Below are positions 1 to 64,000 of a stretch of DNA of 64,000 nt, in pieces. The position numbers and the translations under genes were made by a program. The notes under the pieces were generated by a model. That model was given only the letters and a program-made list of their open reading frames with translations. It had not been told where the DNA came from and did not search any database. Each line of letters begins with the position of its first letter. Within the stretch, counting starts at the first letter, position 1. This stretch comes from Streptomyces xiaopingdaonensis (GTDB lineage Bacteria; Actinomycetota; Actinomycetes; Streptomycetales; Streptomycetaceae), in assembly GCF_000262345.1 (NCBI RefSeq), contig NZ_AJTQ01000276.1, forward strand, positions 1 through 64,000, read 5' to 3'.

Positions 1-1656
1 GGCGGCGGACGCGTCCGCGACCGAGCGCAGCCCGGCGAGGAGTGCGGGCACCGTCTCTCCGACGGCCAGCGCCCGCTCGCTCAGCGGTGCGCGTCCGGTG
101 GCCAGCGCCTCCGCCACCTGCGCGGCGTCGGCAACCTCGCCCCGGCTCGCCACCGCGTCGGCCAGCCGCTCCGCCTGGGCCCGCAACCCGCCGGTGCCGC
201 GGCCCGACACCGGCCAGGGGACGGGGGACACCGAGGAGTCCCCTTCGGCGACCGCCGACGCGTCCGGCTCCCGAGGTGCCTCCTCCAGGATCACGTGCGC
301 GTTGGTTCCGCTCATGCCGAACGACGAGACGGCCGCGCGCCGCAGGCCGTCCGTCCGCCAGTCGCGTGGCTCGTCGAGGAGGCGGACGGCGCCCGAGGAC
401 CAGTCGACCTCGGGCGTCGGCGCGTCGACGTGGAGCGTGCGGGGCAGGACGCCGTGCCGCATCGCCAGCACCGTCTTGATCACGCCGGCGACCCCCGCCG
501 CCGCCTGGGCGTGGCCGAGGTTCGACTTCACCGAGCCGAGCCACAGCGGCCGGGCGCCGGGCCGGTCCTCGCCGTACGTCGCCAGCAGGGCGCGGGCCTC
601 GATGGGGTCGCCGAGACGTGTGCCCGTGCCGTGCGCCTCCACCGCGTCGACCTGGTCGGGCGTGAGGCCCGCGTCGGCCAAGGCGGCGCGGATCACCCGC
701 TGTTGGGCCGCGCCGCTCGGCGCGGTCAGCCCGTTGGAGGCTCCGTCCTGGTTGACCGCCGAGCCGCGTACCACCGCCAGCACCCGCTGCCCCGCTCGCC
801 CGGCGTCCGAGAGCCGCCGCACCAGCAGCATGCCGACGCCCTCGCCCATGCCGAACCCGTCGGCATCCTCGGCGAAGGCGCGGCAGCGGCCCGTCGGGGA
901 GAGTCCGCGCTGACGGCTGAACTCCACCAGCGCCCCCGGCACCGGAACGACGGTGGCGCCGCCGCAGAAGGCGAGGTCGCACTCGCCGCGGCGCAGCGCC
1001 TGGACGGCGAGGTGCAGGGAGACGAGGGACGAGGAGCACGCGGTGTCCACCGTCATCGCGGGGCCTTCGAGGCCGAGCAGGTAGGAGATCCGGCCCGAGG
1101 CCACGCTGGTCGAGGTGCCCGTGGCGAGGTAGCCCTCCACCTCGCTCGGGTCGTGTTCCGCGCCGACCCCGTAGTTCTGCGCGGCCGTGCCGACGAAGAC
1201 GCCCGTCCTGGTTCCGCGGAGCGAGCGCGGGTCGAGTCCGGCGTGCTCGGCCGCCTCCCAGGAGGTCTCCAGCAGCAGCCGCTGCTGCGGGTCCATCGCC
1301 GTGGCCTCCCGCGGGGAGATCCCGAAGAAGCCGGCGTCGAACGCGGTCGCGTCGCGGAGGAAGTAGCCGGAGCGGACGTAGCTGGTGCCCGGCCTGTCGG
1401 GGTCCGGATCGTAGAGCGCGTCGACGTCCCAGCCGCGGTCGGAGGGCAGCGGACCGATCGCGTCGCCTCCGCCGGCCACCAGCCCCCACAGGTCGCCGGG
1501 GGACGCGACACCGCCGGCGAAGCGGCAGCCGATGCCGACGAGGGCGATCGGTTCGCTCGCCGCCTCGAGCACCTCCTGGAGCCGGCGCCGGGTCCGCCGT
1601 AGATCGGTGGTGACCTTCTTGAGGTAGGTACGGAACTTCTCTTCGCTCTCGGACAT
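1..1656 (-). CDS. Type I modular polyketide synthase, N-terminal part (docking domain + ketosynthase)
   Basis: Partial gene; only the first 552 residues are in the window and the rest lies beyond base 1. Residues 1-34 form a charged helix ([15 protein letters not shown]...) typical of the class 1 docking peptide that receives a chain from an upstream PKS protein. The ketosynthase follows: catalytic Cys207 in DTACSSS, His342 in EAHGTGT and His382 in KSNLGH are all present, so it should be an active extending KS. Visible sequence ends in the KS-AT linker. The ATG at 1656 is preceded by AAGGAG. Because the protein begins with a KS and no loading domain, it is not the first PKS of the line; the loading module must be on another gene to the left. 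Family assignment is certain; product is unknown. Confidence 0.97.
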
Positions 1657-1740
1657 GGGTAGTTCGGGCTCCTTGGGAGGGGAAGTCACCGGGCAGCGCC
1701 CACCTCCGCTCATTCTGCGAGCGCCGCCGGTCCCTGCTCT

Positions 1741-1756
1741 CCCCCTCAACCCCCCT
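1741..1756. promoter_or_regulatory. Candidate LAL operator 1a upstream of PKS
   Basis: On the minus strand this reads AGGGGGGTTGAGGGGG, two A-G5 blocks with a 10-bp period, 85-100 bp before the PKS start. It belongs to a set of four similar sites found only in this cluster (1741, 1799, 6586, 14852). The sequence is seen directly; binding by the LAL regulator is inferred. Confidence 0.45.
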
Positions 1757-1798
1757 GTCACCGGCCGGCGGGCCCCTCGTCCCGCCCGCGCGGGGGCG

Positions 1799-1814
1799 TA
1801 GGGGGGGCTAGGGG
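1799..1814. promoter_or_regulatory. Candidate LAL operator 1b upstream of PKS
   Basis: Plus strand TAGGGGGGGCTAGGGG: two TAGGGG half-sites exactly 10 bp apart, about 145 bp upstream of the PKS start and in the opposite orientation to site 1a. It lies in the 214-bp gap between the PKS and ferredoxin genes, where no gene is seen. Role as an activator site is inference from the shared motif. Confidence 0.5.
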
Positions 1815-1870
1815 TTGCCGCGTGACGGGCCCGCTCGGCCAAGCTGGCAGTGCCCCCGGTGCCACGTTGC

Positions 1871-2110
1871 CTACTGCTGCCCGGAGTCGAGCCCCGCGGT
1901 GCCTGCTCGGCCGGAGGACTCCGGCACCGTGATGGCGCCCGTCGGGCAGCGCAGCACCGCCTCCCTCGCCCCGGCCTCCTGTCCTTCGGAAGGATGTTCC
2001 TCGATGAGCCGAACCCGACCGTCAGCTTCGTCCTGGTCGAACAATTCGGGAAAGTACATCGCACAGGTTCCACTGGACGTGCATTTCTCACGGTCAACTT
2101 CGATGCGCAT
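1871..2110 (-). CDS. 3Fe-4S ferredoxin
   Basis: Seventy-nine residues. Small soluble electron carrier of the actinobacterial P450-partner type. Cys10, Cys16 and Cys56 (CTSSGTC...CPTGAI) supply three ligands; the position of the fourth cysteine in a 4Fe-4S site is filled by Ser/Gly, which is the pattern of 3Fe-4S ferredoxins. Start ATG 2110 was chosen because the family begins at M-R-I-E-V-D; the open frame extends to 2215 but that extra stretch has no homology. The likely partner is the P450 at 2998, which is transcribed on the other strand, with the oxidoreductase gene in between. No dedicated ferredoxin reductase is visible here. Confidence 0.9.
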
Positions 2111-2220
2111 TCTCTGAACGTAGCCGCGGCAACTCTGCGATGCAATACGAAAGTTCACGGGAAAGCGCACCGCGTTTTCGAGGGGCCGCCGCCTTCCCGC
2201 GCGAAAGGCAAGCAAATGCG

Positions 2221-2883
2221 TCAGGTGTCCGCAGGCCCGAACACATTCCGCACCGCCTCCTCCAACGACTCCGCTCCCGACGTCAGTTCAAGCGCCAGCC
2301 CGATAGCGGCGGAACGACGCAGCAGCGCGAGCACGGCCGCCGCCACGTCGGCCCGGCCGATCGCGCCGGCAGGGGCGACGCCGTCGGGAGCGGTACGGAG
2401 CCGCACCCGTCCGCCGGCGGGCCCGTCCGTGAGCCGCCCGGTGCGCAGGATCGTCCAGTCCAGGTCACGGGCGCGCAGATCGTCCTCGGCCGCTCTCTTC
2501 GCCCCGAGGTAGGCGGCCTTCTCCTCCCCGGACCAGGGCAGGTCCTCGGCCCCGTGCCAGTTGCTGACCATGAGGTACCTGCGCACCCCGGCCCGCTCGC
2601 CCGCGGCGGCGAAGAGCGCGGCCGGGCCGCGGCCGGCGGCGCCGCCGGTCCCCGCCGCGAGTACGAGGGCTTCGGCCCGGCGCAGCGCGCCCATGAGGGC
2701 CGCCCGTACCGCGCGGGGAGACTCGTCGGGTCCGACGAGCACCGGTTCCGCGCCCAACGTGCGCAGCCGTTCGACGTGTTGGGGCGCACGCACCAGGGCG
2801 ACCGCCTGGTCGCCTCCACCGGCGCACGCGGTGACCAACGCGCCGCCGAGGGGCGTCGATGCCCCCAGAATCACCATTCGCAT
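2221..2883 (-). CDS. NAD(P)-binding oxidoreductase, NmrA/atypical SDR family
   Basis: About 220 residues. The N-terminus MRMVILGASTPLGGALV has the Rossmann glycine pattern GAStplGg of atypical short-chain dehydrogenases (NmrA-like, NAD(P)H-binding). A later segment, RYLMVSNWHGA, with WTILRTGRLTDGP, matches the family's central strands and substrate lobe. The classical YxxxK catalytic pair is not clear, as is usual for this subgroup, so a reductase, epimerase or regulatory role is all possible. The ATG at 2883 (or 2877, two codons later) has only a weak ribosome site. It lies 110 bp upstream of the ferredoxin gene on the same strand and is divergent from the P450, so a tailoring role in the polyketide pathway is inferred. 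Confidence 0.8.
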   Translation of the reverse strand: MRMVILGASTPLGGALVTACAGGGDQAVALVRAPQHVERLRTLGAEPVLVGPDESPRAVRAALMGALRRAEALVLAAGTGGAAGRGPAALFAAAGERAGVRRYLMVSNWHGAEDLPWSGEEKAAYLGAKRAAEDDLRARDLDWTILRTGRLTDGPAGGRVRLRTAPDGVAPAGAIGRADVAAAVLALLRRSAAIGLALELTSGAESLEEAVRNVFGPADT

Positions 2884-2997
2884 GCCGATCAGCATGAGCC
2901 GGAAAAACATTCCGGAAACCCGCGGGTCCCCGTTGCGCACAAGCAGCGGCCGACTCGGACCATCACCCCGACCGAACACAGGGAAAAGGGAGAAGAC

Positions 2998-4209
2998 GTG
3001 TCGGAATCGCTGTCGGAAACACCAGGTCTGCCCCTCAGCCGCAGCTGCCCCCTCGACCCGCCCGACGGCTACAAGCGCCTCCGCGAAGAGGAACCCGTGA
3101 GCCGCGTACGGTTCGCCGACGGCAACGAGGGCTGGCTGCTCACCAGGTTCGACGACGTACGCGCCTTCCTCCTCGACACCCGGTTCAGCTCCAACCGGAA
3201 CCGCGCCGCACGCACCCGGCACACGCACGAGAAGCCGAAGTTGCCGGCCGGGGCGATGGTGAGCATGGACCCGCCCGAACACACGCGGTACCGCCGGCTG
3301 CTCGCCGGCCAGTTCACCGTGCGCAGGGTGCGGCAGCTCGAACCGAGGATCGTCGAGTACGTCAACGGGCAGCTCGACGAGATGGCGGCGGCAGGGCCCG
3401 GCGTCGACCTCGTGGAGACGTTCGCGCTGCCGGTGCCCTCCCTCGTGATCTGCGACCTCCTCGGGGTCCCGACCCGCGACCGCCACGACTTCCAGAAGTG
3501 GGCGCAGACCGTCCTCAACGTGGACCTGCCCCTGGACGAGGTCCACCGCGCGAAGGAGAAGCTCTTCGCCTTCATCACCGCCCTGGTGCACGAGAAGGCG
3601 GAAGACCCGCAGGACGACATCATCAGCGGCCTCCTCCACGCACCGCCCGAAGAGCGGCTGACGCGGGAGGAGATCATCGGGATCAGCGTCCTGCTGCTGA
3701 TCGCCGGGCACGAGTCGACCTCCAACATGCTCAGCATCGGCGCCTACGCGCTGCTCCGGCACCCGCGGGAGCTGGCCAAGCTCAAGGCGGACCCGTCCCT
3801 CATCGACAACGCGGTGGAGGAACTGCTGCGCTATCTCTCCATCGTGCACCTGGAGTTCATCCGCACGGCGACGGAAGAGGTCGACTTCGCCGGGCACCTC
3901 ATCAAGCCTGGAGAGACCGTCAAGGGATCGATGGTCTCGGCGAACCGGGACCCGGACCGCTATCCGGAGCCCGACGTACTCGACCTGAACCGGAAAGACG
4001 TGCACCACCTGACCTTCGGCCACGGAATCCACCAGTGCATCGCACAGCAGCTCGCCCGGGTCGAACTCCGCGTCTCCTTCAGTCTTCTGTTCGCCCGATT
4101 CCCCACGCTGCGCCCGGCGATCGCACCGGAGGACGTCCGTTTCAAGGACGACTCAGTGGCGTACGGCGTGAAGGAGCTCCCTGTGGCGTGGGACGTGAAG
4201 AAACCCTGA
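2998..4209 (+). CDS. Cytochrome P450 monooxygenase
   Basis: 403 residues, the normal length of bacterial CYP. The I-helix oxygen motif AGHEST is at 236-241, the K-helix ExxR is Glu275/Arg278, and the heme loop FGHGIHQC places the thiolate ligand at Cys347. Soluble, class I, needing a ferredoxin such as the 3Fe-4S protein encoded at 1871. Start GTG 2998 follows AAAGGGAGAAG; the longer open frame upstream is antisense to the NAD(P)-binding gene. Placed between PKS accessory genes, it most likely hydroxylates or epoxidises the polyketide. Resembles CYP105/107-type macrolide hydroxylases in general pattern; exact substrate cannot be read. Confidence 0.95.
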   Translation: MSESLSETPGLPLSRSCPLDPPDGYKRLREEEPVSRVRFADGNEGWLLTRFDDVRAFLLDTRFSSNRNRAARTRHTHEKPKLPAGAMVSMDPPEHTRYRRLLAGQFTVRRVRQLEPRIVEYVNGQLDEMAAAGPGVDLVETFALPVPSLVICDLLGVPTRDRHDFQKWAQTVLNVDLPLDEVHRAKEKLFAFITALVHEKAEDPQDDIISGLLHAPPEERLTREEIIGISVLLLIAGHESTSNMLSIGAYALLRHPRELAKLKADPSLIDNAVEELLRYLSIVHLEFIRTATEEVDFAGHLIKPGETVKGSMVSANRDPDRYPEPDVLDLNRKDVHHLTFGHGIHQCIAQQLARVELRVSFSLLFARFPTLRPAIAPEDVRFKDDSVAYGVKELPVAWDVKKP

Positions 4210-4228
4210 TTTCCGCCCGGTTGACGGG

Positions 4229-4266
4229 CCCGGCGGGAGAGCGGAATGTGAGAGGCTCCCGCCGGG
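4229..4266 (+). terminator. Hairpin terminator after P450
   Basis: Perfect 11-bp inverted repeat CCCGGCGGGAG / CTCCCGCCGGG with a 16-base loop, 20 bp after the P450 stop. No U-tract, as is common for Streptomyces terminators. Confidence 0.7.
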
Positions 4267-4346
4267 GGACGAGATGCGCGCCGCCGCGACGGCGCATTCG
4301 GTGACGCCGGCCCCCACGGGGCCCGGGTGAGAGAAAGTGGCGGCGC

Positions 4347-5612
4347 GTGCTCAACGCCTATCGCTCCCTTTTCGCTGTTCCCCACCTTCCCTCCCTCTTC
4401 GCCTGCTCCTTGATGAGCAGGCTGAGCGTGATGGCGTTGCCGATCGCCTCGACGGTGCTCCTCTCCCGCTGGACCGGCTCGTTCGGCCAGGTCGGGGTGG
4501 TCATCGGAGTGCAGGCCGTGGCCCAGGCGCTCTCGGCGCCGTACCGGGGGCGCGCGGCGGACCGCGGCTCGGTGCCCCGGCTGGTGATGCTCACAGGGCT
4601 CGGTTTCGCACTCGGCCTGGGCCTGCTCACCGCCCTCACGGTCTTCCTGCCGCCGGCCGGCTGGCCGCTCGCCGTGCTCGTCGCGGCCCTGACCGGGTGC
4701 AGCACCTCGCCGATCCCCCAAGTCAGCCGCGCGGCCTGGCCGTTGCTGGTGCGGGAGGACCAGCGGGCGAGCATCTACACGCTGGAGGCCGTGGGGCAGG
4801 ACGCCGTCGCGACCGTGGGCCCCTTGCTGGCGTCGCTGACGGCGGCGTACGACCCGGCGTGGTCGGTCGGCGTCTGTGCCCTGCTCGCCCTCTGCGGATC
4901 AGCGGTGTTCGCACTGGCGTACCGCCGCTCCGGCCTCGCCGGCGTACCGCTGCGGAGCACGGAGGAGGCGGAGACCGCCGCGGTCGGACGCAGGCGGCTG
5001 CTGCCGACGGAGCCGGGGCTGCTCTCCGTCCTCGTCGTCGCCATGTGCGTGATGGGTTCCGTCTTCACGATCAACCTCTCCGTGGTGGCGTACAGCACCG
5101 GCTCCGGGAGCGTCGGGCTCAGCGGGGTGCTCATCGCCGTCTGGACGGTCGGTTCGCTGGCGGGCGGGCTGGTGCTCGGCGCCACCACCCGGAGGGTGAA
5201 CCACACGGCACTGCTGCTGGCATTGGCGGCGGGCATGGCCGCCCTCGCCGCGGTGCTGCCCCCGGCCCGCGGGTCGACCCCCGTCGTCGTGGTCGCGCTG
5301 GTGCTCTTCGTCGGGGGCCTGGTGATCAGTCCGAACCTCGCCGCCAACAACACGCAGGTCGCCGACGCGGCCCCGGCTTCCCGCAGGACGGAAGCGTTCG
5401 GCTGGTTGCAGACGGCGACGACGGGCGGCTCCGCCGTCAGCATGATGCTCACCGGCGTGCTGCTGGACGCCGCTGGGCCCGCCGCGGCGATCGGCGCGGG
5501 CACGTGCCTGGTACTCGTCGCCCTCCTCGTGCGGTGCCTCTCCCGGCGGCGGACGCCGAGAGCTGCCGAGCCGGGCCACGAGGCACCGGGCGTCAGCCCT
5601 CAACCGGACTGA
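4347..5612 (+). CDS. MFS transporter, probable polyketide exporter
   Basis: 421 residues with about 12 hydrophobic segments and the MFS loop 2-3 pattern (YRGRAADRGSVPR, a degenerate GxxaDRxGrr). Cytoplasmic membrane. The start GTG 4347 follows GAGAAAG; the alternative frame from 4337 is a shadow. It reads MLNAYRSLFAVPHLPSLF, typical of Streptomyces MFS proteins found in antibiotic clusters. The gene ends 13 bp inside the 3' end of the convergent thioesterase gene. Its location between the P450 and the thioesterase suggests export of the cluster product and self-resistance; substrate is inferred from context only. Confidence 0.85.
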   Translation: MLNAYRSLFAVPHLPSLFACSLMSRLSVMALPIASTVLLSRWTGSFGQVGVVIGVQAVAQALSAPYRGRAADRGSVPRLVMLTGLGFALGLGLLTALTVFLPPAGWPLAVLVAALTGCSTSPIPQVSRAAWPLLVREDQRASIYTLEAVGQDAVATVGPLLASLTAAYDPAWSVGVCALLALCGSAVFALAYRRSGLAGVPLRSTEEAETAAVGRRRLLPTEPGLLSVLVVAMCVMGSVFTINLSVVAYSTGSGSVGLSGVLIAVWTVGSLAGGLVLGATTRRVNHTALLLALAAGMAALAAVLPPARGSTPVVVVALVLFVGGLVISPNLAANNTQVADAAPASRRTEAFGWLQTATTGGSAVSMMLTGVLLDAAGPAAAIGAGTCLVLVALLVRCLSRRRTPRAAEPGHEAPGVSPQPD

Positions 5613-6364
5613 GGGACGGCGGAGAGCCGCCGGGCGACGAAGGCGGCCACGTCCTCGACGCGTTCACTGAGGAAGAAGTGCCCGCCGGGAAAGAGCCGCA
5701 TGTCGAACTCGCCCGTCGTGTGCTCCCGCCAGGCCGCCGCCTCGTCCTCGTGCGTACGGGGGTCCGAGGTGCCGGAGAGGGCCGTGACCGGGCAGCCGAC
5801 CGGTGGTTCCGGTACGAAACGGTAGGACTGGAGCGCCTGGTAGTCGGCGCGCAGCGGTTGGAGGATCAGCTTGCGCATCTCCTCGTCGCCGAGTACCTGC
5901 GGATCGGTGCCGCTCAACTCCCGGACCTCGGAGAGCAGTCCGTCGTCACCGGTCAGGTCCACGTGCTCCGTCCTCGGGCAGGACGGAGCACGGCGCCCCG
6001 AGACGAAGAGGCGGACCGGTGAGGTACCCAGCTCCCGCTCGAAGCGGCGCGTCACCTCGTAGGCGAGGAGGGCGCCCATGCTGTGGCCGAGGAAGGCGAG
6101 AGGCCGCTCGGCCATCGTCCGCAACCGCGCGAAGACGAGGTCGGCGAGACGGTGCAGATCGGTCACACAGGGCTCGGTGTGCCGGTCCTGGCGGCCCGGG
6201 TACTGGAGCGCGCACACGTCGAGGCGGTCGCCGAGGGAGAGGCAGAACGGGCGGTAGTAGCTGGCCGAGCCACCCGCGTGGGGAAAGAGGACGAGCCGCG
6301 TCGCGCCCGGCGGCCCGGGCGAGCAGCGCTGAATCCAACGGTCGGACGTGTCTTTCGACTTCAC
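5600..6364 (-). CDS. Type II thioesterase (editing TE)
   Basis: 254 residues, alpha/beta hydrolase. Catalytic triad visible: Ser95 in GHSMG, Asp201 in SGTSDPR and His229 in GGHFFL. The LFPHAGGSASYYRPF block near the N-terminus is characteristic of free-standing thioesterases of PKS/NRPS clusters, which hydrolyse wrong or stalled acyl groups from carrier proteins. Start GTG 6364 was chosen because it is preceded by GGAAAGG and gives the family length; the open frame extends to 6511 without homology. Convergent with the MFS gene, overlapping by 13 bp. Confidence 0.95.
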   Translation of the reverse strand: MKSKDTSDRWIQRCSPGPPGATRLVLFPHAGGSASYYRPFCLSLGDRLDVCALQYPGRQDRHTEPCVTDLHRLADLVFARLRTMAERPLAFLGHSMGALLAYEVTRRFERELGTSPVRLFVSGRRAPSCPRTEHVDLTGDDGLLSEVRELSGTDPQVLGDEEMRKLILQPLRADYQALQSYRFVPEPPVGCPVTALSGTSDPRTHEDEAAAWREHTTGEFDMRLFPGGHFFLSERVEDVAAFVARRLSAVPQSG

Positions 6365-6585
6365 CCTGCACCTTTCCGCCGTCGGTCGACGCCCCGGGGC
6401 GCGGCCGGCTCCCGCCGCCGACGAGACCCGCCTCCGGGGCACGCCGAAGAATGGCACCGGCGCGGCACCGGTTCCACCCCCTACCGGCTGCTGTCTCCAG
6501 CAGCTTGGCACGGCGCTGCCGTCGGCGACCGGGACTTGCCGGGGGCCGCCGGGGCCGGCGCCCTAGCGGACGGCGGCCGGGGCCA

Positions 6586-6601
6586 GAGGGGGCGATAGGG
6601 G
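6586..6601. promoter_or_regulatory. Candidate LAL operator 2 between TEII and CCR
   Basis: GAGGGGGCGATAGGGG: A-G5 and A-G4 blocks with a 10-bp period, in the 489-bp divergent region between the thioesterase (6364) and CCR (6854) genes. It could serve both promoters. Nothing else convincing was found in this gap; the open frames there are GC-driven shadows. Confidence 0.5.
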
Positions 6602-6853
6602 TTCTGCCCCTGCGGGCCCGCACCGTAGCGTCGTGAGCGCTCACCCTCGTCGCGCTTCTCCGCCCTCGCGGTAATCGGCCCGGCGCCACGGGATCGGCGC
6701 TCGCGGGGCTCGCCGCACGCGCCGGCCACCGGGTGATCGCCGCCGAGTCGGAAGAGCGGCCGGGGCCACGCCTCCGCACACAGTGACCCGCCAAGCCCCG
6801 TGCCGGCACCGCCCCTTGACGCCCCAGCAACCGCGCCCCTCGGAGGACACCAC

Positions 6854-8212
6854 ATGCGGGAGATCGTCAGCGCTGCCCTGTCGGACGACGCGGACGGCGC
6901 GGCATTCGCCGCGCTGCCCGTCCCCGAGTCCTACCGGGGCGCCGTGATCCGCCGGGAGGACACGGGGATGTTCGAGGGGCTCGCGACGCGGGACAAGGCG
7001 CCGTCGAAATCCCTCCACGTCTGCGAGGTCCCCACCCCCGAGCCGGGTCCCGAGGAGGCTCTCGTCGCGGTGATGGCCAGCGCCGTCAACTACAACACCG
7101 TGTGGAGCTCCCTCTTCGAGCCGGTCCCCACCTTCACCTTCCTCGAGCGGTACGGACGTTCGGACGCCCCCCTGGCGGCCCGGCACGACCGGCCGTACCA
7201 CGTGCTCGGCTCGGACCTCGCCGGCGTCGTGCTGCGGACCGGTCCTGGCGTGCGGCGGTGGAAGCCGGGAGACCGGGTGGTGGCGCACTGCCTCTCCGTC
7301 GAACTGCGCTCCCCCGACGGGCACGACGACACCATGCTCGACCCGGAGCAGCGCATCTGGGGCTTCGAGACCAACTTCGGCGGCCTCGCCGAACTCTCCC
7401 TCGTCAAGGGCGATCAGCTCATGCCCATGCCGGCGCACCTCACCTGGGAGGAGGCCGCGGCCTCCGGCCTCGTCAACTCGACCGCCTACCGGCAGCTCGT
7501 ATCCCGCAACGGCGCCCGGATGAAGCAGGGGGACACCGTCCTCGTCTGGGGTGCCGCCGGCGGTCTGGGCTCGTACGCCACGCAGCTCGCCCTCAACGGG
7601 GGCGCCGTCCCTGTCTGCGTCGTGTCCGGGGAACACAAGGCCGAGTTGGTGCGCTCGCTGGGCGCCGGACTGGTGATCGACCGGCAGCAGGAGGGCTACC
7701 GGTTCTGGAAGGACGGGACGACGCCGGACCCCGGGGAGTGGAAGCGCTTCGGTGCGCACATCCGCCAACTGACGGGCGGCGACGACCCGGACATCGTCCT
7801 CGAGCACCCCGGCAGGGAGACCTTCGGGGCGAGCGTCTTCGTCACCCGCCGCGGCGGCACCGTGGTCACCTGCGCCTCCACCTCCGGCTACCGGCACGAG
7901 TACGACAACCGCTACCTGTGGATGTCCCTCAAGCGGATCGTCGGCAGCCACTTCGCCAACTACCGCGAGGCGTGGGAGGCGAACCGACTCGTCTCCAGGG
8001 GGATGGTCCACCCGACCCTGTCGGCCGTCTACCCGCTCTCCGCCGTGGGCCGGGCGACGGAGGACGTCCACCGGAACCGGCACGCCGGCAAGGTGGGCGT
8101 GCTGTGCCTGGCGCCGGGGGAAGGGCTCGGCGTCCGCGACGAACGGTTGCGGGAACGGCACCTTTCGGCGATCAACCGCTTCCGCACGGGCGCCGGGGCT
8201 CGGAGCGTCTGA
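6854..8212 (+). CDS. ccr: Crotonyl-CoA carboxylase/reductase
   Basis: 452 residues, medium-chain dehydrogenase superfamily. Reductively carboxylates an alpha,beta-unsaturated acyl-CoA with NADPH and CO2 to give an alkylmalonyl-CoA (ethylmalonyl-CoA from crotonyl-CoA) for PKS extension. The CO2-binding residues known from the family are present: Asn81, Phe171/Glu172 (in GFETNFGG) and His366 (in GSHFANY). NADP site GAAGGLGS at 233-240. Start ATG 6854 has a strong GGAGG eight bases upstream. It sits inside the PKS cluster, so it is the cluster's own extender-supply enzyme. Standard ethylmalonyl supply is the default reading; a longer unsaturated substrate cannot be excluded without alignment of pocket residues. 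Confidence 0.95.
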   Translation: MREIVSAALSDDADGAAFAALPVPESYRGAVIRREDTGMFEGLATRDKAPSKSLHVCEVPTPEPGPEEALVAVMASAVNYNTVWSSLFEPVPTFTFLERYGRSDAPLAARHDRPYHVLGSDLAGVVLRTGPGVRRWKPGDRVVAHCLSVELRSPDGHDDTMLDPEQRIWGFETNFGGLAELSLVKGDQLMPMPAHLTWEEAAASGLVNSTAYRQLVSRNGARMKQGDTVLVWGAAGGLGSYATQLALNGGAVPVCVVSGEHKAELVRSLGAGLVIDRQQEGYRFWKDGTTPDPGEWKRFGAHIRQLTGGDDPDIVLEHPGRETFGASVFVTRRGGTVVTCASTSGYRHEYDNRYLWMSLKRIVGSHFANYREAWEANRLVSRGMVHPTLSAVYPLSAVGRATEDVHRNRHAGKVGVLCLAPGEGLGVRDERLRERHLSAINRFRTGAGARSV

Positions 8213-8539
8213 GCGGAGAGGGATCGCTGGAGGCGCCGTACGGTCCGTTGCCGGGGCGTGGCGTACGCGCCGCACGGGCGCCCGGCGCTCTCTTCACGAA
8301 CACGGTGGACGCCTCGAAGGCTCCTTTGATTCCTCCTCGCGCAGGGATCGGGCCGAAACCCGCACGCCGCATTCCTCCTGCTCGCCTTCCAACGGCGTTG
8401 CGGGCGGCTCGAATTGCACACCCGTTACGAACACCGACCCGACAGGTGAGCGAAATCAGGCGCCACCGCACCGTTGCTGCGTGAACCTACAGCTATCCCC
8501 CGGCCAGTGCTCTCGCGCCCCCGTGGGCACCGGCGCACT

Positions 8540-8565
8540 CACGGAGAAGTCCGAAAATCTCCGTG
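8540..8565. promoter_or_regulatory. Inverted repeat upstream of LAL regulator
   Basis: Perfect 8-bp inverted repeat CACGGAGA / TCTCCGTG around a 10-base A-rich centre, about 235 bp before the LAL start. It lies in the 588-bp gap 8213-8800, which holds no other supported gene. May be an operator for an outside regulator or a leader hairpin. The TAGGGG direct repeat is absent from this gap. Confidence 0.35.
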
Positions 8566-8800
8566 CCGACTCGTGCGGCAACTCGGCGGGGTTTCGTGGG
8601 ATGCCAGGGTTGCAAGAATATGGAACGCAGTCCGGGTGAATGCGGGGCAGGCCTCGGTGAGCAGTGGCGAGTGGGAGCCCCGCACCACCACCCGGAAAAC
8701 CATCGCGGGACCGAGGTTCCGCCTTCTCGCCCGACACGACATTTCCGCGAATCCACGGGGCGGTCGGAACGCCGCCCGTTGCGAGAGGAGTCCCGCCGCG

Positions 8801-11590
8801 GTGACACCGTCCGCTGAGCAGGTACTGCCGCCCCATGTGCTCATCCCGGGCTTCGAGAGCCGGCACGACGAGAGCGGCATCATTCTCGTCCGGGGGCCGA
8901 AGCGGTCGGGGAAGACCACCCTCCTCCACGCCGTCAACGAGTCGGCCGCCGAGTCCGGGGCGCGGGTTCTGAGCGTGACGGGCTGGCCGAGCGAGCAGCA
9001 GGTCGCCTTCGGCGTACTGCGCCAACTCCTGGGCCAGTTGGACGAGCCACCGAGCGCGGCCGCCGACCGGCAGGAACCCGCTGCGGTTCCCCCGGGACTC
9101 CTCACCGACCTCCAGGAGTGCACGTACCACCGGCTCGTCTCCGCCGACGCGACGCACCGGCTGCTCGTCTCGGTCGACGACATCAACTTCGTCGACCGCC
9201 CGACGCAAGGGTTCCTCCGCTTCCTCGCGCGGCGCCTCCAGGGAACGCGCATCAGGCTGGTCCTGAGCGAGCGGACCGGCCAAGCCTCCCCGCACTGCAC
9301 CGACTTCCGTACCGACCTCCTGCGCCTGCCGCACACGCGCCTCGTCCGGCTGAGCCTGCTGACGCGCGAGGCGCTGGCGAGCTGGATCGCCGAACGCGTC
9401 GCCCACGTCCGCGAACCCGCCGCACGGAGGGCCGCGCAGCGGATCGCCACCGAAGTGCACGACGTCGGCGGGGGCAACATTCCGCTCTCCGGGCTCCTCG
9501 TGGGGAAGTACCTGGCTTCGGTGGAGCAGGGCAGAAGCACGCTCACCGTCGACGCCGACTTCTACGACACCGTCCGCCTGCTGATCGACGGCAGCGACAC
9601 CCCGGGGTTCGGCCGGGGCGCCCGGGCGGTCGCGGTGCTCGGCCCGCTCTGCACCACCCAGCGGTTGAGCAGGCTGCTCGACGGCGACACGGGGCTCGCC
9701 GACCGGGTTCTCCGCACGCTCGGCGAACTCGGCATGACGCACGGGACGCGCTTGCGGCAGCACATAGCCAGGGCCCTGCTCGACGACCCGGACTTCACCG
9801 AAGCCGCTGACGTCCAACTCGCCGCGGCACGCGTCCTGTTCGACGACGGCGCACCGGTGCGCCACGTGGCGCGCAAGCTGGAGGCCGCGGGGAAGATCGG
9901 CCCGCCGTGGGACCTGCCGCTGGTGATGGAGGTCGTCGGCCGCGCCGTGGAAGAGGGCCGCGGCGAGGTGGCGGGCGCCCTCCTGCGGCTCGTCCAGGCG
10001 TCGGCGGTCACGACGGAGGAGCGCGCGGCGGCGGAGATGCTCCTGCTGCGCAGCGAATGGCTGACCAACCCGGTGCTGGTCTCCTCCCTGGTGCCCTCGC
10101 TGAGCGGTGCGGCGCGCCAGGGCGTGCTGCGGCCGGCCGACGCAGCACTCCTCGTCCGCGCGATGATGCTCCACGGATACCCGGACCGCGCCTGGGAGTT
10201 GCTCTCCGCGCTGCGCGAGGAGCCCCAGGGTCCGGAGGACGAGGTCGAGGTGACCCTGGCGGAGGTGCTCCACGGCGTCTGGCACGGCGTCCCGCCCCGC
10301 ACACCCCGCGGCGATCAGCACGGTTCCGGGGCACCGGCCGGCGCCGGCCGGTGCCTGGTGATCGGCAACCATTCGTGGCTGCCCACCGTCCTGCACAAGA
10401 TCCCCGATCTCCTCGACCAAGGGGACAGGGCCGGGGTCGTCTTCGCGGCCGAGCAGCTCCTCGAAGGCATCCGGATCAGGACCTCCGAGGTGGAGCCCTT
10501 CCTCTTCGCCTGCTGGGTGCTGGACGCCGTCAACTCCCTCCCGCTCGCCCGGAAATGGTGCACCTCGCTCTCCGCGGCGCTCGACGGCTTCCCTTCGCCG
10601 CTGTGGAGGTCCCTGCTCGCCGCCGTCCAGGCGCGGATCGCCCTGGCCCTGGGCGACCTCACCGGCACACGCCGCCACCTCCAGGAGGCGCTGGCGCACA
10701 AGCCTTGGCAGGAGTGGGGCTCGGGCGTCGGGTCGCTCGCCGCCGTCCTCGTCGAGGCGCTGACCGAGTCGGGGCGGTACGAGGAGGCGGCCGAGGTGCT
10801 GGACCGTCCCGTACCGCCCGCGGTCTTCCGCGGCGTGGGCGGACTGCTCTACGTACGCGCCCGCGGACGGCACCACCTTGCGGTCGGCCGACTCCACGCG
10901 GCCGTCGCCGACTTCGAGAACTGCCGCGACATGTCCGCGTACCTCGCCTCGGACCTGCCCGCGGTGGTGCCCTGGCGCTGCGACCTGGCCGAGGCGTACC
11001 TGCAGGTCGGCGACGTCGAGAGCGCCCGCGGACTCCTCCAGGAACAGCTCGGACTGCTCCCCGAGGAGGAGACGTCCGTCCAGGGCACGACGCTGCGCCT
11101 GCTCGCCAAGGCCGACGTGGAGGACCGGCGGGTCTCCCTCCTCAAGGCGTCCGCCGACCAGCTCGAGCGGTGCGGCAGCCGCCTCCAACACGCCTACACA
11201 CTCGTCGAGTTGGCGGCGGCCTACCGGGAGAGCGCGTGCCTGGGCCCCGCCCGTGCGACGATCAGGCGCGCCCAGCGCATGGCGCAGCAGTGCGACGCGG
11301 GCCGCCTCCAGCGACTCATCGCCGCCGGCACGGCAGCCGGTACCGCCCGCGACGACGTACCGCCCGCGTACGGCGGCGAGTTGGGCAAGCTCAGCTCGGC
11401 CGAGCGGCGCGTCGCCGTCCTGGCGATCCGGGGCCACACCAACCGGGAGATCTCCACGAGGCTCTTCATCACGCCCAGCACGGTCGAGCAGCACCTGACG
11501 CGGATCTACCGGAAGTTGCGGGTCCGGCACCGCCAGGACCTCGAGGACCGCTTCTCCTCGGTCTTCGAGGTGCTCGGCGCCCACGCCTGA
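8801..11590 (+). CDS. LAL-family (LuxR-type) pathway-specific regulator
   Basis: 929 residues. N-terminal ATPase module with Walker A GPKRSGKT at 32-39 and Walker B-like LLVSVDDINF; a long helical, TPR-like middle; and a C-terminal LuxR helix-turn-helix (LSSAERRVAVLAIRGHTNR...STVEQHLTRIYRKL). This is the MalT-like large ATP-binding LuxR layout common as activators of macrolide and polyene clusters. Start GTG 8801 was chosen for its GAGAGGAG ribosome site and because the family begins near the P-loop; the open frame runs back to 8474 without homology. Likely activates the PKS, TEII/CCR and starter-unit genes through the repeated AGGGG sites. Confidence 0.93.
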   Translation: MTPSAEQVLPPHVLIPGFESRHDESGIILVRGPKRSGKTTLLHAVNESAAESGARVLSVTGWPSEQQVAFGVLRQLLGQLDEPPSAAADRQEPAAVPPGLLTDLQECTYHRLVSADATHRLLVSVDDINFVDRPTQGFLRFLARRLQGTRIRLVLSERTGQASPHCTDFRTDLLRLPHTRLVRLSLLTREALASWIAERVAHVREPAARRAAQRIATEVHDVGGGNIPLSGLLVGKYLASVEQGRSTLTVDADFYDTVRLLIDGSDTPGFGRGARAVAVLGPLCTTQRLSRLLDGDTGLADRVLRTLGELGMTHGTRLRQHIARALLDDPDFTEAADVQLAAARVLFDDGAPVRHVARKLEAAGKIGPPWDLPLVMEVVGRAVEEGRGEVAGALLRLVQASAVTTEERAAAEMLLLRSEWLTNPVLVSSLVPSLSGAARQGVLRPADAALLVRAMMLHGYPDRAWELLSALREEPQGPEDEVEVTLAEVLHGVWHGVPPRTPRGDQHGSGAPAGAGRCLVIGNHSWLPTVLHKIPDLLDQGDRAGVVFAAEQLLEGIRIRTSEVEPFLFACWVLDAVNSLPLARKWCTSLSAALDGFPSPLWRSLLAAVQARIALALGDLTGTRRHLQEALAHKPWQEWGSGVGSLAAVLVEALTESGRYEEAAEVLDRPVPPAVFRGVGGLLYVRARGRHHLAVGRLHAAVADFENCRDMSAYLASDLPAVVPWRCDLAEAYLQVGDVESARGLLQEQLGLLPEEETSVQGTTLRLLAKADVEDRRVSLLKASADQLERCGSRLQHAYTLVELAAAYRESACLGPARATIRRAQRMAQQCDAGRLQRLIAAGTAAGTARDDVPPAYGGELGKLSSAERRVAVLAIRGHTNREISTRLFITPSTVEQHLTRIYRKLRVRHRQDLEDRFSSVFEVLGAHA

Positions 11591-11594
11591 GCCG

Positions 11595-11617
11595 GCCGGG
11601 CCCTCACCGGGCCCGGC
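11595..11617. terminator. Bidirectional hairpin between LAL and starter-unit gene
   Basis: Perfect 9-bp stem GCCGGGCCC / GGGCCCGGC with a 5-base loop, just after the LAL stop and before the convergent fusion gene. Confidence 0.65.
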
Positions 11618-11727
11618 GCGGCGCCCCCTTTGCGGGGCGGCGTCAACTCGTGCGCCGCCGGGTCAGGTCTACCGCCCCGAACGGGGAACGACCGGGGCAG
11701 CGCTCGCGGCGCCCCACGCGCTCCGGG

Positions 11728-14706
11728 TCACGCCCCGTCCCCGTCCTGCGGGCGCAGCTCCCTTGCCTTCTCCCGCAGGACGAACTTGCGCACTTTCCCC
11801 ACCGGGTTGCGGGGCAGCACCGCGAGGTGTTCGAGCCGCTCCGGCCAGTACTGCTTCGCGACCTGGTGCGCGTCCAGGTGGCGGCGCATGTCGGCGAAGG
11901 TGAACCGCGCGCCGCCCGCCGGCACGACGAACGCGCAAGCGCGCTCGCCGAGGCGGTCGTCCGGCATCGCGACGACCGCCACGTCCGCGACCGAGGGGTG
12001 GGCGAAGAGCAGTTGCTCCACCTCGGCGACCGGGACCTTCTCTCCGCCGCGGTTGATCACGTCCTTCTCCCGCCCGGTGATCCGCACGAAGCCCGCCTCG
12101 TCGAGCACGGCGAGATCCCCGGTGCGGTACCAGCCGTCCGGCGTGAACGCCTCCGCCGTCAGGTCGGGGCGGCCGAGGTAGCCGTCGAAGACGGTCGGCG
12201 AGCTCAGTTCGAAGTTGCCCTCGCATCCCGGCGGTAGGACGTTCCCCCGGTCGTCCGCGACGCGCAGGCGGACACCGTCCAGTGCGCGCCCGTCGGTGCC
12301 CCGGCGCTGTGCGGGCGGGTCGGCAGGTGCGGAGAGCGCGGCGAGACAGGTCTCGGTGGTGCCGAAGGCGCCGCAGACCTTCGCGCCGAGGACCCGGTCG
12401 GCCCGCTCGGCGAGGGCGCGCGGCACGGTCGCACCCGTGGCTACGAAGATCCGCAGATGGCGCGGGGGTTCGCCGCCCTCCTCGACCGCCCGCAGCAGGT
12501 CGGCGAGGAAGGGCGTCGCGGCCTGGACGAAGGTCGCCCGGTGGTCGTTGAGCGACGCGAGGGCGCGCTCCGCGTCCCACTCGGCCTGGAGGATCTGCGG
12601 CACTCCGAGCACGGTGGCCAGCACCATCCCGTAGAGGAACCCCGTCTGGTGGGCGAGCGGCGACGGCACCCAGACGGTGTCCCTCTCGCCGAGGCCGAGG
12701 TGCGCGACCTCCATGGTCACGGCCTTCACCAAGGTCGCCGACGTCTGCGTCACGCCCTTGGGCTCGCCGGTCGTACCCGAGGTGAAGAGGAGCTGGGCCG
12801 CCGCACCCGCCTCGGGCCCGACGGCGTCGAGCGCCGCGCGGTCCGCCTCCGTCGCCGCCGGGGCCGCCGCCCAGTCGTGGACGGTGACGCCGTCGGCCGA
12901 GCTCTGCGGGAGCCGGCTCCGGCCGCCCGAGCGGGGCACCACCACGACGTGGCGCAGCCGCCCCGGCGCCTCCTGGTGGGCCGCGAGAGCGAGTGCCTCG
13001 TCCGCGGGGCTGCGGGAGCGGTGCCGGTCGACGACGACCAGCACGCGCGCCGCCGACCTGCGCAGCACGAAGCCGAGTTCGCGTTCCCTGAAGAACGGCA
13101 TGACGGGGCAGCAGACCGCGCCGATCCGCAGCGTCGCGAGGGAGAGCACCACGAACTCGGAGCGGTTCGGCAGTTGGTAGACGACGTGCTCGCCCGGGCG
13201 CACCCCCAGCCGCAGCAGCAGCGAGGCCGCCCGGTCGACCCGCTCCGCGAGCGACCGCCAGGTGATCACGTGCCGGCCGTCCTCGGCGACGTCCACGACA
13301 GCCGGCGCACCCGGCCGGGCCGCGGCATGCCGGGCCAGCCACTGGGGCAGCGTCGTCCGGGCGGCGGCGTCCGGGCGCCCCGTCCCGCGGCGGGGCCGCC
13401 CGGCAGGGCCGTCCGCCACCGTCATGGGCACGCCCACGGCGTTCATCGCGGTGAGGAAACCCGGGTAAGAGATGCGGTACGCGTGGGGAAAGGTGAGGGC
13501 GGAGCGGCCCTGCGCCCGCGAGGCCGCCACGGCCAGCGACATCAGGACCCGGTGGTCGTTGTAGGTGGAGAGCCCCGCGCCTGCGAGCCCTTCGACACCG
13601 TTCACCCGCAGCACGTCGCCGGTGAGCGCCAGGTCGCCGCCCATGGAGTTGAGCTGGAGGACCGCCGCCGCACGGTCGGACTCCTTGAGCCGGGTGTGCC
13701 CGACGTTCCGGAAGACGGACTCGCCCTGCGCGAAGGTACCGAGCACCGAGAGGATCGGCAGCATGTCGGGGACGTCGCCGCAGTCGACGTCGACGGCCTT
13801 GAGCAGCGGTGCGTCCTGCCTGATGCGGACGCCCCCGGCCGCCGCCTCCATCGGTACGCCCATGGCCCGTGCGACGTCGAGGAAGTGGAACTCGGGGTGG
13901 TCGGCGGGTCCGCCCTCCAGGCCGGTGAGGCCGCGGAGCAGGACGTCGGAGGGGTGGAGCGCGGCCGCGGCGATGCCGAAGGCGGCCGAGCCGACGTCGG
14001 GCGGCAGCGTCAATTCCGTCGGCCGCGCCTTCTGGCCCGGGGGCAGCGTGAAGCGCCGCCAGTCCGGCGAGACGGTCACCTCCAGGCCGAACCGCCGCAT
14101 CATCGCCACGGTCAGCTCCAGGTAGGTGCGCTCGTTGAGCTCCCCCTCCACCTCGACGACCGTGGGTCCCGCGGCGAACGGCGCGAGCAGCAGCACGCCG
14201 GAGACCCACTGCGACAGGGTCCCGGGAAGGGTCACCCTCCCCCCGGCCGGCCGTCCGGCGCGGATGTGGACAGGAGGGCAGTCGTCGGTCGCTCGGAGCG
14301 CGACGCCCAGTCGCTCCAGCGCCCGCAGCAGCGGGCCCACGGGACGGCGCCTGAAGTACCGCTGTCCCGTGAGCGAGACGTCCCGGTCCGAGAGGGAGGC
14401 GAGCCCGGCCATGAAGTAAAGGGTGGTGCCCGAGCTGCCGGCCGAGAGCGTGGCCCGCCTCGGCCGGTACCGTCCGCCGAGGCCCCGTACCAGGAACGTG
14501 TCGCCGCTCCTGGTGATCGGCACACCGAGCCCGCGGAGCAGCCGCACGGTGTAGTCGACGTGGCGCGCGTCGGTGAGCCCGTGGATGCGGCTTTCGCCGT
14601 CCGCGAGGGAGGCGAGGACCAGCGCCCGGTGCGCGTGGTATTTCGAGTGCGGCACGAGGATTTCACCGGTCACCCGATGCTGGATTCCGTCGACGAGAAG
14701 ATGCAT
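11728..14706 (-). CDS. EPSP-synthase-like / acyl-CoA ligase fusion (CHC-type starter unit enzyme, PlmJK-like)
   Basis: 992 residues, two domains. Residues 1-430 are an enolpyruvyl-transferase (AroA/EPSPS) fold: Lys22 and Arg27 in PHSKYHAHR, the GTT loop near 93, the RRRPVG arginines near 120, SQ at 165-166, DVPD near 311, KESDR at 341-345 and NDHR at 383-386. The residue at the usual catalytic Lys411 place is not Lys (AYRISYPGF), and Asn94 and Arg100 equivalents are Ser and Tyr. Residues 455-985 are an adenylate-forming ligase: FTSGTTGEPKG at 641-651, GWYRTGDL, GREKDVINRGGEK and NPVGK; it is closest in pattern to cyclohexanecarboxylate-CoA ligases (QLPNRSEFVVL, PFFRERELGF). Shikimate-derived cyclohexanecarboxylate pathways use homologues of both; from memory the phoslactomycin locus has a fused counterpart. 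Predicted role: dehydration and CoA activation of a shikimate-derived starter. Start ATG 14706 follows AGGAG. Confidence 0.9.
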   Translation of the reverse strand: MHLLVDGIQHRVTGEILVPHSKYHAHRALVLASLADGESRIHGLTDARHVDYTVRLLRGLGVPITRSGDTFLVRGLGGRYRPRRATLSAGSSGTTLYFMAGLASLSDRDVSLTGQRYFRRRPVGPLLRALERLGVALRATDDCPPVHIRAGRPAGGRVTLPGTLSQWVSGVLLLAPFAAGPTVVEVEGELNERTYLELTVAMMRRFGLEVTVSPDWRRFTLPPGQKARPTELTLPPDVGSAAFGIAAAALHPSDVLLRGLTGLEGGPADHPEFHFLDVARAMGVPMEAAAGGVRIRQDAPLLKAVDVDCGDVPDMLPILSVLGTFAQGESVFRNVGHTRLKESDRAAAVLQLNSMGGDLALTGDVLRVNGVEGLAGAGLSTYNDHRVLMSLAVAASRAQGRSALTFPHAYRISYPGFLTAMNAVGVPMTVADGPAGRPRRGTGRPDAAARTTLPQWLARHAAARPGAPAVVDVAEDGRHVITWRSLAERVDRAASLLLRLGVRPGEHVVYQLPNRSEFVVLSLATLRIGAVCCPVMPFFRERELGFVLRRSAARVLVVVDRHRSRSPADEALALAAHQEAPGRLRHVVVVPRSGGRSRLPQSSADGVTVHDWAAAPAATEADRAALDAVGPEAGAAAQLLFTSGTTGEPKGVTQTSATLVKAVTMEVAHLGLGERDTVWVPSPLAHQTGFLYGMVLATVLGVPQILQAEWDAERALASLNDHRATFVQAATPFLADLLRAVEEGGEPPRHLRIFVATGATVPRALAERADRVLGAKVCGAFGTTETCLAALSAPADPPAQRRGTDGRALDGVRLRVADDRGNVLPPGCEGNFELSSPTVFDGYLGRPDLTAEAFTPDGWYRTGDLAVLDEAGFVRITGREKDVINRGGEKVPVAEVEQLLFAHPSVADVAVVAMPDDRLGERACAFVVPAGGARFTFADMRRHLDAHQVAKQYWPERLEHLAVLPRNPVGKVRKFVLREKARELRPQDGDGA

Positions 14707-14851
14707 GGGGTGTTCTCGCTCCTAGGCGTCGGCACCGGGAATTGCGCCGGATGCATCCGGTGGCGGATGTCCGGGTACCGGCCCGCGACAGCGCGGCAGG
14801 GACCGAACAGCCGCCTTGGCGATGCTCCCGCTCCCGTCCCCGCGCAAGCAG

Positions 14852-14867
14852 CCCCTAACCGCCCCTA
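14852..14867. promoter_or_regulatory. Candidate LAL operator 3 upstream of the fusion gene
   Basis: Minus strand reads TAGGGGCGGTTAGGGG, two TAGGGG half-sites 10 bp apart, about 150 bp before the fusion gene start. A further single CCCCCTA lies at 14916. The 343-bp gap 14707-15049 shows nothing else. Confidence 0.5.
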
Positions 14868-15049
14868 TCCGCACGGTCGCGCACCGGGCGCCGAAGAGCG
14901 GCCGCAATCCTCGCGCCCCCTACCGGAGTTCGGCTTCCCCCGCTTTTCTCCGAACAGATCGGCGACATCGGCGGCACGGTTGAGGGGTTTCCCCGCTCTG
15001 GAAAGAACGAGTAGAGCCGAATCGGGCGAGGCGAATTCGAGGGGGACGG

Positions 15050-15259
15050 TTGCTCACCATCAACATGGCGGTACTGCTGGCGCTCGTCGTCGTGCTGCGA
15101 CTGCGGCGGCGCGTGGAGGCGAGGAGCCGCTCCGACGAGAAGCTCACCGTCGTCCTCGTCCTGCTGCTCGGACTTCTCCTCGCACCGACCGACCTCGGGC
15201 AGGGACTCGTCCGCGTGCTGCGCGAACTCGTGGAGAGCGTCTCGTCCGTGCAGATGTGA
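15050..15259 (+). CDS. Small two-helix membrane protein, unknown
   Basis: Sixty-nine residues from TTG 15050 (or 64 from ATG 15065). A hydrophobic helix (MAVLLALVVVL) is followed by a basic loop rich in Arg and a second hydrophobic stretch (TVVLVLLLGLLLAPTDLG). Small proteins of this shape are common in Streptomyces, but no function is known. GGGGGACG precedes the start. It lies between the polyketide cluster and tRNA-Pro and could mark the cluster's right edge. Codon bias is good (third-position GC), which favours a real gene. Confidence 0.5.
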   Translation: MLTINMAVLLALVVVLRLRRRVEARSRSDEKLTVVLVLLLGLLLAPTDLGQGLVRVLRELVESVSSVQM

Positions 15260-15676
15260 TCCGGGTTCCGGGCCGGCACGTCGTCGCCGGGTGGCGGTTG
15301 CCGGTTAGCTTTCGTGAACCCTTTGTAACCGTTCGGGTGCTATGTGCATCGGCGAGTGGCAGGAGCGGGCCTCGGTGAGCGATACGGCATGGAAGAACGA
15401 GACGCCCAGCGCGATGCACGGAGGGAGCCGCCCGTCGGCCGACTCGGCTTGCACGGCCCGGTGTTGGCCGCACAGGTGAGACGGCCGGCAAAAGTCCAGG
15501 CGGCCTACGGTGCGGGGCGGGCGTCGCCTCGTGTCGATGGACCACCGTCGGGGGTCTGCGGGCCTCCGGCTCGGCGGCCGTCCGATCCCGAGGGGGGTGA
15601 GCGAGCACCCCCTGAAGTGCTGTAGTGTTCTTTGTGCGCGAGCGGGGCGGGAAGCCCCGAACCGCTCAAGCAGCAC
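15260..15676. other. Non-coding gap before tRNA-Pro
   Basis: No gene supported. Short open frames on both strands lack ribosome sites and homology. Just before the tRNA are a TAGTGT that could be the tRNA -10 box (near 15622) and a small GGGGC...GCCCC hairpin around 15644-15659. Confidence 0.4.
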
Positions 15677-15750
<74 letters not shown>

Positions 15751-15757
15751 CACTGGT

Positions 15758-15792
15758 CAAAGGCCTCTTGTGATCTTCACAAGGGGCCTTTG
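15758..15792 (+). terminator. tRNA-Pro terminator
   Basis: Sixteen-base-pair stem (CAAAGGCCTCTTGTGA with TCACAAGGGGCCTTTG, one G-U pair) and a 3-base loop, seven bases after the tRNA. Confidence 0.85.
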
Positions 15793-15793
15793 G

Positions 15794-16192
15794 CGTTGCA
15801 CGGAAGGTCGCGCCCTCGATGCGTGCGGGGCCGTCGGGCGTGGGGCCGTCCGCCGCGGCGCAGGGGTTCCCGAGATCGTGTGTCCGCTGCTGTCCCTTGT
15901 GAGGCCGTAGGCGGGCGGTCGGCGCCGGCGGATCGGTCGGCCAGTCGCGGGGCGGCGGCTGGTACGCCTGCCGGGCTCCCCCACGTCTCGCAGCGACGGC
16001 GCGGAAGGCGGAGCCCCGCGCAGATCGAACACGGCAGCCCGCTCGATGTGTTGTGGGTTTCGCCCGTTCGGTGCCTCGCGGTCGGTGCCGAGTCGGATGA
16101 GGGCGGAACTGTCCGTCGGAGTACGCCGGTTGGGGCGGACGACGGGCTCGCGTGCATCCGGACCGCGCACCGGCCGGAGGCGGCGAGCAGCC
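15794..16192. other. Gap after tRNA-Pro, no gene seen
   Basis: About 400 bp with only frame-less open stretches; no ribosome site, no recognisable protein and no direct repeat of the tRNA 3' end, so no att site of an integrated element. Confidence 0.4.
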
Positions 16193-16311
16193 TCAGGTAA
16201 GCGGCAGGTCCACGTGCAGCACGCCGAAGACCGGGGAGTCCGGGAACGGCTGGTCGTCGCCGATCTTCCGGTAACCCCAGGACGCGTACGGGGCTCGGAC
16301 CTTGGGTGCGT
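16193..16311 (-). pseudogene. C-terminal remnant of a GNAT acetyltransferase
   Basis: About 40 residues ending APYASWGYRKIGDDQPF...FGVLHVDLPL-stop, which matches the last helix and strand of GCN5-related N-acetyltransferases (a-y-x-x-W-G-[WY]-r-k-x-G). The acetyl-CoA binding part (RxxGxG/A) is missing upstream in all frames, so the gene is a truncated relic. Family identification rests on pattern only. Confidence 0.5.
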
Positions 16312-16585
16312 CACGTCCACGAGCTGTACCGCGCGGGGCTGGGAAGATCGGCCGACGACAGCACCCTGGCCGCGACGGAGCCTGGCGGCCGACGCGGTCC
16401 GGCACGCCGCCCGCGCGTGGTGGTGGAGCGCCCCGCTCCGGACACCGTGCGGCTGGCCGCCGCGGACCGACAGCGGGTCCCGGCGTGCGTCCCCCTAGCC
16501 CCGCAACTCCCGCCGCGGCGAAACACACGCTCCCCTCTACCCTGGAAGGGAACACGCGTAAGTCGATCCGGTTACGGAGGCAACT

Positions 16586-17059
16586 GTGTCGAACACGGTG
16601 ACGAGCCCACTCTCCGAGGCCGATCTCGAGGTCGTGGGTGGAGCGCTGCAAGGTGCACTCGTCGATCTCGTCGACCTGTCGCTCGTGGCGAAGCAGGTGC
16701 ACTGGAACGTCGTGGGGCCGAGCTTCCGTTCGGTCCACCTCCAGCTCGACGAGGTCGTCGCGACGGCTCGGGAGTACACGGACACGGTCGCCGAGCGGGC
16801 CTCGACGCTCGGTGTTCCGCCGGACGGACGCCCGGAGACGGTCGCGCAGAGCAGCGGTCTGGAGAAGGTGCCGTCGGGCTGGATCAAGGACGCGGACGCG
16901 GTCTCGCTCCTCGTCTCGGCCCTCGGGACGGTGATCGGCCGGATGCGGGAGCGGATCGAGGCCACGGACGCGCCGGACCCGGTGAGCCAGGACATCTTCA
17001 TCGCGGCGACGGCCGAACTGGAGAAGCAGCACTGGATGTTCCAGGCCGCCAGCGTCTGA
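16586..17059 (+). CDS. dps: Dps-family ferritin-like DNA-protection protein
   Basis: 157 residues, four-helix bundle that binds and oxidises iron and protects DNA during starvation or oxidative stress. The inter-subunit ferroxidase ligands are in register with Dps: His39 and His51 (12 apart) with Asp55, and Asp66 with Glu70. KQVHWNVVGP and FRSVHLQLDE are signature segments. Start GTG 16586 has ACGGAGG seven bases upstream. No lysine-rich DNA-binding tail is seen at either end, so DNA binding may be weak. Likely regulated by stress sigma factors, but no promoter could be assigned confidently. Followed by its own terminator. Confidence 0.95.
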   Translation: MSNTVTSPLSEADLEVVGGALQGALVDLVDLSLVAKQVHWNVVGPSFRSVHLQLDEVVATAREYTDTVAERASTLGVPPDGRPETVAQSSGLEKVPSGWIKDADAVSLLVSALGTVIGRMRERIEATDAPDPVSQDIFIAATAELEKQHWMFQAASV

Positions 17060-17091
17060 GCACTCCGCACGGAGCCGCCGCCGGGCCCGAA

Positions 17092-17111
17092 CTCCCCGCC
17101 GCCGCGGGGAG
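17092..17111 (+). terminator. Hairpin after dps
   Basis: Perfect 8-bp stem CTCCCCGC / GCGGGGAG with a 4-base loop, 33 bp after the dps stop. Confidence 0.6.
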
Positions 17112-17276
17112 GTTGGTCCGGCGACGGGTTCGCGCCGCCCGGTCGCACAGGGAGGCCGTCCGGCCCAGGAGGGGCGGGGTCTCGGCGTCCGGCTCAGGTG
17201 CACAGCCCAAGTACGGGCGTGACGAGGCCGGTCGGCGCCGGGAAGTCGGCCGCCCGGCCCGCGCTATCGTCCCCTC

Positions 17277-18321
17277 ATGCCGACACACGAACTCGAGATC
17301 TCGGCCCCCGTGGACCTGTGCCTGCCGGACGGTACGCTCGCGCCGGACGCCGTCGGCTGGTCGCGGCAGCCCGTCCACCGGACCCGCATCCCGGGCTGGG
17401 GGCGGACCAAGCGGTGGGAGTACTGGTGCGTCACCTCGCCCACGCACCTGGTGGCGGTGACCGTCAGCGACCTCGACTACCTCGCGCTCCACTCGGTGTA
17501 CTTCCTCGAACTCGGCCCCGGCGGACGCGAGTTCGAGCGCACCGCCGTCCTCCCCTGCGGGCTCGGCGTGCGCCTGCCGGACGCCGTCGCGGGCGCGCCG
17601 GGGGTACCGCCGGTGGTGGTCGGCCCGGAGCGCCCCCGTCCGCGGGCAGGTGCGGGTCGAGATACGGCACGAGGAGGGCGGCACGCGGCTGCGGGCGCGC
17701 TGCCTCTCGCCGGAGCGGCTACCGGTCGAAGTCGACGTGCACGTCGCGCTGCCCGCCGGGCACGAGACGCTCTCCGTCGTCGTGCCGTGGAGCGAGCGCC
17801 GGTTCCAGTACACCTCCAAGCAGACGGCGCGGCCCGCGTCGGGCGGAGTGCGCGTCGGGTCCGAAGTGCTTCGTTTCGACGACGCCTGGGGCACCCTCGA
17901 CCACGGACGCGGCCGCTGGCCCCGCTCGGTGCGGTGGAACTGGGGCTCCGCGTCGGGCCGTTCGGACGGGCGCACGGTGGGGCTGCAACTCGGCGGCAAG
18001 TGGACCCGCGGCACGGGGGCCACCGAGAACGCGCTCTGCGTCGACGGCCGACTCACCAAGCTGGGCGAGGAGTTGGAGTGGACGTACTCGCCCGACGACG
18101 AGCGGGCTCCCTGGGCGGTACGCGACCGCGGGGGCGACCACGTCGACCTCGTCTTCACGCCCTTCCACACCCGCCGCGCACGGACGGACGCCGGCCTCCT
18201 GGCCAACCGCACCGACCAGTCGTTCGGACGCTACGACGGCCGCATCCGCACCGAGGACGGTGAACACGTCGCGGTGGACGGCTTGTTGGGGTGGGCCGAG
18301 GACGTCCGCATGCTCTGGTGA
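17277..18321 (+). pseudogene. DUF2804 protein, interrupted by a +1 frameshift
   Basis: Two frames together make one DUF2804-like protein of about 347 residues. The first runs from ATG 17277 (ELEISAPVDLCLPDG...LGVRLPDAVAGAP) and the second carries on as ...SAPVRGQVRVEIRH to ...LLGWAEDVRMLW at 18321. The switch falls at 17600-17640, best at the run of five G near 17616; one surplus base there would explain it. Function of DUF2804 is unknown; it is a lipocalin-like beta protein in actinomycetes. A TATCGT box just before ATG suggests a leaderless transcript. May be a true pseudogene or a homopolymer sequencing error. Confidence 0.75.
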
Positions 18322-18331
18322 GCGAAGGGGA

Positions 18332-18370
18332 CCGCCGCGGGCACCGGCCAGGGTCCGGCGCCCGCGGCGG
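18332..18370. terminator. Bidirectional hairpin between DUF2804 and PfpI genes
   Basis: Perfect 11-bp stem CCGCCGCGGGC / GCCCGCGGCGG between convergent genes. Confidence 0.65.
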
Positions 18371-18376
18371 GGTCGG

Positions 18377-18952
18377 TCACGTGCGGGCGGGTGTCTCCAC
18401 GAGCGCAGAGTCGGCCTCGGTGAGGTAGTCGCTGAGGTCGTTGGGCGTACGGGAGGTGACGAGGGTCCAGCCGCCCGCGTCGTCCCGTGAGACCGACTGG
18501 TCCACCCAACTGCCGCCTGCGTTGCGGATGTCCGTCTCCAGCGACGGGTAGGAGGTGAGCGTCTTTCCGCCCACCTCGGCGCCCTCGACGAGCAGCCAGG
18601 GACCGTGGCAGATCGCGGCGACCGGACTCCCGGAGCGCGTGAAGGAGCGCAGCACCTCCACGGCGGTGTCGTTGAGCCGGAGACTGTCCGCGTTGAGTGT
18701 GCCGCCCGAGACGTGGAGCAGGTCGTAGGAGGCCGGATCGACCTCCTCCAGGGTGAGATCGGGCTCGACCCGCTGGCCGTTCTCCTTGTCGCCGACGAGC
18801 GTCTGGACGGGGTCGGCGGAGACGGCGGCGACGTCGACCTCGGCGCCCCTGTCCCTGAAGTGCTGCACGGGCACGACCAGTTCGTCCTGCTCGACTCCGT
18901 AGTTGGAGACGATGGCCAGGACTCGGTGGCCGGTCAGATCGTTGTCAGACAT
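18377..18952 (-). CDS. DJ-1/PfpI family protein (type 1 glutamine amidotransferase-like)
   Basis: 191 residues. The nucleophile elbow AAICHGPW holds Cys115-His116, and an acidic residue in VEQDEL (near 21-24) is placed like the family's glutamate. This family includes intracellular proteases, deglycases and stress proteins (PfpI, YhbO, Hsp31 relatives). Start ATG 18952 has GAGGAGG upstream. Next to Ku and Dps it fits a general stress or desiccation set, but that is inference; the exact reaction cannot be read. Confidence 0.9.
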   Translation of the reverse strand: MSDNDLTGHRVLAIVSNYGVEQDELVVPVQHFRDRGAEVDVAAVSADPVQTLVGDKENGQRVEPDLTLEEVDPASYDLLHVSGGTLNADSLRLNDTAVEVLRSFTRSGSPVAAICHGPWLLVEGAEVGGKTLTSYPSLETDIRNAGGSWVDQSVSRDDAGGWTLVTSRTPNDLSDYLTEADSALVETPART

Positions 18953-19042
18953 CGTCTGCCTCCTCGGTGCCGTCTGGGGTGTGCACCTCCTCTCGCGGGT
19001 TGCACGGGAGGCCGCGGCCCAAACCGGCCGCGCCGGGCGTCC

Positions 19043-20020
19043 TCACGCGGCGTGCCGCTCCTGTCCCGTGCCGCCGAGCGCGTCGACGAGCTGCTCCCGC
19101 GTCATCTTCGAACGCCCCTGTACGTCCTCCTCGGTCGCCCGCCGGTACAGCTCGTCCTTGCTGAGGCCGGAGAGATCCGTGCGCTGCGAGCGCCGTCCAC
19201 CTTTCCGCCCGCGCCCGGAGCGCCCGGACCCGGCGCCGTCCTTGCCCTTCGCCTGGTCGAGGCTGCGTTGCAGGTCGGCCGTGAGGTCGACGACGTTGCT
19301 CGCCTGCGGAGCCTTCTCCTCGACGACGAACTCCTCGCCTTTCCGCTTCGCCTCGACCAGCTCCCCGACGCGTTCGGCGTAGGTGTCCCGGTAGTCCTCG
19401 GGCCGCCAGGGGACGGCCAGCGCGTCGACGAGCTGCTCCGCGGTCTGCAACTCCTTGCCCTTGTCGGCCCTGCGCTTCGGCAGAGCGGGCAACTCCTGCG
19501 CCGGGTCGCGCACTTCGTCGGCCCAGTGGAGCGTCTGGAGGACCAGTACGTCGTCCTGCGGGCGGAGCGCCACGAGGTACTCCTTGCTGCGCATCACGAA
19601 GGTGGCGATGCCCATCCGCGAGGTGTCGGCGAGCGCGGAGCGGAGCAACTCGTAGACCTTCGCGTACTGTTCGCCCTTGGGCGCGAGATAGTAGGTGCGG
19701 TCGAAGTAGACGGGAGCCACCTCGTCGACGCCGACGAACCCGCTGATCTCGATCGCCTTCGACTTGCGCGGCGCGATCTCGTCGAGCTCCTTCGGCTCGA
19801 CGACGACGTACTCGCCGTCCGCGTCGTACCCCTTGACGATGTCCCGGTAGTCGACGTCCTTCCCGGTGCGCTCGTTGACGCGCCGCTGCCGGACCCGGTC
19901 GCCGCTCCCGCGCGTCAACTGGCGGAACGGGATCGTGTGGCTGTCGGTCGCGGTGAAGAGCTGCACGGGCACGGTGACCAGCCCGAAGGTGACGACACCG
20001 CTCCAGATCGGGCGCGCCAT
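19043..20020 (-). CDS. ku: Ku protein, non-homologous end joining
   Basis: 325 residues, bacterial Ku homodimer that encircles DNA ends and recruits LigD. The core (MARPIWSGVVTFGLVTVPV...FDRTYYLAP...MGIATFVMR...VLVLQTLHWADEVR) spans about 1-255. The C-terminal 70 residues are lysine/arginine-rich and end in a SAP/HeH-like helix pair (SKDELYRRATEEDV...MTREQLVDAL), as in longer actinobacterial Ku proteins that bind internal DNA. Start ATG 20020; the gene is transcribed away from the Rieske gene. The LigD-type ligase at 23771 is the likely partner. Confidence 0.97.
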   Translation of the reverse strand: MARPIWSGVVTFGLVTVPVQLFTATDSHTIPFRQLTRGSGDRVRQRRVNERTGKDVDYRDIVKGYDADGEYVVVEPKELDEIAPRKSKAIEISGFVGVDEVAPVYFDRTYYLAPKGEQYAKVYELLRSALADTSRMGIATFVMRSKEYLVALRPQDDVLVLQTLHWADEVRDPAQELPALPKRRADKGKELQTAEQLVDALAVPWRPEDYRDTYAERVGELVEAKRKGEEFVVEEKAPQASNVVDLTADLQRSLDQAKGKDGAGSGRSGRGRKGGRRSQRTDLSGLSKDELYRRATEEDVQGRSKMTREQLVDALGGTGQERHAA

Positions 20021-20091
20021 GGCGGCCTGCCTTCCTCACGACACGGGTGGACGTCCGCCCGGGTTCCCGTGCCCGCAACGCTCTAACTCGC

Positions 20092-21009
20092 TCACCCCGA
20101 GGCTAGCCGCACGGCGAGGACGCCGTCCTCCACCTGCGTCTCGAAGGACGGCTGGGGCGCGATCGCCGGTCCCGAGACGTTGTGCCCGTCGCTCAGGCGG
20201 AAGGAGCTCCCGTGCCAGGGGCATCGCACGCAGCCGTCCTCGACGGTGCCCTGGGAGAGCGGGCCGGAGGCGTGGCTGCACCGGTCGGCGAGGACGTGCG
20301 CGCCCTCGTCCGTGCGGAAGACGAGGACGGGGACCTCGCCGAGCATCCGGTGGACGGGGGTGCGCAGGGGGAAGCCGTCGAGGCGTCCGAGCGCGTGCCA
20401 GCCCGACTCCGCGACGTACGGGACGGGTTCGGCCTTGTTGGTGCCGGTCGCCTGCCGGTACGCCATGTGACCGCCGAGGAGCGCGCCGGCGCCGGCCGTG
20501 AGGAGCCCCGCGTACCCGAGCGTGCGCCCGCGCCCCTGGCGTCCGCGTACGCGGGCGGTGAAGGACGCCGTGTAGAGGCCGAGCGCAAGGTAGTTGCAGG
20601 CGGCGTGGACGAGGCCGGTACGCGACTGCGGCGGGTGCTGCTCGCTCCAGTCCACCCAGCCGGCGAGCGCCGCGGGCCCCGCGGCGAGGACGCCGGTTCC
20701 GGTGAGCGTGGTGGCGGCCCGCCTCGTGCCCGGGAGCAGGTCGAGGACGCCGGTGGAGAGCCAGGCGCCGACGGGGAAGTGGACGAGCGCGGGGTGGAGC
20801 GGGTGGCCGAAGGGGTGGCCGCGCAGCAGGTCGCGGGCGGCGCCGAGGGGCACGGCGCGGACGGCCTGCCGGAGCGGGTTGGCGACGGTGTCGAGCGCAC
20901 GGACCCGGCCGAGCGCGTCGAGCGCCCGGGGCAGCGGGGCGAGCACGTCGTCCGCGGTCGCGGTGCGCGCGGAGGGGTCGGTGTGCCGGGTGCGGAGGGG
21001 AATGCGCAT
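20092..21009 (-). CDS. DUF2231 membrane protein fused to a Rieske 2Fe-2S domain
   Basis: 305 residues. Residues 60-200 are a DUF2231 membrane domain (HPFGHPLHPALVHFPVGAW and about four hydrophobic helices). Residues 205-305 form a soluble Rieske domain with CSH and CPWH ligand pairs (DRCSHASG...CVRCPWHGSSF). Electron-transfer protein anchored in the membrane, partner unknown. Start ATG 21009 was taken at MRIPLRTRH; the open frame upstream to 21225 has no homology. Such fusions are frequent in Streptomyces. It lies 71 bp upstream of ku on the same strand, so co-transcription is possible. Confidence 0.9.
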   Translation of the reverse strand: MRIPLRTRHTDPSARTATADDVLAPLPRALDALGRVRALDTVANPLRQAVRAVPLGAARDLLRGHPFGHPLHPALVHFPVGAWLSTGVLDLLPGTRRAATTLTGTGVLAAGPAALAGWVDWSEQHPPQSRTGLVHAACNYLALGLYTASFTARVRGRQGRGRTLGYAGLLTAGAGALLGGHMAYRQATGTNKAEPVPYVAESGWHALGRLDGFPLRTPVHRMLGEVPVLVFRTDEGAHVLADRCSHASGPLSQGTVEDGCVRCPWHGSSFRLSDGHNVSGPAIAPQPSFETQVEDGVLAVRLASG

Positions 21010-21170
21010 ACGCCTCGGTTGCCGCACGAGCGCGGCCCGCAAACTGAGCGCGCGGTTCCGCACTCCACCGGCGGCCCCGCGCGGCGTTTGGCGCGCGCAG
21101 GGCCCCGGAACCCGCAGCCGGTGAGAGCGTCCCGACGGGGTCGGGCCGCGGACGCGTACGGAGGTGCCCC

Positions 21171-21950
21171 GTGCCCGAACTCCCCGACGTCGAAGCCGAC
21201 CGCACGGTACTGCGCGACTGCGCAACCCACCGCACCATCGACCGCGTCGACGTGCACGACGCGGGCGTCGTCCACGGTGTCACGCTGCAGGAGCTCAGCG
21301 GCAGGCTCGTCGGAAGGCGCTTCACCCGCGCCGAGCGGCGCGGCAAGTGGCTGCTCGCGCACACCGGCGGGCCGACGCTCCTCCTCCACTTCGGCATGAC
21401 GGGCGAGCTGCGCTGCTGCTCCCCTGAGGAGGAGCTCCATCCGCACGACCGGGTCGTCTTCGCGCTCGGACGCCACCGCGAACTCCGCTTCCGCGACCAG
21501 CGGAAGCTCAAGGGCATGTGGCTCTACGACGAGCCGGATTCCGCGCCCGAACTGCGCGACCAGGGCCCCGACGCGCTGAAGGTGAGCCGCGGCGACTTCG
21601 TGGCGGCGCTCGCGGGGAGGCGGGGCGGTCTCAAGTCGGCGCTGATGGACCAGTCCGTCGTCGCGGGGCTCGGCAATCTCCTCGCCGACGAGGTCCTCTG
21701 GCGCGCCCGCCTCGCACCGGGCCGTCCCACGGCCGAGCTCGACGAGGACGCCCTCGCCGACCTCCGCACCACGATGCGGCGCACCCTTTCGGAGTCGCTG
21801 CCGACCGGCCGCGTGCCCGCCGCCGAGGGGTGGCTCACCGGTCGGCGTGGCGACTCCGACGCGACGTGCCCGCGGTGCGGCACCCGGCTGCGCGAGGGCC
21901 GCGTCGCGGGTCGCACCACCGTGTGGTGCCCGCACTGTCAGCCGGAGTGA
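21171..21950 (+). CDS. Fpg/Nei-family DNA glycosylase/AP lyase
   Basis: 259 residues. Base-excision repair enzyme that removes oxidised bases. N-terminus MPELPDVE gives the catalytic Pro2 and Glu3 after removal of Met1. A conserved Lys (RGKWLLAH) of the beta-lobe and the helix-two-turn-helix GLGNLLADEVLWRARLAP follow. The C-terminal zinc finger is CPRC-x16-CPHC. Start GTG 21171 has GGAGG upstream. It differs enough from canonical MutM (MPELPEVE; shorter loops) to be one of the actinobacterial Fpg2/Nei-like paralogues. Its neighbours Ku and LigD-type ligase suggest a repair island. Confidence 0.93.
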   Translation: MPELPDVEADRTVLRDCATHRTIDRVDVHDAGVVHGVTLQELSGRLVGRRFTRAERRGKWLLAHTGGPTLLLHFGMTGELRCCSPEEELHPHDRVVFALGRHRELRFRDQRKLKGMWLYDEPDSAPELRDQGPDALKVSRGDFVAALAGRRGGLKSALMDQSVVAGLGNLLADEVLWRARLAPGRPTAELDEDALADLRTTMRRTLSESLPTGRVPAAEGWLTGRRGDSDATCPRCGTRLREGRVAGRTTVWCPHCQPE

Positions 21951-22062
21951 GGGCACCGCGCGGTGGTGCGGCCCCGTACGCAGGCGGTCCGTTGGCGCGG
22001 GCGCCGCGGAGGCGACACCGTAGCGAGGAGGGGGGCCGCAGCCGCGCTAGGAGGCGCCGCAG

Positions 22063-22380
22063 ATGTCCGAAGACCCGCTGCCCCTGCCCGACTACGACCA
22101 GCTCCCCGCCGCCAGCATCGAGTACCGCATCCGCCCGCTCGAACGCCGCGATGTGCAGCGGCTGCTCGACCACGAGCGCGAGCACGCGGCGAGGCCGCAG
22201 GTCGAGGCGTTCCTCACCGCGCGGCTCCGCGAGCTCGACGCGGGCGCCCGGCCGAGCGGCGGCGACCCGGAGGCCGAGCAGCCGGACCGCCCCGAGTCCT
22301 CGGCGCACGGCTCCGCCGCCTCACCGGAGCGCGCGGCCGAGCCGGGGGAGCCGCTCCGGCACGGGAAGTACAGCTTCTGA
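22063..22380 (+). CDS. Conserved actinobacterial hypothetical protein
   Basis: 105 residues. The N-terminal 50 residues (LPLPDYDQLP...EYRIRPLERRDVQRLLDHE) resemble a short conserved actinobacterial domain with a proline-rich start and a helical segment; the remainder is acidic and low complexity and ends HGKYSF. No enzyme motif. ATG 22063 has AGGAGGC upstream. It follows the glycosylase gene by 112 bp on the same strand and is closed by a very strong hairpin. Confidence 0.75.
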   Translation: MSEDPLPLPDYDQLPAASIEYRIRPLERRDVQRLLDHEREHAARPQVEAFLTARLRELDAGARPSGGDPEAEQPDRPESSAHGSAASPERAAEPGEPLRHGKYSF

Positions 22381-22394
22381 CCCGGCCGGCCGGG

Positions 22395-22437
22395 ACGCAC
22401 GACGCCGCGGAGGTGCGTCCTCCGCGGCGTCGTGCGT
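22395..22437. terminator. Strong bidirectional terminator
   Basis: Perfect 19-bp stem (ACGCACGACGCCGCGGAGG and its complement) with a 5-base loop, in the 63-bp gap between convergent genes. Confidence 0.85.
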
Positions 22438-22443
22438 ACGTCC

Positions 22444-23580
22444 TCAGGCGCCGGGCTTGAGGAGCACCTTCGTCCAGCCGTCCTCGCGCCGGTCGAAGCG
22501 GCGGTAGGCGTCGGGGGCTTCGGTGAGGGGGACGCGCTGGGAGACGACGAAGCTCGGCTCGGCGCGGCCCGCGATGATCATGTCGCGGAGCTGCCTGTTG
22601 TACCGCTTCACGTTCGCCTGGCCCGTTCCCATCCGGAGGCCCTTCTCGAAGAACCGGCCGACCTTGAAGAGGAGTTCGCCCTGCTGGGCGCTCTCCGTCG
22701 GCCCGCCGGGGTCGGACGACAGGTAGAGGCCGACGACGCCGAGCGTGCCGGTGGCGCGGACCGACTCGACGAGCCCGTTGAGCACGATGGCGGGCTGCTC
22801 GTCGCCCTCGGCCGCCGTCGCCTGGTAGCCGACCGCGTCGATGCCCTTGTCCGTGCCCTCGCCTCCGGTCTGCTCCCTGATCTGCTCGGCGGGGTCGCCG
22901 CCGCTGAAGTCGACGGGCACGGCGCCGATACGCTCGGCGAGCCGCAGCCGGTCGGGCTGCTTGTCGACGACGAAGACGCGCGAGGCGCCGCGCAGCAGCG
23001 CGGAGTACGCGGCCATCAGGCCGACGGGCCCCGCTCCGTAGACGCAGACGGACTCGCCTGGCGAGACCGCCGCGAGTTCGGTGGCGTGGTAGCCCGTCGG
23101 GAAGATGTCCGCGAGGAGCGCGAAGTCGTCCTCGTGCTCCTCGCCAGGGGGGAGCACGAGGCAGTTGAAGTCGGCGAACGGCACCCTCAGGTACTCGGCC
23201 TGACCGCCGCGGTAGGGGCCCATCGAGACGTAGCCGTAGGCGCCGCCCGCGAACCCGGGGTTGACGGTGAGGCAGAACGCCGTGTTCCCGGCGAGGCAGT
23301 TGCGGCAGAAGCCGCACGCGACGTTGAACGGGAGGACGACCCGGTCCCCCTCGTGGACGCTGGCGACCCCGGAGCCCACCTCCTCGACGATCCCCATGTT
23401 CTCGTGGCCGAAGACGATGCCCGGCTCCGCGCCGGTCCGCCCTTCGTACATGTGCAGGTCGGACCCGCAGATCGCGGAGGTGGTCACCCTGATCACGACA
23501 TCGGTCGGATCCTCGATCCTGGCGTCCTCGACCTCTTCGACGGCGACGTCGAACGGCTCCTGGTACACAACAGCTTTCAC
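22444..23580 (-). CDS. Zinc-dependent alcohol dehydrogenase, formaldehyde-dehydrogenase-like
   Basis: 378 residues, medium-chain dehydrogenase. Catalytic zinc ligands in ICGSDLHMYEG and GHENMGIV; four structural cysteines in CGFCRNCLAGNTAFC; NAD site GAGPVGLM. The long insertion after the structural zinc (AGGAYGYVSMGPYRGGQAEYLRVP) is typical of glutathione-independent formaldehyde dehydrogenase-like enzymes. Cytoplasmic. ATG 23580 follows an AGGAGGC. Substrate (formaldehyde or another aldehyde/alcohol) is not decided by sequence. Sits among DNA-repair genes, which could reflect a stress-response role. Confidence 0.92.
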   Translation of the reverse strand: MKAVVYQEPFDVAVEEVEDARIEDPTDVVIRVTTSAICGSDLHMYEGRTGAEPGIVFGHENMGIVEEVGSGVASVHEGDRVVLPFNVACGFCRNCLAGNTAFCLTVNPGFAGGAYGYVSMGPYRGGQAEYLRVPFADFNCLVLPPGEEHEDDFALLADIFPTGYHATELAAVSPGESVCVYGAGPVGLMAAYSALLRGASRVFVVDKQPDRLRLAERIGAVPVDFSGGDPAEQIREQTGGEGTDKGIDAVGYQATAAEGDEQPAIVLNGLVESVRATGTLGVVGLYLSSDPGGPTESAQQGELLFKVGRFFEKGLRMGTGQANVKRYNRQLRDMIIAGRAEPSFVVSQRVPLTEAPDAYRRFDRREDGWTKVLLKPGA

Positions 23581-23770
23581 TGGTGCCTCCTAGTCGGCAG
23601 CCGGCGTGTGCGGGCAGGGGGTGCCGCGGCATCCCCCGCACCGGGTGGCCCGTCTCGCTCCGATTACACACGGCCCTCCCGGGGATGAGTCCCCGCTGCA
23701 CAGCGCCGGGATGCGCGCGAGAGTGGAGAGTGCGCCCCGGCGCACGCCCGGGCGTCCGGCTGGAGGCGAG

Positions 23771-24778
23771 ATGAGCGGACTGCTGGAGACGCTGCCCGAG
23801 GAGGAACGCCGGCTGCTGCGCGAGGCCCCGCCGGGCGAGCGCCTCGCGGCCGAGCCGATGCGCGCGCAGCTCAGCGACCGGCGCGAGTTCGACGACGCAT
23901 GGCTCTTCGAGCGGAAACTCGACGGGGTGCGCCTGCTCGCCGTCCGCGACTCCGGCCGCGTCCGCCTCCTGTCGCGGACGGGGAAGCGGCTCGACGAGAC
24001 GTACCCGGAGGTGCTGGAGGCGCTCCAGGCGCAGGAGTGCGCGGACTTCACCGTCGACGGCGAGGTGGTCGCCTTCTCGCACGGGCGCACCGACTTCTCC
24101 CGGCTCCAGCAGCGGATGCAGCTCACCCGCGCCTGGCAGGCGCGCACCAGCGGCGTCGCCGTCACCTACTTCCTCTTCGACCTGCTGCGGCTCGACGGCG
24201 CCGACCTGACGCAACTCCCGCTGCGCACCCGCAAGTCCCTGCTGCGCCGCGCCCTCGACTTCGACTCCCCGCTCCGCTTCACCACGCACCGCAACACCGC
24301 GTGTCTGCGGGAGGCGTGCGACCGCGGCTGGGAGGGGCTGATCGCCAAGCGGGCAGACGGCCGCTACCTCGGGAGGCGCTCCTCGGACTGGCTGAAGCTC
24401 AAGTGCGAGCGGGGACAGGAGACGGTCGTCGGCGGCTTCACCGAACCGGCCGGGAGCCGCTCCGGCTTCGGCGCGCTGCTCGTCGGCTACTACGAGGGCA
24501 CAAAGTTGCGGTACGCGGGCAAGGTCGGCACCGGGTACAGCGACCGCGTCCTGCGCGAGCTGCGCGCCCGGCTCGACGCGCTGGAGCGCGCCCGCTCGCC
24601 CTTCGCGGACCCGGTACGGGAGCGCGGGGTGCACTGGGTGCGCCCCGAACTCGTCGCACAGGTCGGGTTCACCGAGTGGACGAGGGACGGATTCCTGCGC
24701 CACCCGCGGTACTTGGGGCTGCGCGACGACAAACGGCCGCGGGACGTGGTGCGCGAGCAGCCGGACGGGCAGGCGTAG
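23771..24778 (+). CDS. ATP-dependent DNA ligase, LigD ligase-domain type
   Basis: 335 residues, the size of a free-standing LigD ligase module (adenylation plus OB-fold). Motif I FERKLDGVR puts the AMP-accepting lysine at Lys49 with Asp51-Gly52 and Arg54; motif III is TYFLFDLL, motif IV EGLIAKR and motif V DWLKLKC. No polymerase or 3'-phosphoesterase domain is attached, so those are encoded elsewhere or absent. Seals ends held by Ku in non-homologous end joining. ATG 23771 has GGAGGCGAG upstream; the longer open frame from 23606 lacks homology. Confidence 0.94.
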   Translation: MSGLLETLPEEERRLLREAPPGERLAAEPMRAQLSDRREFDDAWLFERKLDGVRLLAVRDSGRVRLLSRTGKRLDETYPEVLEALQAQECADFTVDGEVVAFSHGRTDFSRLQQRMQLTRAWQARTSGVAVTYFLFDLLRLDGADLTQLPLRTRKSLLRRALDFDSPLRFTTHRNTACLREACDRGWEGLIAKRADGRYLGRRSSDWLKLKCERGQETVVGGFTEPAGSRSGFGALLVGYYEGTKLRYAGKVGTGYSDRVLRELRARLDALERARSPFADPVRERGVHWVRPELVAQVGFTEWTRDGFLRHPRYLGLRDDKRPRDVVREQPDGQA

Positions 24779-24890
24779 GGCGCCGTTCCGCCGGGCGCGT
24801 GCGCCGCCGGTTCGCCGGCGTGCAGTGCCAAGGTGATCCCCGTACGTACGGGTGGCGCCCCCGGGCGCCCGTGTCTGACGGGAGGCGGAC

Positions 24891-25088
24891 ATGGATCGCC
24901 GCAGGCTCGCCGCGGCCGCGGAGCCGGCAGGTTGGTGGGCGGGGCTCATCGGGCTGTGGCTCGTGCTGGTGGGACAGGTCGACGGCCTGGAGGTGCTCGT
25001 CGGGGGGTGCGCCGCGGTGGTCGCTGCGGGCGCCGGGTGCGCGGCGCGGCGCACGTCGGCGAGGCGCCCGGGAAGCGGTGGCCGGTGA
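24891..25088 (+). CDS. Small membrane protein, MrpE-like
   Basis: Sixty-five residues with two hydrophobic segments (WWAGLIGLWLVLVG and VLVGGCAAVVAAGAGCAA) and a basic tail. First gene of the Mrp operon; the position and the W-L-V-L-x-G pattern suggest a much shortened MrpE, which is normally about 160 residues. ATG 24891 has GGGAGG upstream. The stop overlaps the next start (GTGA), so the two are translationally coupled. Identification as MrpE is mainly by context. Confidence 0.6.
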   Translation: MDRRRLAAAAEPAGWWAGLIGLWLVLVGQVDGLEVLVGGCAAVVAAGAGCAARRTSARRPGSGGR

Positions 25089-25558
25089 ACGGCTGGCTCG
25101 CGGCGGCCTGCCTCCTGCTCGTACTCGGGCTCGGCCCGGCGCTCTGCGGCGCCGTCGTCGGTCCGGTGCGCAGCAGGCTGCTCGCGCAGAACGTGGCGAC
25201 GGTCCTCGCCGCCCTCGTCCTGCTGCTCGCCTCGCCCGGCTACGACAGGCCCGCCTACCTCGACACCGCGCTCGTCCTCGCCGTGCTCGGGCCTGCCGGC
25301 ACCCTCGTCTACGAACGGCTGCTCGCGGAGGACCTGCCGCGGGGCACGCCCTGGCCGGGGCTGGCGCGCGGCGCCTCGTGGGCGAGCGTCGCGGTGGTGC
25401 CGCCCGTCGTGGTGCCGGTCTGCTTCGCCGTGGCGCCGGGGCGTACGACGGTGAAAGTGCTGGTGATCGGGGCGCTGCTGGTGGCGGGGAGCGCCGTGTG
25501 CGGGCGCGCGCTCGCGAAGGCGCCGCGCACCGCGGCAGGGGAGGGCTCGGGTGGCTGA
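25085..25558 (+). CDS. MrpF/MrpG-like antiporter subunit
   Basis: 157 residues from GTG 25085, overlapping the previous stop as GTGA. The first 80 residues (SRLLAQNVATVLAALVLLL...YLDTALVLAVLGPAGTLVYERLL) match the MrpF pattern; the rest is further hydrophobic helices that resemble MrpG. Integral membrane component of the Mrp complex, which exchanges monovalent cations for protons. A fused F-G arrangement is known in Actinobacteria. The longer open frame starting at 24833 is a shadow of the preceding gene. Confidence 0.7.
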   Translation: MNGWLAAACLLLVLGLGPALCGAVVGPVRSRLLAQNVATVLAALVLLLASPGYDRPAYLDTALVLAVLGPAGTLVYERLLAEDLPRGTPWPGLARGASWASVAVVPPVVVPVCFAVAPGRTTVKVLVIGALLVAGSAVCGRALAKAPRTAAGEGSGG

Positions 25559-25829
25559 ACTCCCTGTGCTCATCGGCTTGTTGCTCGCCACCGCCGCGGG
25601 CACGGCAGCCGCGCTCTCGCGCGAGCCCGTGCACCAGGCGCTGGTCCTCTCCGTCCTCGGGCTGGCGCTCGCCCTGCTCTTCACGCTCCTCCAGGCCCCG
25701 GACGTCGCCCTCTCCCAACTCGCCGTCGGCACCGTGCTGACGCCGCTGATGGTGCTGCTCTCGGTCCGCAAGGTGCGCCGCAGGCCGCGCGAGGAGTCGC
25801 CCGCGGACGGACGGGGTGAGGAGGGGTGA
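25551..25829 (+). CDS. DUF4040 (MbhD/MrpA C-terminal-like) subunit
   Basis: 92 residues with three hydrophobic helices. The segment LQAPDVALSQLAVGTVLTPLMVLL is the hallmark of the MbhD/DUF4040 domain, which in standard Mrp systems is the C-terminal part of MrpA. GTG 25551 overlaps the previous gene by 8 bp, and the stop overlaps the next start as GTGA. Confidence 0.8.
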   Translation: MAELPVLIGLLLATAAGTAAALSREPVHQALVLSVLGLALALLFTLLQAPDVALSQLAVGTVLTPLMVLLSVRKVRRRPREESPADGRGEEG

Positions 25830-26569
25830 ACAAGGCGGTACGCCTGTGGGTGCTGGGGGTCGGGTGCGCGGGCGTCGCCGTGCTGTTCGCCGGCGCCTTC
25901 CGGCGGCTCCCGGAGTTCGGCGGCTCCCACCACCCGTACGGCGCCAGGGCGGTCGCCGCGGCGCTGCACCGGCACACGGCGAACGTCGTCTCCTCCGTCA
26001 ACTTCGACCAGCGCTCCTTCGACACCCTCGGGGAGCAGGCGATCCTCTTCGGCGCCGTGCTCGGCACCGTCGTCGTGCTGCGGCAGGCCAAGGACGAGCG
26101 CCGGGTGCCGCCCGAGCCTGCCGTGGTCGCGCCGACGGTCCGCGGCTACGCGCTCGTCTCACTGCCGCTGACGCTCCTCGTCGGCCTCTACGTCGTGGCG
26201 CACGGCCAACTCAGCCCGGGCGGCGGCTTCCAGGGCGGGCTCGTCGTCGCGACGGCGCTCCACCTGCTCTACGTCGCCGTCGACTACCGCGCGCTGGAGC
26301 GGCTCCGCCCCGTCCCCGTCTTCGCGCTCGCCGACGCCTTCGGGGACGCCGCCTACCTGCTGCTCGGCCTCGCCGTGCTCGTCGCGGGCGCCTCCTTCCT
26401 CGGCAACGTGCTGCCGCTGGGCACCTTCAACACGCTCGCCTCAGGCGGCATCGTCCCGCTCCTCAACGCGGCGATCGGGATCGAGGTCGCCGCCGCCGCG
26501 GTGGTGCTCCTCGCCCAGTTCCTCGACCAGGCGCTGGAGCTGGTGCCGCGGGACGGGGAGCACCGGTGA
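25826..26569 (+). CDS. mrpB: MrpB-like subunit (MbhE/MnhB domains)
   Basis: 247 residues. The N-terminal part (helix, then the soluble NFDQRSFDTLGEQAILFGAV segment) corresponds to MbhE/F; the C-terminal half has the MnhB signature GHGQ-like AHGQLSPGGGFQGGLV with further helices. These are the domains that standard operons split between the end of MrpA and MrpB. Membrane protein. GTG 25826 is coupled to the upstream stop. Symbol given for the MnhB part. Confidence 0.85.
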   Translation: MNKAVRLWVLGVGCAGVAVLFAGAFRRLPEFGGSHHPYGARAVAAALHRHTANVVSSVNFDQRSFDTLGEQAILFGAVLGTVVVLRQAKDERRVPPEPAVVAPTVRGYALVSLPLTLLVGLYVVAHGQLSPGGGFQGGLVVATALHLLYVAVDYRALERLRPVPVFALADAFGDAAYLLLGLAVLVAGASFLGNVLPLGTFNTLASGGIVPLLNAAIGIEVAAAAVVLLAQFLDQALELVPRDGEHR

Positions 26570-27015
26570 ACGGGCGGCGCACGGAGCGGGGGCGCATACG
26601 CCGGCGGGAGAGACCCGCTCAACCGCCGTACGCACAGCGCCCGTTGTTCCACCGAGAGACCCGCACCGTGAACCTCCTCCCCTTCTTCTGCGCCGGCTGG
26701 CTCTTCCTCGTCGGCTGCTACGCCCTCGCCACCAGCCGCAACCTGATCCACGCGGTGGGCGCCCTGGCGGTCTGCCAGTCCTCGACGTACGTGCTGCTGC
26801 TCGCCGTCGGCTACCGAAGCGGCGGCACGGCGCCCGTCTTCTCCGACGTGCCGCCCGGCGCACGCCCCGTCGTCGACCCGGTGGTGCAGGCGCTCACCCT
26901 CACCGACGTCGTCGTCGGCGCGACGGTGACGGCTCTGCTCCTCGCGCTCGTCGTGCAGATCGCCAAGCGGCACGGCACTGTCGACCCCGACGAGCTGCGG
27001 GAGTTGCGCGGGTGA
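26566..27015 (+). CDS. mrpC: MrpC-like (NuoK-like) antiporter subunit
   Basis: 149 residues from GTG 26566, again overlapping the previous stop as GTGA with GGGGAG before it. The family core begins at VNLLPFFCAGWLFLVGCYAL (GTG 26668, 115 residues), and the 34-residue arginine-rich front part is unlike the family, so 26668 may be the true start. Three helices; LVGCYALATSRNLIHAVGALAV and ALTLTDVVVGATVTALLLAL are typical NuoK/MrpC motifs. Membrane subunit of the Mrp antiporter. Confidence 0.87.
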   Translation: MNGRRTERGRIRRRERPAQPPYAQRPLFHRETRTVNLLPFFCAGWLFLVGCYALATSRNLIHAVGALAVCQSSTYVLLLAVGYRSGGTAPVFSDVPPGARPVVDPVVQALTLTDVVVGATVTALLLALVVQIAKRHGTVDPDELRELRG

Positions 27016-28943
27016 CGGCCGAGCGGGTCCTGCCGCTGCTCGTCGCCGTTCCGCTGCTGGGAGCCGCGCTGCTCGTCGGTGCGGGACGCTGGCTGCCGCG
27101 GTACACGGCCGACGTGTTCGGGCTCCTCGTCTCCGGCGGGACGGGCGCCCTCGCCGTGGTCGAACTCGTGGGCGCGCGCGGGGAGCCGGGGCCCGTCGAG
27201 TGGGTCGCCGGCTGGCGTCCCGAGGGCGGCTCGGGGGTCGGCATCGTGCTCGTCGGCGACGGCGCCGGACTCGGGCTCGCCGCGCTGATCTCGGCGCTCG
27301 TCACCGCGGCGCTCGTGTACTCGCGGAGGTTCTTCGACGAGCCGCCGCCGGGGCAGGCCGGCGCCTTCCCCGCGCTGCTGCTGCTCTTCCAGGCCGGCAT
27401 GTGCGGGTTCGTGCTCACGGGGGACCTCTTCAACGCGTTCGTCTTCTTCGAGCTGATGGGCGTCATCGCGTACGCGCTCACCGGCTACCGCGTCGAGGAG
27501 GCCCGCGCGGTACAGGGCGCGCTCACCTTCGGCTTCGTCAACTCCCTCGGCGGGTACGCCACTCTGCTGGGCATCGGCCTCCTCTACGCCCGCACGGGCG
27601 AGCTCGGGTTCGCGCAGATCGGCGCCGCTCTCGACGCGGCGGCCGGCGGCGGCGACGCGCTCGTCACCACCGGGTTCGCGCTCGTCGCGACGGGTCTGCT
27701 CGTCAAGGCGGCGGCCGTGCCCTTCCACTTCTGGCTGCCCGACGCGCACTCCGTCGCGCCGACGCCGGTGTGCATGCTGCTGTCCGGGGTCATGGTGGAG
27801 CTCGGCGTCTACGGGATCGCCCGGCTGTACTGGGCGACGTTCGCCGGGCCGGGCGGGGTGTCCGCCGCGGACGCGCACTGGGTGCTGCTCGTGCAGGGCG
27901 TGTCGACGGCCGTCCTCGGCGCCGTGATGTGCTGGCAGCAGCGGCACCTGAAGCGCCTCCTCGCCTTCTCCACGATCGCGCACACCGGGCTCTTCCTCAC
28001 CGCGCTCTCCGCGCTCACGCCGGAGGCGGCCACGGGCGTCGGCGTCTACCTCGTCGCGCACGCCGGAGTGAAGGCCGCGCTCTTCGGGTGCGTGGGCGTC
28101 CTCCTCGACCGGTTCGGCAGCGTGGACGAGCGGGAGCTGCACGGGCGCGGGCGCGAACTCCGGTTCGTCGGCGTGCTCTTCGCGCTCGGCGGGCTGGCGC
28201 TCGCCGGGCTGCCGCCGTTCGGCACCGCGCTCGGCAAGGCGCTCTGCGAGGAGGCGGCGGGGCCGGGCGCGACGGTGCTCTTCGTCGCCGTCTCCGCGGT
28301 CACGGGAGCCGCGGTCCTGCGGACGGCGGCGGGCGTCTTCCTCGGCGCCGGTCAACCGCCCGCGGGGCCGCCGCACTTCGCGCCGCGGGCCGCGGTGCGC
28401 GGCGAGGGCAAGGAGCAGCGGCCGGGCGCCTCGGAACGTCGAGGAGCGGACGAGTTCGGCACCTCGGACGGGCACGACACCGCGTCCGGGCCCGAGCAGG
28501 AGGGGGAGCCGGAGACGACCGGTTCCGGCGAGGAGCCCGAGACGGCGGGGCCCGTGACGCGCGCGCCCGACAGCATGCTGGTCGCCACCACCGCGCTCCT
28601 CGCCGGAGGGCTCGCCGTCGGGTGCGTCCCCGCGCTCTGGCCGCACCTGGCGCACGCCGCCGACGGGCTCTCGGACCACTCCGCCTACCTCGCAGCGGTG
28701 TTCGGCTCCCCGGAGACGCCGCCCGCGTCCGCGGCGCCGAGCTGGAGGGTGAGCGGCGTCCTGTTGGACCTTCTGGCGACGCTCCTCGCGCTCGTGCTCG
28801 CGCGCACCGCGCCGCGGATCACCGCGGGCACCCGCCGCGCCGCCTGGGCCCGGCCGCTCCGCCGCCTCCACTCGGGACACGTCGGCGACTACGTCGCCTG
28901 CACGGTCGCCGGCATGGCGCTGCTCGGGCTGCTCCTGCGGTGA
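27012..28943 (+). CDS. mrpD: MrpD-like proton-translocating antiporter subunit
   Basis: 643 residues, about 14 hydrophobic helices, Proton_antipo_M family (related to NuoL/M/N). The conserved acidic residue in VFFELMGVIAYAL and lysine in LLVKAAAVPFHFWLPDAH needed for proton movement are present. A hydrophilic insertion at about 455-520 (Glu/Gly/Arg-rich) between the last helices is longer than usual. GTG 27012 overlaps the mrpC stop. It is the only large antiporter-type subunit in the operon; no MrpA N-terminal (ND5-like) gene is found. Confidence 0.92.
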   Translation: MTAERVLPLLVAVPLLGAALLVGAGRWLPRYTADVFGLLVSGGTGALAVVELVGARGEPGPVEWVAGWRPEGGSGVGIVLVGDGAGLGLAALISALVTAALVYSRRFFDEPPPGQAGAFPALLLLFQAGMCGFVLTGDLFNAFVFFELMGVIAYALTGYRVEEARAVQGALTFGFVNSLGGYATLLGIGLLYARTGELGFAQIGAALDAAAGGGDALVTTGFALVATGLLVKAAAVPFHFWLPDAHSVAPTPVCMLLSGVMVELGVYGIARLYWATFAGPGGVSAADAHWVLLVQGVSTAVLGAVMCWQQRHLKRLLAFSTIAHTGLFLTALSALTPEAATGVGVYLVAHAGVKAALFGCVGVLLDRFGSVDERELHGRGRELRFVGVLFALGGLALAGLPPFGTALGKALCEEAAGPGATVLFVAVSAVTGAAVLRTAAGVFLGAGQPPAGPPHFAPRAAVRGEGKEQRPGASERRGADEFGTSDGHDTASGPEQEGEPETTGSGEEPETAGPVTRAPDSMLVATTALLAGGLAVGCVPALWPHLAHAADGLSDHSAYLAAVFGSPETPPASAAPSWRVSGVLLDLLATLLALVLARTAPRITAGTRRAAWARPLRRLHSGHVGDYVACTVAGMALLGLLLR

Positions 28944-28947
28944 CGCG

Positions 28948-29826
28948 CTAGCGGGAGCGCAGCGCCTCGACGGCGAGGCGGGCGGCCGTCCCGATGACGG
29001 CGTCGGCGGCGGGCAGGGCGGCCGCCGGGCTGCCCGCGCGGGTGAAGACGGCGACCGCGTACCGTCCGCCGTCGGGGTACTCGACGACGCCGACCTCGTT
29101 GCGGAGCGTCGGCGCGCTCCCCGTCTTCCCCGCGACGTGCACGTCGTCGAAGGGGAATCCAGACGCCATCCGATGCGGCCACACCTGGAGTCCGAGGAGC
29201 CTGCGCATCGCCGCGCAGTGTGCCGGGTCGACCGCCTCGTCCCGCCAGACGGAGGCGAGGAGGCGCGTCATCTCCCTGGGCGTGCTGTGGTTGCTGCGCC
29301 GCGGGTCGAGGGCGCGGAGCCGTGCGACGACCTGCGGGTCGACGAGGGCGCTGGGGCCCTCGGGGCCGACGTCGGCCCGGAGGGCGGCGAGGAACTCCGC
29401 GAAGGTGTGGAGGGCGCGGGTGCGGGTGAGGCCCAACTCGCGCGTGGTCGCGTTGACGGCGTCGAGGCCGACCCGCGCCAGGAGGAGGTCGGCTGCCGTG
29501 TTGTCGCTGACGGAGACCATCAGGTAAGCGGCGTCCCGCAGGGAGAGGACGGCCTCGTCGAGCATGGCGGCGAGACCGGTGGGCCCCGGGGTGCGGCCGG
29601 TCGGCGGGCAGCGCGTCCGCTCGGTGAGGTCGAGGCGTCCGGCCTCGGCCTCCCGGTGGAGCGCGACGAGCAGGCAGAGCTTGTGGACGCTCGCGGTGAC
29701 GACGGACTGGTCGGCTCCGGCGTCGACCTGGGCGCCGGAGTCGATGTCGCGCGCGTGCAGCCAGCCGGTGACGCCGGCCTCGGCGAAGGCGGCCTCGATG
29801 CGGGTGCGGTGCGGGTTCGTGGTCAT
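28948..29826 (-). CDS. blaB: BlaB-like penicillin-recognising protein (class A beta-lactamase fold)
   Basis: 292 residues, no signal peptide, so cytoplasmic. Serine beta-lactamase/DD-peptidase fold: SVHK with Ser46 and Lys49, SDN at 107-109 and KTG in VAGKTGS. The omega-loop glutamate of true class A enzymes is not obvious. The arrangement with an upstream LysR gene, both divergent from a secreted class A enzyme, is the blaB-blaA/blaL layout known in Streptomyces cacaoi, where BlaB is required for induction. ATG 29826 overlaps the LysR stop (ATGA), indicating coupled translation. Could alternatively be an ordinary serine hydrolase. Confidence 0.8.
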   Translation of the reverse strand: MTTNPHRTRIEAAFAEAGVTGWLHARDIDSGAQVDAGADQSVVTASVHKLCLLVALHREAEAGRLDLTERTRCPPTGRTPGPTGLAAMLDEAVLSLRDAAYLMVSVSDNTAADLLLARVGLDAVNATTRELGLTRTRALHTFAEFLAALRADVGPEGPSALVDPQVVARLRALDPRRSNHSTPREMTRLLASVWRDEAVDPAHCAAMRRLLGLQVWPHRMASGFPFDDVHVAGKTGSAPTLRNEVGVVEYPDGGRYAVAVFTRAGSPAAALPAADAVIGTAARLAVEALRSR

Positions 29827-30776
29827 ATCCAGTACTCGGACGACGGGCGCAGGTGGAGCGGCCCGGCGGGCAGGTCGGGCCCGGCCGCCGTGCGGCCGAG
29901 GGCTTCGGTGACGGTCTCGGCGAAGGCCCGTACGGCGGCGTCGCCCCGCCCCCGTGGCCAGGCCGCCGAGTGGCGCCAGGCGAGCGGGGCTCCGGTCAGC
30001 GGGCGCCAGGTCAGGTCCGGGTCGCGGCCCGGGTGGGCGCCGAGCGGGGCGAAGGCGACGGCGCGGGAGGAGAGGAGGAGCCCGCGGGTGAAGCTGGGGC
30101 CGTGGCCGTTGCGGACGGCGGGCGGGGTGTAGCCGTGGCGGGCGCAGGTGGTGAGGATCTCGTCGTGGACGGCCGGCGCGAGGGCGCGGGGGAAGAGGAT
30201 GAGGTCGTGCCCGGAGAGCGCCGCGAGCGGGACCGTCTCCAGGTCGGCGGTCGCGGCGTCGCGGGGCAGCACGACGCCGAGTTCGTGGCGGAGGACGGGG
30301 GCGAGCTCCAAGCCGGCGACGTCGCAGGGATGGTGGAGGACGGCGACGTCCAGCTCGTGCGAGGCGAGGCGGAGGAGCTGCTCGGCCGTGGAGAGCTCGT
30401 GCAGCTCCAACTCGACGTCGGGGGTGCGTTCGCGGAGGCCGTCGAGGAGCACCGCGATCGTCTCGCCCGCGATGTCGGGCGGGAGGGCGGCGCGCAGGAG
30501 GCCGCTGCGGCCGTCGCTGAGGCGGCTCGCCGTGGCCGTCAACGCCTCGGTCTGCGCAAGGAGTTGACGCGCCTCCTCCAGAAGGAGCGTGCCGCCCTTG
30601 GTGATCGAGACGCGGCGGCTGGTGCGCTCGAAGAGGCGGACGCCCCACTCCCGCTCCAGCCGCTGTATCCGCTGCGACAGGGGCGGCTGCGCCATGCCGA
30701 GACGCTCGGCGGCGCGGCCGAAGTGTGACTCCTCCGCCACAGCCACGAAGCATCTCAGGTGCCGTATCAAGTCCAC
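29823..30776 (-). CDS. blaA: LysR-family regulator of beta-lactamase (BlaA/AmpR-like)
   Basis: 317 residues. N-terminal winged HTH (LRCFVAVAEESHFGRAAERLGMAQPPLSQRI) followed by a periplasmic-binding-like effector domain. Start GTG 30776 was selected because the family starts at xDLIRHLRCFV; the open frame extends to 31079 through the divergent promoter. A TATGGT box eight bases before the GTG suggests a leaderless transcript. A T-N11-A palindrome lies 27 bp upstream, between this gene and blaL. Expected to activate blaL in the presence of beta-lactam or a wall fragment. Confidence 0.9.
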   Translation of the reverse strand: MDLIRHLRCFVAVAEESHFGRAAERLGMAQPPLSQRIQRLEREWGVRLFERTSRRVSITKGGTLLLEEARQLLAQTEALTATASRLSDGRSGLLRAALPPDIAGETIAVLLDGLRERTPDVELELHELSTAEQLLRLASHELDVAVLHHPCDVAGLELAPVLRHELGVVLPRDAATADLETVPLAALSGHDLILFPRALAPAVHDEILTTCARHGYTPPAVRNGHGPSFTRGLLLSSRAVAFAPLGAHPGRDPDLTWRPLTGAPLAWRHSAAWPRGRGDAAVRAFAETVTEALGRTAAGPDLPAGPLHLRPSSEYWI

Positions 30777-30802
30777 GACCAGCAACCATATCGCGGTCTT
30801 AT

Positions 30803-30821
30803 CAATCGGCTTCCCATATTG
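30803..30821. promoter_or_regulatory. LysR-type T-N11-A operator between blaA and blaL
   Basis: CAAT-N11-ATTG, a perfect four-base palindrome with the T-N11-A spacing typical of LysR regulators, 92 bp before the blaL start. It is AT-rich against a GC-rich background. Confidence 0.65.
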
Positions 30822-30912
30822 GTCTTGGACATGACGGCCGTCGTCCTGCTCTTCTCTCTCCGTGCGCCCGTCCCCGGGCGCCGAGACCCGACCGTCCACG
30901 GAAGGCTGCCCG

Positions 30913-31824
30913 ATGACCCCCTCCCTCCCCCGCCGCGCGGCACTGGCCGCTCTCGTCCCGCTGCTTGCGCTCCCTCTCGCGGCCTGCGGGACCGAGGACA
31001 CCGGGAACGACTCCTCCCCCGGCGCTTCCGCGACCGCCGGCCACCAGCCGAAGCGTGAATTCGCCGCGCTGGAGCGCAAGTTCGATGCGAAGCTGGGCGT
31101 CTACGCGCTCGACACGGGGAGCGGGAAGGAGATCGCCCACCGCCCCGACACGCGGTTCGCCCACGCCTCCACCTTCAAGGCGCTGCTCGCCGGCGTCATC
31201 CTGGAGCAGACGTCGGCCGCCGACCTGGACGAGCGCGTGGAGTACACGAAGAAGGACCTCCCCGAGTACTCGCCGATCACCGAGCGGCACGCCTCGGACG
31301 GTATGACGCTGCGCGAACTGTGCGACGCGGCTGTCCGCCACAGCGACAACGGTGCCGCCAACCTCCTCGTCCGGCACCTCGGCGGGCCCGCCGAGCTCCA
31401 GAAGGCGCTGCGGGCGAGCGGCAACCGCGTCACCCACATCGACAGGTACGAGACCGACATGAGCGCCGCCGAACCCGGCGACGTGCGGGACACCAGCACG
31501 CCGCGTGCGCTCGCCGACAGCCTGCGCACGTACGCCGTCCAGAACACACTGCCGGCGAAGAAGCGGACGATGCTCACCGACTGGCTCAAGCGCAACACCA
31601 CGGGGGACGACCTCATCCGCGCCGGTGCGCCCAAGGGCTGGAAGGTCGGCGACAAGACCGGCAACGGGGGGTACGGCACCCGCAACGACATCGCCGTCGT
31701 CTGGCCGCCGAAGAGCGACCCGATCGTCCTCGCCGTCCTCTCCAAGCGCGACACGAAGAACGCGGAGCACGACGACGCACTCGTGGCCGACGCGGCCGAA
31801 GTCGCCCTCGAAGCACTGGCGTAG
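30913..31824 (+). CDS. blaL: Class A beta-lactamase, lipoprotein/secreted
   Basis: 303 residues. The signal sequence carries two arginines (PRRAALAALVPLLALPLAAC) and a lipobox LAAC with Cys25, so it is exported and probably lipid-anchored, possibly by Tat. Active-site motifs: STFK (Ser85, Lys88), SDN 143-145, Glu179 in the omega loop (ETDMSAAEPGD) and KTG 247-249. A complete, probably active penicillinase. ATG 30913 has GGAAGG upstream; the open frame from 30862 is not needed. Divergent from blaA, with the LysR site in between. Confidence 0.96.
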   Translation: MTPSLPRRAALAALVPLLALPLAACGTEDTGNDSSPGASATAGHQPKREFAALERKFDAKLGVYALDTGSGKEIAHRPDTRFAHASTFKALLAGVILEQTSAADLDERVEYTKKDLPEYSPITERHASDGMTLRELCDAAVRHSDNGAANLLVRHLGGPAELQKALRASGNRVTHIDRYETDMSAAEPGDVRDTSTPRALADSLRTYAVQNTLPAKKRTMLTDWLKRNTTGDDLIRAGAPKGWKVGDKTGNGGYGTRNDIAVVWPPKSDPIVLAVLSKRDTKNAEHDDALVADAAEVALEALA

Positions 31825-31831
31825 GCGCCGG

Positions 31832-32593
31832 TCACAGCCGGGCGGCGAGCGCCGAAGCGCGCTCTCTGAGCAGCGGTACGAGGGCGAGCGCCCGGGCGCG
31901 GGTGAGGCGGGTGGAGGGGGCGGAGACCGTGAGGGAGGCCGTCGACGGGCCGTCGGGGGCGGGAACGGCGACGGCGACGGCGTGGACGTCGAGGACGCTT
32001 TCGCCGAGGTTGAGTGCGTGGCCCGCGCGGCGGCAGGCGGCGAGGTCGCGCAGGAGCGCCGGCAGGTCGGCGCGGGTGAGCGGGGTGAGGGGGCGCAGGC
32101 CGTCCGGGTAGCGCATCCGCACCACCTCGGCGGGGAGTTGGGCGAGGAGCACCTTGCCGCCTGCCGTGCCGTAGGCCGGGACGTGGTCGCCCGTGCGGGG
32201 GGCGACGCGGAGGGTGTGGCGGGCCTCGGCGCCGTCGAGGAAGAAGGCGTCGGGACCGTCGAGCGTCAGGAGGTTGGCGGTCTCGCCGCTCTCGTCGCGC
32301 AGCCGGTCGAGCTCGGCGCGTGCGGCGCGGAGCAGGCTCCGCTCGTCGAACTCGCCGCGGGCGAGGGCGAGGAGGGCGGGCCCCGCGCGGTAGCGGCGGC
32401 CTCCCGGCTCCTGTTCGGCGAAACCGTGCGTCCGGAGCGTCGCGAGGAGCCGGTGCGCCGTGGAGGGCGCGACGCCGAGGTGCGCGCTGACGTCGGTGAG
32501 GCGCACGGGCCGGCGTGCGCCCAACAGCACCAGCACGCGCAGGGCGTTGGCGACGGACCGGGAACCGTAGGCGTCAACTCCCTTGTTCCGCAT
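31832..32593 (-). CDS. IclR-family transcriptional regulator
   Basis: 253 residues. N-terminal winged helix (SVANALRVLVLLG...LTDVSAHLGVAPSTAHRLLATL) and C-terminal IclR effector domain (GTAGGKVLLAQLP). Start ATG 32593 (MRNKGVDAYGS); an in-frame ATG at 32629 is an alternative. Ends 7 bp from the convergent blaL stop. It is divergent from the MFS and decarboxylase genes, which suggests it controls uptake and breakdown of an aromatic acid, by analogy with IclR regulators of aromatic catabolism. Confidence 0.9.
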   Translation of the reverse strand: MRNKGVDAYGSRSVANALRVLVLLGARRPVRLTDVSAHLGVAPSTAHRLLATLRTHGFAEQEPGGRRYRAGPALLALARGEFDERSLLRAARAELDRLRDESGETANLLTLDGPDAFFLDGAEARHTLRVAPRTGDHVPAYGTAGGKVLLAQLPAEVVRMRYPDGLRPLTPLTRADLPALLRDLAACRRAGHALNLGESVLDVHAVAVAVPAPDGPSTASLTVSAPSTRLTRARALALVPLLRERASALAARL

Positions 32594-32803
32594 GGCAGAA
32601 ACCGTAGCGAAGGCGTTCCGACCCATGACCGGTTCTGCTTGAGTCTTCGCAGCGTCGACGCAACTCCCGCACGACGGAGCCGCTTTCCGTCCCCCAGGAC
32701 GTCCTTGCCCCACAGCGGCGCACGACGTACGGCGGGCGCGCGCCGTCCGCAGTGACGCACGGACCGCTCCACGAGACCACCAGCCGCTCGACCGGAGACC
32801 GCC

Positions 32804-34291
32804 ATGCAGGACGTGCCAGCAGGCGCCCCGCGCCCCGCTTCCGGAACCGCCCCCGCCGAAGGACGCCGCGGCAAGCCGTGGCGCACGGTCTGGCTGCTGC
32901 TCCTCCTCGGGTGGACGGTGAGCGCCGCGGACCGGGCCGTGACCGGGCCCGTCGTCACCTGGATGATCAACAACGACGTCGGCTTCCTCGCGGAGGCCGA
33001 GCATCCGCACGCGCTGGGCGGCCTCATAGGCGGGCTCTTCTTCGCCGGCTACATGCTCACGCAGTTCCCCGGCGGCTACCTCGGCGACCGCTTCGGGCAC
33101 CACACGCTCATCGTCGTCAGCCTCGTCTGGGCGGGCGTCACGACGCTGCTCACCGGGTTCATGGGCGGGCTCGTCGCCTTCATCGTGCTGCGGGTCGTCA
33201 CCGGGCTCGGCGAGGGCGCGTTCTTCTCCAACGACCGGACGCTCGTGGTGACCGTCACGCCCGAGCGCGAACGCAGCCTGGGGATGGGCGTGGTGATCAC
33301 CGGGCTCGCCTTCGGGATCACGATCGCCACCGTCTTCACCCCGCACTTCGTCAACCTCGGAAAGCAGGTGCTCGCCGACGAGGAGGCGTGGCGGATGGCC
33401 TTCTGGGTGCTGGGGACCGCCACCCTCGCGGCCGCCGCGCTGCTCGCGGCGCGGTTCCGCGCGCACCTGCGCTGGGCGGCGCTGGGCGGCGCGACGCTGC
33501 GGCTCGGCGCTGTCAGCGCGGTCTCGCTGGCACTGATCATGGCCGTCTACCTGCTCGGGGAGCGCGCGGGGCTGAGCGACCTGTGGATCGCGCTCCTCGA
33601 AGTGGCGCTGGCCGTGGTGCTCGTCCTCGCGGTGCTGGTGCGGAAGGGGACCGAACTGCGGCCCGTCCTGTACAACCGGGACCTCTTCCTGCTCTACCTC
33701 GCCAACATCGCGATTCTGTGGAACCTGTGGTTCTTCAGCTTCTGGTCGGTCTCGATCGTGACGGGCGCCGCGCACTCCTCGTTCATGAGCGCCGCGCTCA
33801 CCGCGGGGTTCAACGCCGGCGCCGGAATCCTCGGCTTCCCCGTCGGCGGCTGGCTCTCCGACCGCACGCTGCGCCTCGGTTGGACACGCAAGACCGTGAT
33901 GCTCGCCTGCACCGGCTCCCAGGCCGTGCTCACCGTGGCGTTCGCCTGGTACGTCTCGGTCGCGGCCGCGCCCTCCCTGTGGGTGATGGGGCTGCTCCTC
34001 TTCTTCGCGAGCCTGTTCTTCAACGCGCTCCAGCCCGTCGGCCACGCCTGGACCGCGGAACTCGCGACGCCGCGGCTGCGGGGCTCCGCCTTCGGCATGG
34101 AGAACCTCGTCGGCGAGACGGGCGCCGTCCTCGCGCCCGCCGTCGGCGGAGCCCTGCGGGACGCGACCGGGAACTGGTCGGCCGCACTGTGGCTGGACGC
34201 GGGGCTCGTCGCCTGCTGCTTCTGCCTGCTCGGCTTCGTCCGCGCGCACCGCCCCCATCCGAGCAGCGCCCCCGTGGAGGGGGCGGCCTGA
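32804..34291 (+). CDS. MFS transporter, anion:cation/aromatic-acid type
   Basis: 495 residues, 12 predicted helices. Loop motif GGYLGDRFGHH is the MFS signature; the early TVSAADRAVTGPVV and RVVTGLGEGAFF segments resemble the ACS group (aromatic and sugar acid/H+ symporters). ATG 32804 has CCGGAGA upstream. The downstream ThDP decarboxylase starts 47 bp later, so the pair probably form an operon controlled by the divergent IclR gene. Substrate by inference is an aromatic alpha-keto or hydroxy acid. Confidence 0.85.
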   Translation: MQDVPAGAPRPASGTAPAEGRRGKPWRTVWLLLLLGWTVSAADRAVTGPVVTWMINNDVGFLAEAEHPHALGGLIGGLFFAGYMLTQFPGGYLGDRFGHHTLIVVSLVWAGVTTLLTGFMGGLVAFIVLRVVTGLGEGAFFSNDRTLVVTVTPERERSLGMGVVITGLAFGITIATVFTPHFVNLGKQVLADEEAWRMAFWVLGTATLAAAALLAARFRAHLRWAALGGATLRLGAVSAVSLALIMAVYLLGERAGLSDLWIALLEVALAVVLVLAVLVRKGTELRPVLYNRDLFLLYLANIAILWNLWFFSFWSVSIVTGAAHSSFMSAALTAGFNAGAGILGFPVGGWLSDRTLRLGWTRKTVMLACTGSQAVLTVAFAWYVSVAAAPSLWVMGLLLFFASLFFNALQPVGHAWTAELATPRLRGSAFGMENLVGETGAVLAPAVGGALRDATGNWSAALWLDAGLVACCFCLLGFVRAHRPHPSSAPVEGAA

Positions 34292-34338
34292 CCGAGGCCC
34301 GCCGAGCGGGCACCCGACGACGACCGAGGGGAGCACCC

Positions 34339-35940
34339 TTGCGCAGCGTTCGCGACGCCGCCTTCGACGTCCTGCGGCAGCACGGCATGACCACGCTCTT
34401 CGGCAACCCGGGCTCGACCGAGGTACCGCTCCTCACGGACCTGCCGCCCGACCTCCAGCTCGTACTGGCGCTCCACGAGGGCTCGGTGGTGGGCGCCGCC
34501 ACCGGCTGGGCCCTCGTGCGGGACGAGCCGGCGCTCGCGCTGCTGCACACGACGGCAGGGCTCGGCAACGCGGTGGGGGCGCTCGCCACGGCGCGGGTCA
34601 ACCGGGCGCCCGTCGTCGCCGTCGTGGGGCAGCAGGACCGGCGGCACCTCGCCCAGGAGCCGTTCCTTGCGGGCAAGTTGGAGGGCCTCGCGGGTGAGTA
34701 CCCGCTGGGCGTGGAGACTCCGCCGAGGGCGCAGGACGTACCGGGGGCGCTCGCGCGCGCCGCGCACACGGCGCGGGTCGGGCGGGGCCCCGCGCTCGTC
34801 GTCGTCCCCTCGGGCGACTGGGCCGAGCCGGCCGAGGAGCTGCCGCTCCCCTCCCCCGCCGTGCTGCGCACCGCCGTCGACGCGGACGCCTCGGCCGCCG
34901 CCGAGTTGGCGGCGATGCTCGCACGTGCGGACTCGCCCGCGCTGCTCGTGGGCGCGGGCGCGGACCGTTCCGAGACGTGGGCGGCGCTCGTGGAGGTGGC
35001 GGAGCGACTCGGATGCCCCGTCCTCCAGGAGCCGTTCGGCGCCCGCGCCGGGTTCCCGCAGGACCACCCGTGCTTCGCCGGGCACCTCCCCGCCGACCGC
35101 GGCCGGCTGCGCGAGGTGCTCGCCGCGTACGACCTCGTCGTCGCGGTGGGCGCTCCGTTGGTACGCCAATACCCCTACGAGGACGGGGCGTTGGCGCCTC
35201 CGGGCACGCGTCTGGCCCTCGTCACGGACGACTTGGCCGAGGCCCGACGCTCCCCCGCCGCGGTCGCCTACCTCGCCCCGCTCTCGGAGTTCACCGCCGC
35301 GCTCGCCGCCGAACTCCCGGCGCGTACGGGCCCGTTGCCGCGTACGGCCGCACGCCCCGCGCCGCCCCCGCCGCCCCTCGAAGGGCACCCCCTGCACGCC
35401 CGGCACGTGCTCTCGGCACTGGCGGAACGGCTGCCCGCGGAGACGGTGCTCGTCGAGGAGGCGCCTTCCGACCGCCCCGAACTCCACGCCCGCGTACCGG
35501 CGCGCGCCCCGTTCGGCTTCCTCAGCGCGGCGATGGGCGGCCTGGGCTTCGCGCTTCCCGCCGCGGTCGGCGTGCGGATGGGGGCGCCGCGGCGTCCCGT
35601 CGTCGCCGTCGTCGGGGACGGCTCCTCGCTCTACCAGATCCAGGCACTGTGGACCGCCGCGCACTACGGGGTCGGCGTCCTCGTCGTCGTCCTCGCCAAC
35701 GGCGGCTACCGGGTGCTCGACCGGCTCGCCGAGCGCGAGGGAGGCGAACCGCCGTGGCCCTCGCTCCACGGCGTGGACGTCGCCGGCCTCGCCCGCTCGC
35801 TGGGGTGCGAGGCCCGCCGTGTCGGGGAACACGAGGCGCTGGAGCGCGAGTTGGACGCCTGCGTTCCCGAACTCGCCGGGCGTGCCGGCCCGTTGGTACT
35901 GGAGGTCGCCGTCGAGGCGGAGCGGGACTTCCGGCCCTGA
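34339..35940 (+). CDS. ThDP-dependent decarboxylase, benzoylformate decarboxylase-like
   Basis: 533 residues; start TTG 34339 with GAGGGGAG upstream. The sequence is co-linear with Pseudomonas putida benzoylformate decarboxylase: Ser26 (GNPGSTE), Glu47 (LHEGS, activates ThDP) and His70 are at the same positions. The ThDP/Mg site is GDGS...NGGY near 460-500. The second catalytic histidine, His281 of the reference enzyme (RYHQYD), aligns with Tyr278 here (RQYPYE). So it is a BFD-family 2-keto-acid decarboxylase, possibly with altered substrate or carboligase behaviour. Cytoplasmic; paired with the MFS gene upstream. Confidence 0.88.
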   Translation: MRSVRDAAFDVLRQHGMTTLFGNPGSTEVPLLTDLPPDLQLVLALHEGSVVGAATGWALVRDEPALALLHTTAGLGNAVGALATARVNRAPVVAVVGQQDRRHLAQEPFLAGKLEGLAGEYPLGVETPPRAQDVPGALARAAHTARVGRGPALVVVPSGDWAEPAEELPLPSPAVLRTAVDADASAAAELAAMLARADSPALLVGAGADRSETWAALVEVAERLGCPVLQEPFGARAGFPQDHPCFAGHLPADRGRLREVLAAYDLVVAVGAPLVRQYPYEDGALAPPGTRLALVTDDLAEARRSPAAVAYLAPLSEFTAALAAELPARTGPLPRTAARPAPPPPPLEGHPLHARHVLSALAERLPAETVLVEEAPSDRPELHARVPARAPFGFLSAAMGGLGFALPAAVGVRMGAPRRPVVAVVGDGSSLYQIQALWTAAHYGVGVLVVVLANGGYRVLDRLAEREGGEPPWPSLHGVDVAGLARSLGCEARRVGEHEALERELDACVPELAGRAGPLVLEVAVEAERDFRP

Positions 35941-35962
35941 CGACCGGTCCCCGCCGGCCCCG

Positions 35963-36736
35963 CTACGCGGGCGTCAGGGGGCGTCCGGCCTCGACGCCCT
36001 CCAACTCGACGCGGGCGGCGACCGGTTGCGGCACGCGCGACGGGAGCGGCCGCGCCGCCGTGTGCAGCGGCCGGGCGACGGCGAGGAGCAGGGCGATCTG
36101 CGCGCAGAGGAGGAGGCGTTGGACGATGCCGCGCTCGGGGAACCAGGAGAGCACCTCGGCCGCCGCCGAGGCGGGCCAGAGCACCCGCACGTGGGCGACG
36201 GCGAAGACCGCGATACCCAGCCAGGTGACGACCGCCCACCCGGTGAGGCGCCGCCCGGTGTGCTCCCACCCGCCCGTTCCGCGCAACCGCCGAGCGAGCA
36301 GCGCCCCGGCCACCGCGAGGGCGGCGAAGGCGGTGCCGGCCGCGTACCTGTGGATGAACCCCGTCGCCGTGTGCGGGGTTTCGGGGTCGGTGGGGAAGAG
36401 CGCGGTGGCGGTGAAGGCGGCGACGCTCACCGCGAGCGCGGCGTGGAGGAGCGGCGTGCGCGCCGCCGGCAGCAGCCGCGCCAGCGAGGCGTCGAGCGCC
36501 CCGACGGCGACCGCCATGGCGAGGACGGCGGCCGTGAAGAAGCCGGCCGTGACCGGGGTGAGCGCATAGCTGCTGAGGACGTCGTGGAGCGGCGAGTACC
36601 CGGGGTGCAGATGGAGCGCGCCCATCAGGAGCAGCGCCGCGACCGGCGCGGCGAGCGCGAGACGCGTCGGGCCGTGGGCCGCCCGCGGGTCCGGGCACGG
36701 GTGTGCGGAAGGGCGCAGCTCGGCACCGTCGCTCAT
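35963..36736 (-). CDS. DUF998 integral membrane protein
   Basis: 257 residues with about six hydrophobic helices. The pattern HDVLSSYALTPVTAGFF and FPTDPETPHTATGFIHRYAAG is typical of DUF998 proteins, whose function is unknown. ATG 36736 has GGGGAGAG upstream. Convergent with the decarboxylase (22-bp gap). No operon partner is visible. Confidence 0.85.
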   Translation of the reverse strand: MSDGAELRPSAHPCPDPRAAHGPTRLALAAPVAALLLMGALHLHPGYSPLHDVLSSYALTPVTAGFFTAAVLAMAVAVGALDASLARLLPAARTPLLHAALAVSVAAFTATALFPTDPETPHTATGFIHRYAAGTAFAALAVAGALLARRLRGTGGWEHTGRRLTGWAVVTWLGIAVFAVAHVRVLWPASAAAEVLSWFPERGIVQRLLLCAQIALLLAVARPLHTAARPLPSRVPQPVAARVELEGVEAGRPLTPA

Positions 36737-36930
36737 GGGCTCTCCCCTGGTGGAAGTATCGTGGAGGCTTCCACTCTCGGCCGGCCGGGGTGCCCGCTGC
36801 GATGGTGTGACCATGCCTTGTGGAGCTGGTGCCGGCCCCACCCCTAGGGGTGGGGCCGGACGCCGCGCGGTGGTGCGAGTACCACCGCACGTTCCCCGCC
36901 GCCCGGCCGTGCGGTGGCCGGGGCGGCGGC

Positions 36931-38124
36931 TCAGCCTTCGGTGCCCGCCTCCTCGAAGCCGACGGCGTAGAGCCCGCCGGACTCGGTGACGACGTACTGC
37001 TCCCCGTCTTCGGAGGTGCCCAACGCCGTGGGGGATTCGGGCAGTTCGCCGATCGTGGCGCTCTCGTACCCCTCGGAGGTCTCGCGGACGGCGAAGGCCG
37101 TGGCCGAGCAGTAGTCGGTGGCGAGGTAGACGCCGTCGGCGAGGTCCGCGTACTGCTCGCCGCGGTAGACGTGGCCGCCGATGACGGCGCAGCCGTCCTC
37201 GTTGGTGGCGTAGGTGAAGACGGGGTCGACGTACTCCTCGCCGTCGCGGCAGCGCGTCTCGTCGTAGACCTCGGTGCCCTCGTAGCAGGACCAGCCGAGG
37301 TTCGCGCCCGCCTGGTCCGCGGCGAGGTGGTCGACCTCCTCCCAGGCGTTCTGCCCGACGTCGCCGATCCACAGCGAGTCGTCCGCTGCGTCGAGGGAGA
37401 ACTTCCATGGGTTCCGCAGGCCGTACGTCCAGATCTCCGAGCGGGCCTCGGAGTCGTCGACGAAGGGGTTGCCCTCCGGCACGCAGTAGGGCTGCTCGCC
37501 GCACTGCTGCGAGGGGTCGATGCGCAGGATCTTGCCGAGGAGCGTGTCGGTGGACTGCGCGTTGTCGTCCGGGTCGCCGGCCATGCCGCCGTCGCCGATG
37601 CCCCAGTAGAGCAACCCTGCGCTGTCGAAGGCGAGTTGGCCGCCGTTGTGGTTGGCGGCGAGGTGCTCGTGCTGGAGCAGCACCTCGTGGCTGTCGTCGT
37701 CGAGTCCGTGCCTGGCGAGGGTGACGGCGCCGTCCTCGACGGCCGTGTAGGCGACGTAGACCTCGTGGGTCTCGGCGAAGTCGGGGCCCGTGGCGACGCC
37801 GAGGAGGCCCCGTTCGCTGCTCTCTGAGGTGACCAAGTCGCTGATGTCCAGGAGGGGTTGCTCGGCGAGTCCGGTGTCGGGGTGGTAGCTGCGGACCGTT
37901 CCCTTCTTCTCGGTGACGAGGAGGTCTCCGCTGCCGTCGCCGGCTCCCGTGAGCGCCGTCGGGAAGTCGAGGCCCGAGGCGGCCTCCGTCGCCGTGGCGT
38001 TCAGGGAGTCCAACGGTACGTCAGCGGCGGCCGGTTGGGCCTGCGCCGTGAAGCCCGCGGCGACGAGGGCCGCGGCCGCGCCGAGGGTGAGCAGAGACCT
38101 GCCGGTGCGATGGTGCCGTGGCAT
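36931..38124 (-). CDS. Secreted PQQ-dependent sugar dehydrogenase (soluble GDH/sorbosone family)
   Basis: 397 residues. Signal peptide (RSLLTLGAAAALVAAGFTAQAQPAAA), then a six-bladed beta-propeller with the family's key blocks: NHNGGQLAFDSAGLLYWGIGDGG, GLRNPWKFSLD and IGDVGQNAWEEV. Oxidises aldose sugars outside the cell; cofactor PQQ is inferred from the family. ATG 38124 has GGAG upstream; an in-frame ATG lies at 38154. The mature protein is rich in Asp/Glu, as expected for an exported actinobacterial enzyme. Confidence 0.92.
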   Translation of the reverse strand: MPRHHRTGRSLLTLGAAAALVAAGFTAQAQPAAADVPLDSLNATATEAASGLDFPTALTGAGDGSGDLLVTEKKGTVRSYHPDTGLAEQPLLDISDLVTSESSERGLLGVATGPDFAETHEVYVAYTAVEDGAVTLARHGLDDDSHEVLLQHEHLAANHNGGQLAFDSAGLLYWGIGDGGMAGDPDDNAQSTDTLLGKILRIDPSQQCGEQPYCVPEGNPFVDDSEARSEIWTYGLRNPWKFSLDAADDSLWIGDVGQNAWEEVDHLAADQAGANLGWSCYEGTEVYDETRCRDGEEYVDPVFTYATNEDGCAVIGGHVYRGEQYADLADGVYLATDYCSATAFAVRETSEGYESATIGELPESPTALGTSEDGEQYVVTESGGLYAVGFEEAGTEG

Positions 38125-38384
38125 AGCGACTCCAGGGTGGGGGTGCGTTCTCATGACACGTGCACTGCAGAGGTCGCGGTGTGGCGGAAGGGGACCGACG
38201 TGAGGGCGGCCACCCGTGCGACACCGGACGTGACGGGGGACGCTAGTCGCTGCTCCCGTGTCGCACCAGGGCGAGAACACGCCGCGCGGCGCCGGGCCGC
38301 GGCGCGTTTCGCTTCGTCGGCGAACGGCTCCGAGCACGGCGCGGCACGCAGCCGCGGACTACGCCCGGAGCAGCCCGCGGCCCC

Positions 38385-38984
38385 CACTGCCACCCGTGCT
38401 CCGGCGCTGGCGGAGCACGGGTGCGGCGGCGCTCCCGGTCGCCCTGGCAGAACTCCACCGTTTCCGGACGCAGCGTGCGGAGGGTCCGGTCGGGGGGACG
38501 GGGTCCGGGGCCTCCGAGGTGAGGGCGTGCGGCTGGCGGCCCAGCAGCGCCTCGGCGCGGGTTCCGTCGTTGCGCCCGCGGCTGGTCCGCGCACTCCGTT
38601 CGGCGCCGGCAGAGGCCACGGGGCCGCGCAGGCGCACGTGTCGGGCGAGTCGGAGCCGGTGACAGGAGAGCGCGGCGAAGGGGCGGCCGTCGACCTTGGG
38701 CCTGCGCGCCGAGGTGGCGAACTGCCGACCCTCCTCGTCGGCGTCCGCGAGGATCAACTCCCGGCTCGACGGCCTGTCTTCGGGCCGGCCGTGGCGAGCG
38801 TCATGGCGTGCGGCTCCTCGACGCCGGCGTCGACTGCCGCGTGGAGCCACTCGGTGAAGAGTCCCAGCGGCGAGGCCGGCGCCGACGAGGCGTCGAAGGA
38901 GAGTTCGCCCTCGGAGACCGGCAATGCGCGGACAACATCGCGCAGTCGGGTCACGGTCTCTGCCTCGTCCCACCGGACACGCAA
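38385..38984 (-). pseudogene. Decayed pyridoxamine-phosphate-oxidase-like gene
   Basis: Three reading frames carry successive pieces of a PNPOx-like flavoprotein of about 200 residues. Frame A from 38984: PLGLFTEWLHAAVDAGVEEPHAMTLAT. Frame B: RPSSRELILADADEEGRQFATSARRPK and FAALSCHRLRLARHVRLRGPV. Frame C near 38458: VEFCQGDRERRRTR. In intact relatives these run as one protein (MTLATxxxxGRPSSR...VEFWQGxxxRxHxR). At least two frameshifts and internal loss make it non-functional. Confidence 0.75.
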
Positions 38985-38997
38985 GACTGCACGCGGC

Positions 38998-39411
38998 TCA
39001 GGTGCGGTGCTCCTCCACGCCGAGGCCGAGCGCCTCCGCCACCTCCTGGGTGTTGCGGTACGTACGCCCGACGGGCAACTGCGCGGCGAACTCCAGCAGC
39101 GCGTCGGGGGCGTGGTTGCCGCGGAGCGTGCCGAGGAGCTGCTCGCGGTCGGCCGGGTAGGCGCCCGTGCCGAGAAAGCGGGCGAGGTCGTAGCGGACGG
39201 CGACGTCCTCGGGCGTCATGCCGGGAGGCGCACCGCCGGTGCGGATGGCGTTGGGCACCTGGTCGGCGTCCGGCTGGTCCTCGCCCGAGGGCTCCGGCTC
39301 GCGCTCCTCCTGCATCCGCGTCGAGCGGTTCGCCTGCATCTCGTTGCGGAGTTCCCGCTTGTACTGGTCGTCGCGGAGCTGGCTGGTCTTGTCCGAGCCC
39401 TGCTCGCTCAT
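38998..39411 (-). CDS. DUF2795 domain protein
   Basis: 137 residues, hydrophilic. The N-terminal 60 residues are charged and probably disordered; the C-terminal part (YDLARFLGTGAYPADREQLLGTL...LPVGRTYRNTQEVAEALG) is a DUF2795 domain. Function unknown. ATG 39411 has GGGAGGAC upstream. Confidence 0.85.
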   Translation of the reverse strand: MSEQGSDKTSQLRDDQYKRELRNEMQANRSTRMQEEREPEPSGEDQPDADQVPNAIRTGGAPPGMTPEDVAVRYDLARFLGTGAYPADREQLLGTLRGNHAPDALLEFAAQLPVGRTYRNTQEVAEALGLGVEEHRT

Positions 39412-39618
39412 GGCGTCCTCCCTTTCCGCGCGTGCACCCCGTCCGCACCTCGGGCGGTCACGGGCTGCACGTGTCGAGGCACGTCCCGGCGGGTTGCCCG
39501 TCGCAGCCGGTGCAAACGTGGCCGCCGCCTGCGGGCGCCGCTACCCGGTTGGCGCGCTGCGGGTGCGCCGCGTGCGGCGGCTGCCTAGCGTCGTTGCGGA
39601 GTCCGGAAGGAGCCTGGG

Positions 39619-40998
39619 ATGGCGCTGCACCACGTGACCTGCGATCGGGACGAAGCATTCGACGACATCTACGGCATGTCCCTCAGCGACCGCGCGCTGC
39701 CGAAGTTCCGGATGCCCGAGCACAGCTCCTTCCCCGCCGCCGTCTACTCCCTCGTCCGGGACGAGCTGGCGCTCGACGGGAACTCCGCGCAGAACCTCGC
39801 CACCTTCTGCACGACGTGGTCCGAGCCCGAGGTGCACCGCCTCATGGGCGAGTGCATCGACAAGAACATGATCGACAAGGACGAGTACCCGCAGACCGCG
39901 GAGATCGAGTCCCGCTGCGTCCACCTCCTCGCCGACCTGTGGCACAGCCCGGCGGGCGAGTCCACGATGGGCTGCTCCACGACGGGCTCCAGCGAGGCGG
40001 CGATGCTCGGCGGGCTGGCGCTCAAGTGGCGCTGGCGGCAGCGGCGTCGGGCCGAGGGGAAGCCGGCCGACCGCCCGAACCTCGTCTGCGGCCCCGTGCA
40101 GGTGTGCTGGGAGAAGTTCGCGCGCTACTTCGACGTGGAGCTCCGGCAGGTGCCGCTGGAGCCGGACGCCACCGGGCTCCGCGCGCACCAGCTCCGGGGG
40201 TACGTCGACGAGAACACCATCGGTGTCGTGGCGATCCTGGGGATCACCTTCACCTGCGACTACGAGCCCGTCGCGGAGATCGCCGACGCGCTCGACGCGA
40301 TCGAGCGCGACACCGGGCTCGACGTCCCCCTCCACGTCGACGCGGCGAGCGGCGGCTTCGTCGCACCGTTCCGCGACCCCGACCTGGTGTGGGACTTCCG
40401 CGTGAAGCGGGTCGCCTCGATCAACGCGTCGGGGCACAAGTACGGCATGGCGCCGCTCGGCGTGGGGTGGGTCGTGTGGCGCAGGGCCGAGCTGCTCCCC
40501 GAGGACCTCGTCTTCCGCGTCGACTACCTCGGCGGCGACATGCCGACCTTCGCGCTCAACTTCTCCCGGCCGGGCGGAGAAATCGTCGCGCAGTACTACA
40601 CCTTGCTGCGGCTCGGCCGGGAGGGCTACCGGAAGGTGCTCACCCAGTGCGCCGACAGCGCGCGGGCGCTCGCCGAACAGGTCCGCACCATGGGCCCGTT
40701 CACCCTCCTCCACGACGGCTCCACCGCCCTGCCCGCGGTCACCTGGCGCCTCAGCGAACCCGACTCGGCCGGCTTCACCCTCTACGACGTCTCCGAGCAA
40801 CTGCGGCTGCGCGGCTGGCAGGTCCCGGCGTACCCGCTGCCCGCGCACCGGGACGGCACCGTGGTGCAGCGGGTGCTCGTCCGCCACGGGACGGCGCACG
40901 ACACCGTGCTGCTGCTCGCGCGGGACCTCCGGCAGGCCGTCGAGCGGCTCCGGAGCGGCCGCACCGACGCGCTCGCGCAGCCGAGCTTCCACCACTGA
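39619..40998 (+). CDS. gadB: Glutamate decarboxylase
   Basis: 459 residues, PLP-dependent fold type I, group II decarboxylase. Converts glutamate to GABA and CO2. Schiff-base lysine is Lys274 in SGHKYG; HVDAASGGF (His239, Asp241) stacks and binds PLP; MGCSTTGSSEA binds phosphate. Length and the HSSFPAAVYSLVRDELALDGN region match bacterial GadB. ATG 39619 has GGAAGGAG upstream. Cytoplasmic. A GABA-shunt partner may be the aldehyde dehydrogenase at 59448. Confidence 0.95.
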   Translation: MALHHVTCDRDEAFDDIYGMSLSDRALPKFRMPEHSSFPAAVYSLVRDELALDGNSAQNLATFCTTWSEPEVHRLMGECIDKNMIDKDEYPQTAEIESRCVHLLADLWHSPAGESTMGCSTTGSSEAAMLGGLALKWRWRQRRRAEGKPADRPNLVCGPVQVCWEKFARYFDVELRQVPLEPDATGLRAHQLRGYVDENTIGVVAILGITFTCDYEPVAEIADALDAIERDTGLDVPLHVDAASGGFVAPFRDPDLVWDFRVKRVASINASGHKYGMAPLGVGWVVWRRAELLPEDLVFRVDYLGGDMPTFALNFSRPGGEIVAQYYTLLRLGREGYRKVLTQCADSARALAEQVRTMGPFTLLHDGSTALPAVTWRLSEPDSAGFTLYDVSEQLRLRGWQVPAYPLPAHRDGTVVQRVLVRHGTAHDTVLLLARDLRQAVERLRSGRTDALAQPSFHH

Positions 40999-41054
40999 CC
41001 GCCGCCCGCGCCGACCGCGTACGAAGCGCCGGCCGCGGATCGAGAGGCCGCTCC

Positions 41055-41783
41055 ATGACCACGGAAACCGTGACGCCGCATCCGCCGGAACGCGTCGACA
41101 GGCCGCTGCTCACCCAGTCGTGGCTCGACCTCACCTTCGTCCACTGGCAGGTCGGCCCCGGGGACGTCGCGCCGCTCCTGCCGGCCGGGATCGTCCCCGA
41201 CACCTTCGACGGCAGCGCGCACGTCGGGCTCGTCGCGTTCCGCATGCACGGTACGGGGCCGCTGCGGCTGCCGGGGGTGCCGTACCTCGGAAGCTTCGCC
41301 GAGACCAACGTGCGGCTGTACTCCGTCGATGCGCAGGGCCGCCGCGGGGTGGTCTTCCGCTCCCTCGACGCCGCCCGCCTGGTCCCCGCTGCGCTGGGCC
41401 GGCTCTCCTTCGGGCTGCCGTACTCCTGGTCCCGGATGGCGGTCGAGAGGGAGCGCGACAGGGTCGCCTACACCTTGGCGCGCCGGGCGCCCCGGCGCGG
41501 CGTGCGGAGCAGGATCGAGGTGCGGATCGGCGAACCGCTGGACGAGCCGGGCGAGTTGGAGCACTTCCTGACGGCGCGCTGGGCGTTGCACAGCAGGGTG
41601 TTCGGGCGTACGGCACGCCTGCCGACCACGCACCCGCGCTGGCGGCTGCACCGTGCGGAGCTGTCGCGGTGCGAGGGCGACCTGCTCAGGGCGGCCGGGC
41701 TGCCCGAGCCGGCGGGCGAGCCCGTGAGCGTCCTCCACTCCCCGGGGGTTCGCGTCCGCTTCGGCCGCCCCAGGCGGGTCTGA
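41055..41783 (+). CDS. DUF2071 (YqjF-like) protein
   Basis: 242 residues, acetoacetate-decarboxylase-like beta fold. TQSWLDLTFVHWQV, LPAGIVPDTFDGSAHVGLV and GVPYLGSFAETNVRLY are DUF2071 hallmarks. Function unknown. ATG 41055 has GAGAGG upstream. It lies 56 bp after gadB on the same strand and may be co-transcribed. Confidence 0.88.
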   Translation: MTTETVTPHPPERVDRPLLTQSWLDLTFVHWQVGPGDVAPLLPAGIVPDTFDGSAHVGLVAFRMHGTGPLRLPGVPYLGSFAETNVRLYSVDAQGRRGVVFRSLDAARLVPAALGRLSFGLPYSWSRMAVERERDRVAYTLARRAPRRGVRSRIEVRIGEPLDEPGELEHFLTARWALHSRVFGRTARLPTTHPRWRLHRAELSRCEGDLLRAAGLPEPAGEPVSVLHSPGVRVRFGRPRRV

Positions 41784-41841
41784 GCCGCCGGAGCGTGCCG
41801 CGTACATCGTTGGACAGTGCGCATCGACGTCACCCGGTCGG

Positions 41842-42885
41842 CTAGTCGGCCGCGGCCCCGCGGGTGCTCTCCCGCTCCACGAGGGTGAAGCCGGGCTGGA
41901 GCAGCCGCGAGCCACCGGGGCCTGCGGCGCCGCTCGCGGGCACGTCGGCCTGCGCGATCCGGTCGACGAGCGAGCCGACCGCCAACCTGGCTATCGCCTG
42001 CTTGTCCGGCGCGACGGTGGTCAACGTGACCGCGCCGTAGCGCCCTTCGGTCAGGCCGTCGAAGCCGACGACCGCGACGTCCTCCGGCACCCGCAGCCCC
42101 CGCTCGGCCATCACCCGCATCGCCCCGATGGCGACGAGGTCGTTGTAGGCGAAGACGGCGTCCGGCGTCCGCCCCGCGTCGAGGAGCGCCGCCATCGCCG
42201 CGGCTCCGTCCGCCCTGTCCCAGCCCTCGACGGCGCCGATCAACGCGTCGTCGGCCGGCACTCCCGAATCCGCCAACTCCGCACGCCAGCCGAGGAGTCG
42301 AAGGTGCGCGGGCCGGCTCGGGCGGTCGTCGCGGGCGCCGAGGAAGGCGATGCGCCGGCGGCCGAGGTCGAGGAGGTGGCGTACGGCGGCGCGGGCCGCT
42401 GCGATGTTGTCGATGGCGACGTGGTCGTAGGGGAGGTCGTAGCGGCGTTCGCCGATGAGCACCAGGGGTGCTTTTTCCGTACGCTGGGCGAGGTCCTCGG
42501 GCTCCAGTTCCAGCGGGTTGAGGATGAGGCCGTCGATCACCCTGGCGCGGAAGCCGCGGGTGACGAGGAGTTCGCGCTCCCTGCAGCCCTGGGTGTGGTC
42601 GAGGAGGACGGTGTAGTCGTGCTCCGCCGCCGCGTCGATCACGGCGCCGGCGAGCTCGGCGAAGTACGGGTTGCCGAGCTCCGGTACCGCGAGGGCGAGG
42701 ATGCCGGTGCGGCCCTTGCGCAGGTGGCGGGCGGTGACGTTGGGGCGGTAGCCGAGGTCGTCGATGGCCTGCTGGACCCTTTCGCGGGTGGCGGGCGTGA
42801 CGTGGAGACGGTTGTTGACCACGTTGGAAACCGTCTTGATCGACACACCGGCGCGCGCCGCGACGTCCTTGAGACCCACGCTCAC
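41842..42885 (-). CDS. LacI-family transcriptional regulator
   Basis: 347 residues. N-terminal HTH and hinge (VGLKDVAARAGVSIKTVSNVVNN...RPNVTARHLRKGRTG) and a periplasmic-binding-like sugar domain. Start GTG 42885 was chosen because GGGGGAGGGG lies six bases upstream and the HTH starts right after; the open frame continues to 42948. Divergent from the GH2 glycosidase, which it probably represses in the absence of a sugar. No perfect CG-centred operator was found in the 153-bp gap. Confidence 0.92.
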   Translation of the reverse strand: MSVGLKDVAARAGVSIKTVSNVVNNRLHVTPATRERVQQAIDDLGYRPNVTARHLRKGRTGILALAVPELGNPYFAELAGAVIDAAAEHDYTVLLDHTQGCRERELLVTRGFRARVIDGLILNPLELEPEDLAQRTEKAPLVLIGERRYDLPYDHVAIDNIAAARAAVRHLLDLGRRRIAFLGARDDRPSRPAHLRLLGWRAELADSGVPADDALIGAVEGWDRADGAAAMAALLDAGRTPDAVFAYNDLVAIGAMRVMAERGLRVPEDVAVVGFDGLTEGRYGAVTLTTVAPDKQAIARLAVGSLVDRIAQADVPASGAAGPGGSRLLQPGFTLVERESTRGAAAD

Positions 42886-43038
42886 CCGGACCCCTCCCCC
42901 TGTTGTCATGGACCTGGACACGGCACGGGAGGCGTGCTGAGATGCCAACTGCCCCTGTTTTTCTCACGTTATACGAGACGGACCGCACCCGGGGCAGCAC
43001 TGCGACCGCCCGACTCCCCCCCTCCCCTCGGAGGTACC

Positions 43039-45657
43039 GTGAGACGCGCACGTACCTGGACGGCGGCTGTCACCACCGTCCTCGCACTCCTCGCCCTCGC
43101 GCTCGGCACAGGCCCCGCATCCTCCGCCGCCGAGCAGCGTCCGAAGGATTCGCCTCCCGCCGCCCACGGTCTGAAGGCCGAGTACTGGACCCAATCGGAG
43201 CCCGACGCCTTCGACTTCGGCGAACTCCGCACCACCGCCTTCGACCCTTCCCTGGACTTCGCCGACCTCGTCCCGCGCCTCACCGAGCGCGCCGGGCGCT
43301 CCGACCACACGAGCGTCCGCTGGACCGGCACCCTCGCCCCGGAGAAGACCGGCGCCCACACTTTCCACCTCACGGGCGACAACGGCTTCCGGCTGTGGAT
43401 CGACGACGAGTTGGCGATCGACCACTGGGTGCCCGACTGGGACGAGGAACAGACCTCCGAACCGGTCGAGTTGCGCGCCGGCCAGGAGCACGAACTCAAG
43501 GTCGAGTACTTCAACCAGGTGGGCGGCGCCAACCTCCACCTCGACTGGACGCAGCCGGGCGAAGAGCAGACCGCCGTGCCCCAGTCCGCGCTCACCGTGC
43601 CCGAGGGCTTCGCCTACGACGGACCCACCGAGGTGCAGGTCCAAGAGTCGGGAAAGATACTGGAGTTGGGGTTCCCGCAGGGCGTCGAGGCGCCGGGCCC
43701 CGAGTTCGCCGAGCACTTCTCGGCCGAGATCGGCGGCACCGACTGGCCGCTGGGCGAAGCGAGTTCGGACCCGGAGGAACCGACGAAACTCCTCGTCGCG
43801 CTCGACGAGCCCGTGGTGGGCCAGGGCGGCACGGCCGACGTGAAGTACGACGGCGAGGGCGGCCTCACCGGAGCCGACGGCGAACCCGTCTCCGCGTTCT
43901 GGACCTCGGGCGCCAACAACTCGACCCACCAACTGCGGACCGACTGGGCCGACGAGGTCGGCCCGGACAACGCGCTCCCCGAGTACCCGCGCCCGCAGCT
44001 CAAGCGCGACGAGTGGCGCAACCTCAACGGCACCTGGCAGTTCGCCGGCGCCGAGGCGGGCGAGGAGCCGCCGGTCGGTCCGGAGAACGAACTCGACGAG
44101 GAGATCCTCGTCCCCTACCCCGTCGAGTCGCAGCTCTCCGGTGTCGAGCGCCACGAGGAACGCATGTGGTACAAGCGCTCGTTCGAGGTCCCGGAGGGCT
44201 GGGAGGTCGGCTCGGGCAAGCGGCTCCGCCTCAACTTCGACGCCGTCGACTGGCAGGCGGTCGTCTACGTCAACGGCGAACGCGTCGCCCGGCACAAGGG
44301 CGGCTACGACAGGTTCACCGCCGACGTCACGGACGCGCTCCGCGAGGGCGGCACGCAGGAACTCGTCGTCGGCGTCTACGACCCGGCCGACAAGGACGGC
44401 GGCGAGAACCCGCCGGCCGGCAAGCAGCGCGTCTCGCCCGAGGGCATCTGGTACACGCCGTCCTCCGGGATCTGGCAGACGGTCTGGATGGAGCCCGTCG
44501 CCGAGGAGCACACCACCGACGTGAAGACCACGCCCGACGTCGACGAGGAGCAGGTCACCGTCGCGGCACGCGGCGTCGGCGACGGCGTCCCCGTGACCGC
44601 GGTCGCCTACGAAGGCGACGAGGAGGTCGGCCGCGCCACCGGCTCGGGCAGCGACCCGTTCGCGGTGCCCGTACCCGAGCCCCGCCTCTGGTCCCCCGAC
44701 GACCCGCACCTGTACACGCTCCGCGTCACCGTCGGCGAGGGGGAGGGCGCCGACCGGGTGGAGAGCTACTTCGGGATGCGCACGATCGAGGTGAAGGAGG
44801 TCGACGGGGAGCAGCGCATGGTGCTCAACGACGCGCCCGTCTTCTCGATGGCCACGCTCGACCAGGGCTACTGGCCCGACGGCCTCCACACCCCGCCGAC
44901 CGACGAGGCTCTCGCCTACGACCTCGAGGCCCACAAGGACATGGGCTTCAACTCGGTGCGCAAGCACATCAAGGTGGAGCCAGACCGCTGGTTCTACCAC
45001 GCCGACCGGCTGGGACTGCTCGTCTGGCAGGACATGCCGTCGATGCCGCACGAGCCCGACGACGCGGCCCGCGCGCAGTTCGAGGAGGAGCTGAAGGCGA
45101 TGATCGCGCAGCACGACAGCCACCCCTCGATCGTGATGTGGGTGACGTTCAACGAGGGTTGGGGCCAGTACGACCAGGCCCGTATCGCCGACCTCGCCAA
45201 GGAGCTGGACCCCACTCGCCTCGTCAACAACATGAGCGGGCACAACTGCTGCGGCGCCGTCGACGGTGGCAACGGCGACATCTCCGACGCGCACGGCTAC
45301 CCGGAGGCCGAACTCCCGGACGCGGACGGCCGACGCGCCCTCGTCAGCGGCGAGTACGGAGGGCTCGGCCTCGCGGTGCCGGGGCACAGTTGGCCCGTGC
45401 GGCACACCTACGTGGGTGTCGAGAAGGAGAAGTACACCGACGAGTACCTCGCCCGGCTGCGCGAGGTCGAGCAACTCGCCGCGTGCCGCGGCAGCAGCGG
45501 TGCCGTCTACACGCAGATCACCGACCTGGAAGGGGAGTTGAACGGCATCCTCACCTACGACCGGAAGGTGAACAAGGCCGACACCGACCGTCTCAGGGAG
45601 GCGCACGAAGCGCTCATCGACGGCGTGCACAACGGAACGCTCCGGTGCGACGAATGA
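43039..45657 (+). CDS. Secreted GH2 glycoside hydrolase with PA14 domain
   Basis: 872 residues. Signal peptide (TWTAAVTTVLALLALALGTGPASSAA), PA14 carbohydrate-binding domain at about 40-190 (LKAEYWTQ...FRLWIDDELAIDHW), then a GH2 sugar-binding domain near 325-480, an immunoglobulin-like domain and a TIM barrel. Acid/base Glu706 is in TFNEGWGQ and nucleophile Glu772 in SGEYGGLG. Acts outside the cell on a beta-linked sugar; beta-galactosidase, glucuronidase or mannosidase cannot be separated by motif alone. GTG 43039 has GGAGG upstream. Control by the divergent LacI protein is likely. Confidence 0.93.
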   Translation: MRRARTWTAAVTTVLALLALALGTGPASSAAEQRPKDSPPAAHGLKAEYWTQSEPDAFDFGELRTTAFDPSLDFADLVPRLTERAGRSDHTSVRWTGTLAPEKTGAHTFHLTGDNGFRLWIDDELAIDHWVPDWDEEQTSEPVELRAGQEHELKVEYFNQVGGANLHLDWTQPGEEQTAVPQSALTVPEGFAYDGPTEVQVQESGKILELGFPQGVEAPGPEFAEHFSAEIGGTDWPLGEASSDPEEPTKLLVALDEPVVGQGGTADVKYDGEGGLTGADGEPVSAFWTSGANNSTHQLRTDWADEVGPDNALPEYPRPQLKRDEWRNLNGTWQFAGAEAGEEPPVGPENELDEEILVPYPVESQLSGVERHEERMWYKRSFEVPEGWEVGSGKRLRLNFDAVDWQAVVYVNGERVARHKGGYDRFTADVTDALREGGTQELVVGVYDPADKDGGENPPAGKQRVSPEGIWYTPSSGIWQTVWMEPVAEEHTTDVKTTPDVDEEQVTVAARGVGDGVPVTAVAYEGDEEVGRATGSGSDPFAVPVPEPRLWSPDDPHLYTLRVTVGEGEGADRVESYFGMRTIEVKEVDGEQRMVLNDAPVFSMATLDQGYWPDGLHTPPTDEALAYDLEAHKDMGFNSVRKHIKVEPDRWFYHADRLGLLVWQDMPSMPHEPDDAARAQFEEELKAMIAQHDSHPSIVMWVTFNEGWGQYDQARIADLAKELDPTRLVNNMSGHNCCGAVDGGNGDISDAHGYPEAELPDADGRRALVSGEYGGLGLAVPGHSWPVRHTYVGVEKEKYTDEYLARLREVEQLAACRGSSGAVYTQITDLEGELNGILTYDRKVNKADTDRLREAHEALIDGVHNGTLRCDE

Positions 45658-45686
45658 CGACGACGCGGCGCTGACCCGCCGATACC

Positions 45687-45719
45687 CGCCCCGGCCGCAC
45701 CGGAACAGCGGCCGGGGCG
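45687..45719 (+). terminator. Hairpin after GH2 gene
   Basis: Perfect 12-bp stem CGCCCCGGCCGC / GCGGCCGGGGCG with a 9-base loop, 29 bp after the stop. Confidence 0.75.
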
Positions 45720-45752
45720 CGCACGTCGCCGCGTGCGACGTAGCCTCGCACC

Positions 45753-46190
45753 ATGGACACCTGGGACCCCGAGGCGCCGGGCATCCTGCGCCTCCCCTCC
45801 GGCCGGCTCCTCCGCGGCAGGGGGCTGAGACACTCCGAACCCGAGGGCGCACGCCCCGACTTCGGGCTGTACCTCCTCGGCAGCCCGCCGCCCGCCTTCG
45901 CCTGGGAGGCGCGCTGGCTCCGCTGGCCGGACTTCCGGCTGCCGTCCGACCGCGCCGAGGCGGAGGACGCGTTCCGTGACGCGTGGGAGCGTTGCGCCGG
46001 CGGACGCGTCGAGGTCGCCTGCGGCGGCGGCCGAGGCCGGACGGGCACGGCCCTCGCCTGCCTCGCCGTTCTCGACGGCATTCCGCCCGAGGAGGCCGTC
46101 GGCCACGTCCGCCGCCACTACCACCGCCGAGCGGTCGAGACGCCGTGGCAGCACCGGTACGTCCGCCGCTTCCCCGCACGCGCCGGCTGA
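45753..46190 (+). CDS. Small cysteine-based protein phosphatase (PTP/DSP-like)
   Basis: 145 residues. The P-loop VACGGGRGRTGTA has nucleophile Cys90 and Arg96 (CX5R), and a WPDFRLP segment at 59-65 supplies the general-acid aspartate Asp60, both as in protein tyrosine phosphatases. The usual His before the Cys is Ala. Substrate unknown. A TAGCCT box seven bases before ATG 45753 suggests a leaderless transcript. Confidence 0.82.
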   Translation: MDTWDPEAPGILRLPSGRLLRGRGLRHSEPEGARPDFGLYLLGSPPPAFAWEARWLRWPDFRLPSDRAEAEDAFRDAWERCAGGRVEVACGGGRGRTGTALACLAVLDGIPPEEAVGHVRRHYHRRAVETPWQHRYVRRFPARAG

Positions 46191-46250
46191 GGACACGGCG
46201 ACCCGCCGGCCGTCCGCGCCCGGCGCCGGTCGACCGCGCCACCCCGCACA

Positions 46251-46883
46251 ATGGCGGGCATGACCGAGACCCGCGCCCCCTTCGGAAGGTGGGAGCCGGC
46301 CCAACCCACCGACGTGGCCGAACTCTTCGGCGACCTCGACGCCCCGTGGTGGATCGCGGGCGGATTCGCGATCGAACTCGCGCTGGGTCGGCGGGTGCGC
46401 AGCCACGTGGACATCGACGTCCTGCTCCTCAGACGCGACCACCTGCGAGCCCAGCACGCCCTCACCGGCTGGGAGTGGTGGGCCGCGGACCCGCCCGGCA
46501 GCCTGCGCCCCTGGCTCACGGGCGAACCGCTGCCCCCCGGAGTGCACGACGTGTGGTGCCGGCCCGGCCCCTACACCCCCTGGCGCATCCAGCTGATGGT
46601 CGACGAGTCGGACGGCGAGGAGTGGTACTCCCGCCGCGACGCCACCGTACGCAGGTCACTCACCGAGCTCGGCGCGCTCTCCCCCGAGGGGATCCCCTAC
46701 CTCGCGCCCGAAGTCCAGCTCTACTACAAGGCGAAGGACGCACGCCCGAAGGACGAGGAGGACCTCGCCGCCGTCCTGCCCGCGCTCACCGACCGCCGGC
46801 GCCTCTGGCTCGTCGACGCCCTGACACGCACCCACGGCGCGCACCCGTGGATCTGCCGGCTCCAGGTGCCGCCGCGGTTGTGA
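46251..46883 (+). CDS. Nucleotidyltransferase-like protein (aminoglycoside adenylyltransferase type)
   Basis: 210 residues. WWIAGGFAIELALG followed by SHVDIDVLLLRRD gives the GG and Asp54-x-Asp56 of the polymerase-beta nucleotidyltransferase fold, in the form seen in aminoglycoside 2''- and lincosamide adenylyltransferase relatives. RSLTELGALSPEGIPYLAPEVQLYYKAK is a conserved C-terminal helix. Start ATG 46251, or 46260 nine bases later. Actual substrate (antibiotic or other) is undetermined. Confidence 0.75.
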   Translation: MAGMTETRAPFGRWEPAQPTDVAELFGDLDAPWWIAGGFAIELALGRRVRSHVDIDVLLLRRDHLRAQHALTGWEWWAADPPGSLRPWLTGEPLPPGVHDVWCRPGPYTPWRIQLMVDESDGEEWYSRRDATVRRSLTELGALSPEGIPYLAPEVQLYYKAKDARPKDEEDLAAVLPALTDRRRLWLVDALTRTHGAHPWICRLQVPPRL

Positions 46884-47045
46884 GGTCCGCCGCGGGCGAG
46901 GCCGTCCCCGCCTTCGGCCTCCACCTCCGGCGCCACCGGCATCGGCGAGACGCATTCCCCGCGCAACGCAGGGAACCCGGCCCGCAGGCCGCGCGTCGAC
47001 CCGGGGAACGGCTGCGGGGACGCGGGCCGGATTGCGAGGCTGGCC

Positions 47046-47702
47046 ATGGCACGCAACCGAGAAGCGGCCACCGTACGGACGCTCCTGGAGCGGCACGGCA
47101 CGACGTACGCGGAGGAAGCGGACATCACCCTCCGCGACACACCTTCCCCCCTCTACCGCCTCCTCGTCCTCTCCACGCTGCTCAGCGCCCCGATCACCTC
47201 CGGGGTCGCCATCGCGGCCGCCGCGGCGATCAGCCACGCGGGGATGACCGGTCCCCGCCGCATGTGCGACGCCACGTGGCAGCAGCGGGTCGACGCTCTC
47301 GTCGAGGGCCACTACCGCCGCTACGACGAGTCGACCGCCACCACCCTCGGCAACGCGGCCCGCTTGCTCCTCGACGAGTACCACGGCGACCTGCGCCGCC
47401 TCCGCCACCGGGCCGACGGCAACACCTCCGAAGCACGGGCACTCCTCACCGACTTCCCCGGCATCGGCCCCGTCGGCGCCGACATCTTCCTCCGCGAAGT
47501 CCAGGGCGTCTGGCCCGAGTTCTCCCCCTACCTCGACCGCAAGACCCTCGACGGCGCGGCACGCCTGGACCTCCCCCGCTCCCCCTCCCACCTCGCGGAC
47601 CTGGCAGGCGGCGACCCCGAGACCACCGTCCGCCTCGCCGCCGCCCTCGTCCGCTCGGCGCTCAGCAAGGAGATCGCGGAGGACGTGCGGACCGCGGCGT
47701 GA
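47046..47702 (+). CDS. HhH-GPD (endonuclease III-like) DNA repair protein
   Basis: 218 residues. Helix-hairpin-helix LLTDFPGIGPVGADIF followed by FSPYLDRKT, with Asp in the place of the catalytic aspartate of the endonuclease III family. The four-cysteine iron-sulfur motif at the C-terminus is absent, as in the FeS-free branch. Presumed glycosylase; may be catalytically altered because the lysine typical of endonuclease III is not clear. ATG 47046 has no strong ribosome site. Confidence 0.75.
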   Translation: MARNREAATVRTLLERHGTTYAEEADITLRDTPSPLYRLLVLSTLLSAPITSGVAIAAAAAISHAGMTGPRRMCDATWQQRVDALVEGHYRRYDESTATTLGNAARLLLDEYHGDLRRLRHRADGNTSEARALLTDFPGIGPVGADIFLREVQGVWPEFSPYLDRKTLDGAARLDLPRSPSHLADLAGGDPETTVRLAAALVRSALSKEIAEDVRTAA

Positions 47703-47797
47703 CTGTGCAAGGTCTCTGCAGGCCGACTGCAACGCCTCTGCCGGGCCCGTCGGGCAAGACCTGAGAAGACAGACAACCGAGCTTCTCAGGGGGACAC

Positions 47798-49048
47798 ATG
47801 TCTGCACCAGGCAGGCATTTCACACCAGCCTCGGTCCAACGTGGACAGTTACTCACCGTACCGGTGTGCAAGCACGTTCTCGTCGTCGCGTCCACGATGA
47901 CGTATGCCAAGCGGATGCGCGAGATCTCCCCTCTCCTTCGCGGGGACCTCCGAGTCCAGGTCTCGTTCACCGTTCCGCCCCACCCGTTCGGGGAAGGCAC
48001 CAAGAGGTACCTGCGGCGCCTCGGGCTCCCGCTGCTGCCGTGGCACGAGGCGGTCCAGGCACCTTTCGACCTCGCGGTCGCGGCGGGCACCCGAGGCACC
48101 GAGCAGATCAAGGCACCGCTGCTCCGGCTCGCGCACGGCGCCGGGCACAGCAAACCGCTGCGTACCGGGGTGGAGGTGCCGGGCGCCGAGGCGCCGGGGC
48201 GCAGGCCGCCGGGGATGCTCAGCCGGAGCCGCCTCATGCGCGGCGGCCGGTTGCTCCCGGCGTCCGTCGCGCTCTCACACCAGCGAGACTTGGAGGAACT
48301 CCGACGGAGTTGCCCGGAGGCGGTTCCCGTCGCCGAGGTGGTGGGGGACCCCAGCATCGACCGCCTCACGGCGCACTCGGCCGGTCGAAGCAGGTTCCGC
48401 CGGGCGCTCGGGGTCTCCGACGACGAGAGCCTCCTGCTCTTCAGCTCGACCTGGGGACGCACGTCCTTCTTCGGCGGTCTCCACGCCCTCCTTCCGCAAC
48501 TGCTGAAGCAGCTCGCGACGGAAGGACACCGGGTCGCCGTGCTGCTGCATCCCAACGTCTGGGCTGCGCACGGAAGTTGGCACGTCCGCTCCTGGCTGGA
48601 GGAGTGCGTACGGCACGGCGTCGCGCTCCTGCCGCCCGAGACGGACTGGGAGGCGCTCCTCCTCGCCTCTGACCTGCTCGTCGGCGACCACGGGTCGTTG
48701 ACCGCGTACGCCGCGTCCGCCGACGTCCCCGTCCTGCTGACGCACGTACCACACCGCGAGATCGTGGGCGGGTCACCGGCCGCGCTGCTGGCGAGCGGTG
48801 CCCCGAGCCTTACTCCGCTGCGGCCGCTTCGCGAGCAGGTGAGGTACACGGTCGAGAACTTCCGGCCCGGGCAGTACCGCCTGGTCGCCGAGGCGCTGAC
48901 GTCGGTACCCGGTGGCTTCCATCAGCGCATGCGCGCACTGATCTACCGGATGCTGGGCCTCGGAGAACCGGCCTGTCCGCCTCCGGTACCTCCGCTGCCG
49001 GACCCGCCGGCGCTGGAGAGCGTCGCATGGCAGGGTGGATGGTCATGA
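47798..49048 (+). CDS. CDP-glycerol glycerophosphotransferase-like GT-B protein, unknown
   Basis: 416 residues. Two Rossmann-like halves: HVLVVASTMTYAKRMREI at the start and LLVGDHGSLTAYAASADVPVLL near 290-310, the latter resembling the nucleotide-binding D-x-S-S region of TagB/TagF-type transferases. No signal peptide or membrane helix. Similar proteins occur in Streptomyces next to a small partner and are sometimes misnamed translation initiation factor; the real role is unknown. ATG 47798 has AGGGGGAC upstream. Its stop overlaps the next start (ATGA). Confidence 0.7.
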   Translation: MSAPGRHFTPASVQRGQLLTVPVCKHVLVVASTMTYAKRMREISPLLRGDLRVQVSFTVPPHPFGEGTKRYLRRLGLPLLPWHEAVQAPFDLAVAAGTRGTEQIKAPLLRLAHGAGHSKPLRTGVEVPGAEAPGRRPPGMLSRSRLMRGGRLLPASVALSHQRDLEELRRSCPEAVPVAEVVGDPSIDRLTAHSAGRSRFRRALGVSDDESLLLFSSTWGRTSFFGGLHALLPQLLKQLATEGHRVAVLLHPNVWAAHGSWHVRSWLEECVRHGVALLPPETDWEALLLASDLLVGDHGSLTAYAASADVPVLLTHVPHREIVGGSPAALLASGAPSLTPLRPLREQVRYTVENFRPGQYRLVAEALTSVPGGFHQRMRALIYRMLGLGEPACPPPVPPLPDPPALESVAWQGGWS

Positions 49049-49644
49049 CGGGCGCCGGGCTCACGACGGCAAGGCGTGCGGGCCTCGTCCGGGTGTCCTG
49101 GACCGACGTCGCCGGTGGGAGCGCCACGTTCCGGACCACGCTCGTCGCACAGCCCTTCGGGGCAAGGTCGGCGGAAGTCCGCGCACCTGCCGTCGACACG
49201 ATACGGCGGGGCAGTGAAGTGCACCTGCACGCGGTCGAGGGAGAGCCCGAACTCGCCTGCTGCGCAGACGTGTTGAGCGCCATCTTGAGCCCCTCCCACG
49301 CCCGTCTCGGCGCTCGCGCGGAACTGTGGCTGCGGCGATACCCGGGCTGCCTCGTCGCCGCCGCCGGCAACGCCGAAGGGCGGACGGCTGTGCGCGTGCG
49401 CGGAGGCGGTGGACTGGAGGCCGTGGGCCCGCCGCACGCAGCCGTCCTGGGCTCTTTTGTCCATGCCTGGCTCGTGGCGGGGGCCTCCCTCGGCCTGCTG
49501 CATCGAGTCGGCGTCGATGTCCGCTTCCCCTGGGGCAGTTCCTCGCAGGGGGCAGCAAGGGACGAGGCGCACGGGCGCTCCTTTCACAGGTGGCGCATCT
49601 GCTCCTCGATGCGTCCGACGTCCGCGGGACTGAGCGGCTCGTAG
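49045..49644 (+). CDS. Hypothetical protein coupled to the GT-B-like gene
   Basis: 199 residues from ATG 49045, overlapping the upstream stop as ATGA (an in-frame ATG at 49027 is also possible). Mixed alpha/beta, no known motif; the middle part (AELWLRRYPGCLVAAAGNAEG...) is hydrophobic but not membrane-like. Its last 61 bp overlap the 3' end of the convergent STAND gene, so the true end may be altered or the overlap real. Function unknown; coupling suggests it works with the transferase-like protein. Confidence 0.6.
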   Translation: MTGAGLTTARRAGLVRVSWTDVAGGSATFRTTLVAQPFGARSAEVRAPAVDTIRRGSEVHLHAVEGEPELACCADVLSAILSPSHARLGARAELWLRRYPGCLVAAAGNAEGRTAVRVRGGGGLEAVGPPHAAVLGSFVHAWLVAGASLGLLHRVGVDVRFPWGSSSQGAARDEAHGRSFHRWRICSSMRPTSAGLSGS

Positions 49645-51983
49645 AGCGTCCGTGCCCGGGCGTAGCGGCGGCGTGCCTCGGTGCGCTCGCCGCCGCTACG
49701 TGCGCCGTCTGCCAGGAACTCCCAGGCGCGGGCGTACCAGTGGGCTGCGCCGGCGGCGTCGAACTCCGCCGCCGCATGCCGGAGTTGCTCGTCCCCCGCC
49801 TTGTGGCGACCGGCCTCGTGCAGGGCACGGCCCAGGAACGCCTGCGCCCGTGCCGCGTCGTACGCGTCGGCCTCCTCCAGCAGCTCTGAGCGTGCCCGGC
49901 GGAGGTGGTCCACGGCGCTCTCCGGGTCGCCTGCTCCGAGGGCGGTCTTCCCCAGGCACACCCGGGAGAGAGCCACCCCGCGTCGGTATCCGATGTCCTG
50001 CCGCAACGCCAGTGCCCGAGTGAAGTGGTCTTGTGCCGCGGGAAGTTCGCCCAGGGCGAGGTGCGCGTTGCCCAAACCGTTGAGCGCCTGCGACTGCTGT
50101 CGGACATCGCCGTCGCGCACCGCCTGGCGCAGCGCCGCCCCGAACCACTCGCCCGCCTCGCGATGGCGGCCCGCATTGCGCAGGCCCGCCGCCCCCGACG
50201 TCAGCATGCGCGACTCGCCCAAGGTGGCCCCAACCCTCCGAGCCGCGGCCCAGCCCAGTTCGTGTGCCTCGACCCACCACTCGGTCGGACGCAGCCGCAG
50301 GAAGAGCGGCCACATGGCGTCCACCAGCTGCCAGCACGCCCGGTCCCACCCTTCGGTGGCGCAGTACCGCACGGCCGCTTCCAACTCGTACCGGTGGCCT
50401 GCGAGCCATTCGAGGGCTTCCGCCTGCCCGGCGAACACGATGGCCGGCGGCGCGGGTTGGCAGTAGGTGCGGCTGATTCTGCAATGGCTCGGGGTGAGCA
50501 CCGCTTCTGCCGCCGTCGCGTTCACCAGGCACCAGTCGACGTAACGTCCTACCGTCTCCGCCTCGGACTCGGGGCTTTCCTCCGCCTCACCGCGCTGGCG
50601 TGCGTGCGCCTGCACCAGATCGTGGAACCGGTGCCCTTCCGGTCCGTCGTCCTCCAACAGGTTGCTCTCCTCCAGTGTCCGCACCGCGCGTTCGGTGCGC
50701 TCGACGCCCAGGACGGCGTCGAGCAACGTGCGGTCGTAAGACGTCGCGGGGAGCAGGCCGAGTTGCCGGTAGGCACGGGCGACATCGTCCGGCAGTGCCC
50801 GGTAACTCTCCTCCAATGCAGCACCGACCGTCGGCTCGCCGTCCACCCGCAGGGTGTGCAACGGCCCTTTACCTGCGGCGAGCGCGGTGGCGAGCGCTCC
50901 AACGGGGCGGCGCGGGCGCACGGCGAGTTGGGCCGACGCAAGGCAAAGCGCCAGAGGCAGACGCGCGCAGAGGCGTACGACCTGCCGCGCTCCCTCGGGG
51001 TCCTCGCCGATGCGCGAGCCCGCGCCGGAAGCGAGCAGCGCCAGCGAGGCCGTGTCGTCGAGGGGACCGAGTCGGTGCAGTCGAGCGCCGTCCACCAACA
51101 GTCCGCTCAGGTTGTTCCTGCTCGTCGCGACGAGCAGGCTTCCGGCGCCGGTGGGGAGCAGCGGGCGTACCTGCGCGGCGCTCAACGCGTCGTCCGCCAG
51201 TACGGCAAGGCGCAGCCGTTGCGTGGACGACCGCCACAGCAGCGCGCGTTCGTCGTCGTGGGCAGGCGGGTCGGTCACGCCCATCGAGCGCAGCAAGTGG
51301 TCGAGGACGCTGCCGGGGCTGCGCGGTCCGGTGCCGCTCGCGTGTCCTTTGAGGTCGGCGTGGAGCAGGCCATCGGGGAACTCGGCCCGGTGCTCCTGGA
51401 GCCAACGGACGGTGAGTGCCGTCTTTCCCACTCCGGCGAGCCCGGTGACCACGATCGTCTGCGCCTGCTGCCTTCCCTCCTCGCGAAAGGCGTCGAGTGT
51501 CAGCTCGTCCTGCGCCCGGTCGACGAAGTGACCCCGTGGGGCCGGGAGTTGGTTCGGCGAGTCGGTCCGATCCGTGCCACCTGCCAAGTGGAAGTGCACA
51601 CCGCCGGAGATATCGCCGGCGGCCTGTACGACCGGTCCTGCGATGCGGTCGGCGCCCGAGACGGTATTGACGGCGTCCGTTGGGGCTGCGTCAACGCGTC
51701 GATCGTCGCTCTCCACACCGCCGAGCCACCTTTCCACCAGGCGCCGGATGCCGTCGTCCGCCGCTGCCAGACGCGCCAACTCCGCTGCTGCCCTTGCCCC
51801 TTCTTCACGTGTCGACGCCCGGAGGTACCAAGGTGCACACAAAGGGTCGTCATCGACCACGGAGCCGGTGCTCGCGGCGCGCTCCCGAAGCCGCCGCTCC
51901 AGCTCCGCCCACGCTCCGGGGTCGATCGACGCGTGGAAGAGGGCTTTGCGCAACCGGCTCTCGAGGCCACTCTTGTCCCGCAC
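49584..51983 (-). CDS. STAND NTPase with TPR repeats (NB-ARC regulator-like)
   Basis: 799 residues. Residues 1-95 form a helical N-terminal module; a linker AAGDISGGVHFHLAG follows, as in many Streptomyces STAND proteins. NB-ARC ATPase: Walker A GLAGVGKTA at 181-189, arm with LLVATSRN and LCARLPLAL. The C-terminal 300 residues are TPR repeats (LNGLGNAHLALGELPAAQDHF and similar). No SARP winged helix or BTAD is present, so it is not a DNA-binding AfsR by itself. Start GTG 51983. It could be a signalling or defence-type ATPase. Confidence 0.85.
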   Translation of the reverse strand: MRDKSGLESRLRKALFHASIDPGAWAELERRLRERAASTGSVVDDDPLCAPWYLRASTREEGARAAAELARLAAADDGIRRLVERWLGGVESDDRRVDAAPTDAVNTVSGADRIAGPVVQAAGDISGGVHFHLAGGTDRTDSPNQLPAPRGHFVDRAQDELTLDAFREEGRQQAQTIVVTGLAGVGKTALTVRWLQEHRAEFPDGLLHADLKGHASGTGPRSPGSVLDHLLRSMGVTDPPAHDDERALLWRSSTQRLRLAVLADDALSAAQVRPLLPTGAGSLLVATSRNNLSGLLVDGARLHRLGPLDDTASLALLASGAGSRIGEDPEGARQVVRLCARLPLALCLASAQLAVRPRRPVGALATALAAGKGPLHTLRVDGEPTVGAALEESYRALPDDVARAYRQLGLLPATSYDRTLLDAVLGVERTERAVRTLEESNLLEDDGPEGHRFHDLVQAHARQRGEAEESPESEAETVGRYVDWCLVNATAAEAVLTPSHCRISRTYCQPAPPAIVFAGQAEALEWLAGHRYELEAAVRYCATEGWDRACWQLVDAMWPLFLRLRPTEWWVEAHELGWAAARRVGATLGESRMLTSGAAGLRNAGRHREAGEWFGAALRQAVRDGDVRQQSQALNGLGNAHLALGELPAAQDHFTRALALRQDIGYRRGVALSRVCLGKTALGAGDPESAVDHLRRARSELLEEADAYDAARAQAFLGRALHEAGRHKAGDEQLRHAAAEFDAAGAAHWYARAWEFLADGARSGGERTEARRRYARARTLYEPLSPADVGRIEEQMRHL

Positions 51984-52224
51984 GCTTCAGCTCACGCCCC
52001 CTCGGCCGGCCGGACGAGTGTCGGCTGGCGTACCCGGAACATCACAGGCCGAGTACCCGCTAAGCCTCATCCTCTACCCAGTCGGTCAATTCTCGACCAC
52101 AATCGTTCATCCACATAAGAATTGCATGCTCGTCAGGTCACTGGGCGGAGAACAGTGACCTGACCGTCGAGAGCCCCGGAGGGGCTCCGCTTGCTGCACA
52201 TCCCGAACCGGCGGGAGGTCGCTG

Positions 52225-55200
52225 GTGGAGCTATGGATACAGCTACTGGGCACGGTCGAACTGAGCGCGGACGGCCGTACCGCCGAACTCGGTTCCACCA
52301 AGGAGCGGTTGGTCCTCGCCTCCCTGGCATGGTCGGCCGGACGCGCGGTGAGCGACGACAGACTCGTCGATCGCCTGTGGGGAGAGGGCGAACTCCCCCA
52401 GGACCCGCGGAAGGACCTCCAGGTGTATGCCTCCCGCATTCGGTCCAGGATGAAGGAACTCGGGATAGCGGACGCGCACGAGTGGCTCGTCCGCAAAAAC
52501 GGCAACTACATCTTCCGCGTCGACCCCGAAGCCGTGGATGTGAAGCGCTACCTCGGTCTGCTCGACCGCGCACGCGGTCTCGTCGAGGCGGGCAGCACAG
52601 CCGAGGGCCTGTCCCTTTTCGACACCGCGACCTCCCTGTGGACGGGTGATCCCCTCTCCGGGCTGGCGGGCGCCTGGCCGGAAGAGATCCGCAAGGAGGT
52701 CGGCGAACACAGGCTCGCCGCCGTGCTGTTGCGCACGCGGACGGCCCTACGCCAGCGGCGCTACGCGGAAGCCGTCACCGCCCTCCGGCCCATGGTGGAA
52801 CAGCCGCCGGAAAACGAGGAGTTGACGTGCCAGTACGCGCTGGCGCTGCACGGTGCGGGCCGCACAGAGGAGGCCAGCCACCTGCTGCAACGCACCACCA
52901 AGCGACTGCACGCCGTCGCAGGCCGCTCCCCTGGCGCGGAGCTGCGTCGCGTGCACGAGGGAATCCTCAACGGCACACCCGCCGGCCTTCTTCTCAACTT
53001 TCCTGTTTCGGAGAGGAGTTCGCCGCGCGCTCCGGGCCCCGACAACCTGCCACCCGACGCCCTCTGGACGGGACGCGAGGAGGAGGTGCTGCGACTCACC
53101 TCGGCGCACGCGCACTCCGGCGGACCGAGCGGCGTGGCGACGATCACGGGCATGCCCGGGTCGGGGAAGACCGCACTCGCCGTGCACGTCGCACACCTGT
53201 TGCGGGAGAGTTTCCCGGAAGGAAGGCTCTTCGTCGACCTGCGCGGCAACTCTTCCGAACGCGCCCCGATGACGCCCGTCGAGAGCCTGACCGAGCTGCT
53301 CCACCTCCTGGGCGTCGGCCCCGCCGTGCTCCCCACGGAACTCGAGGCCCTCGTAGCGCTATGGCGGACGACTGTGCAGGACAGAAGGTTCGTGGCCGTG
53401 CTCGACGATGCCGCAGGCACCGAGCAGCTGCGTCCGCTCCTTCCCGGGTCGTCCTCCCCCGCCCTCGTGTTGATCACCAGCAGGTGCCGGCTCACGGGGC
53501 TTTCCGGGGTGCGCGCCCTCGCCCTCGACGAGCTCTCCGAGGACGACGCCGTCGCCCTGCTGACGAAGTTCCTCGGTGACCGCGTCCCCGAACGGCGCGA
53601 GGCGGTGGAGCTGGCGCGCACCTGCGGGAGGCTCCCACTGGCTCTCGACATCGCTGCCAACCGTCTCCTCGCCAGACCGTCGTGGACGCCCTCCGACCTC
53701 CTTCGCCTCCTGCACCGGAGCGACTCGCGCCTGCCCGAACTGCACGACGCCGAACGCGAGTTGTCCACCGTCTTCGCGGTCAGCTACCGGTCCCTCACCG
53801 CTACGCAGCAGCTGGCCTTCCGGCGCCTCGCCCTCCACCCGGGTTCGGAGTTCGACGACGAGGCCGCCGCCGCCCTCACGGGCCTTTCCATACGCGCCAC
53901 CGAGCGGGTGCTCGAAGAGTTGCTCACCTCGCACCTGCTCACGGAGCCCTCCCCACACCGTTATCGCTTTCACGACCTGCTGCGCGAGTACGCCAGGGCC
54001 CTCGGCGCCGAGAAGGACGAAGAGAACAGCGCGGCCCTGCACCGCCTCGTGGTGCACTACACGGCTCACGCCGACGCAGCGGACCGTCGGAGCTTCCCAC
54101 ACCGTGCACGATTCACGGCGGAGAAATCCGCCCCACCGACGGCGGAGGGAGCATGCGAGGACTGGCTCCGCCTCGAAAGGCCGAATCTGTCGGCGGTCCT
54201 CGAGCACCTGTGGAACACGGACCAGCACCACGAGTTCGCCGTTCTCACGCACACGCTGGCGGATTCCCTCCACAGCAGCGAGGACCTGATCTGGGCGGGC
54301 GCGACGCTGTCCCGGGCAGTGAGCCACTGGCGCAGAACCGGCGACGACGCACTCCGAGCTTTCGCCCTGCTGGACCTCGCCGCCTTCGAGAACGAGACAT
54401 CCCACTACGAGGAGGCCGCCAACGCGGCGCGAGAGGCACTCCGCCTCGCCCGTCAGCACCCGCAGACCACGCGCGGCGTGGAGGTCGAAGCACTGCACCA
54501 ACTCTCCATCACCTTCTGGCACACCGCCGAGTACCAGTCGGCTGCCGAGAATCAACAGGCTGTTCTGCGCGTCCGTATGCGCGAGGACGATCCACTCCAA
54601 CAGGCCCGCAGCCTCAACATGTTGGGCATGCTGAGCCTGGCCCTCGGCCGCCCAGGAGAGGCACGGACCTACTTCCTGGCAGCTCTCGCCCGTTTCAGGG
54701 GCGTACATGACAATCGCGGAGAATTCGCCGCACTCAACAACCTCTCGGAGGTGGAGCGGAAGTCGGGGAACTTCGCGCAGGCCGAAGAGCACTACCGCGA
54801 GGCGATGGAGCGACCCGCCGCCGTACAAAACCCCGGCAAGTCCGCGGTGTTGAAGACGAACCTCGGTAACCTGTGCCTGGAGTCCGGGCGGTTGGAGGAG
54901 GCCGACGAGCTCTACCGCGCCGCGTTGCCCGTCCTACGGCGCGTGGGCGACCGCCGGACGGAGATCATCGCGCAGCTCGGCATCGGCAGGTCCCTCCTGC
55001 TCACGGACCGCCCTCAAGAGGCGGTCGACCACTTCGAGGCGGTCCGGGCTCTCGCACACCGGCTCCACGTGCGGAACGAAGAGGCCGAGGCACTCCACCG
55101 CCTGGGCACCGCCGAGTCGGCCGCCGGCCTCGGAGCGCGCGCACGCAGCCACCTCGAGGAGGCGCGCGACCTCGCGTTCGAGATCGGGTCGAGCACCCAG

Positions 55201-55263
55201 GTCGCCGAGATCGAGGCGGACATGGCGCGAGTGGCCGATTCGCTGGGGTCCAGCGGGGTCTGA
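52225..55263 (+). CDS. AfsR-type SARP regulator (winged helix-BTAD-NB-ARC-TPR)
   Basis: 1012 residues. OmpR-like winged helix at about 5-95 (IQLLGTVELSADGR...LVDRLWGE...LQVYASRIRSRM), BTAD at 100-240 (FDTATSLWTGDPLSGL...), NB-ARC with Walker A GMPGSGKTA near 308-316 and an ITSRCRL sensor, and TPR repeats to the end. Transcriptional activator of secondary metabolism with ATPase control, as AfsR. GTG 52225 has GGGAGG upstream. Divergent from the STAND gene (241-bp gap). Its target is unknown; no biosynthetic genes adjoin it. Confidence 0.93.
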   Translation: MELWIQLLGTVELSADGRTAELGSTKERLVLASLAWSAGRAVSDDRLVDRLWGEGELPQDPRKDLQVYASRIRSRMKELGIADAHEWLVRKNGNYIFRVDPEAVDVKRYLGLLDRARGLVEAGSTAEGLSLFDTATSLWTGDPLSGLAGAWPEEIRKEVGEHRLAAVLLRTRTALRQRRYAEAVTALRPMVEQPPENEELTCQYALALHGAGRTEEASHLLQRTTKRLHAVAGRSPGAELRRVHEGILNGTPAGLLLNFPVSERSSPRAPGPDNLPPDALWTGREEEVLRLTSAHAHSGGPSGVATITGMPGSGKTALAVHVAHLLRESFPEGRLFVDLRGNSSERAPMTPVESLTELLHLLGVGPAVLPTELEALVALWRTTVQDRRFVAVLDDAAGTEQLRPLLPGSSSPALVLITSRCRLTGLSGVRALALDELSEDDAVALLTKFLGDRVPERREAVELARTCGRLPLALDIAANRLLARPSWTPSDLLRLLHRSDSRLPELHDAERELSTVFAVSYRSLTATQQLAFRRLALHPGSEFDDEAAAALTGLSIRATERVLEELLTSHLLTEPSPHRYRFHDLLREYARALGAEKDEENSAALHRLVVHYTAHADAADRRSFPHRARFTAEKSAPPTAEGACEDWLRLERPNLSAVLEHLWNTDQHHEFAVLTHTLADSLHSSEDLIWAGATLSRAVSHWRRTGDDALRAFALLDLAAFENETSHYEEAANAAREALRLARQHPQTTRGVEVEALHQLSITFWHTAEYQSAAENQQAVLRVRMREDDPLQQARSLNMLGMLSLALGRPGEARTYFLAALARFRGVHDNRGEFAALNNLSEVERKSGNFAQAEEHYREAMERPAAVQNPGKSAVLKTNLGNLCLESGRLEEADELYRAALPVLRRVGDRRTEIIAQLGIGRSLLLTDRPQEAVDHFEAVRALAHRLHVRNEEAEALHRLGTAESAAGLGARARSHLEEARDLAFEIGSSTQVAEIEADMARVADSLGSSGV

Positions 55264-56086
55264 CGCGGCGACTGCTCGGACCTTACGGTACCGAAGGCCG
55301 AGCTCTCGCTGTCAACTCTTGGGCGTGTGACCGAAGTTGTTGATCTAACTCCGTGCGCCGCACGGGCGGCTGTGATTTGCTGCTTCCGCGCGACGAGCAC
55401 GGTGGTTGCACCTGCACCGCCCTTCGTTGCCCCTGCATGACTTGAACCTGCAAGAGAAAGTGGGCAAAGGTGGTACATCTCCCGGACCCGGCATCCTCGG
55501 CGGACATCCTGATACCGTTGGTTTGCATCCCTTACTGAGGGTAAGGGTCTCGACGGTGCGATCCCGGGTGGCCGTTACCTCGGGGTCGCACCTTCACTAC
55601 GTGAAGCCACTTGTGGAGCATACCGGGAGAGCCGACCGCTCGGTCACGGCGTGACGGTCCCGGCCCACAGTCACGTTCCCGCCAGTCCTCAGTGGATCAG
55701 GCGCGTCCGTCATGCGTGCGTCAGGTTGACGCGTGCGTCGCCGCGTGCCGGGGTCGGTGTCGGCGTGGAGCGGACGCGTGCGGGAACGGCGGCGCACCGG
55801 TGGTCCGCGCCGGTCACTCGGCAGAGTACGGGCCCAACGCAACTACGGAGAAGTTCCGTTCACGCCTGTTGCTGTTGTGCCGACGAAACACCGGGTCAGT
55901 TCGAGGCGCGGGGCATGAGAGGCGCCGGGGGCGTCCATAGCCGACGGCGGTGGAAGGGCACTCCCTCTCACTCCGCGTGGCCCGAGTGCATCCGACCCGA
56001 ACGGCAGCGACTTGGCGAAAGGTGGGCGGGGTCTCGCTCACCCGCAAGCCGCCCGGCACAGGAAAGTCCTCAGCGAGCGACGCTCC
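55264..56086. other. Long non-coding region after SARP gene
   Basis: About 820 bp with no supported protein over 50 residues. It has a lower GC stretch (55320-55550), three hairpins (listed separately), and a 30-codon cysteine-rich open frame at 55353-55445 that is only a possibility. The rest is featureless. Confidence 0.5.
55529..55606. other. Three consecutive hairpins, possible structured RNA
   Basis: Hairpin 1: 7-bp stem CCCTTAC/GTAAGGG at 55529-55547, loop TGAGG. Hairpin 2: 12-bp stem GGTGCGATCCCG/CGGGGTCGCACC at 55555-55592, one G-U pair, 14-base loop. Hairpin 3: CTTCACTACGTGAAG at 55592-55606, 6-bp stem. They are packed in 78 bases and lie 265 bp after the SARP stop. May be a small RNA, a leader without a gene, or chance in GC-rich DNA. 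Confidence 0.35.
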
Positions 56087-56770
56087 TCAGCCGCCCAACT
56101 CCCCACTCCCCTCGCCCCGTTGCGGAAGCCCGTCCGGGTTCCGCTCGTCGAGCCCGTCGAGCACCACCCGCAGCGGGCGCCGCCAGGCGTCCGGCCCCAG
56201 CCGGGTGAGCGTGCCGAGGGAGAGCAGGAGGTGCGAGACGTCGTCGACGTCGGCGTCGGGACGGAGCCGCCCCGACGCCTTGGCCCGCTCGACGAGTTCG
56301 GCCACGACGGGGCGCAGCAGGTTCCGGCAGTGGGCGGCGGGCGGGCCGTCTTCGAGGCCCGGTGCCGTGCCCGCGTCGACGGGGCTCCCGGGCGACGGGG
56401 CCGCGTAACCGTCGAGGAGGCCGCGGTGACGGTGCTGGCGGGCCAGGGCGTCGTCGAGGAACCGGGCGAGGTCGGCCCACGGATCGTCGGTGAAGGCCGC
56501 ACGTGCCTCCGCCGCCCACTCGGCGAACGCCGATTCCAGGGCGGTGTCGAGGAGTTGCTCCTTGGTGGGGAAGTGGCGGTAGAGGGTGCCCATGCCGACG
56601 CCCGCGGCCCGGGCTATCTCCCGCACGTCGACGCCGGTGCCGTGGGCGGCGAGGAGTTCGGCGGCTGCGGTGAGGAGTCGCCGGCGGTTGCGCGCCGCGT
56701 CGCTGCGGTGCGGGGGCGCCGGGCGCCGGGAGCCGCCGTGCGCTTCGGTGTTCTTCGAGGGTGCGGGCAC
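56087..56770 (-). CDS. TetR-family regulator
   Basis: 227 residues. N-terminal HTH (RRRLLTAAAELLAAHGTGVDVREIARAAGVGMGTLYRHFPTKEQ, residues about 28-72) and a helical C-terminal domain. Divergent from the luciferase-like monooxygenase, with a perfect palindrome in the gap, so it probably represses both. Start GTG 56770. Confidence 0.93.
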   Translation of the reverse strand: MPAPSKNTEAHGGSRRPAPPHRSDAARNRRRLLTAAAELLAAHGTGVDVREIARAAGVGMGTLYRHFPTKEQLLDTALESAFAEWAAEARAAFTDDPWADLARFLDDALARQHRHRGLLDGYAAPSPGSPVDAGTAPGLEDGPPAAHCRNLLRPVVAELVERAKASGRLRPDADVDDVSHLLLSLGTLTRLGPDAWRRPLRVVLDGLDERNPDGLPQRGEGSGELGG

Positions 56771-56813
56771 CCGTCCACGCTACCGAACGGGCGTGCGTGC
56801 TAGCGTCGCCCAC

Positions 56814-56829
56814 CGGAGCAGGTGCTCCG
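56814..56829. promoter_or_regulatory. Palindrome, likely TetR operator
   Basis: CGGAGCAGGTGCTCCG, a perfect 16-base palindrome (7-bp arms, GG centre), 23 bp before the monooxygenase start in the 82-bp divergent gap. Confidence 0.55.
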
Positions 56830-56852
56830 CTTCGAACGGGAGGCAGAGGGCA

Positions 56853-57890
56853 GTGGAGCTTTCGATCGTCGACACCTCGCAGGTGACCGAGGGCGGGACG
56901 GCGGTGGATGCGCTCCGTGCCACCGGCGAACTCGCCGTCCTCGCCGACCGGTTGGGGTACGCGCGGTACTGGCTGGCCGAGCACCACGGGGCCGGGCGGC
57001 TCAACGCGAGCAGCAGCCCCGAGGTCATGATCGCGCGCGTCGCCTCGCTCACCACCGGCATCCGCGTCGGCTCCGGCACCGTCCTCCTCAACCATCACAG
57101 CGCCTTCCGCATCGCAGAGACGTTCCGCCTGCTGCACAGCATGTTCCCCGGCCGCATCGACCTCGGCATCGGACGCGCCAACGGCATGCCCGCGGTCGAT
57201 CTCGCCCTCCAGCGCGAACGCTCCGAACTGGCCAGGTACGAGGACTACGGCAGCCAGATCGTCGAGGTGCTCACCTGGTTCGACGGCTCCTGGCCCGACC
57301 GCCACCCCTTCGCCGACGTACCGGTGATGCCGGGGGTCCAGGGCAACCCGGAGCCGTGGGTGCTCGGCTCCACCCCGTCGAGCGCCGCCGCCGCGGGTGA
57401 GCTCGGACTTCCCTACTGCTTCGCCGCGTTCATCAACCCCCGCGCCGTCAGGACCGCGCTCGACGCCTACCGTCGCGCCTTCACGCCCTCGCCGTTCCGC
57501 ACGGGCCTGCAGGCGCCGCGCGCCATGGTGGGGATCAACGTCTCCTGTGCGGAGACCGAGGAGGCGGCGGCCCGCCTGCGGGCAAGCGTCGAACTCTTCT
57601 ACCAGCGCCTCTCCCGCGGCGAGTTCGGCGACGGCATGCCCCTTCCCGGAGCCGCCGTCTCCGAGCTCGGCGGCGTTCCCGAGCCGACCGAGTACGTCCC
57701 GGGCGAGTGGCCTCGGCAGTTCTCCGCGGCCCCCGCCCGGCTGCGGGAGATGCTGGAGGCGATGGCCGAGGAGGTCGGCGCGGACGGCTTCGTCCTCCAG
57801 GACCTCATCGCCTCCCCGTCCGACCGGCAGCGCTCGTACGAACTCATCGCCGACACCTTCGAGTTGGAGCCCAGAGCGGCCGACGCCTGA
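56853..57890 (+). CDS. Luciferase-like (LLM class) flavin monooxygenase
   Basis: 345 residues, TIM-barrel flavin-dependent oxidoreductase. YWLAEHHGAGRLNASSSPEVMIARVAS, VGSGTVLLNHHSAFRIAETF and FPGRIDLGIGRA are the family's FMN and barrel motifs. Needs a reduced flavin (FMNH2 or F420H2; not decided). GTG 56853 has GGGAGG upstream. Probably regulated by the divergent TetR protein. Substrate unknown; such pairs often serve detoxification. Confidence 0.9.
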   Translation: MELSIVDTSQVTEGGTAVDALRATGELAVLADRLGYARYWLAEHHGAGRLNASSSPEVMIARVASLTTGIRVGSGTVLLNHHSAFRIAETFRLLHSMFPGRIDLGIGRANGMPAVDLALQRERSELARYEDYGSQIVEVLTWFDGSWPDRHPFADVPVMPGVQGNPEPWVLGSTPSSAAAAGELGLPYCFAAFINPRAVRTALDAYRRAFTPSPFRTGLQAPRAMVGINVSCAETEEAAARLRASVELFYQRLSRGEFGDGMPLPGAAVSELGGVPEPTEYVPGEWPRQFSAAPARLREMLEAMAEEVGADGFVLQDLIASPSDRQRSYELIADTFELEPRAADA

Positions 57891-57902
57891 CGACCCCGCC
57901 CC

Positions 57903-58290
57903 ATGGTGAGCGCGGCGTGCAGCGTGTACGGCCCCGATGGCCGCGCAGCCGCCGCTCCACCAACCCGCGGCGGAGAGAGCCACGTTGGCGACGACCTCGG
58001 CCATGGCCCGGAGACGGTGCTCGTCGCCGCCTCGGCGCCGAGCTATCCGCACGACGTCCTCGACCCCGCGCCCGAGAGCGCCGACTCGCAGCGGAGAGCG
58101 GCACGTTGTGCCTCGTGGACGCGTGCATGGGCGGATGGCTGCTTCCGCACCTGGGCGAGTCCGGGGACCAATCCGCGGTGCACCTACCGGAGTTCGGGCT
58201 CACCGTGTCCGGCGCCACCTCCGTCTCCGTCGATCTCCACCCATACGCCTACGCCGACAACGGCCGCATGCGCCTCCCCGCCGCGGGTAA
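57903..58290 (+). pseudogene. Decayed PLP-dependent decarboxylase (sphingosine-lyase-like) fragment
   Basis: Two frames hold fragments of a fold-type-I PLP enzyme. Frame 1: ETVLVAASAPSYPHDVLDPAPE. Frame 2: GTLCLVDACMGGWLLPHL and TVSGATSVSVDLHPYAYADNG. In intact relatives the last reads SVDxHKYxY, so the PLP lysine is replaced by proline. Internal deletions and at least one frameshift make it inactive. Confidence 0.7.
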
Positions 58291-58414
58291 ACGGCGTACA
58301 CGACGGTCGGCGCACCGCGAACCGGAGCACCGGGGGTGGGCCCATGCCCGGCAGGCAGAAGCACGGCGGAGGACGGGGCAGGCGCGCCCTGCGGGGGCCC
58401 TGCGGCTGCTCGCA

Positions 58415-58879
58415 GTGGCGACGGCGTTCGCGGCGATGGTCGCCTTCGCGGCGGTGCTCTCCCGGCTCACGTTGCAGCCTTCCGACGCCGCCGAACCCCT
58501 CACGCACAACAACCTCCACCCCGGCGACTCGATCCGCGACTACCTCGGGCAGCCGCGAACCCGCGACGCCTTCCGGCAGTTGGGCGGCAACCTGCTCCTC
58601 GCCGTCCCGTTCGGGCTGCTCCTGCCGGTGTTGGCGCCGCGTGTCCGCGGTGCCGTGCGCGTCTCGCTGCTCACCGCCGCCATGATGCTGCTCGTCGAAC
58701 TCGTCCAGGGCACCCTCCTCACCGGTCGCGCCTTCGACGTCGACGACGCGATCCTCAACAGCGCCGGCGCGCTCCTCGGCTACCTGCTCGTCGGCCGGCG
58801 TCTCGGGCGCGCCGTGCACCCCCCGAAGGGCTCGAAGCCCGGCCATGAGAGGACGAGGAGCCGGTCGACGCCGGCCTGA
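58415..58879 (+). CDS. VanZ-family membrane protein
   Basis: 154 residues from GTG 58415, four hydrophobic helices. The segments GGNLLLAVPFGLLLPVL, LLVELVQGTLLTGRAFDVDDAILNSAGALLGYLL are classic VanZ (QxxxxxRxxDxxDxxxNxxGxxxG). Role of VanZ-like proteins is unclear beyond low-level teicoplanin resistance in one member. No ribosome site precedes this GTG. A better start, ATG 58344 with GGGGGTG upstream, is in another frame and would join if one G is missing from the GGGGG at 58392-58396, so a frameshift or sequencing error is possible. Confidence 0.75.
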   Translation: MATAFAAMVAFAAVLSRLTLQPSDAAEPLTHNNLHPGDSIRDYLGQPRTRDAFRQLGGNLLLAVPFGLLLPVLAPRVRGAVRVSLLTAAMMLLVELVQGTLLTGRAFDVDDAILNSAGALLGYLLVGRRLGRAVHPPKGSKPGHERTRSRSTPA

Positions 58880-59016
58880 GCCGCACGCGAACGTCTCCGA
58901 CGCCCGGTTGGCCCCGCCCGCTTTGCCGCGGGCAACGCCGAGGTGTTCCTTGGGTTGGGCAGCGCCGCGGCGGCCGTGCCTCTGCGCGCGCAACGCCTCC
59001 GAACCGAGGAGCCACG

Positions 59017-59355
59017 ATGTCCAAGCACAAGCCGAACCGCTCCCACGACAACCGTGCGCGCGCCGGCGCCGGCATGCCGTCGCACCCCGACGACGACGAG
59101 CTGGCGAGGCTCACGGAGTCAGAGCGGGTCGAGAGCGGCGTGGACGACTACGACCCGGAAGAGGTGCCGCCGGCGACGGGCGACGAGGAGCGCAGCCCGG
59201 GCGAGGAGGCGCACGCCGGTCTGCGCGATTCCCAGGAGTACCGGGACGAACGCACGGAGGTCGAGGTGGAGTTGAAAAAAGGGGAACTCGACCCCGATCA
59301 GCTCCGGAGCCGCCGCGACCGCCGTCCGTACCCGCCCACCCGCTACGACGACTGA
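59017..59355 (+). CDS. Conserved hydrophilic hypothetical protein
   Basis: 112 residues, very charged, low in hydrophobic residues and probably disordered. VDDYDPEEVPPATGDEE and the C-terminal RRDRRPYPPTRYDD are its recognisable parts. ATG 59017 has GAGGAGCC upstream. Stress-related small hydrophilic proteins of this type are common in Streptomyces; no function known. Confidence 0.75.
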   Translation: MSKHKPNRSHDNRARAGAGMPSHPDDDELARLTESERVESGVDDYDPEEVPPATGDEERSPGEEAHAGLRDSQEYRDERTEVEVELKKGELDPDQLRSRRDRRPYPPTRYDD

Positions 59356-59447
59356 CCCGCGCGCGCCCCCTGCGCCACCGTCGCACGCCCGCCGTGCGGT
59401 AGCGCGGCAGCGCCCTGCGGGCACGCACCGCGAAGGAGAACCGGACC

Positions 59448-60854
59448 ATGGCCATCGCGACGGTCAACCCCGCAACCGGCGAGACGCTCAGGACGTACGA
59501 CCCGCTCACGCCCGAGGAGACGGGGCGCAGGATCGCCGCCGCCGCGTCCGCCTTCGAGGAGTACCGCCTGAGGGGCTTCGCCGAGCGGTCCCAACTCATG
59601 CGCGCGGCAGCGGACTTGCTGGAGCAGGAGAACGAGTCGACCGCCCGGATGCTCACCACCGAGATGGGAAAGACGATCGGCGCCGCCCGCGCCGAGGCGT
59701 CGAAGTGCGTCAAGGCGATGCGCTGGTACGCACAGCACGCCGAGGCGCTCCTCGGCGACGAGCACCCCTCCCGGGCCGACGTGGAGGACAGCGGCGCCAT
59801 CGCGGCACGCGTCGTCTACCGTCCGCTCGGTCCCGTGCTGGCGGTGATGCCGTGGAACTTCCCGCTCTGGCAGGTGATCAGGTTCGCGGCCCCGGCGCTG
59901 ATGGCAGGGAACACCGCGCTCCTCAAGCACGCCTCGAACGTCCCGCAGACCGCCCTCTACCTGGAGGAACTCTTCCACCGGGCGGGCTTCCCCGAGGGCT
60001 GCTTCCAGACGCTGCTCGTCTCCTCGAGCAGTATCGAGGCGGTGCTGCGGGACCCGCGTGTCGTCGCGGCCACCCTCACGGGCAGCGAGGGGGCGGGGCG
60101 CTCGGTCGCCGCCGTCGCGGGCGACGAGGTCAAGAAGACGGTGCTCGAACTCGGCGGCAGCGACCCGTACATCGTGATGCCCTCGGGCGACCTCGACGCC
60201 GCCGTGCGGATCGCGGTGACCGCGCGTGTGCAGAACAACGGGCAGTCGTGCATCGCCGCGAAGCGGTTCCTCGTCCACGCCGACGTCCACGACGTGTTCC
60301 TCCAGCGGTTCACCGCGGAGATGAGCGAGTTGACCGTGGGCGACCCGATGGACGAGTCGACCGACGTGGGGCCGCTCTCCAGCGAACAGGCCCGCGACGA
60401 CCTGGCGGGGATCGTCGACGACGCGGTCGGCAAGGGGGCCCGGGTCGAGTGCGGTGGCCGGCGCCCGCAAGGGCTCGACCGTGGCTGGTTCTACGCCCCG
60501 ACCGTCCTCACCGGTGTCACGGAGGAGATGCGCATCCACCGCGAGGAGGCGTTCGGCCCCGTCGCCTCCGTCTATCGCGTCCCGGATCTCCGTGCCGCCA
60601 TCCGGCTCGCCAACGCGACCTCGTTCGGCCTGAGTTCGAACGTCTGGACGCAGGACGAGGACGAGCGCGCCGTGTTCATCCGCGACCTGGAGGCCGGAGG
60701 CATCTACTTCAACGGCATGACCGCCTCGCACCCCGCGCTCCCGTTCGGCGGCGTCAAGCGCTCCGGTTACGGGAGAGAACTCGCCGGCCACGGGATCAAG
60801 GAGTTCTGCAACGCCACCACGGTGTGGGTGGGCCCCGGTTCCGGTCAGCAGTGA
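59448..60854 (+). CDS. gabD: Succinate-semialdehyde dehydrogenase-type aldehyde dehydrogenase
   Basis: 468 residues. Catalytic Cys268 (NNGQSCIA) and general base Glu234 (LELGGSDP). The N-terminal VNPATGETLRTYDPLTPEE and MPWNFPLWQVIRFAAPAL motifs are typical of the GabD1/NADP-type SSADH group, which oxidises succinate semialdehyde to succinate. ATG 59448 has GAAGGAG upstream. Would complete a GABA shunt with gadB at 39619, but no GABA transaminase is in the window. Confidence 0.9.
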   Translation: MAIATVNPATGETLRTYDPLTPEETGRRIAAAASAFEEYRLRGFAERSQLMRAAADLLEQENESTARMLTTEMGKTIGAARAEASKCVKAMRWYAQHAEALLGDEHPSRADVEDSGAIAARVVYRPLGPVLAVMPWNFPLWQVIRFAAPALMAGNTALLKHASNVPQTALYLEELFHRAGFPEGCFQTLLVSSSSIEAVLRDPRVVAATLTGSEGAGRSVAAVAGDEVKKTVLELGGSDPYIVMPSGDLDAAVRIAVTARVQNNGQSCIAAKRFLVHADVHDVFLQRFTAEMSELTVGDPMDESTDVGPLSSEQARDDLAGIVDDAVGKGARVECGGRRPQGLDRGWFYAPTVLTGVTEEMRIHREEAFGPVASVYRVPDLRAAIRLANATSFGLSSNVWTQDEDERAVFIRDLEAGGIYFNGMTASHPALPFGGVKRSGYGRELAGHGIKEFCNATTVWVGPGSGQQ

Positions 60855-60865
60855 ACGCGGCCGGC

Positions 60866-60893
60866 GACGGGAGCGCGCCGGCGCGCTCCCGTC
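60866..60893 (+). terminator. Hairpin after gabD
   Basis: Perfect 12-bp stem GACGGGAGCGCG / CGCGCTCCCGTC with a CCGG loop, 12 bp after the stop. Confidence 0.8.
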
Positions 60894-61116
60894 CCTGCGC
60901 GCTCGTGACGCGCGCATCCCGTGCGGACGGTGGGGTGCGCGCCGGAGCGCGGACGGGCGGCGTCCGGTCACCGGAGGCGGACCGAGTCCGCGCCCTTCCG
61001 GCACACGTCGCCGACCGCGCGGTACGCGCCCCCGGGCGCCGGCTCGCGTTTCGGTGTCGGCGCCCTCTGCTCATGGGCGCACGCCCGCACTTCCGCCGTG
61101 CGCGCCCGGCGCCGGG

Positions 61117-62010
61117 TCAGCGCAACTTCCGCACGGAGAACGGGGCCCCGCTCGGGTCGGTGAGCCGTACGTCCGCGGCGTCGGGGTGGAGGCGGTCGGG
61201 GCTGTGCGCGCCGGCGCCGCCGGCGGCGGAACGGGCTGCCTCGGGGTCGACGACGTAGAACGTCACTTCCCACCAGGTCGTGACGCGCGGGTCGGGAGGC
61301 TGCTCGGCGCTGCCGCTGTAGAGGGTGCCGATGACGTGGCGGCACGAGCGCACCACGACGGTCTCCTGCTCGTACTCGACCGAGCAGCACTCGGAGTCCT
61401 CGTTCTCCCAGTCGAAGAGCTCCCCGTAGTACATCGCCGCCGCGAACGCGTCCCTGGTGTGCAGGTCGAGCCGGGCCGGAGGCCCCCCGTGGCGCGGGTG
61501 CCAGCTCGCCGGCGCACGCCCCTGCCACATTCCGAAACGCGCCCCCTGCGGATCGGCGGCGATCGCCGCCCGGCCGTGCGCGACCCCGAGCGGACCGACC
61601 GCCACCATCCCGCCCCGGTCCTGCGCGTTCCCTGCGGCGCTGCCCAGATCGGGGACGGCGAAGTACGGCGTCCACGCGAGCGGTCCGCCGATCGCGGCCG
61701 ACGCGTCGACGAGGCCGGCGACCGGAGTGTCGTCGAGGAAGGCGATCAGATAGTTGTCCTCGTGCGACGCGCTGCGGAACGTCCAGCCGAGGACGGCCGT
61801 GTAGAACTCCCGCGCCGCCGGAAGGTCGCGGGTCGCCAGGTTCACCCAGCACGGCGCGCCGTACAAGGGCTCGATGAGACCGGTGATGCCGGACCACCTC
61901 TCTCCTCCGCCGCACACGGAGTGCGGCCGCGGTGCTGCGATCGGTGCGCCGGCGTACCGCCAGGGGCGCACACGCCCCACCAGGGTGCTCCCTTCAGCGC
62001 ACTCGTGCAT
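61117..62010 (-). CDS. VOC-family protein, two glyoxalase-like domains
   Basis: 297 residues as drawn from ATG 62010. Two VOC modules: CWVNLATRDLPAAREFYTAVLGWTF and, after 130 residues, LDLHTRDAFAAAMYYGELFDWENED. Often annotated hydroxylase or glyoxalase/bleomycin-resistance family; substrate unknown. The start is uncertain: the homology begins near residue 45, and the only strong ribosome site, GGAGGAGAGAGG, lies just before an ATC codon at 61887, with GTG 61917 further upstream. A non-standard or corrupted start is possible. Confidence 0.8.
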   Translation of the reverse strand: MHECAEGSTLVGRVRPWRYAGAPIAAPRPHSVCGGGERWSGITGLIEPLYGAPCWVNLATRDLPAAREFYTAVLGWTFRSASHEDNYLIAFLDDTPVAGLVDASAAIGGPLAWTPYFAVPDLGSAAGNAQDRGGMVAVGPLGVAHGRAAIAADPQGARFGMWQGRAPASWHPRHGGPPARLDLHTRDAFAAAMYYGELFDWENEDSECCSVEYEQETVVVRSCRHVIGTLYSGSAEQPPDPRVTTWWEVTFYVVDPEAARSAAGGAGAHSPDRLHPDAADVRLTDPSGAPFSVRKLR

Positions 62011-62067
62011 CCCCGAAGAGTGGGCCGACCTAGGTGTAACGCCCGGGCTCGGGTTCACCCGGAACCC

Positions 62068-62295
62068 ATGACGACAGCCAACCCTGACCCAGATCCCTAC
62101 CGCACGCCCGGGCTCGACAGCGGAGGCACGGTCCCGCCCGGCGAGACGCCCCCCGCCGAGGCGGGTACGGCCTGGGCCGGTCCGCAGGAGACGTACAACC
62201 CCGCCAAGGGCTGGTCGGTCTGGCCCGTGGTCGCCCTCGGCGTGCTCGTCGCCTTCTTCGCCGCCTACTTCCTGGCATGGGCCGTCGAGCTCTGA
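62068..62295 (+). CDS. DUF6480 small membrane protein
   Basis: 75 residues: polar N-terminus (DPDPYRTPGLDSGGTVPPGETPPAE) and one C-terminal membrane helix (VVALGVLVAFFAAYFLAW). The PGL-x2-GG-x-VPPGETPPAE motif is characteristic of this Streptomyces family. Function unknown. ATG 62068; longer open frame upstream is a shadow of the VOC gene. Confidence 0.85.
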   Translation: MTTANPDPDPYRTPGLDSGGTVPPGETPPAEAGTAWAGPQETYNPAKGWSVWPVVALGVLVAFFAAYFLAWAVEL

Positions 62296-62716
62296 CCTGC
62301 CCGAACCACCGGCGTACGCGCCGTCCAACAGAGCGCGCGGCCACCGCGTCCGCCTCGGCTCGTGCGGCGCTCGGGCCGGCCGTTCACGCCGCTGAACGTG
62401 CGGCGTCATGTCGAGGGGAGGAGTGTGGCGCCCCGCCTGCGGAACCAACACCGTGCCCGCACGTTTCGTACCCGCACGCCGCAGCGCCCTCCTCCCGCAG
62501 AACCCGGACGGCTTGCCCTCCCGGCAGCCCCCGTCCCCACCGCGGCAGCCCCGTCGCACACCTCAGCCACCGCCGCATCGAGCACTCCGCCGGCGTGCTC
62601 GGCCGCCGACGCGCCCTCCGGAGCCGGCCACGCAACTTCTGACCGCCTTCCGACCCGGTCCCAAAGCCGCCGCGTCCGCCGCACCCCGCAAGCGCCCCCG
62701 CCGAGACCCGCGAGAG
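62296..62716. other. Gap between DUF6480 and dehydrogenase genes
   Basis: About 420 bp without supported genes; several low-complexity Pro/Arg open frames on both strands are GC-driven. Confidence 0.4.
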
Positions 62717-62757
62717 CCCGCACGCCGCTACCCAACCGGCGGGCAGCGGCGTGCGGG
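62717..62757 (-). terminator. Terminator of the molybdopterin dehydrogenase
   Basis: Perfect 13-bp stem CCCGCACGCCGCT / AGCGGCGTGCGGG with a 15-base loop, three bases after the stop. Confidence 0.85.
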
Positions 62758-62760
62758 GCC

Positions 62761-64000
62761 CTACTCGCCGAGCAATTTGTCCGGCGTCAGCGGTAGTTCG
62801 CGCACCCGGATTCCGGTGGCGTTGTAGACGGCGTTGACGACGGCCGAGGGGCTCCCCACGATGCCGATCTCGCCGATGCCGCGGGAGCCCATGGGGTTGG
62901 AGACGAAGTCCTCCTCGTCGAGCCAGGCGGCTTCGATGTCGCCGATGTCGGCGCAGACGGGCACGTGGTAGTCGGCGAGGTCCTGGTTGACGACGTGGCC
63001 CGTGGTGTGGTCGAAGACGCCCTCCTCGTGGAGCGCCATCGAGAGGCCCATCGTCATGCCGCCGATGAACTGGCTGCGCGCCAGAAGGGGGTTGATGATC
63101 CGGCCGGCGGAGAAGACGCCGAGCATCCGCGGCACCCGCACCTCTCCCGTGACCGCGTTCACCCGTGCCTCGGCGAAGTGCGCACCGAAAGAGTGCACGG
63201 CGTACCGCTCGCGCGCGGGGTTCTCCGGGTAGCCCGCGCGGACGCGGGCGCCCGCCTCGGGCTCGTCCCCGTACTGGTCGCGGAACGCGCGCACCGCGTT
63301 GAGGAGCGACGAGCCCCAGGACGAGACGCCGGAGGAGCCGCCGGCGACCGTGGCCATGGGGTAGGCGGTGTCGCCGATCTCCATGCGTACGTCCTCGGCT
63401 GCGACGCCCAGTCCGTCGGCGGCGATCTGGCTGAGGACCGTCCAGGTCCCGGTGCCGAGGTCGGCGGCGCCGATGCGCACCGTGTAACGCGAGGAGCCGC
63501 GGTGGACGATCTCCACTTCGGAGCCGGGCATGGCGTAGCCGGGGTACGTCGAGGAAGCGACGCCGAGTCCGACGAGCCACTCCCCCTCGCGTCGTGCCCC
63601 CGGTGCGGTGCGCTGGTCCCAACCGAAGCGCCGTGCACCGGTGGTGAGGCACTCGACGAGGTGCCGCGACGACCAGGGCTTGCCGGTCTCGGGCTCCTGG
63701 GTGGGGTCGTTGCGCTTGCGGAGCTCGATCGGGTCGAGGCCGAGGGCCTCGGCGAGTTCGTCCATCGCGACCTCGGCCGCGTACATCCCCGGCGTCTCGC
63801 CCGGCGCCCGCATCCACGAGGGGACGGGTACGTCGAGGGCCGCGAGCCGGTGCGAGGTCCGGCGGTTCGGCGAGGCGTACATCATGCGCGTCGCGACGGC
63901 GGACTGCTCGGCGAACTCCTTGACGCGGGAGGTGTGTTCGAGCACCTCGTGGCTGATCGCCGTGAGCTGTCCGCCGGGCTCGGCGCCGAGCCGGACGCGC
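62761..64000 (-). CDS. Xanthine dehydrogenase-family molybdopterin-binding subunit, C-terminal part
   Basis: Partial; 412 codons visible and the frame stays open past base 64000. Large molybdenum subunit of the xanthine dehydrogenase/aldehyde oxidase family (PaoC/YagR-like). Recognised by PSWMRAPGETPGMYAAEVAMDELAEALG, the GAADLGTGTWTVLSQIAADGLG substrate-channel block and the catalytic glutamate in GIGEIGIVGS near the C-terminus. Oxidises aldehydes or N-heterocycles, passing electrons to FeS and FAD subunits that should lie upstream (right of the window). Substrate not readable. Confidence 0.93.
   Translation of the reverse strand, partial: RVRLGAEPGGQLTAISHEVLEHTSRVKEFAEQSAVATRMMYASPNRRTSHRLAALDVPVPSWMRAPGETPGMYAAEVAMDELAEALGLDPIELRKRNDPTQEPETGKPWSSRHLVECLTTGARRFGWDQRTAPGARREGEWLVGLGVASSTYPGYAMPGSEVEIVHRGSSRYTVRIGAADLGTGTWTVLSQIAADGLGVAAEDVRMEIGDTAYPMATVAGGSSGVSSWGSSLLNAVRAFRDQYGDEPEAGARVRAGYPENPARERYAVHSFGAHFAEARVNAVTGEVRVPRMLGVFSAGRIINPLLARSQFIGGMTMGLSMALHEEGVFDHTTGHVVNQDLADYHVPVCADIGDIEAAWLDEEDFVSNPMGSRGIGEIGIVGSPSAVVNAVYNATGIRVRELPLTPDKLLGE

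Follow-up and report, generated by a model that had tools for sequence, protein, structure and literature searches.

A PlmJK-type fusion gene without its plmL-chcA-plmM partners in a putatively phoslactomycin-like polyketide cluster of Streptomyces xiaopingdaonensis

What can a gene joining an EPSP-synthase-like (EPSPS-like) domain to an acyl-CoA ligase do in a polyketide synthase (PKS) cluster where the genes that usually follow it are missing? The question is raised by a stretch of 64,000 nucleotides from S. xiaopingdaonensis, here called the window. A reading made from the sequence only had claimed a 992-residue frame combining an AroA fold with a ligase. The frame is real: it is a single open frame starting with ATG, occupies exactly positions 11728-14706, and lies on the minus strand, which that reading had not given. 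Its GC content by codon position (0.77/0.52/0.93) is of the coding type for the host DNA. The features of the window are listed below; the gene starts marked as approximate, like those at the relative loci, come from a custom gene caller.

11728..14706, minus strand: fusion gene of PlmJK type, an orphan, encoding 992 aa with an EPSPS-like domain and an acyl-CoA ligase (orthology by tree)
13450..14682, minus strand: EPSP-synthase-fold domain, residues 9-419, with altered substrate site (Pfam PF00275, E 1.4e-75)
12175..13335, minus strand: AMP-binding domain, residues 458-844 (Pfam PF00501, E 4.1e-71)
11794..12024, minus strand: AMP-binding_C domain, residues 895-971 (Pfam PF13193, E 9e-12)
11591..11727, no strand: gap of 137 bp separating the fusion gene from the convergently oriented regulator gene; phoslactomycin-type loci have plmL-chcA-plmM here
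8837..11590, plus strand: LuxR-family regulator with ATPase domain (Pfam; start codon uncertain, frame open from 8474)
6854..8212, plus strand: crotonyl-CoA carboxylase/reductase, ethylmalonyl-CoA supply (TIGR01751, 582.9 bits, cut-off 378.55)
5600..6364, minus strand: type II thioesterase (Pfam Thioesterase; start approximate)
4410..5612, plus strand: MFS transporter (Pfam; start approximate)
3097..4209, plus strand: cytochrome P450 (Pfam; start approximate)
1..1656, minus strand: type I modular PKS, docking domain and ketosynthase, running on beyond the left window edge (Pfam and syntenic S. sulphureus PKS genes)

By Pfam, the EPSPS-like domain is N-terminal and the adenylate-forming ligase C-terminal. 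The NCBIfam aroA model TIGR01356 matches the fusion with 305.7 bits, above its cut-off of 287.25, and the best ligase model, TIGR03208 (cyclohexanecarboxylate-CoA ligase), with 470.9 bits, below its cut-off of 792.3. Lysine K971, in the AMP-binding_C domain, is an invariant column in an alignment of 20 fusions. The AlphaFold model of the fusion (mean pLDDT 78.4, pTM 0.46), compared by Foldseek, has a fold in common with the EPSP synthase AroA (E. coli, 5xwb), with a TM of 0.89 normalised to the target, 5xwb. The full-length fusion is kept at a second site in the window genome and at 30 or more loci in at least 28 other genomes, so it is neither a chance joining nor an assembly artefact; these carrier counts refer to the scored part of the first-look candidates, with matches ranked by E-value and full-length ones at the top. 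Plasmid records gave no match to the fusion at E 1e-100. L and ChcA are present in the locus at 27 of 30 fusion loci. At two loci, L032 and L036, M is absent; their genomes yield a single match at E 1e-80, a paralogue (42-43%) whose type occurs in other genomes too.

The published gene list (PMC5852498) runs from plmJK through plmL, ChcA and plmM to plmR1, and the same order of fusion, L, ChcA, M and regulator is found at loci L024 and L035. The window fusion has the gene position of PlmJK, PnP1 and LmP1 (phoslactomycin, leustroducsin and lactomycin; PMC5852498). The sequence-only reading had stated that the phoslactomycin version is fused, in agreement both with this list and with the fused orthologues in phoslactomycin-type clusters. 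In the open-access literature searched, plmJK was named in PMC5852498 only. Fusions with plmL, chcA and plmM absent alongside, here called orphans, were found in the window genome, in S. sulphureus and in S. albus NRRL B-1811; in the tree they form one clade (support 100/97), whose sister group consists of the phoslactomycin-type fusions L024, L035 and L036 (100/99). By sequence and by tree, the window gene is orthologous to PlmJK, whose fused gene opens the cyclohexanecarboxyl-CoA (CHC-CoA) cassette of phoslactomycin clusters, and the EPSPS-ligase fusion itself is therefore not new. Clusters with AHBA-type genes (L011, L016, L020, L031, L037, L038), labelled "ansatrienin-like" by us according to gene content, have this fusion, L, ChcA and M in an identical order, but differ from the window in clade, in core genes and in having complete cassettes.

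With phoslactomycin-type clusters the window shares the PKS neighbourhood, namely regulator, crotonyl-CoA carboxylase/reductase, type II thioesterase, P450 and a PKS with matching loading module. The regulator is 52% identical to the L024 regulator adjoining plmM, in the plmR1 position, and the crotonyl-CoA carboxylase/reductase is 83% identical to its S. kronopolitis homologue. Unlike in those clusters, plmL, chcA and plmM are not found beside the window fusion, and only the 137 bp gap separates it from the regulator. S. albus keeps just the broken 3' end of plmM: between fusion and regulator (L017:13064-13392) lies a frameshifted relic corresponding to residues 577-686 of PlmM, with 61% identity to the M of L035 and 60% to that of L024, both phoslactomycin-type, 59% to an Actinoplanes M (L023) and 46% to the strain's own resident M. 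Given this relic and its place, the plmL-chcA-plmM segment of the orphan cluster is, on the evidence of the DNA, deleted.

In the sequence-only reading the cluster builds a shikimate-derived carbocyclic starter, and ChcA-like enoyl reductases and acyl-CoA dehydrogenases were to be looked for to the left; to judge from the syntenic S. sulphureus cluster, they do not lie there. A cassette hidden to the left of the PKS was considered and rejected. Within 180 kb around the S. sulphureus cluster, plmL, chcA and plmM were not found: distant homologues only were detected, namely one acyl-CoA dehydrogenase (34-36%) and a pair of SDR stretches (26% and 29%), and PlmM was unmatched at E 1e-3. The S. albus contig begins inside the PKS, and the left side there was covered by whole-genome searches only. 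L022 (Streptomyces sp. 8L) was rejected as a fourth orphan; its PlmL and M were located at the beginning of a different contig, which was taken as an assembly break, and the locus was left out of the orphan count.

Counterparts of the missing genes are found elsewhere. The second fusion of the window genome lies on an unlinked contig (C179), within a distant cassette, and next to it are the genome's sole close homologues of ChcA and PlmL. The window genome, S. sulphureus and S. albus have one ChcA each (E <= 1e-50) and one PlmL each (E <= 1e-60); in the draft window genome (384 contigs, 98.44% complete) the resident cassette (L009) is truncated by the contig end. In the tree, the resident copies form a separate clade (support 100/100), together with the FabF-bearing resident cassettes (L025, L026, L028, L030, L034, L039), which hold the same four genes; those of S. 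sulphureus and S. albus also include a FabF gene. No modular-PKS ketosynthase was found at the FabF-bearing loci, and these cassettes may serve omega-cyclohexyl fatty acids.

A second cassette elsewhere distinguishes the orphan genomes from the phoslactomycin-type ones. Two fusions occur in each of the three orphan genomes and in no others among at least 29 carriers, the 26 other carrier genomes having one fusion apiece among the matches listed (two matches each in the L016 and L028 genomes adjoin within a single gene and were treated as one fusion). Two fusions thus accompany an orphan in 3 of 3 against 0 of 26 genomes (Fisher p 2.7e-4, not to be read as a probability, since the lineages are not independent); the three orphan genomes amount to no more than two independent lineages and their orphans to a single clade, and the association may therefore reflect one event.

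The reading that we favour, and consider somewhat better than an even bet, places the window gene, an orthologue of PlmJK, in a phoslactomycin-like PKS cluster that has had its own plmL-chcA-plmM deleted, the fusion performing the entry steps and the resident cassette finishing CHC-CoA in trans for the loading module. The EPSPS-fold domain would dehydrate unphosphorylated shikimate to a dihydroxycyclohexadiene carboxylate, which the ligase domain would convert into the CoA thioester. As the second fusion and the sole close chcA and plmL lie in the distant cassette, the remaining reductions would probably be carried out in trans by its single set of PlmL, ChcA and PlmM, and the resulting CHC-CoA would prime the PKS. 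The fusion was probably retained because the cluster's own LuxR-type regulator then controls the committed step. The shikimate-derived starter proposed earlier is upheld insofar as the gene is a PlmJK-type fusion of the CHC-CoA pathway, but the cluster alone is insufficient, the close ChcA and PlmL being on another contig.

The orphan fusion could instead be redundant and on its way out, merely not yet lost, with all CHC-CoA coming from the resident cassette. Two full fusions within one genome and the loss of the adjoining cassette genes fit this, as does the dN/dS of the orphan (0.19, window fusion versus S. sulphureus orthologue), which exceeds that of the resident fusion (0.08) and indicates a weaker constraint, as a redundant gene might show. 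The same value is, however, well below 1, none of the three orphans has a broken frame, and wherever the other fusions are invariant in the active-site columns considered below, the window copy matches them. This account appears unlikely.

The neighbouring PKS also bears on the favoured reading. The S. sulphureus cluster, syntenic with that of the window, of which only the right-hand part is visible, comprises six PKS genes, an AT-ACP loading part, a crotonyl-CoA carboxylase/reductase, a LuxR regulator and a type II thioesterase. On the loading module, a point raised by the sequence-only reading, its loading AT is 69% identical to that of the phoslactomycin-type PKS of S. kronopolitis (module-1 ATs, 52%). 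A phosphotransferase (Pfam APH) shares 44% identity with the gene that occupies the kinase position in S. kronopolitis; S. kronopolitis queries for the aminotransferase T1 and the dehydrogenase T8 were unmatched in the 180 kb of S. sulphureus (tblastn, E 1e-3). An epimerase-like stretch in S. sulphureus was found by tblastn, not by the gene caller. Some module ATs of S. sulphureus look unlike the phoslactomycin type, so the putatively phoslactomycin-like product would differ from it. PMC10268602 credits S. sulphureus DSM 40104 with 27 gene clusters and describes a different one; its main text contains neither "phoslactomycin" nor "cyclohex".

Alternatively, the fusion might make the final starter, the PKS being primed with a less reduced ring, e.g. 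dihydroxycyclohexadiene carboxyl-CoA, and the reductases being unneeded. The absence of the reductive genes beside the orphan agrees with this, but the plmM relic marks them as once present and then lost, the reductive set persists elsewhere in the genome, the loading AT is still close to the phoslactomycin type, and PMC9730843 reports that the phoslactomycin PKS accepts cyclohexanecarboxyl-CoA as primer in vitro. We rate this possibility slightly below the previous one.

Completion in trans remains the preferred reading. The entry step, assigned to the fusion, was considered at the level of the active site (E. coli numbering). All 32 fusions carry S23Y, N94S, R100Y, S169L, S197E and K411I, whereas E. 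coli and 9 of 9 AroA controls retain S169, S197, R100 and K411; the N-terminus is clipped in two or three controls, and K22, S23 and R27 were compared in 6 or 7 of the 9. In EPSP synthase, S169 and S197 are the serines binding the 3-phosphate of the normal substrate, and K411 is the PEP lysine. Since both serines and K411 are changed in all fusions, the EPSPS-like domain is probably not an EPSP synthase. That it should be an ordinary copy of this enzyme, for housekeeping or resistance, joined to an unrelated ligase is very improbable: all 11 fusions of the eight genomes that were searched do pass the NCBIfam aroA cut-off, but these residue changes, the frequent company of L and ChcA and a separate AroA of 356 bits in the window genome (G000:C150) all oppose it.

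The fusions retain the E. coli residues K22, R27, R124, S170, Q171, D313, K340, E341, R344 and R386; at D313 and K340 they have the E. coli state, in contrast to E and H in 8 of 9 actinobacterial AroA controls. As the PEP-side residues are mostly retained (K22, R124, Q171, D313, E341, R344, R386) and each of the 32 fusions has an arginine adjoining the lost K411, the domain may use PEP or another anion. We propose that it is a shikimate dehydratase. A fuller picture is offered more tentatively: an EPSPS fold repurposed for dehydrating free shikimate, with the family-specific glutamate (E192) at the S197 position, the expected site of the 3-phosphate, as the acid expelling the 3-hydroxyl, in a PKS cluster that shed its starter-finishing genes, lives off the resident cassette and keeps the committed step under its own control. 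Among the matches listed in the open-access CHC-CoA and EPSPS literature, titles and opening lines of abstracts dealt neither with this active site nor with the split arrangement; PMC10295569 deals with another CoA ligase, for fed CHC.

The EPSP synthase fold is a well-known herbicide target. With named residues on so familiar a fold, the first step from shikimate to cyclohexane becomes testable. A curated aroA model labels these domains EPSP synthase despite their different substrate site, and predictions confined to the cluster would overlook the remainder of the starter pathway. The orphan clusters illustrate how a starter pathway can be partly lost where the genome retains another copy, and a molecular relic documents the loss.

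The window carries the fusion on the minus strand; the features needed here are listed below.

11728-14706, minus strand: fusion gene, one frame of 992 residues
fusion residues 9-419: EPSP_synthase domain (Pfam)
fusion residues 458-844: AMP-binding domain (Pfam)
fusion residues 895-971: AMP-binding_C domain (Pfam)
15677-15751: tRNA-Pro (GGG), about 1 kb off the outer end of the fusion, on its right side, at the cluster edge
19043-20020, minus strand: Ku, just beyond the cluster
23771-24778: ATP-dependent DNA ligase, just beyond the cluster, near Ku

By NCBIfam, the first half of the protein scores above the aroA cut-off, and the top match of the ligase half is TIGR03208 (cyclohexanecarboxylate-CoA ligase), below cut-off. 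Genes to the left encode a LuxR-family regulator, a crotonyl-CoA carboxylase/reductase (CCR; above its NCBIfam family cut-off), a type II thioesterase, an MFS transporter and a P450 (Pfam, NCBIfam), as well as a modular PKS docking domain and a ketosynthase (Pfam). Since the tRNA-Pro and ordinary genes (ferritin-like, Ku and ATP-dependent DNA ligase among them) lie to the right, the cluster boundary seems to fall at the fusion gene. A tRNA-Pro (GGG) is found at the same edge in S. sulphureus (L027), and none in the stretch examined around the S. albus fusion (L017); the tRNA gene may mark where the cluster inserted. Ku and the DNA ligase are perhaps an end-joining repair pair. Within the ketosynthase gene, positions 526-600 match the Rfam antisense sRNA ASpks (65.6 bits, above the gathering score), which may merely mirror conserved ketosynthase coding sequence.

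The distribution of the fusion was evaluated, in one genome per species, by using six exact peptide patterns from the window protein, which distant relatives may escape. Loci encoding the full-length fusion number 30, spread over 28 genomes; two of these are Micromonosporaceae and the rest Streptomyces. Of 121 genomes sampled evenly across the genus, 3 (own genome counted) carry it at E 1e-150. PlmL and ChcA homologues are present at 27 of the 30 loci, and 25 of these 27 also contain PlmM. At L032 (S. ardesiacus) and L036 (S. pacificus) the locus comprises fusion, PlmL and ChcA without PlmM, and a PlmM search of the two genomes at E 1e-80 gives only a 42-43% paralogue; given these two, PlmM may be dispensable or replaced. 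A FabF gene and a second, stand-alone CoA ligase follow the cassette at seven loci (L010, L012, L013, L014, L015, L019 and L033). The most divergent fusion, that of Streptomyces sp. G-G2 (L029; 59-60% identity, long branch), neighbours PlmL and ChcA together with an M that is likewise divergent (51%). In the ansatrienin cluster ansJ and ansK are reportedly separate genes, whereas all six AHBA-type loci found here are fused.

The fusion gene is of an already known kind. The order fusion-PlmL-ChcA-PlmM-regulator, seen at L024 (S. kronopolitis) and L035, is identical to the order plmJK, plmL, ChcA, plmM, plmR1 in the published phoslactomycin gene list, where plmJK is annotated as 'AMP-dependent synthetase and ligase' and the EPSPS half goes unmentioned (PMC5852498). 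The S. kronopolitis contig around L024 harbours a phoslactomycin-type cluster: besides cassette and PKS, it contains genes for a 3-hydroxyacyl-CoA-dehydrogenase-like protein, a CCR, an APH-type phosphotransferase, a P450, an MFS transporter, a NAD-binding epimerase-like protein and an aminotransferase, matching the published phoslactomycin order.

Beside the window gene and the fusions of S. sulphureus DSM 40104 (L027) and S. albus NRRL B-1811 (L017), plmL, chcA and plmM are missing. The 180 kb around the S. sulphureus fusion contain six PKS genes, a P450, MFS, TEII, CCR, a regulator and the fusion, and no close homologues of the remaining cassette genes. The tree unites the three orphans in a single clade (support 100/97) whose sister group is the phoslactomycin-type fusions (100/99), and puts the second, resident copies of the same genomes in a separate clade (100/100). 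At phoslactomycin-type loci fusion and regulator are convergent, with L, ChcA and M in between (L036 without M), and in the window they are convergent, 137 bp apart. The corresponding gap in S. albus measures 914 bp and contains a relic of the plmM 3' end, in the expected position and strand; split over two frames, it spans residues 577-686 of the 692. On sequence grounds, the relic shows that the L-ChcA-M segment was formerly present at the orphan locus and later lost; the deletion may have been one single event. The longer piece shares 61% identity with the M of L035, 60% with that of L024 and 59% with that of Actinoplanes L023, against 46% with the resident M that S. albus carries, so that an origin by copying of the resident plmM was rejected.

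The second full-length fusion of the own genome (contig C179), 68% identical to the window fusion, is followed by an acyl-CoA dehydrogenase homologue, an SDR and an OYE-type flavoenzyme truncated by the contig end. The top scores of the first two (acryloyl-CoA reductase and enoyl-ACP reductase FabL, both below cut-off) fit reductive roles. Only the three orphan-bearing genomes, among 29 carriers (28 plus own), have two fusions; in S. sulphureus a single scaffold carries both, with some 490 kb between them. L024 ChcA (E 1e-50) and PlmL (E 1e-60) queries each hit exactly one place in each of eight genomes searched, which in the three orphan-bearing genomes is the distant cassette. PlmM retrieved the cassette copy at 62-65% in these three, an additional 44% paralogue in the own genome and S. 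sulphureus, and similar ones (41-42%) in two other genomes. A FabF gene follows the resident cassette in S. sulphureus and S. albus. We infer that resident cassettes serve omega-cyclohexyl fatty acids, a second CHC-CoA sink in the asukamycin producer according to a review (PMC4147253). With a dN/dS of 0.19 against 0.08, the orphan fusion is under weaker constraint than the resident copy, and might therefore be redundant.

The EPSPS-like domain has the EPSPS fold (TM 0.89, normalised to 5xwb). Active-site columns were compared in an alignment of 32 fusions, nine AroA from eight fusion-carrying actinobacterial genomes and E. coli AroA. All 32 fusions show S23Y, N94S, R100Y, R120Y, S169L, S197E and K411I (E. 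coli numbering), whereas R100, S169, S197 and K411 are kept in 9/9 AroA controls, N94 and R120 in 7/9, and S23 in all six comparable; against the AroA of 3nvs, the HMMER alignment has a gap at S169, likewise no serine. An arginine invariant in the fusions adjoins the lost K411. K22, R27, R124, S170, Q171, D313, K340, E341, R344, H385 and R386 are retained in 32/32 fusions, unlike 8/9 actinobacterial controls, which have E and H at positions 313 and 340. By these columns the 3-phosphate pocket is altered, with an acid gained and the PEP side largely kept. We read the domain as a predicted enzyme on unphosphorylated shikimate, expelling the 3-hydroxyl; the new glutamate (E192 of the window protein, at the S197 position) is a candidate acid for this loss, and the domain may use PEP. 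Water loss from shikimate is said, in older work, to be the first step of the pathway.

The own genome is a draft, and the statements on the window PKS come from the S. sulphureus relative in place of its own contigs. Along its full length, the S. sulphureus PKS gene SUL_076 shares 63% identity with the first PKS gene in the S. kronopolitis cluster. The loading ATs of the two are 69% identical, versus 52% for the module-1 ATs, and carry the same unusual motifs. The phoslactomycin PKS is primed in vitro with cyclohexanecarboxyl-CoA (PMC9730843), and given the PKS likeness the starter is probably still CHC. In some modules AT motifs hint at other extender units. The S. kronopolitis phosphotransferase, epimerase-like stretch and P450 have S. 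sulphureus homologues (44%, 45% and 36%), whereas with its aminotransferase, T8 dehydrogenase and transporter as queries the 180 kb gave no hit at E 1e-3. With the phosphotransferase matched and the aminotransferase unmatched, the product would be expected to be a phosphorylated phoslactomycin relative lacking the amino group.
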